A DNA stretch of 21,010 nucleotides, taken from a virus. Shown piece by piece: positions 1 through 21,010 of this stretch (the stretch's first letter is position 1; each line of letters opens with the position of its first letter). The stretch lies in the IMG/VR virus record IMGVR_UViG_3300042294_002097, positions 1 through 21,010 of that record; one strand, written 5' to 3'. The notes under the pieces were generated by a model. It was not told the origin of the DNA, ran no database searches, and worked only from the letters and a program-made list of their open reading frames with translations. The position numbers and the translations under genes are program-made.

Positions 1-45
1 TGCGCGTACGCGATTCGGACGGTTTTCTAGGATTTTCTATTGACA

Positions 46-540
46 ATGGGACTCCGCGGCCCTGCTCCTAAACCTGCAAAGGCCTTGCGACTCGCCGGGA
101 GCGAACTCGCGGCCGCTCGCGAGCGCGCCGAGCCGCCGAGCGACGAGGTTCTACCCGAGTGTCCCGCGTGGCTCGACGAGGTCGGCCGTGCGGCGTGGGC
201 CGACTGGCTCCCGCGCATCGCCGCGATGAAGATCATGTCGAGCGGAGACCGGGACGCGCTCGCGCTGATGTGCGACACATGGTCGCGCTACCTCGCGGCC
301 CGGGAGAAGGTCGTGAAACTCGGCGAGGTGATCCCGCTCAAGAACAAAGACGGCTCGCTCCGCCTGCTCAAGCGAAACCCGTACAGCGCGATCTTGGCGG
401 AGCATGGCGAGCGTCTGCGACGGATGTTGAGTGAGTTCGGATTGAGTCCCGTAGGTCGCGCCCGCATCGGCGCGGCAAAGGAGCAAGCACCAGATGAGCA
501 AGTCCAAGACATCTTCTCCCGCCGTAGACCGGGGGCTTGA
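46..540 (+). CDS. Phage terminase small subunit, P27 family
   Basis: This is the small terminase subunit, which recognises phage DNA and feeds the large subunit during packaging into proheads. The start MGLRGPAPKPAKALRLAGS is the usual Gly/Arg/Pro-rich opening of the P27 family (form GRGRPPKPT..LKLLRGN), followed by a helical body with a conserved-looking KRNPYSAILAEHGERLRRML segment near residues 121-141. About 164 residues is a normal family length. Two starts are possible: ATG at 46, or an in-frame TTG at 40 that sits 7 nt after AGGA (29-32). I chose ATG because the protein family begins at that motif, but the spacing favours TTG. The gene overlaps the methyltransferase gene by 47 bases, and the large terminase follows that gene, as expected for a packaging module. 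Confidence 0.85.
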   Translation: MGLRGPAPKPAKALRLAGSELAAARERAEPPSDEVLPECPAWLDEVGRAAWADWLPRIAAMKIMSSGDRDALALMCDTWSRYLAAREKVVKLGEVIPLKNKDGSLRLLKRNPYSAILAEHGERLRRMLSEFGLSPVGRARIGAAKEQAPDEQVQDIFSRRRPGA

Positions 541-1693
541 GGTCGAGCGCGTCGAGGTCTCGACGCTGCTCAACGATCCCGCGAATGTCCGCAAGCACAA
601 CGAGCGGAACCTGGAATCTATCAAGGCGAGCCTCGCTCGGTTCGGACAGCAGAAGCCGATCGTGGTCGGTCGGGACGGCGTGGTGATCGCCGGCAACGGG
701 ACGCTCGCGGCGGCTCGATCGCTCGGGTGGAGCATGATCGACATCGTGCGGTCGCATCTCACGGGAGCCGAGGCGACGGCCTACGCGATCGCCGACAACC
801 GGACGGCCGAGCTCGCGGAGTGGGACGAGGAGTCGCTCGCGCAGCAACTCGCCGCGCTCCAGATCGAGGATGAGGAACTACTCGCCGCGACCGGGTTCGA
901 CGAGAAGGAACTAGAGGCGATGTCTGGGCCGGCGGAAGTTGAGGAGGACGAAGTGCCCGAGCCGCCGGTCGATCCGATCACGAAGCCGGGAGACCTCTGG
1001 ATTCTCGGCGAGCATCGCCTTCTTTGCGGAGACTCGACGAAGGCGGATGATGTCGAGCGACTGATGGATGGCGAAAATCCTCGGCTCATGGTCACCGATC
1101 CGCCGTATGGCGTTGCATACGAGGGCGGTCAGGTGAACACAAAGAAGCGAGAGCGGCTACAGAACGATGATGTTCCAGATGTGTTCGCTCCGGCGCTGAA
1201 GTGCGCGAGGAAGATGATGGCGGAAGGCGCATGGTATGTCTGGCACGCGGGAACCAGCGCGGAGCCAGTTCATGCTGCTATTAAGGAGTGTGGATTCGAC
1301 ATACGCGCTCTGATCGTGTGGCATAAGTTGAAGGCTCACTATGCCGGAGCCAATGCCCACTATTGCCAGAAGCACGAGCCTTGTCTGTATGCCGTGAAGG
1401 GATCAGCGAACTTCGTCGGCCCATCCAATGAAGTGACTGTATGGGAAATCGATCAGCCTAGCCGTAACGAATTCCATCCGACACAAAAGCCCATAGAGTG
1501 CATGGCGCGAGCGATCAGGAATCACGACGCGCCATTGATCTACGATCCATTCCTCGGCTCCGGCACGACGCTGATCGCCGCCGAGCAACTCGGCCGCAAG
1601 TGCTACGGGATGGAGATCTCGCCGGCCTACTGCGATGTCATCGTGAAGCGATGGGAGACGCTTACGGGCAAGAAGGCCGAGCGTGGCGCGTAA
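494..1693 (+). CDS. ParB-like N-terminal domain fused to beta-class DNA methyltransferase
   Basis: This predicted S-adenosylmethionine-dependent DNA amino-methyltransferase (N6-adenine or N4-cytosine) would modify phage or host DNA. Residues about 17-110 form a ParB/sulfiredoxin-like domain, with the box GNGTLAAARSLGW at 67-79 standing where ParB proteins have GxHRxxAA. An acidic linker (about 147-160) follows. The catalytic motif IV is TDPPY (201-205), HPTQKP is at 328-333, and the AdoMet-binding motif I is DPFLGSGTT (351-359). The order IV before I indicates a beta-class enzyme. The ATG at 494 has AAGGAG ten bases upstream, inside the small terminase gene, and the end overlaps the large terminase start. 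No partner endonuclease is visible, so it is probably an orphan methylase. The middle of the gene (about 1070-1530) is clearly more AT-rich than both ends. Target specificity cannot be read from sequence. Confidence 0.92.
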   Translation: MSKSKTSSPAVDRGLEVERVEVSTLLNDPANVRKHNERNLESIKASLARFGQQKPIVVGRDGVVIAGNGTLAAARSLGWSMIDIVRSHLTGAEATAYAIADNRTAELAEWDEESLAQQLAALQIEDEELLAATGFDEKELEAMSGPAEVEEDEVPEPPVDPITKPGDLWILGEHRLLCGDSTKADDVERLMDGENPRLMVTDPPYGVAYEGGQVNTKKRERLQNDDVPDVFAPALKCARKMMAEGAWYVWHAGTSAEPVHAAIKECGFDIRALIVWHKLKAHYAGANAHYCQKHEPCLYAVKGSANFVGPSNEVTVWEIDQPSRNEFHPTQKPIECMARAIRNHDAPLIYDPFLGSGTTLIAAEQLGRKCYGMEISPAYCDVIVKRWETLTGKKAERGA

Positions 1694-3323
1694 GCCTCGC
1701 GCCAAGAAGCCGGCCGAGCACCCGGCCGCGAAGTGGAACACGATCCCCGGCTATGACGCGATCGCGACGGCGGGCAACTGCACCTTCGACGAGCAAGCCG
1801 CGCTCCATGTGATCCGATTCATCGAGACCGCGTGCAAACTCACCACGAGCACTTGGGCCGGCCTACCGTTCACGCTGCTCCCGTGGCAGAAGGCGGTGAT
1901 CGCGAACGCCTACGGGTGGATGCGCCCGGACGGCACCAGACGCTATCGTCGCGTTCACATCCTCGTCCCTCGCAAGTGCGGCAAGACCGAACTCGGCGCG
2001 GCCCTCGCGCTGTATCACCTCCTCGCGGACGATGAGCCTACGCCCGAGGTGATCTCGATCGCGGCCGACCGCGCGCAGGCGGGCCGATGCCTCGAGGCGG
2101 CGAAGCGCATGGTGCGGGCCGAGCCGATGCTCGAGAGCCGCACCGAGGTCTATCAACACCGGGTGATCGTGCCGAGCACGGCCGGCGTGTACAAGGTCAT
2201 GTCGAGCGAGGCTCCGAGCGCGCACGGCCTGAATACGAGCGCGTGCATCGCGGACGAGGTGCACGCGATGGAGAATCGGCGCGAGCTGTGGGAGGCGATC
2301 GAGACGAGCGTCGGCGCGCGTCGGCAACCGATGCTCGTGACGATCACGACCGCCGGCACGCTCCGCGAGAGTCTTGAGTTCGAGATGTACGACTATGCGT
2401 GCAAGGTGCGCGACCGCGTGATCGACAACCCCTACTTCTTGCCCGTGGTCTACTCGGCGAGCGAGGGCGACGATTGGACGAGTCCAGAGACCTGGCGCAA
2501 GTGCGCGCCGAGTCTCGGGCACACGGTGCACGAGGGGTACTACGCCGAGAAGTGCAAGGAGGCGCAGGAGCAGCCCTCGATGGAAACCCCGTTCCGAACC
2601 TACTACCTGTGCCAACATGTCTCCGCCTCGAACCGATGGCTTCGGATGGCGGATTGGGACAAGTGCCGTCTCGACTTCGACGAGTCCCGGCTCGCCGGCC
2701 TCCCGTGCTACCTCGGGATCGACTTGGGCGAGACGAGCGACCTCACCGCGCTCACGGCCGTATGGCTCGACAAGGACGAAGCGTGGGTGCGCTCGTGGGC
2801 GTTCGCGCCCGAGGAAGGCGCGCAGCGGCGGCAGAAGCGGGACAAGGTGCCCTATCTCGACTGGAGCCGGCAGGGGCATATGAGGCTTACACCGGGCGAC
2901 GCGACCGATTACGAGTTCGTGCGGCGGGAGATCCTGCGGATCGTCGGCGAGCACAAGGTGCAGGCGGTCGGGTACGACCCCTACAACGCGAGCGGCCTCG
3001 CGCAACAACTCGAGGCCGACGGCCTGCGGCTCAAGCGAGTGCCCCAGTCGTACTACTACATGGCCGAGCCGACCAAGCGATGGGAGGCGATGGTCACGAA
3101 CCATCGGCTGCGGCACGACGGCAACCCGGTGCTCACTTGGGCAATGTCCAACTGCGTCGTGGAACTCGACGCGAACTCGAACCCGCGCCCGAGCAAGCGA
3201 CGCTCGACGGAGAAGATCGACCCCGTGGTCGCGGGAATCGTGGCACTCGCGGTAGCACTCGATGCCGCGCCGACGGTATCACAAGCGACACCGTACGCCG
3301 AGAGAGGAATCCTATGGCTCTGA
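1683..3323 (+). CDS. terL: Phage terminase large subunit (ATPase and nuclease)
   Basis: This is the packaging motor: the N-terminal ATPase pumps DNA into the prohead and the C-terminal RNase H-like nuclease cuts concatemers. The Walker A-like motif VPRKCGKTE is at residues 95-103 (Lys101), and the Walker B segment ends in Asp191-Glu192 (ACIADEVHAM). The nuclease acidic residues are visible as LGIDLGETSDLTAL (Asp347), VGYDPYNASGL (Asp432) and EKIDPVVAGIVALA (Asp513). At 546 residues it is full length for the HK97/YmfN-type large terminases that accompany P27 small subunits. The start is GTG at 1683, overlapping the methyltransferase stop, with AAGG at 1673-1676 as the ribosome site. The end overlaps the portal start by 10 bases, so the genes are probably translationally coupled. 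Confidence 0.96.
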   Translation: MARKPRAKKPAEHPAAKWNTIPGYDAIATAGNCTFDEQAALHVIRFIETACKLTTSTWAGLPFTLLPWQKAVIANAYGWMRPDGTRRYRRVHILVPRKCGKTELGAALALYHLLADDEPTPEVISIAADRAQAGRCLEAAKRMVRAEPMLESRTEVYQHRVIVPSTAGVYKVMSSEAPSAHGLNTSACIADEVHAMENRRELWEAIETSVGARRQPMLVTITTAGTLRESLEFEMYDYACKVRDRVIDNPYFLPVVYSASEGDDWTSPETWRKCAPSLGHTVHEGYYAEKCKEAQEQPSMETPFRTYYLCQHVSASNRWLRMADWDKCRLDFDESRLAGLPCYLGIDLGETSDLTALTAVWLDKDEAWVRSWAFAPEEGAQRRQKRDKVPYLDWSRQGHMRLTPGDATDYEFVRREILRIVGEHKVQAVGYDPYNASGLAQQLEADGLRLKRVPQSYYYMAEPTKRWEAMVTNHRLRHDGNPVLTWAMSNCVVELDANSNPRPSKRRSTEKIDPVVAGIVALAVALDAAPTVSQATPYAERGILWL

Positions 3324-5032
3324 TCGACTGGTTCCGCCGACCCGCCCCGACTCCCGAGCCGACGCTCGAAGAGCGCGCGGTGATCGACCGCTCGCCGATC
3401 GGACAGCCTCCGGGCGGAGCGCAGGCGTACATCTCGACCTACGCCGACACGGGACGCTCGATCACGCCGGAGGCAGCGAGGGAGGCTCCGACGGTCTACG
3501 CCTGCACGCGGCTCATATCCCAGAGCGTGGCGCGGATGGAGTGGCGAGTCATGCGCCGGGAGGGAGGGATCCCGGTTCCCGCTCGCGAGCATCCGCTCTA
3601 TCGGCTCCTGAACATCGAGCCGAACCCGTACATGGGGGCGATGGTCTGGCGCGAGTCGATGCTCCTCGACTGCCTCCTTTACGGGAACGCCTACGCCGTG
3701 ATCGAGCGCGACGCTGTCGGCCGCGTGGTCGGCCTGCACAAGTTGCGAGCGGACTCGGTCGAGGTCTCTCGAGGCCCGGACGGGATGCCCGTCTACTCGT
3801 ACACCTCCTCGCGTTGGGGCGTGTCGAAGAGCACCGATCAGGTGTGGCAGGCGTACGACATCTTCCACCTCCGCGCGCCGAGCCTCGACGGTCTCCTCGG
3901 CGAGACTCCGATCTACCTCGTGCGGAACATCATCGGCGTGGAACTCGAGGCGGAGAAGTTCGTCGCGAGTTTCTTCCGCAACGGCGCACGGCCGGCGGGA
4001 CTCATCAAGGTGACGGGCACGCTCACCGAGGAAGCACTCAAGCGGCTACGCCAGTCGTGGCAGTCGATCACGGGCGGCGCGGAGAACGCCGGCCGCGTGG
4101 CGATCCTGGAAAGCGGCTACTCGTGGGAGAAGGTCTCGGTCGATCCCGAGGAAGCGAAACTCGTCGAACTGCGCTCGTTCTGTCGGTCGCAGATTGCGGC
4201 CGCGTTCAATGTCCCGGTGCACATGGTCGGCGACGCGACGAAGACCTCGTACGCGAGTGCCGAGCAGGCCGATGCCGAGTTCGTGAAGCATTGTCTCGCG
4301 AACTGGGCCTCGCGGTTCGAGGAGGAGTGCGCGCGCAAGCTCGTGCGCGAAGGCGAGCCGATCGAGACTCACATCTCGTTCGACGCTCTGCTCCGAGGCG
4401 ACCTCGCGTCGCGATTCGCGGCGTACTCGACCGCGCTGAACAATGGCTTCCTAACGATCAACGAGGTGCGCGAGCGTGAGAACTACGCGCCGATCGACGG
4501 CGGCGATGCGGCTCGCGCGCCCGTGAACCTGGCGATCGTCGATCCGAACGCCGGCAAGTCGGGCGACGATGTGGCTAGTCTGGCTCCCGCCACGGCTCCG
4601 ACCGAAGCACCGACCGCCGGATCCGAGGATGCCGTCGATGCCGCGATCGCCGGAGAGGCTCCAGTATCGGAGACCGCGCTCAACGGCGCACAAGTCACCG
4701 CGCTCGTGGATCTCGCCGCCAAGGTCAAGTCTGGGGAACTCCCGAAGGCTTCCGCGCTCGCCATCGCGAAGGCCGCGTTCCCGGCAATCGATGCGTCGGT
4801 GATCGAGGCGATCTTCGCCGACATCGTCGAGGGATCGGCTCCAGTCGTGCCGGCATCGCGGGACTCGAAGGGCCGCTACGCGAAGCGCAAGTCAAAGCGG
4901 CTCGCCGATCTCTCGCCCGAGGTTCAGGAGTGCGTGAGCGGCAAGATCGGTCGGCTCCTCGACGAGGGCTACGATCAGGATCAGGCTGTCGCGATCGCGA
5001 TCTCGATGTGCACGGAGGCCGAGGGTGGCTGA
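3314..5032 (+). CDS. Phage portal protein, HK97 family, with extra C-terminal modules
   Basis: This is the dodecameric portal at the unique head vertex through which DNA enters and leaves. Family hallmarks are PTVYACTRLISQSVARMEWRV (from residue 59), the segment with DCLLYGNAYAVIERD (119-133), FHLRAPSLDGLLGETPI (184-200), FRNGARPAGLIKV (221-233) and FNVPVHMVGDATKTSYASAEQ (298-318). The core ends near residue 405. An Ala/Pro-rich linker follows, then a helical module at 456-505 (ALNGAQVTALVDLAAKVKSG) and a terminal segment with KIGRLLDEGYDQDQAVAIAI (544-563). Both are uncharacterised add-ons; similar modules occur in other phage head proteins as I recall, but I could not search. The ATG at 3314 is preceded by AGAGAGG. 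An upstream in-frame extension inside the terminase gene is rejected because it only makes an Arg-rich shadow peptide. Confidence 0.95.
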   Translation: MALIDWFRRPAPTPEPTLEERAVIDRSPIGQPPGGAQAYISTYADTGRSITPEAAREAPTVYACTRLISQSVARMEWRVMRREGGIPVPAREHPLYRLLNIEPNPYMGAMVWRESMLLDCLLYGNAYAVIERDAVGRVVGLHKLRADSVEVSRGPDGMPVYSYTSSRWGVSKSTDQVWQAYDIFHLRAPSLDGLLGETPIYLVRNIIGVELEAEKFVASFFRNGARPAGLIKVTGTLTEEALKRLRQSWQSITGGAENAGRVAILESGYSWEKVSVDPEEAKLVELRSFCRSQIAAAFNVPVHMVGDATKTSYASAEQADAEFVKHCLANWASRFEEECARKLVREGEPIETHISFDALLRGDLASRFAAYSTALNNGFLTINEVRERENYAPIDGGDAARAPVNLAIVDPNAGKSGDDVASLAPATAPTEAPTAGSEDAVDAAIAGEAPVSETALNGAQVTALVDLAAKVKSGELPKASALAIAKAAFPAIDASVIEAIFADIVEGSAPVVPASRDSKGRYAKRKSKRLADLSPEVQECVSGKIGRLLDEGYDQDQAVAIAISMCTEAEGG

Positions 5033-5912
5033 CTCCTTCGAGCCTAACGCCGGGATGCGCGAGGAGGCCGAGCGTGGCCTCGCGTGGCGGCGCGAGCACG
5101 GGCGGGGCGGGACGGAGGTCGGGGTCGCCCGGGCGCGTGACATCGCCAACGGTCGCGCGCTCTCGATCGACACGGTGCAGCGCATGGCCTCGTACTTCGC
5201 GCGGCACGAGGTGGACAAGCAAGGCAAAGGATGGTCACCCGGCGAGGAAGGCTTCCCGTCGGCCGGCCGGATCGCGTGGGCACTCTGGGGAGGCGACGCG
5301 GGCCGCTCGTGGGCCACGAACATTCTCGAGCGCGTAGACCGCGCAGGAGGCGACATCATGGAGCGACGCTACGGGCAGGCGATGGAAGTGCGTGCGGACG
5401 ATGGCCGGGAGGTTCTCCGCGGCTACGCGAGCGTGACCGAGACCCCGTATCCGATCGGATACGCCCACGAGATCATCGTGCGCGGCGCGTTCGAGCGGAC
5501 GCTCCGGGATAAGCCGGATGTGGTCGCCCTCTGGAACCACGACGCATCGATGCCGATCGCTCGCACGACGGCCGGGAGCCTCCGGCTCGCCGAGGATGAG
5601 CACGGCCTCGTGGTCGAGATGGAGCCGATCGACACCCAGGTCGGCCGGGACGCTCGCGTCGCGGTGCGCTCGGGCGTGGTCTCGGCGATGTCGTTCGGCT
5701 TCATCGTGCGCTCGGATCGCTTCGAGGAGCGGGACGGCAAGGTGCACCGGATGATCGAGGATCTCGAACTCCACGAGGTCTCGGCCGTGACCTTCCCGGC
5801 GAACCCGGCTACCGACCTCGTGGTCGATCGCCGCTCGTTCGACCTCTGGACGGCGAGCGCGCCCGTGCCGGCGACGGTTCGCCGGCGTATCTGGCTTGGC
5901 CCCAAGCGTTGA
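5025..5912 (+). CDS. HK97-type prohead protease with an extra N-terminal domain
   Basis: Residues about 112-270 are an HK97 prohead serine protease (U35 type), which trims scaffold domains from capsid subunits during head maturation. Seen are the His of LWNHD (His172), the Ser of VSAMSFGF (Ser223) and LHEVSAVTFPANP with Glu251, the expected active-site regions. Residues 1-110 are a separate domain with GLAWRREHGRGGTEVGVARA (18-37), SYFARHEVD (56-64) and GRIAWALWGGDAGRSW (81-96). I recognise this pattern as a widespread phage module of unknown function. Translation of the full form starts at GTG 5025, overlapping the portal stop. An in-frame ATG at 5358 with a strong ribosome site could make the protease alone (184 residues). 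The gene sits correctly between portal and capsid genes. Confidence 0.93.
   Translation: MADSFEPNAGMREEAERGLAWRREHGRGGTEVGVARARDIANGRALSIDTVQRMASYFARHEVDKQGKGWSPGEEGFPSAGRIAWALWGGDAGRSWATNILERVDRAGGDIMERRYGQAMEVRADDGREVLRGYASVTETPYPIGYAHEIIVRGAFERTLRDKPDVVALWNHDASMPIARTTAGSLRLAEDEHGLVVEMEPIDTQVGRDARVAVRSGVVSAMSFGFIVRSDRFEERDGKVHRMIEDLELHEVSAVTFPANPATDLVVDRRSFDLWTASAPVPATVRRRIWLGPKR
5345..5360 (+). promoter_or_regulatory. Internal Shine-Dalgarno and start for a protease-only product
   Basis: AGGAGG at 5345-5350 lies seven bases before an in-frame ATG at 5358, exactly at the junction between the N-terminal unknown domain and the protease domain. The spacing is ideal and the site is stronger than the GTG start at 5025. 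Two proteins from one frame are therefore likely: a 295-residue fusion and a 184-residue protease. This is inferred from sequence only. Confidence 0.6.
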
Positions 5913-5944
5913 CCTTCGACACTCAAAGATGCGAGGATAAGGAT

Positions 5945-7042
5945 ATGAGCGAGACTCGACACCGCGAAGCGTTCCTTCGCTACCTCTCACGCGGCCCTGC
6001 CGCGATCAGCAGCGAAGACGCGCGCACGCTCCACGAACAGCGTGGCGTGCAGACCGCGAGCCTTACGCCCGAGGCGTGGGCCTCGTTCTTCACCGAGTCG
6101 ATGCAGACCTCGTGGGTGCTCGGTCGCGTTCGCAAGGTCGATGTGACTGCGAACAAGTTGACCGTCACGCACTACAACGAGAACATCGAGACGCAGGATC
6201 GGATCTCGTACGATCAGGAAGGCGCACGCGCCGACATCAACGGCACCTTCGAGTTGCCGCGATGGAAGAAGTCGGGCGGATCCGTTCCGACGAACTACGA
6301 CCTCGAGTACGAGAGTCGAGCGATCACGCTCCACGATGTCGGCGTGAACATGATCGTCTCGAAGGAACTGATCGAGGAATCGATCGGTAGCGTGAGCGCG
6401 GAGAGCGTGCTTCGCGACTTCCTGATCCGGAAGCTCCAGACCGAGATCGAGCGACAGATCCTCGTCGGCGATCCGTCGATCAACACGAACTCGCGCAAGG
6501 AGATGCAGGGAATCTGGAACTACCCGCTCTTCAAGTCTGCTTCGAGCGTGTACGGCGAAGGTAATCAGGTCGTCGATGATGCGAACGGAGCAGCGGGCGG
6601 CTCGATCTCTGGACTTCCTCGCCTTGAGATCGTGAGCCGGATCATCCGTCCGTCCTCGTACGGTAATGCCGTGTGGGTCTTGGCGCGAACCGCATCGATC
6701 GCCGAGATGTTCGTCACTTCGTCGGGCGGATCAGCGCAGACGATTCTCCCTCTCGCCGGCCTCTCGGCCAGCGATGGCGACTCGTACGGCTCGCTCTTCA
6801 ATCGTCCGATGTACGGGATGCCTTACACGAACTACCAAGGCGACGCAGACGCGACGGGCGACCGTCTCGCGCTGCTCGTCGATCTCTCCAAGTATGTGCT
6901 CGCGATGCACACGAGCGGCCTCCAGGTGGAGCGGCTCAACGAAGTGCGCGCAGCGACCGGACAAGTCGTGCTTCGGGCATCCGTCCGCGTGGGCGGGAAC
7001 ATGATCGACCCCAAGTCGCTCATCTGCCTGAAGGCCAACTAA
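5945..7042 (+). CDS. HK97-fold major capsid protein, first copy, without delta domain
   Basis: This is a shell protein of the HK97 fold. Its N-terminus (HREAFLRYLSRGPAAIS, residues 6-22) resembles the start of a mature capsid domain in HK97-type proteins, so no scaffolding domain precedes it. The long-helix region is SKELIEESIGSVSAESVLRD (139-158), followed by LQTEIERQILVGDP (164-177). The C-terminal part GNAVWVLARTASIAEMF (240-256), then LVDLSKYVLAMHTSGLQVER (311-330) and VGGNMIDPKSLICLK (349-363), is typical family sequence. At 365 residues the fold is complete. I chose ATG 5945 because GAGGATAAGG precedes it; an upstream in-frame TTG at 5909 lacks support. A second, divergent capsid gene follows after a 24-base gap. 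Roles as co-assembled shell, vertex or decoration subunit are all open. Confidence 0.88.
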   Translation: MSETRHREAFLRYLSRGPAAISSEDARTLHEQRGVQTASLTPEAWASFFTESMQTSWVLGRVRKVDVTANKLTVTHYNENIETQDRISYDQEGARADINGTFELPRWKKSGGSVPTNYDLEYESRAITLHDVGVNMIVSKELIEESIGSVSAESVLRDFLIRKLQTEIERQILVGDPSINTNSRKEMQGIWNYPLFKSASSVYGEGNQVVDDANGAAGGSISGLPRLEIVSRIIRPSSYGNAVWVLARTASIAEMFVTSSGGSAQTILPLAGLSASDGDSYGSLFNRPMYGMPYTNYQGDADATGDRLALLVDLSKYVLAMHTSGLQVERLNEVRAATGQVVLRASVRVGGNMIDPKSLICLKAN

Positions 7043-7066
7043 TCACCAACGCCACAAGGAGGCAAC

Positions 7067-8332
7067 ATGAACGGTGATACTTACAAGGGACTCGTCGAGA
7101 AGATGGGTGCCCTCTACGCGGAGATGCAGGAGATGGTGGCAGGCATGGATGGCGCGACCGAAGAGGCCGCCGCCGAGATGCAGGCCAAGTACGAGGAGAA
7201 GAGCAAGCAGTACGACGCTCTCGCCAAGCGTCGCGACATGATCGCCGACCTGAACTCGCGCGCCGCCAAGAGCTCGCACGGCGTGGTCGTGGTCGAGCGT
7301 GAGGCTCCGGCCCGCGTCGAGACTCGCTCGTTCGCTCCGCAGATCGGCGAGCAGTACGAGGCTCGGTTCGCCGACTACCTGAAGAACGGCCACCGCCGCG
7401 ACTTCGACACTCGCGCGATCGCCGCAGGCTCGGGCGACGGCCAGTACCTCCCGTCGGCCGGCTTCTACGCCCAGTTGCAGAAGAGCGTGGAACTCGAGAC
7501 CGCGATCTACAACCTCTGCCGCAAGATCGATGTCGGCAACTTCACGACCAACTTCACGCTCGAGGGCGACTTCCTCTCCACCGAGATCGACGGCGAAGGT
7601 TGGGCCGGCGAAGCGGGCTCGGTCGATGAATACACGCCGACCTTCACCAACAAGACCTTCACGGGCAACTCGCTGCGCCGCGTGGTCAAGGTCTCGCGTG
7701 AACTCGTGCAGGACGCTCCTGCTCGCGGTGCTGACTTCAGCGTCGAGAGCATGGTCGCGCAGCGCATGGGTCGCCTCTTCGGCCAGTCGATCGAGTACCA
7801 GTTGTGGCACGGCAACGGCACGAACAAGCCGGAAGGTCTGAAGAACGCCACGCTCGGCACCGCTACCGAGCTCGCGACCGACGGCACGCTCACCTCTGAC
7901 GAACTCATCACTTGGGTCTACAGCCTGCCGATGAAGTACCTCAAGAGCCCGTCGTGCGCGATCGTCACGAGCCAGTCGTTCCTGACGGCCGTCCGCAAGT
8001 TGACCGAGAAGGTCATCGGCTCGTCCGGCCACTTGAGCGCGCCGTACCTCTGGGAGCCTTCCTTCCAGGCCGGCACGCCCGACCGTCTGCTCGGCATCCC
8101 GGTCTATGTCACGCCGTGGGCACCCACGCTCGGCAATGTCAACGACCAGATCCACGCGGTGATCGGCGACTTCCAGCACATGGTGGTCGCGCAGCGCACG
8201 GGCATGAGCGTGCAGGTTCTCAACGAACTGTACGCCGGCAACGGCCAGATCGGCTACCTCGGCGAGATGCGCCTCGACGCGAAGGTCGTTCGCGCCGATG
8301 CCTTCCGCGCCCTGAAGGATGACAACACCTAA
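7067..8332 (+). CDS. HK97-fold major capsid protein, second copy, with delta scaffolding domain
   Basis: This is the canonical HK97-type major capsid protein. Residues 1-70 are an acidic, helical delta domain (VEKMGALYAEMQEMV onward) that scaffolds assembly and is normally removed by the prohead protease; cleavage probably falls near residues 75-100. The mature part has ARFADYLKNGHRRDF (99-113), SLRRVVKVSRELVQD, a QSIEYQLWHGNGTNKPEGLK turn and the C-terminal run ending GYLGEMRLDAKVVRADAFRALK. At 421 residues it is full length. The ribosome site AAGGAGG just before ATG 7067 is among the strongest in the window, and a rho-independent terminator follows directly, as expected for the most abundant virion protein. 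It is a distant paralog, not a duplicate, of the preceding gene. Confidence 0.95.
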   Translation: MNGDTYKGLVEKMGALYAEMQEMVAGMDGATEEAAAEMQAKYEEKSKQYDALAKRRDMIADLNSRAAKSSHGVVVVEREAPARVETRSFAPQIGEQYEARFADYLKNGHRRDFDTRAIAAGSGDGQYLPSAGFYAQLQKSVELETAIYNLCRKIDVGNFTTNFTLEGDFLSTEIDGEGWAGEAGSVDEYTPTFTNKTFTGNSLRRVVKVSRELVQDAPARGADFSVESMVAQRMGRLFGQSIEYQLWHGNGTNKPEGLKNATLGTATELATDGTLTSDELITWVYSLPMKYLKSPSCAIVTSQSFLTAVRKLTEKVIGSSGHLSAPYLWEPSFQAGTPDRLLGIPVYVTPWAPTLGNVNDQIHAVIGDFQHMVVAQRTGMSVQVLNELYAGNGQIGYLGEMRLDAKVVRADAFRALKDDNT

Positions 8333-8354
8333 TAGGTGGATGGTCGGATGAAAC

Positions 8355-8387
8355 GAGGGCGGGCCGCAAGGCTCGCCCTCTTCTTTT
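8355..8387 (+). terminator. Rho-independent terminator after the capsid gene
   Basis: An 11-base stem, GAGGGCGGGCC (8355-8365) with GGCTCGCCCTC (8370-8380), has one G-T type pair and is closed by a GCAA loop of the stable GNRA class. The stem is followed by TTCTTTT (8381-8387). It lies 23 bases after the second capsid stop codon, between the head block and the connector genes, and probably lowers expression of downstream genes relative to capsid. Confidence 0.88.
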
Positions 8388-8397
8388 CGGATCACAC

Positions 8398-8601
8398 ATG
8401 AGAGTCCACATACTGAAGTCCTTCGTCACGAGCGCAGGCGCGTTCGCCGCAGGTATGCGCTGCGAGATTCCAGATTCTGACGCGGCGCGATACATTGCGT
8501 CCGGCTTGGTCGAGCGCGACGAGCCGAAGATCGAGACTCCCGAGCGTGGCCGTGTGCGGCTCCGCAAGGCGACGAAGGAGGCGAGCGATGCTGGCGATTG
8601 A
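8398..8601 (+). CDS. Small unknown protein between capsid and connector genes
   Basis: This is a 67-residue protein without a firm family. The first 40 residues (MRVHILKSFVTSAGAFAAGM onward, then DAARYIASGLVE) have the look of small beta-rich phage proteins often placed after capsid genes, with a pattern of an extended strand, a Gly turn and an AARxIxxGLVE end. The C-terminus is charged (ERGRVRLRKATKEASD). The start ATG at 8398 lies eleven bases after the terminator and has only a weak ribosome site. The last 14 bases overlap the next gene, whose ribosome site AAGGAGG (8575-8581) lies inside it, suggesting translational coupling. Position suggests a head-related accessory role; that is inference only. 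Confidence 0.75.
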   Translation: MRVHILKSFVTSAGAFAAGMRCEIPDSDAARYIASGLVERDEPKIETPERGRVRLRKATKEASDAGD

Positions 8602-9208
8602 CGGTGCGACCTACCTGTCGAATGTCGAGGCGACCTCGCCGGCGGTCGAGCCTGTCACGATTACCGAGGCGAAGGCGCACTTGCGAGTGACGCACACGGA
8701 CGAGGACTCGCTCATCACCTCGCTCATCGTGGCGGCGAGGAACTATGTCGAGGGACTGGCTAATCGCCCGTTCGTCAACCGAACCTACACGCTGAAGCTC
8801 GATCGCTTCCCGCGCGGCTACGAGATCATCCTCCCGGCCGGCAAGGTCTCGGCGGTCTCCTCGATCACCTATGTGGACACGGCCGGCGCGACGCAGACCT
8901 TGAGCGCGGGCGCGTACACGCTCGAGGGCCAGAGGCTCCCGAGCAGCATCGTCATTAACCCGAGCACGATCTCGGCGTGGCCGAGCACGCGGGTCTACGC
9001 GGGCATCTCAAGCGTGACGATCGGCTATACGGCCGGCTACGGCGCGGCCGCTAGCGCGATCCCGCAGGCTCTCCGGCAGGCCGTGCTGATGTCGGTCGCA
9101 TACTGGTACGACATCGCCCGCGAGACCGGGAGCGAGACCGCGCTCACCGAAGTCCCGCATGGCGTGGAGTCGCTCGCTCGGATGTACTCGATCCCGAGGA
9201 TGGCATGA
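8588..9208 (+). CDS. Head-tail connector protein (gp6-like / phiE125 gp8-like)
   Basis: This is the adaptor ring that docks under the portal and joins head to tail. The diagnostic N-terminal run is VTITEAKAHLRVTHTDEDSL followed by ITSLIVAARNYVEGLANRPF, the standard helical opening of the gp6-like connector family. A middle beta region and a C-terminal helical end with ALRQAVLMSVAYWYDIARE follow, and 206 residues is the usual length. The ATG at 8588 is chosen because AAGGAGG stands seven bases before it and the family motif begins soon after. A longer in-frame extension upstream only reads the preceding gene out of frame. The stop overlaps the next start as ATGA. Confidence 0.93.
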   Translation: MLAIDGATYLSNVEATSPAVEPVTITEAKAHLRVTHTDEDSLITSLIVAARNYVEGLANRPFVNRTYTLKLDRFPRGYEIILPAGKVSAVSSITYVDTAGATQTLSAGAYTLEGQRLPSSIVINPSTISAWPSTRVYAGISSVTIGYTAGYGAAASAIPQALRQAVLMSVAYWYDIARETGSETALTEVPHGVESLARMYSIPRMA

Positions 9209-9540
9209 GGCGAGTCCGCTCCGGCCTGATGCGCACGCCGTTCCTCGTGCTCAACCGCACGACGGATCTCGACGAGTTCGGCTCGCTCGAGCCGACCTTC
9301 CTCGGCGTGGGCACGATCGTCTGGGGCTACCTCAAAGGGACATCTGCCGCCGAGGGTGTCGAGCGCGAGCAGGTCACACACCAACGCTCCTACGAGATTA
9401 TGATGCGCGAGAAGGATGCCGCTCTTCTGTCGGTGACGGCCCGCCTCCAGACGGACACCCGTACCTTCGAGATCATCGGCATCGAGCAGTACGACGCGCG
9501 GCAGCAGACCGTGACCGTGACCGTGCGGGAGGTGGCGTGA
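9205..9540 (+). CDS. Head closure / head-tail adaptor protein (SPP1 gp16-like)
   Basis: This is probably the small beta-barrel protein that closes the neck channel after packaging. Its 111 residues fit the family: an N-terminal strand (FLVLNRTTDLDEFGSLEPTF), a loop containing AAEGVEREQVTHQRSYEIMM, which matches the usual pattern of an R/E-rich strand before a conserved basic strand, and an end with FEIIGIEQYDARQQTVTVTV. The last part is the typical 'rFeIigi...d.r...l.l.c.Ev' pattern of head-tail joining proteins. It overlaps the connector gene by ATGA and the gp10-like gene by one base, the usual neck gene order. Identification rests on motif style and position. Confidence 0.85.
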   Translation: MRRVRSGLMRTPFLVLNRTTDLDEFGSLEPTFLGVGTIVWGYLKGTSAAEGVEREQVTHQRSYEIMMREKDAALLSVTARLQTDTRTFEIIGIEQYDARQQTVTVTVREVA

Positions 9541-10109
9541 TGTCGCAGCAGTTCTTCGAGAGCGTGAACCTGTCCGGCGGGAAGGAACTCGTCGCGGCGT
9601 TCAAGAAACTCGACGACAATCTCAAGAAGGCGATGATCGAGCGCGTGGCGACTCGGACGCTCGAGCGCATCGCCGCCGCCATGCGCTCCGAGATCAACTC
9701 GCTCACGACGAACACGGACAAGGGATTCCCCGGCGATCGATTGTGGCCGTACATGAGGCGTGGCCGCATGGTCTCGCCAGGTCTCGCGCGCTCGAAGGTC
9801 TCGACGGCGATCGCCGTGATCCCGCTCGGCTCGAAGCAGCGTCGGCTCTACATCGGTCGCCGCATCGGCGTGACCGGGAAGAGCGGGGCGTTCTACGGCC
9901 GGCTCATCGAGAAGGGCTTCTCGATCGTCCGCAAGGGCCGGATGCGCGGATGGGTGAAGGGAAAGAAGGACATCCCCGGCAAGTGGGTCTTCTTCCGCCT
10001 CTTCAAGCGGCTCAAGCCGGGAGCCGAGGCTTCGGCGGTGCAGGAGTTCACGGACTTCATCAACGAGTGGGGCCGGATCAAGTCCACGCCCAGTAAGGAT
10101 CTCTCGTGA
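9540..10109 (+). CDS. HK97 gp10-like neck / tail completion protein
   Basis: This 189-residue protein fits the HK97 gp10 family of neck proteins, which act with the tail terminator when the tail joins the head. The N-terminal helix GGKELVAAFKKLDDNLKKAM followed by ERVATRTLERIAAAMRSEIN is the standard opening of this family (short strand, then 'L...L..lp..v...v...al...a..i...a'). The middle is rich in basic residues (RLYIGRRIG, FYGRLIEKG), and the C-terminal helix EASAVQEFTDFINEWGRI is also usual. ATG 9540 follows directly on the previous stop; GTG 9537 is an alternative adding one residue. It lies between head closure and tail terminator genes, which supports the call. Confidence 0.88.
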   Translation: MSQQFFESVNLSGGKELVAAFKKLDDNLKKAMIERVATRTLERIAAAMRSEINSLTTNTDKGFPGDRLWPYMRRGRMVSPGLARSKVSTAIAVIPLGSKQRRLYIGRRIGVTGKSGAFYGRLIEKGFSIVRKGRMRGWVKGKKDIPGKWVFFRLFKRLKPGAEASAVQEFTDFINEWGRIKSTPSKDLS

Positions 10110-10549
10110 GTGCACAAACCGTCTGGAACATCGAGACCGCGATCAAGGCCAAGGTCGCCGCTACGGCGAGCCTGACCTCGATCATCGGCACGCACCCGGT
10201 GCGGATCTACCCCGAACTCCGGGAGGACAACGGGTCGCTCCCGGCGATCGTGTACGAGTTGAACTCGAGCGCGCCGTATCTGGTGCTCTCGGGCGTGCCG
10301 ACCCTCACCCGGTCGAGCGTGTCGCTCCATTGCCTCGCGCTCGACAAGAAGGTCTCCGTGGACATCGCCCAGAAGGCTCAAGCGATCTTCGCCGACTGGT
10401 CGCAGGACTTCTCGTCCGGCGGGGTCGTGAAGATTTCCGTCAAGTCGAGCCGGGTCTCGACGATCCAAACCGACTATCAACCGCCCGCAGATGGTGCCAC
10501 GCACGGTTTATATCTGGCGACGCTAGAGGTAGTCTCGATGCACTCCTAA
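10106..10549 (+). CDS. Tail terminator / tail completion protein (DUF3168-like)
   Basis: This is a probable tail terminator, the ring that ends tail tube growth and binds the neck. Its 147 residues have the family's features: an N-terminal helix WNIETAIKAKVAATASLTSI followed by IGTHPVRIYPELREDNGSLPA and the strand IVYELNSS. This reproduces the usual 'hPVrIy...a.q.a.lPaivy.' pattern. The rest is compatible, with LTRSSVSLHCLALDK and a C-terminal strand. The start is GTG at 10106, overlapping the previous stop. Position directly before the tail tube genes fits the conserved neck order. A 13-base gap separates it from the first tail tube gene. Confidence 0.85.
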   Translation: MSAQTVWNIETAIKAKVAATASLTSIIGTHPVRIYPELREDNGSLPAIVYELNSSAPYLVLSGVPTLTRSSVSLHCLALDKKVSVDIAQKAQAIFADWSQDFSSGGVVKISVKSSRVSTIQTDYQPPADGATHGLYLATLEVVSMHS

Positions 10550-10562
10550 CGAGGTACTCCGC

Positions 10563-10952
10563 ATGGCACTCTCCGCATACAACACGACGCTCTCCATCGG
10601 CGGTACGGCCGTCGGCGAAGTCACGAACATCTCTGTCGGTGGTTCCTCGCTGACCGAGATCGACATCACGAACCTCACGAGCACGGACAAGTCCTACATC
10701 ATGGGTGCGCTCGAAGCGGGCACGCTCACGATCGACTTCTTCGCGCCGGCGAACTACGCGGACTTTTCCGCCTCGCTGATCCCGGCGAGCGGCGACGCGA
10801 CGGCTTCGAGTTTCACGATCGCGTTTGCTGGCGGATCGCTCGACGCTGCCTTTGATGGCATCTGCACGAATCTCTCGATCTCGGCGGAGCAGGACGGGGC
10901 CGTGACCGCGTCCGCTACCGTCAAGCTCACGACCGCAATCACCTGGAGCTAA
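10563..10952 (+). CDS. Tail tube protein, paralog 1
   Basis: This is a 129-residue beta-rich protein, interpreted as a tail tube (major tail) subunit that polymerises around the tape measure protein. The pattern GEVTNISVGGSSLTEIDIT (residues 18-36), then EAGTLTIDFFAP (51-62) and a C-terminal half with SSFTIAFAGG and NLSISAEQDGAV, follows the strand order of lambda gpV-like tube proteins. There each subunit sets its specification strand with '.i..i..dd......G..d.gtis....f.p'. It sits between tail terminator and chaperone genes, the expected place. It is about 69% identical, without gaps, to the next gene by my hand alignment (89 of 129). Its final codons, acctggagc, place GGAG upstream of the next start. 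Confidence 0.82.
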   Translation: MALSAYNTTLSIGGTAVGEVTNISVGGSSLTEIDITNLTSTDKSYIMGALEAGTLTIDFFAPANYADFSASLIPASGDATASSFTIAFAGGSLDAAFDGICTNLSISAEQDGAVTASATVKLTTAITWS

Positions 10953-10955
10953 TCG

Positions 10956-11345
10956 ATGGCACTCTCCTCGTACGGTACGGAGTTCTATGCGGCTGGTGTC
11001 CTCATCGGTGAGGTCACTAGCATTTCCGTCGGCGGCTCTTCGCTGACCGAGATCGATATCACCAGTCTCACGAGCACCGACAAGGCGTACATCATGGGTG
11101 CTTTTGAGTCTGGCACTATCACGGTGGACTTCTTCGCGCCGTCGGACTTCGCGAGTATTCAATCGGTGATCCAACCGATCAGCGGAGATGCCACCGCGAG
11201 CGTGTTCGTCATCTACTTCGCCGGAGCACAACTCACCGCTAGCGCGAACGGCATCTGCACGAACCTGTCGATCTCGGCCGAGCAGGATGGTGCCGTGCAG
11301 GCTTCGTCTACGATCAAACTCACGACCGCAATCACCTGGAGCTAA
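10956..11345 (+). CDS. Tail tube protein, paralog 2
   Basis: This is a second 129-residue tail tube protein, aligned end to end with the preceding gene. Residues 23-36 (ISVGGSSLTEIDIT), about 90-113 (a block ending AEQDGAV) and the last nine residues (KLTTAITWS) are identical, while the N-terminal 5-17 and the middle 63-75 differ. The identical blocks are probably subunit contact or fold positions. The start is only three bases after the previous stop, and the ribosome site GGAG lies inside the previous gene's Trp-Ser codons. Sequence divergence shows the duplication is not recent, so both copies are probably used. It may build a mixed tube or a special ring at one end; neither is proven. Confidence 0.82.
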   Translation: MALSSYGTEFYAAGVLIGEVTSISVGGSSLTEIDITSLTSTDKAYIMGAFESGTITVDFFAPSDFASIQSVIQPISGDATASVFVIYFAGAQLTASANGICTNLSISAEQDGAVQASSTIKLTTAITWS

Positions 11346-11348
11346 CAC

Positions 11349-11804
11349 ATGGCAATCGTCGCACCCGGCTCAACCTTCTCATACGCAACCTCGGTTGGAT
11401 CTGGAGGGACAACCTTCACCGCCGTCGGCGAGATCAAGTCGATCTCCGTCGATGGGATCTCGATCGCCGAGATCGATACCTCCGCTCTGTCGGCTAGCGT
11501 GAAGTCGTTCATCGGCGGCACGAAGGACTCGGGCACGATCTCCGTGACGCTCTTCGCGCCCGCGTATTCGGCCGGCCTTCTCGGCACGGGATCGAACAAC
11601 GGCGCGCTGAACCCGGCGACCTACGCGAACGGTGCCGACTACCGCAACTTCAGGATCCAGTTTGGGCCGAACACGGGCACGGGCGGTTTCCAGTTGGCCT
11701 TCTCGGGCTATGTCACTTCGTTCAATGTCTCGGCCGCAGTCGATGGCGCGGTCGAGGCCGACCTCACCGTCCGCGTGACTGGCAGCTTTACCTCCTCGAC
11801 CTGA
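11349..11804 (+). CDS. Tail tube protein, paralog 3 (longer form)
   Basis: This third member of the tail tube series has 151 residues. It shares the core pattern GEIKSISVDGISIAEIDTSA, then KDSGTISVTLFAP and a C-terminal SFNVSAAVDGAVEADLTVRV. It carries an insert of about 20 residues after the FAP motif (GLLGTGSNNGALNPATYANG) that the first two lack. It is clearly homologous but much more diverged than the other two are from each other. In overall form it looks closest to ordinary siphophage tube proteins, so it may be the original major tube subunit. The start is three bases after the previous stop and again uses the GGAG embedded in the upstream gene's end. Confidence 0.82.
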   Translation: MAIVAPGSTFSYATSVGSGGTTFTAVGEIKSISVDGISIAEIDTSALSASVKSFIGGTKDSGTISVTLFAPAYSAGLLGTGSNNGALNPATYANGADYRNFRIQFGPNTGTGGFQLAFSGYVTSFNVSAAVDGAVEADLTVRVTGSFTSST

Positions 11805-11833
11805 TCGCCTCGCACATCTCGGAGCACCACACC

Positions 11834-12193
11834 ATGACCGCATCGAAGGACTTCGTGCTTTCACTCGCCGCCTCCATTCCCGTGGAGGCGGTTTCCATTC
11901 CCGGCATCGCCGAGCCGATCTCGATCCGTGGCCTCACGGCCGGCGAGCGCGACTCGTTCGAGGCCGCGTGCTTCATCGGCAAGGGCACTAACCGCGAGAT
12001 GAACTTCGTCAATCTCCGCGCGCGCCTCCTCGTCCGGTGCATCTGCGACGCGGACGGCAAGCGGCTCTTCGCCGACGGCGATGTCGATCAGGTCGCGGGC
12101 CTCCCGGCTCGCGTGATCGACCCGCTCTTCGAGGTCGCCCAGAGGCTCTCGGGCATGGGCGCGAAGGATGTGGAGAGCATCACGGGAAACTGA
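11834..12193 (+). CDS. Tail assembly chaperone (lambda G-like)
   Basis: This is the shorter of two tail assembly chaperones that coat the tape measure protein and recruit tube subunits. The 119 residues are an N-terminal beta part (SIPGIAEPISIRGLTAGERD) and a helical part with LRARLLVRCICDADGKRLF and LFEVAQRLSGM. This is the common pattern of chaperones of this class, where the phrase 'lv...c..dedG.rlF.d.d...l......v...l...a..lsg' recurs. It ends in ACG GGA AAC TGA, so the stop directly follows a G GGA AAC slippery heptamer. Position between tube and tape measure genes and the overlapping second frame make the call strong. The start ATG 11834 has CGGAG upstream. Confidence 0.88.
   Translation: MTASKDFVLSLAASIPVEAVSIPGIAEPISIRGLTAGERDSFEAACFIGKGTNREMNFVNLRARLLVRCICDADGKRLFADGDVDQVAGLPARVIDPLFEVAQRLSGMGAKDVESITGN
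12184..12190 (+). promoter_or_regulatory. Programmed -1 ribosomal frameshift site
   Basis: The heptamer GGGAAAC is in the frame G GGA AAC, the X XXY YYZ arrangement required for a -1 slip, and is followed immediately by the TGA of the chaperone gene. Lambda uses GGGAAAG in the same place to make gpGT. The -1 frame is open from here to 12519 and encodes a helical protein with no good start of its own. Confidence 0.88.
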
Positions 12194-12519
12194 CCGAGCG
12201 AGCGTGCCGGCGGTTCCTCTTCCGCCTCGCGCTCGCACTCGGGATGACGGTCGCCGAGGTCGAGTCTCGCGTGTCCTCGCGCGAACTCACCGAGTGGATG
12301 GCGTATGACGCGCTCGAGCCGATCGGCGGATTCCGCACGGACTACGGTTTCGCGATGCTCGCCGCGCTCTATGTGAACGCGCACCGCAAGCCGGGTAGCG
12401 CGGCCGCGAAGGTCTCCGAGTTCATGCCGTGGCTTCCCAAGTCTCCTGCCGCCGAGAGTAAGGGGCCGGACGCTTGGATCGCTATGCTCAAGGCACTAGG
12501 AGGCTCGAAGAGTGGCTAA
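12190..12519 (+). CDS. T-like C-terminal part of the frameshifted tail chaperone (GT fusion)
   Basis: This frame is expected to be made only as the C-terminal half of a G-T fusion of about 228 residues (119 from the upstream frame, about 109 here). It begins LTERACRRFLFRLALALGMT, continues VAEVESRVSSRELTEWMAYD and ends before the tape measure gene. The pattern 'lA..lG.tv.e...rls..El.eW.ay....P.g...' is that of minor tail protein T and related chaperone extensions. No ATG with a ribosome site precedes the conserved part; the first in-frame ATG, at 12244, would cut the helix. In lambda the ratio of G to GT is essential for tail assembly, and the same is inferred here. Confidence 0.85.
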   Translation: MTERACRRFLFRLALALGMTVAEVESRVSSRELTEWMAYDALEPIGGFRTDYGFAMLAALYVNAHRKPGSAAAKVSEFMPWLPKSPAAESKGPDAWIAMLKALGGSKSG

Positions 12520-15172
12520 CACGGGCGACCTGTTCGTCAACTTCAAGGTGAACGCCGACGGACTCCAGAGCGGGTTCGCCGCGCTGAACGGCTTCGTCGG
12601 CAAGTCCAAGCGCGACCTGGCGGCGATGGACGGTGCGGTGAACGCGCTCTCGAGCACGCTCGCGAAACTCGGAATCGATCCCTCGTTCATCTTCCAGATG
12701 CGCGACCTCGTGCAGATCGGGACGAAGCAGATCCCGAAGGTCGTGGAAGGCATCGCGGCACTCGAGCGGCAGGCCGGCGCGCTCGCCGGGATGAAGATCA
12801 CGGCTCCGAAGTTGGAGGCTCCGGTCGCGGCGGCGGCGGCTACGGTCGCTCCTGCGGTCGATACCACGATCCTCCCTCCGATCGACCTCGCGCCGATCGA
12901 CGGTGTGGCGAAGACGATCCGGAGCGTGCGCGAGCAGGCGACTGGCGATATCGACATCCTCGGGAGCACGATCAACAACTCGCCGATCCTGTCGATGGGC
13001 GGTGCGGTCGAGGCCCAGATGGCGAAGGCTCGCGCGTCGTTCTCGAGCGGCTCGGTCGATATGGCCGATGCGATCGTGCTCGGCTCATCGCGCATCGAGG
13101 AGGCGATCGTCCAGACGGCGACCGTGACGAAGGCGCAGGGCGGTGCGATCACGGCCGCGCTCGGGAAGGTGCGCGACTTCACGGGCACGATCCCGGCCCG
13201 GTTCGTGGCTCTCCGCGAGTCGATGTCCTCGGCGTTCTCGTCGGGCGCGACGGCCGCGACTGGCGCGCTCTCGAAGATCGGGCCGGCGATCTCGTCGCTT
13301 CCGACGCTCGCCTCGACGGCGTTCGGCCGGATCAAGGCGGGCTTCCAAGGCTTGCCGGCGGCTAGTTCGACGGCGTTCGAGGCGATCAAGTCTGGCGCGA
13401 TGAAGTTCGACGCGACGCTCACGGGCGTGGCGGCAAGGGCCGCGACGGCCGGCCGTGCGATCGGGGCCGCGCTCTACACGGCTCTGGGGCCGATCGGTCT
13501 GATCCTCGTCGCCGCCGGCGCGCTCTATGCCGTGATCGACAAGTTCGTCTCGGATGCCGAGACTCGCGTCGCCGAGTCGAATGCGCGCATCGAGGCGAAT
13601 ATGCAGCGCACGCAAGCCGTGATCGAGCGCACGATGGCGGCGGTCGAGTCGCTGAACAAGGACACGGCATCCGCTCGCTCGAAGGGATCGGGAACGCAAG
13701 CGGACATCGAGGGACTTCAGGCTCTCCTCAACGCTCGGGCCGATCAGGTCGCACTCATCGAGCAGGAGATCGCCGCCGAGCGAGAACTCCGCGACGAGAT
13801 CGCGGCCAACATCGCCGCAAACAAGGCGGTCGCTGATGCTGTCGCCGCGCGCGCAAAGGCCGAGCAGGATGTCGCCGACGCGCAGCGCACGCTACAGATC
13901 AGGAACCAGCAGGTCGCCGAGGGTGCGATCGACGAAACCGCAGCGAACGAAGCGGCCGCACAACTCTCAAATATGAGAGGCATCCTCTCCGCGATGCAGG
14001 CGCAGGAGGACGCGGCGAAGGCACTCGCCGGAGCTACGGCAAACAACCTGGCACTCGAAGAGCAGCGCGTCGATCTCGCGCAGCAACTCGCCGAACAGAC
14101 TCGACTCAAGGCCGAGGCCGAGCAGCGCAGCGCGACGATCGCGCAACTGATCCAAGGATTCGACGATGAGCGGCTCCGACTCACGATGAGCGCGGCCGAC
14201 TACGAGGAGATGATCCTCGACCGCAAGATCGCCGCGGCGGGCATCACCGACCCCAACGACATCGCCCGGATCAAGGCCGCGCAGGAGGCACTCGACCTCG
14301 CCAAGCAGCAGGCCGAGGTCGAGAAGGTCGCGAAGGCCGCAGCGGGCGAGAAGAACACTATCGCGCAGGAGACGATTCGGATCACCGAGGAGGCCCGCGC
14401 GCTCCAGTCGGCGATCGACTCGATCGCCAACGAGCAGGCCGCGCTCGAGCGCGAGATGCTTGAACTCACGATGGGCAAGGCCGCGGCCGAGGAGCACATC
14501 CTCCGCCTCAAGGCGCAGGCGGCGGGCCTCGACGCTGCGGCGACCAACGACCTGATCGAGCAACTCAAGGCCGTGCAGGATCTCCGGGATGCCGTCGCCG
14601 AGCGCAAGCGCGCCGAGGCCGAACAGAATCGGCTCCTCGACGAGCGCGCGCGCCTGGAGGCGAGCATCGCCGACGCGACCACGGCCGCTCGCGCGAAGGC
14701 CCAGAAGGACGAGGTCGATCGACAGAAGATGACGGAGACGCTCTCGACCGCGATCGGCGGGATCAAGATCGGAGCGACGAGCGACCCGATCGACATCGAG
14801 CGACGAGTGCTCGACGAGACCAAGAAGCAGACCGACGAACTGGCGAAGATCAACGACACGCTCAAGGGACTGTCGGTCGGCATCGACGGTACGGCGACGG
14901 CCGAACTCACGGCGATGATCGAGGAGTTGGGCCGGATGCAAGCGGACTTCGCCGACACGACGCAAGTTCGAGATCGCGCGTTGGAAGATCAGACGAGAGC
15001 GCGACAGATGGCCGACGCGAGCACGATCGTCCCGCAGCAGTCGGCTCTCGATGCACCCGCTCGGGCGAACGAGTTCGACGCTCGGATCTATGACGAAGCG
15101 AAGAAGCAGACGATCGAGCTACAGAAGTTGAACGCGACGCTCTCCGCCGGCGGCGTGGCGGTGCTTACCTGA
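12512..15172 (+). CDS. Tail tape measure protein
   Basis: This protein sets tail length and is ejected with the DNA. At 886 residues, using the usual rule of about 0.15 nm per residue, it predicts a tail of roughly 130 nm. Residues 1-300 are Ala/Gly/Ser-rich and partly repetitive. A hydrophobic stretch at about 318-342 (ALYTALGPIGLILVAAGALY) could cross the host membrane during DNA entry. From about 345 to 760 it is a charged, Ala-rich coiled coil. Near the end a motif recurs: RVLDETKKQTDELAKINDTL and, about 100 residues later, RIYDEAKKQTIELQKLNATL, close to the C-terminus. The start is GTG 12512, with AGGAGG (12498-12503) eight bases upstream. It overlaps the chaperone frame, as usual. Confidence 0.95.
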   Translation: MANTGDLFVNFKVNADGLQSGFAALNGFVGKSKRDLAAMDGAVNALSSTLAKLGIDPSFIFQMRDLVQIGTKQIPKVVEGIAALERQAGALAGMKITAPKLEAPVAAAAATVAPAVDTTILPPIDLAPIDGVAKTIRSVREQATGDIDILGSTINNSPILSMGGAVEAQMAKARASFSSGSVDMADAIVLGSSRIEEAIVQTATVTKAQGGAITAALGKVRDFTGTIPARFVALRESMSSAFSSGATAATGALSKIGPAISSLPTLASTAFGRIKAGFQGLPAASSTAFEAIKSGAMKFDATLTGVAARAATAGRAIGAALYTALGPIGLILVAAGALYAVIDKFVSDAETRVAESNARIEANMQRTQAVIERTMAAVESLNKDTASARSKGSGTQADIEGLQALLNARADQVALIEQEIAAERELRDEIAANIAANKAVADAVAARAKAEQDVADAQRTLQIRNQQVAEGAIDETAANEAAAQLSNMRGILSAMQAQEDAAKALAGATANNLALEEQRVDLAQQLAEQTRLKAEAEQRSATIAQLIQGFDDERLRLTMSAADYEEMILDRKIAAAGITDPNDIARIKAAQEALDLAKQQAEVEKVAKAAAGEKNTIAQETIRITEEARALQSAIDSIANEQAALEREMLELTMGKAAAEEHILRLKAQAAGLDAAATNDLIEQLKAVQDLRDAVAERKRAEAEQNRLLDERARLEASIADATTAARAKAQKDEVDRQKMTETLSTAIGGIKIGATSDPIDIERRVLDETKKQTDELAKINDTLKGLSVGIDGTATAELTAMIEELGRMQADFADTTQVRDRALEDQTRARQMADASTIVPQQSALDAPARANEFDARIYDEAKKQTIELQKLNATLSAGGVAVLT

Positions 15173-15183
15173 AGGGGTGACCT

Positions 15184-15963
15184 ATGGCCGTGATCGTCAA
15201 GAGCATCGAGGAGACCGAAGCGAACGACACGAAGTCGGCGCGCGTGAACCTGCTTGTCACGGCCGTCACGGACGGCACGGCCTCGGCCGCTCGTACTCAA
15301 CTCACGGGCGGTGGCTACACGCTCGGAGCGGCTTACTCTGGCGGCATCTCGGCGGGCGCGAAACTCTCGAACCTGTCATACGCCCCAGTCGATGACTCGG
15401 GCGGACAGACTTGGACGGCGACGGCCTCCTACACCGACGATGCCCAAGCGGAGACCTCGGCCGACTTCGTGAAGATCGAATCGAGCACGCGAGTCGAGGC
15501 CGTCGATATCTGGCGCACGGGCGCGACGCTTCCGCAGAACCTCAACGCGCCCGGTCTCACGACGGACATCGGCGGGACGAAGGTCGATCAAGCCGGCGTG
15601 CCTGTCTCGGGCCTCGTCGTGCAGCAGGAACTGACCTACACGGTGCGAACGGACTTCACGAACGCGAACCAAGCGGACGTCAACGCGATGATCGGGAAGC
15701 GCAACTCGGACGACTTCCTCGGCGGGACGGCCGGCTATGTCCTGTTCACGGGCGTGCGCCGATCGCGCATCGCGATCGACCTCTACGAGGTCACCTATAC
15801 CTTCGTCTGGGACGGAGCGGCGCATCTTCGCCAAGTTCCAGATCGAGAGCCTGACGGGAATCCAAAACTCATAGCATCCGGTTCTAATTTGCAGGCCCAG
15901 TATGTCTACGCGCGGCAACCATTCCCCGGAACCGCGAACTTCTCCACCCTTCCCGGTATCTGA
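15184..15963 (+). CDS. Unrecognised tail protein after the tape measure gene
   Basis: This is a 259-residue protein of unknown family. Its place directly after the tape measure gene is where distal tail proteins normally sit, so a tail-tip role is likely. The sequence is beta-rich and low in charge clusters, with a first part up to about residue 95 (VNLLVTAVTDGT, WTATASYTDD), then EQELTYTVRT-like strands (VVQQELTYTVRTDF) and FTGVRRSRIAIDLYEVTYTF. A proline-rich end contains RQVPDREPDGNPKL. No catalytic motif, signal peptide or coiled coil is visible. The ribosome site AGGGGTGA stands directly before ATG 15184. The only ACGT in the window lies in this gene at 15677-15680. Confidence 0.85.
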   Translation: MAVIVKSIEETEANDTKSARVNLLVTAVTDGTASAARTQLTGGGYTLGAAYSGGISAGAKLSNLSYAPVDDSGGQTWTATASYTDDAQAETSADFVKIESSTRVEAVDIWRTGATLPQNLNAPGLTTDIGGTKVDQAGVPVSGLVVQQELTYTVRTDFTNANQADVNAMIGKRNSDDFLGGTAGYVLFTGVRRSRIAIDLYEVTYTFVWDGAAHLRQVPDREPDGNPKLIASGSNLQAQYVYARQPFPGTANFSTLPGI

Positions 15964-15965
15964 CG

Positions 15966-16496
15966 ATGAAGCCGACGATCAGCAAAGGACTCGGCGCGCT
16001 CACCCCGGAAACCTGGGGCGAGATCTACGGCGCGGTGCAGAACTCGCGCCGCGTCGATCGCACGGGCGAGGACTACGCGAATCGCGAGAAGCGGTTTCCC
16101 GCACAGATCACCGGCAGCGCGATCATTAGTGCCGGGCGCGCACGGTGGAAGTACAGTTGGCAGGAGATTCGTCGCAGTACGGCCACGGGTGTCGCTATCG
16201 CGAACCCGGCCAACGGAAAGTCTGGATCAACTTCAACGGACGCGGCCATCAACCTGCTCGAGATCGGGAACACAACCACGAGCGCATTCGGATACGCCGT
16301 GACCTCGCGAGAACTCGACGATGCCGAGGGCTACTTCTTCGAGCCAGTACCGACGGGAGCGATCGTGGAGATGATCATGCGCCGCGCGGAGAATGGCGCG
16401 CTCGCGTACGAGTTCATCGCGCCGAATCCGATCACGGGCGCGTGCCCTGCGGAGTTCACGACCACGCTCGACGGCGGCGAGTACGGAGCCTCCTGA
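15966..16496 (+). CDS. Unrecognised virion-type protein, probable tail tip or fibre base
   Basis: This is a 176-residue protein of unknown family. The first 60 residues contain a short helix (TPETWGEIYGAVQ). The rest alternates beta segments: FPAQITGSAIISAGRARWKY, SWQEIRRSTATG, a Gly/Ser/Asn-rich loop, AINLLEIGNTTTS and FFEPVPTGAIVEMIMRR. The arrangement of an aromatic strand, a 'naINl.E..nt' segment and a 'vp.GaiV.m' strand is one I associate with small planctomycete or marine phage tail proteins, without a name. The start codon ATG 15966 is two bases after the previous stop and lacks a clear ribosome site, so translation may be coupled. The end overlaps the fibre gene as ATGA. Confidence 0.8.
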   Translation: MKPTISKGLGALTPETWGEIYGAVQNSRRVDRTGEDYANREKRFPAQITGSAIISAGRARWKYSWQEIRRSTATGVAIANPANGKSGSTSTDAAINLLEIGNTTTSAFGYAVTSRELDDAEGYFFEPVPTGAIVEMIMRRAENGALAYEFIAPNPITGACPAEFTTTLDGGEYGAS

Positions 16497-17464
16497 TGGC
16501 CGACCTCATCAAGCACAAGCGCAGCGGCGATACGGGAGTCGAGCCGACCACGGGCGAACTCGCGCAGGGCGAGCTCGCGATCAACTACTACGACGGCGCG
16601 CTCTTCGTCGAGACCGATGACGGCACGACGCAAGCGATCGCGCGCATCGATGGACGCAAGGCCAAGGTCGAGGCGTTCACCTCGAGCGGCACTTGGACGA
16701 AGTCGGCGGGCGCGAAGATCGTGTACGCGATCATGGTCGGCGGTGGCGGTGGCGGAGGCTCTGGCCGTCGCGGTGCCGCGTCGAGTGCTCGAGGCGGTGG
16801 CGGCGGAGGCGGTGGCGCGGCCGTGACCGAGACAACCTGGAACGCGGCCGACCTTCCCGCGACGATCTCCGTGACGATCGGGGCCGGCGGTACTGGCGGC
16901 GCATCGCGCACGGCCAACGACACCAACGGAGCAGGAGGCACGAACGGCGGCACGACACGCCTCGGGGATTCGCCGGGTGTATACGGCCGAGCGGTCGGTG
17001 GCAACCTCGGCGGCGGTGGCAACACGAGCGCGGGTGCTGCGGGAGCCGCACAGACTGGCGGACTATTCGACGGCGGAGCGGGCGGTGCCGGCGGCACGCG
17101 CAATGGCGTAGATTCGGCCACTCATGCGAAGGGATGCGGGGGCGGTGGCGGCGGAGCCGGCGTGTCAACTGGCAACCTGTATGGGTTTGGTGGCTCCGGC
17201 TCGGGCACGGCGAGGATTGGATCTTCTGCTTCTGGCGGTAGCACGGATGATCTCGAGGATCCGATCGCCGGATTCTCAAACGGCATCGTCGCGACGGGTG
17301 GCGGCGGTGGCGGATCTGGCCTTGCGATGGCGGGCCAAGCGGGCGCGGCAGGCGGCTCCTACGGCGGCGGCGGCGGAGGCGGTGCCGCGAGCGAGAACGG
17401 CTACGCGAGCGGCGCAGGCGGCGCGGGCGGCGGCGGCGTGGTCGTGTTCGTGACCTACTACTAG
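16496..17464 (+). CDS. Glycine-rich tail fibre / receptor-binding protein
   Basis: This 322-residue protein probably contacts the host surface. The first 50 residues (IKHKRSGDTGVEPTTGELAQ, GELAINYYDGALFVETDDGT) match the N-terminal virion-attachment domain seen in phage tropism and fibre proteins (pattern 'kr......p...dl..GElaiN..dg.lyvk..dG'). Then FTSSGTWTKSAGAKIVYAIM leads into a Gly-rich domain with at least six runs of five or more glycines (for example residues about 82-88 and 103-110). It ends in the strand GGVVVFVTYY. Such sequences form polyglycine-helix sandwiches in adhesins of the S16/T2 gp38 kind, where loops between Gly runs bind receptors. ATG 16496 overlaps the previous stop. 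The GC-rich repeats make the gene recombination-prone. Confidence 0.85.
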   Translation: MADLIKHKRSGDTGVEPTTGELAQGELAINYYDGALFVETDDGTTQAIARIDGRKAKVEAFTSSGTWTKSAGAKIVYAIMVGGGGGGGSGRRGAASSARGGGGGGGGAAVTETTWNAADLPATISVTIGAGGTGGASRTANDTNGAGGTNGGTTRLGDSPGVYGRAVGGNLGGGGNTSAGAAGAAQTGGLFDGGAGGAGGTRNGVDSATHAKGCGGGGGGAGVSTGNLYGFGGSGSGTARIGSSASGGSTDDLEDPIAGFSNGIVATGGGGGGSGLAMAGQAGAAGGSYGGGGGGGAASENGYASGAGGAGGGGVVVFVTYY

Positions 17465-17473
17465 GAGGGACTC

Positions 17474-17647
17474 ATGCGGTGGGCGATCGTCATCGGCGGC
17501 ATCGTGGACAATCTCATCCTCTGGGATGGCGGCTCGTCGTGGTCGCCCCCAGTCGGAAGCGAGGCGATCCAACTCGCCGAGGGCCAAGCGTGCGGGATCG
17601 GATGGGAGTGGAACGGGAAGGACTTCGTCGAGCCGGAGGAGCCATGA
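17474..17647 (+). CDS. Small fibre-assembly-like protein (57 residues)
   Basis: This short gene is supported by a strong ribosome site (GGAGGGA just before ATG 17474), a stop that overlaps the next start as ATGA, and a recognisable composition. It begins MRWAIVIGGIVDNLILWDGG and ends with ACGIGWEWNGKDFVEPEEP. The combination 'a.v..g.v.n.i.wdg...w.pp.g...i.l..g...giGW.w.g..f..P' is common in small proteins coded right after tail fibre genes. Such proteins often resemble domains of fibre-assembly chaperones or fibre tips. No membrane segment is seen. Function is inferred from position and pattern only. Confidence 0.75.
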   Translation: MRWAIVIGGIVDNLILWDGGSSWSPPVGSEAIQLAEGQACGIGWEWNGKDFVEPEEP

Positions 17648-18222
17648 CGCGCGCGCTCGTGATCGTGTGCGCCGTGATCGCCGGATGCTCGACGGCCACC
17701 GAGAAGATCGCGCGATCCTCGAACGAGATCGGCACGCTCGCGAGGTCGAGCGGCCGTCGGTTCGAGACGATCCACGAGGAGACCTGGAAGCCGGATCCGT
17801 CGATCCCGGTGATCCGCACGCAAGCCGAGGGGGGCATCGTGGAGCAGGAGCAGATACTCGGCCTCGTCGATGCCGTGCAGGTCTACCTCATGGGTACGAC
17901 GAATATCACGCCGTGGTGGGCCGAGGTCGTGACCTACGGCCTACTCGCGCTCTCGATCGCAGGGATCGCCTTCCTCGTGTGGCACTTGGGCCTCGGGAAG
18001 TTCGTGCGCGGTTGGCTCGGTCTCATCACGCCGGCCGAGCGTCGCAACGCCGAACTCGCGGCCGAGTTGATCGAGGTCGGCGGGGACGATGCGCGCGAGC
18101 GCGTGTGGCAGATGCGCGAACGCGATAGGATCTTCGACGAGGCTTTCCGGCGCACCGCGCCACCTCAACCTGTCCGGAAGAATCGAAAGAAGGGATCTAC
18201 ACATGGTGCTCGCAAGCGTTGA
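17644..18222 (+). CDS. Lipoprotein with a second membrane segment, possible unimolecular spanin
   Basis: This is a 192-residue membrane protein. Residues 1-14 are a hydrophobic signal followed by a lipobox (IAGC, Cys15), with Ser after the Cys, which in E. coli favours the outer membrane. Residues 16-94 would lie in the periplasm. A transmembrane segment is predicted at about 95-117 (VVTYGLLALSIAGIAFLVWH). The remaining 75 residues are charged and end in a very basic tail (VRKNRKKGSTHGARKR). A lipid anchor plus a C-terminal membrane segment is the layout of one-protein spanins, which fuse inner and outer membranes at lysis. The long cytoplasmic tail is atypical for them. An alternative is a membrane-bound virion or injection protein. 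ATG 17644 has GGAGG four bases upstream. Confidence 0.8.
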   Translation: MTRALVIVCAVIAGCSTATEKIARSSNEIGTLARSSGRRFETIHEETWKPDPSIPVIRTQAEGGIVEQEQILGLVDAVQVYLMGTTNITPWWAEVVTYGLLALSIAGIAFLVWHLGLGKFVRGWLGLITPAERRNAELAAELIEVGGDDARERVWQMRERDRIFDEAFRRTAPPQPVRKNRKKGSTHGARKR

Positions 18223-18319
18223 ATCGTTCCTCGGCTCGGTCTGGGCGTGCGCTCTCTGCCTCGCGGCCGGCTTCATCGTTGGGCACTTCGGACTGCTCTC
18301 GAAGTGGCTGAAGAAGTAA
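18203..18319 (+). CDS. Small single-span membrane protein, holin-like
   Basis: This 38-residue protein is too short for most gene callers but is well supported by AGGGA before ATG 18203, its overlap with the upstream gene, and composition. One hydrophobic stretch at about residues 10-32 (GSVWACALCLAAGFIVGHFG) is followed by the basic end SKWLKK, so the C-terminus is probably cytoplasmic. With the preceding membrane lipoprotein it could form a lysis pair; small single-span holins or holin regulators look like this. Identity as a holin is not proven. The next gene starts five bases after its stop. Confidence 0.65.
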   Translation: MVLASVESFLGSVWACALCLAAGFIVGHFGLLSKWLKK

Positions 18320-18323
18320 GGCC

Positions 18324-19574
18324 ATGCTGAACCCGTCGCGGGTGTGCTGCTGTGGGTCTCCGTCTTGCGGTGCTCAATACGGCCAGATCAGGCCGTACTC
18401 GCAGACCTCTGGATTCACTTATGAGGTCACGGACTTTCAGAGCGACTACGGGCCTCCGTCGCTGCTCGTGAACTGGCGGTACAGCGAGTTGGAGATCGTC
18501 GAGACCTCAACAGGGGTTCCTCGGGAATCCGGCTACTGGGAGGCGGGATGCTGCGCGATCGAGTACCCGTACGATTATCAAGGTACCGTCATCACCTGCT
18601 ACTCGCAGGATCCAGTTTTTCACGGACAGTACGAGAGCGATCAGATGGCGCTGCATCTCATCGCCCACTACCAGAAGATGCAATGCCCAGAACCGATCGA
18701 GCAAGTTTTCAAGTCGTTCTTTGTTCTATGGACTTGCACGAGAGGGTCGGATGGAAACGACTATTGCGGTGGAGCTGCGTGTAACCCGCTTTGCCCATTT
18801 GGGCAGTTTCAGGAACTTCCCGAAAGCATGATGCCGACGATATGGACAGGCGCGGAGTTGGCACAAGTATTTACTGACGATACGACAGTCGATCCCATGA
18901 CGATCGGAAAAGGGAAGTTGGTTGCCACCAGGTCTACCGGGTTCTTCGGATTCAACACGGCCATCCAAAGCAACAACGGCCAGATGCTCCAAGCGACCTA
19001 CAATCATCGAGCGGACTTTTCGCAGGATGGCAATGCTTGCGAAGGAGCGTCGGTTCCAATCGAAACCCCATGCTCGGTAGTGTGTGCGTGTGTTTCCTCG
19101 CTCTACATCCGCACCAGAATGAGGCAGACCATCTATCGGATCACTTACGACTGCGATCTCAATCAGGTGCCTTATGCGTCCGCAATCGATCAGGATGTCT
19201 ACCTCTTCTACACGGGGCCACTCGATGGTCTCTTGTACGACGCGACAGCCCCCAACATTCCATCCCGAACCTTCACCTTGCAAGAGGCTAGGATCCAGTA
19301 CTTCGGTCTGTCAACCTTCTCCTTTGGAAGTAAATATATCTGCGATATCCCTCATCCATACTTCCCGATCTCCGTGTGCAACACACAAGATGTAGGCCCT
19401 ATGACATCGGAGACGATTGAGGAGCCGGACATTGAATGCCCCTACCATTGCGGGACTATCTCGTATCTTGATCCCGTGACTGGAGTCGGATCGCTGTATA
19501 ACATCATCAACGCCGCCGGAGCGAAGCAGTACGGCTTCCCGCAGACGATCACGGTGTTGAGGACTTCGACATGA
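18324..19574 (+). CDS. Cysteine-rich protein of unknown family, lower GC than its neighbours
   Basis: This is a 416-residue protein I do not recognise. It has about 21 cysteines, including the clusters VCCCGSPSCG near the start, CCAIEY, VCACV and ECPYHC. It is also rich in aromatic residues, with no signal peptide or membrane segment. The cysteines suggest metal binding or disulfide-stabilised surface structure. Base composition is lower than around it: one 60-base line (18841-18900) is 50% GC against 70% at 18001-18060, and codons ending in A or T are common, which points to later acquisition. Despite this, ACGT is absent here too. Position after the fibre and membrane genes suggests a host-range or accessory virion role. 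The end overlaps the next start as ATGA. Confidence 0.82.
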   Translation: MLNPSRVCCCGSPSCGAQYGQIRPYSQTSGFTYEVTDFQSDYGPPSLLVNWRYSELEIVETSTGVPRESGYWEAGCCAIEYPYDYQGTVITCYSQDPVFHGQYESDQMALHLIAHYQKMQCPEPIEQVFKSFFVLWTCTRGSDGNDYCGGAACNPLCPFGQFQELPESMMPTIWTGAELAQVFTDDTTVDPMTIGKGKLVATRSTGFFGFNTAIQSNNGQMLQATYNHRADFSQDGNACEGASVPIETPCSVVCACVSSLYIRTRMRQTIYRITYDCDLNQVPYASAIDQDVYLFYTGPLDGLLYDATAPNIPSRTFTLQEARIQYFGLSTFSFGSKYICDIPHPYFPISVCNTQDVGPMTSETIEEPDIECPYHCGTISYLDPVTGVGSLYNIINAAGAKQYGFPQTITVLRTST

Positions 19575-19909
19575 ACATTCGTCATAAGGTGATCGATCGG
19601 GATGGGAATGAGACGATCGGAAGGCAGACCATCGCCGACTTGGCGCGCGGTGCCGTCGGCGTGGCGAAGGCTGCGCTCGGTCGCGACCGCGCTCCCGAGG
19701 ACGCGATCACCGCGCGATGGGACTCGTGCGTCGCGTGCGACAAGCACGACCGGGGAGTGTGTCTGGCCTGCGGATGCTTCGTCGGCGCGAAGATCAGGCT
19801 CGCGAGCAGCGCGTGCCCGGAGTCTCGATGGGTGGCGGTGACGGTCGCCGGCGAGGCTCCCGCCGACGCTCCGAAGAAGCGCGGATGCTGCGGCAAGCGC
19901 GACGCATAA
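19571..19909 (+). CDS. Small zinc-finger-like cysteine-rich protein
   Basis: This is a 112-residue protein. Its cysteines at 53, 56, 64, 67, 69 and 82 give the pattern C-x2-C-x7-C-x2-C-x-C-x12-C-P-x3-W (segment ACDKHDRGVCLACGCFVGAK, then ACPESRW). This looks like a two-knuckle zinc-binding fold. I have seen the same 'C..C......C..CGCf...k......CP...W' order in small proteins of many tailed phages, without a known function. A CC pair lies near the end (KKRGCCGKRD). The first 45 residues are helical (IADLARGAVGVAKAAL). It directly follows the large Cys-rich gene by an ATGA overlap and returns to the high-GC composition of the main cluster. It is the last gene before a regulatory gap. Confidence 0.82.
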   Translation: MNIRHKVIDRDGNETIGRQTIADLARGAVGVAKAALGRDRAPEDAITARWDSCVACDKHDRGVCLACGCFVGAKIRLASSACPESRWVAVTVAGEAPADAPKKRGCCGKRDA

Positions 19910-19921
19910 CCTTGTTGATAA

Positions 19922-19938
19922 GTGGCAACGGTTGCCAC
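19922..19938. promoter_or_regulatory. Perfect 17-base palindrome, operator-like
   Basis: GTGGCAAC (19922-19929) and GTTGCCAC (19931-19938) are perfect inverted repeats around a single central G, 13 bases after a stop codon. No T-run follows, so it is not a standard terminator. The form suits binding by a dimeric regulator, placed about 75 bases upstream of the promoter at 20015. Flanking GATAA repeats (GTTGATAA before, CCGATAAC after) add to the regulatory look. Confidence 0.6.
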
Positions 19939-20014
19939 CTCCGATAACTCCGCGCGCGTAAGTCCCGCTCCCGTTGATACTTGCGCGAGCCGATAGAATA
20001 TCTTGGATATCCTA

Positions 20015-20042
20015 TTGACTCGCTGCGAATCGAGCCGATACT
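20015..20042 (+). promoter_or_regulatory. Predicted sigma70-type promoter
   Basis: TTGACT (20015-20020) is followed by a 16-base spacer and GATACT (20037-20042), a five-of-six and a four-of-six match to the -35 and -10 consensus. The AT-rich stretch 19992-20018 lies upstream in an otherwise GC-rich region. Transcription would start near 20049 and serve the genes at 20083-21010, including the lysozyme-like gene. Confidence 0.6.
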
Positions 20043-20047
20043 AGTTG

Positions 20048-20068
20048 CGTCGGGAACGAATCCCGACG
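20048..20068 (+). other. Perfect 8-base hairpin in the predicted 5' leader
   Basis: CGTCGGGA (20048-20055) pairs perfectly with TCCCGACG (20061-20068) around the loop ACGAA. It begins at the predicted transcript start and ends just before AAAGGA (20069-20074), the ribosome site of the gene at 20083. It may protect the RNA end or modulate ribosome access. There is no T-run, so it is not a terminator. Confidence 0.6.
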
Positions 20069-20082
20069 AAAGGAACCGACCG

Positions 20083-20358
20083 ATGAAGACTGCCACTAAT
20101 AGCCTCGTAACCCTACGCGCTCGCGTGAGCCGTGCGATCGATCTTGCCGGCCTGCGCGACCAGTACGAGGCCGTACTGGCCGAGTACGCCGCCTCGATCG
20201 GAGCACAGATGAACGCGATCACGCAACGCGCGAAGGCCGGACAGCGCGACGGCGCGTCGCTCCGCGCGATCGTGGACACGCACGCGCCGATGATCGCCGC
20301 CGCGAAGCAGCGGATGGAAGCGATCTGCCGTGCAGCGATGGAAGGGGGCCGCGCGTGA
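20083..20358 (+). CDS. Small helical protein of unknown function
   Basis: This 91-residue, mostly alpha-helical protein (VTLRARVSRAIDLAGLRDQY, then EAVLAEYAASIGAQMNAITQ) has no recognised domain, signal or membrane span. It is the first gene after the predicted promoter and leader hairpin, with AAAGGA eight bases before ATG 20083. A longer in-frame start at 19981 is rejected because it would read through the promoter. The stop overlaps the next GTG. Its place before the lysozyme-like gene suggests an accessory lysis or regulatory role, but no sequence evidence assigns one. Confidence 0.72.
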   Translation: MKTATNSLVTLRARVSRAIDLAGLRDQYEAVLAEYAASIGAQMNAITQRAKAGQRDGASLRAIVDTHAPMIAAAKQRMEAICRAAMEGGRA

Positions 20359-20618
20359 GTTACCTCCCGCACGAAGCCGAGGCCGAAGCCTCACGCACAA
20401 TCCTTGCGCACATCGACCCGCAGCACATCGACGCGCAGTCCGATGCGTTCGACGATGCCCTCGCGCATATGTTCTCGTCGTGCCGCTCGTCGGCCGATGT
20501 GTACGGGATCGTCGAGGAGACCGGGATGATCGAGGTGCGCGCGGCGTACTCGATCACGGGCGAGCCGATGATCGTCGATCTCACCGACCTCGTCATCCTT
20601 GAGGAGGTCGACGAATGA
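20355..20618 (+). CDS. Small acidic protein of unknown function
   Basis: This is an 87-residue acidic protein with no recognised family. It begins SYLPHEAEAEASRTILAHID and ends with YSITGEPMIVDLTDLVILEE. The overall form is one N-terminal helix followed by a strand-rich end. The GTG start at 20355 overlaps the previous stop by four bases, and its stop overlaps the start of the lysozyme-like gene, so the three are one transcription unit. GAGGAGGT (20601-20608), the ribosome site of the next gene, lies in its last codons. No membrane segment or binding motif is visible. Confidence 0.72.
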   Translation: MSYLPHEAEAEASRTILAHIDPQHIDAQSDAFDDALAHMFSSCRSSADVYGIVEETGMIEVRAAYSITGEPMIVDLTDLVILEEVDE

Positions 20619-21010
20619 TCGCCGCCCTCCTCGCCGCCGCGCTCGTCGTGCCACCTCCCGCCGGCACGGACACCCGCCGAATCCTTGACGCGCTCCGCCA
20701 GGTTGAGACTGGCGGCTCGCGCGACCCAGACCGCGCCGTCGGCGACGATGGCCGCGCGCTCGGCGCGTACCAGATCCACAAGGTCTACTGGCTCGATGCC
20801 GTCGAGCACGAGCCGAGCCTCAAGGCACGCGGCTACGAGGCTGTCACCGACCGGGCCTACGCCGAGCGTGTCGTGCTCGCGTATCTCTCGCGCTACGCGA
20901 GGGACTGGTCGATCGACACCATCGCACGAACCCATAACGGCGGGCCGAAGGGAATCGCCAAGCGAGCCACGGATGGCTACGCCGTGAAGGCGCGTCGAGC
21001 GTTCGACGCG
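20615..21010 (+). CDS. Secreted lysozyme-like / transglycosylase-like endolysin, cut by the window end
   Basis: This is a peptidoglycan-degrading enzyme candidate, with 132 residues visible and no stop before the window ends. Residues 1-18 (MIAALLAAALVVPPPAGT) form a short signal peptide or signal-arrest-like sequence, though it lacks a basic n-region. The lysozyme-like domain has ILDALRQVETGGSRDPDRAV, where Glu31 of QVETGG is the probable catalytic acid, and GRALGAYQIHKVYWLDAV, the usual 'G.yQi...y' segment. YAERVVLAYLSRYARDWSID and IARTHNGGPKG follow. These match small lysozyme-superfamily enzymes seen in phages and bacteria. GAGGAGGT seven bases before ATG 20615 gives strong translation. 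Lysis is the likely role, with the membrane proteins at 17644-18319 as possible partners, though a virion-associated role cannot be excluded. Confidence 0.88.
   Translation, partial: MIAALLAAALVVPPPAGTDTRRILDALRQVETGGSRDPDRAVGDDGRALGAYQIHKVYWLDAVEHEPSLKARGYEAVTDRAYAERVVLAYLSRYARDWSIDTIARTHNGGPKGIAKRATDGYAVKARRAFDA

Follow-up and report, generated by a model that had tools for sequence, protein, structure and literature searches.

A conserved tandem pair of diverged HK97-fold capsid protein genes points to a likely two-protein head in uncultured tailed phages

HK97-fold capsids are thought to form both hexamers and pentamers from one flexible protein. The locus described here carries two genes for such proteins side by side, and the question is what the second protein is for. 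The window, i.e. the whole stretch of DNA analyzed, is a viral contig of 21,010 nt (IMG/VR record IMGVR_UViG_3300042294_002097, positions 1 to 21,010). The original prediction, made from the sequence alone, placed two capsid protein genes at 5945-7042 (MCP1) and 7067-8332 (MCP2); both open reading frames were confirmed and are intact, encoding 365 and 421 amino acids, respectively. Relatives were found by scans of viral contigs and fall into clade A, which includes the window, and a second, deeply diverged clade B, with 38-40% identity in MCP2. The contigs of the group reach up to 36 kb.

The head and tail module of the window is arranged in the order small terminase, ParB/N6-methylase, large terminase, portal, prohead protease, MCP1, MCP2, followed by a head-tail adaptor, neck and tail genes, and the tape measure. 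The features of the capsid region are summarized in Table 1. Between the two terminase genes (494-1693), a ParB-N-like region is joined to an N6/N4 DNA methylase; the ParB match lies below the curated cut-off. The N-terminal domain of the protease (phrog_2859) also occurs as a separate copy about 1.2-1.9 kb upstream of the protease in the contigs L033, L072 and L084, and it opens a large ORF annotated as major capsid protein in S-CBS1 and the Roseobacter CRP phages, apparently a protease-capsid fusion. A gene at 18324-19574 encodes a cysteine-rich protein of 416 aa with atypical codon usage (ENC 52.6; GC3 0.67, versus 0.74-0.90 in the other tested genes) and is possibly a recent acquisition.

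Table 1. Features of the capsid region, in window coordinates
Feature	Coordinates	Strand	Evidence
Portal protein gene	3314..5032	+	PF04860 Phage_portal, E 6e-101; phrog_12
Prohead protease, S78 family, with extra N-terminal domain of ~105 aa	5025..5912	+	PF04586, E 4.4e-39, residues 120-273; phrog_2859, residues 7-106
Shine-Dalgarno of MCP1, GAGG, weaker	5933..5936	+	anti-SD duplex -5.9 kcal/mol
MCP1, HK97-fold capsid protein lacking a delta domain; proposed to be a minor or vertex protein of the shell	5945..7042	+	PF05065, AF2 + VIA-align, conservation
MCP1 residues 1-35, short conserved N-terminal segment, R-G-V end as candidate cleavage site	5945..6049	+	R33 and V35 invariant, G34 >90%; RALGE ends the clade B counterpart
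MCP1 residues 191-310, axial (A) domain, hypervariable among relatives	6515..6874	+	17-90% identity vs 71-100% in the C-terminal part
MCP1 residues 311-365, C-terminal peripheral-domain strands, strongly conserved	6875..7039	+	no relative below 71% identity
Shine-Dalgarno of MCP2, AAGGAGG, strong	7056..7062	+	anti-SD duplex -11.4 kcal/mol
MCP2, major capsid protein of HK97 fold carrying a delta domain; proposed to form the main shell (hexamers)	7067..8332	+	PF05065, RcGTA profile, ENC 30.0
MCP2 residues 1-116, delta (scaffold) domain with coiled coil, reaching to the invariant TRA motif	7067..7414	+	AF2 helices; T115 R116 A117 invariant

Both proteins match PF05065 (Phage_capsid) above its curated cut-off of 24.2 bits, MCP1 with E 4e-13 (49.8 bits) and MCP2 with E 4.8e-40 (138.2 bits). 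The great divergence between them that had been predicted was borne out, with 23% identity over 264 residues (BLASTP E 9e-6); a profile-profile alignment nevertheless spans 300 columns and the whole HK97 core (E 3.5e-12). The HK97 fold was found in both, by different routes. For MCP1, searches of the PDB with the sequence or with its profile gave no match. An AlphaFold2 (AF2) model built with 24 relatives is of moderate quality (pLDDT 56, pTM 0.61), with a poorly modelled A-domain, and matches 538 PDB chains at Z ≥ 8. A lack of the HK97 fold in MCP1 had been named as an outcome that would overturn the idea; since the best PDB matches of the model are all HK97-fold shells (RcGTA capsid, Z 14.5 by VIA-align; HK97 prohead I, Z 13.1; encapsulins), the idea survives this objection. 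The AF2 model of MCP2 is poor overall (pLDDT 41), and its N-terminal helices 6-27 and 32-69 are confident (pLDDT 74-84). Because the model is poor outside this coiled coil, the assignment of MCP2 to the HK97 fold rests on the match of its profile to the RcGTA capsid protein (6tb9/6tba, E 2.5e-20).

The two proteins differ most plainly at their N-termini. The coiled-coil helices of MCP2 (residues 6-69) lie ahead of an invariant TRA motif (T115 R116 A117), which agrees with the delta domain ascribed to it, and the coiled coil is missing from MCP1 in every relative, as had also been proposed. The PF05065 match starts at residue 48 in MCP1 versus residue 130 in MCP2. MCP1 had been said to start at about residue 98 of MCP2; the offset start holds and its exact place does not, because residue 8 of MCP1 aligns at residue 99 of MCP2, putting residue 1 near residue 92. 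The further claim that MCP1 begins directly at the mature N-arm and would not require cleavage was not upheld. Ahead of the N-arm lies a conserved segment, some 33 residues long (AF.RYL..G...ISS.DA...E.RGV), which still ends in a candidate cleavage motif, with R33 and V35 invariant and G34 conserved at >90% in clade A. The segment ends in R-G-V in clade A and R-A-L-G-E in clade B; at the same position MCP2 reads T-R-A-[IL] or R-R-A-L-S-E, the latter being the clade B partner of RALGE. In the structure alignment, residue 11 of MCP1 falls at HK97 residue 86, upstream of the HK97 cut, in a part where the model is weak. Maturation of the HK97 capsid protein removes about 104 residues (PMC9024508). 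An S78-family protease gene lies directly ahead of the capsid pair, and cut sites are predicted near R33/G34 in MCP1 and R116/A117 in MCP2. The N-terminal segment of MCP1 may thus be a short propeptide, possibly still cleaved.

A search for phages with the same gene pair, which had been suggested as a check, found it in 36 of 36 clade A contigs (counting distinct contigs that extend 1250 bases or more upstream of MCP2) and in all 12 clade B contigs. The order is always protease-MCP1-MCP2, and the clade B protease is homologous. Among overlapping loci, no MCP1 occurs without MCP2 where enough downstream DNA is available, and no MCP2 without MCP1 where enough is available upstream. Since all of these contigs carry it, the pair is not a chance occurrence, and pairing is obligate across the two clades. 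Outside them a single gene is the rule, in line with the expectation for HK97-like phages: the 420 phage records matched by MCP2 each have one matching place (420/420), the next relatives (L150-L169, 26-31% identity) have a single capsid gene, and annotated comparators including S-CBS1, CRP-811 and phiPsal1 have one each. About 64 PF05065 matches in 200 bacterial genomes included no adjacent pair, and searches via MCP1, clade B MCP1 or the protease found the same pair in no cultured phage. The sole match in the cellular genome collection, L086, comes from a Rhodobacteraceae MAG, in which it forms a contig of 4.1 kb; it is weak evidence for a host and probably a stray viral contig.

In the phylogenetic tree, MCP1 of clades A and B lies on one side of a branch (support 100/99) and MCP2 of both clades is likewise united (100/99). 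MCP2 stands next to the single-gene relatives, and MCP1 is on longer branches. All clade B MCP1 sequences score better against the MCP1 profile than against the MCP2 profile, which further supports a common grouping of clade A and clade B MCP1. With each protein in a lineage of its own, the pair is old. Long branches meet at the base of MCP1, so its placement as sister to the remaining sequences is uncertain, and it may have arisen by duplication or been acquired from elsewhere. Both genes are under purifying selection (dN/dS 0.13-0.40 for MCP1, 0.14-0.61 for MCP2). Tandem capsid genes could arise by recent duplication, and MCP1 might then be an ordinary duplicate, a decaying copy or an assembly artefact with no stable role. 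This explanation has next to no probability and is regarded as refuted by the 23% identity, the old separate lineages, dN/dS values well below 1 and the 48 independent contigs. A frameshift or a split gene was likewise rejected, both ORFs being complete.

With two distinct HK97-fold proteins, only MCP2 having a delta domain, and the two conserved together, a two-protein head is the likely meaning of the gene pair. As judged from expression signals, the two proteins may not be made in equal amounts. MCP2 is the most codon-biased of 18 genes tested in the window (ENC 30.0, MCP1 37.0), and the bias of MCP1 is weaker than that of MCP2 in 29 of 29 loci (mean ENC 40.5 vs 31.4). Among 23 clade A loci, the Shine-Dalgarno sequence of MCP2 is stronger than that of MCP1 in 15 and weaker in five. 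MCP2 thus looks like the abundant shell protein, and unequal amounts of MCP1 and MCP2 are suggested.

A weak codon bias and rapid divergence would suit a low-copy protein of any kind, in the virion or outside it. MCP1 might no longer be a shell part and instead serve as a capsid-derived assembly factor, a decoy or an anti-phage protein. Its faster divergence relative to MCP2 suits such a role. However, the conserved parts of MCP1 are the spine and the P-domain strands, as expected for shell packing, the candidate cleavage motif is retained, and the gene always lies within the head module, between the protease and MCP2; a role outside the shell is therefore considered improbable.

The arrangement of MCP1 and MCP2 within a shell can be approached through their variation. 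In the HK97 fold, A-domains pack at the center of the capsomer and P-domains contact neighbouring capsomers. Between relatives, the A-domain of MCP1 is 17-90% identical, whereas its C-terminal part is 71-100% identical. Even among relatives with MCP2 94-96% identical, identity of the MCP1 A-domain falls to 18-31%, with at least 75% in the C-terminal P-domain. MCP1 and MCP2 types reassort freely, all four combinations being found (window, L010, L023, L036); the same would equally be expected if MCP1 had no contact with MCP2. L023 also has a mosaic boundary at 8142-10331: its head genes are 90-96% identical to those of the window, except MCP1 (46%), and its neck and tail genes, from the 9205-type gene on, are only 37-52% identical.

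These data bear on a shell in which MCP1 and MCP2 would share the same hexamers and pentamers. There is a precedent in the two-component encapsulin of Streptomyces lydicus, where two HK97-fold shell proteins mix randomly (PMC12407261), and the joint conservation of MCP1 and MCP2 would suit it. Neighbours in a ring should match, and mixed capsomers are disfavoured because the MCP1 A-domain is free to vary while MCP2 stays nearly constant: where MCP1 A-domains are only 18-31% identical, those of the accompanying MCP2 are 88-95% identical. Free reassortment would be hard if A-domains packed in one ring, and the codon bias suggests unequal amounts. A mixed shell is therefore rated as unlikely. A variable MCP1 A-domain with a constant MCP2 fits rings made of MCP1 only that dock onto MCP2 rings. 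The S. lydicus proteins (Family 2B) resemble the pair in that two HK97-fold shell proteins are encoded together, and both rank with the top fold matches of MCP1 (9bje, Z 13.8; 9bix, Z 13.4). They differ in forming a cellular compartment, in random mixing, in an E-loop insertion domain and in the absence of portal, terminase and tail; the window has terminase, portal, protease and tail genes and is thus not an encapsulin locus.

Separate rings of a second protein are known from bacteriophage T4. The measures of codon bias, N-terminal length and divergence were applied as a yardstick to gp23 and gp24 of six T4-like phages. The PF07068 match begins at residue 18 of gp24 versus residue 88 of gp23, making gp24 about 70 residues shorter at its N-terminus; the propeptides lost are 10 residues in gp24 and 65 in gp23 (PMC9958956). 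In 6 of 6 phages gp24 is less codon-biased (ENC 42-50 vs 32-34), and it diverges faster (40-68% identity to T4, compared with 68-82% for gp23). T4 and the window share two paralogous HK97-fold genes (about 20% identity) close together behind a protease, with one paralog (gp24 or MCP1) that lacks most of the propeptide at its N-terminus, has weaker codon bias than its partner and evolves faster. MCP1 shows what would be expected of a gp24-like protein, being encoded by a separate paralogous gene, having a short propeptide or none, and being conserved together with the major gene.

The two pairs also differ. PF07068 is matched by gp23 and gp24 and not by MCP1 or MCP2, which belong to PF05065, so that MCP1 is no member of the T4 gp24 family. 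The scaffold is encoded by separate genes in T4 and would be the delta domain of MCP2 here, the gene order is reversed (major then vertex in T4, MCP1 then MCP2 in the window), and T4 is a 169 kb myovirus, in contrast to contigs of up to 36 kb. The A-domain of gp24 is not its most variable part in the T4-like phages; the excess is specific to MCP1. In MCP2, protease and portal, the group is of the same kind as HK97-type phages and RcGTA, which, unlike it, have one capsid gene. A review of T4 states that other well-studied phages use one capsid protein (PMC9958956), and a 2025 paper names T4 as the only virus in which two HK97-fold proteins play distinct structural roles (PMC12407261). In the openly accessible literature, T4-like cases were the only other two-MCP phages found, an absence that is not proof.

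On the best reading, MCP1 evolved independently of T4 gp24 and would work like it without belonging to its family; a gp24-like vertex protein accounts for the data better than random mixing in one shell would. That MCP1 is a minor shell protein, most likely forming the vertex pentamers, and MCP2 the main self-scaffolded shell protein is held to be moderately probable. MCP2 would be the abundant subunit and make the hexamers, with its delta domain as built-in scaffold. MCP1, an anciently diverged relative that would have lost the delta domain or never had it, would be made in smaller amounts and co-assemble as a separate type of capsomer, most likely as the pentamers of the eleven vertices not taken by the portal, in the way that gp24 does alongside gp23. 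The protease would remove the delta domain of MCP2 and probably also the short N-terminal piece of MCP1. Presence in the virion, low copy number, vertex position and cleavage of MCP1 are all things that we infer.

MCP1 might instead be minor because it occupies a special site away from the vertices, e.g. in the hexamers around the portal, or because it steers head size. Its low-copy signature would suit this, and without a delta domain its assembly would presumably depend on MCP2. An HK97-fold protein dedicated to a portal ring was not found in the literature searched, though, and no datum here favours such a site over the vertices, which leaves it a small chance.

Three tandem paralogous genes resembling major tail protein genes lie at 10563-11804; MTP1 and MTP2 are 69% identical, and MTP3 is 38% identical to MTP1. 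The MTP1 and MTP3 classes are kept in relatives with enough downstream DNA, MTP2 occurs only in some (window, L014, L016), and L033-L035 have a second MTP3-like copy. Because MTP1 is more strongly codon-biased (ENC 32.0 vs 39.4), the tail tube, too, may consist of one major and one minor paralog.

To return to MCP1 as a minor shell protein beside MCP2, chances are about even that the group has either a second, independent two-protein HK97 shell in tailed phages, with an exchangeable axial domain in the minor protein, or a hetero-capsomer shell, for which no viral precedent was found in the literature searched. Related shell proteins encoded side by side, one of them probably a low-copy corner piece, are documented in that literature only for T4 and its kin. 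Here they would occur in a large, old and uncultured group of tailed phages whose genomes are small and whose head is of the classic self-scaffolded, protease-matured type, the capsid pair being present in every tested contig. Such a group would replicate the T4 solution independently in nature, and its nearest single-gene relatives are available for comparison. With it one could test how and why pentamer and hexamer subunits are kept apart in a phage, and what lies behind the strong variation at the center of a corner protein.
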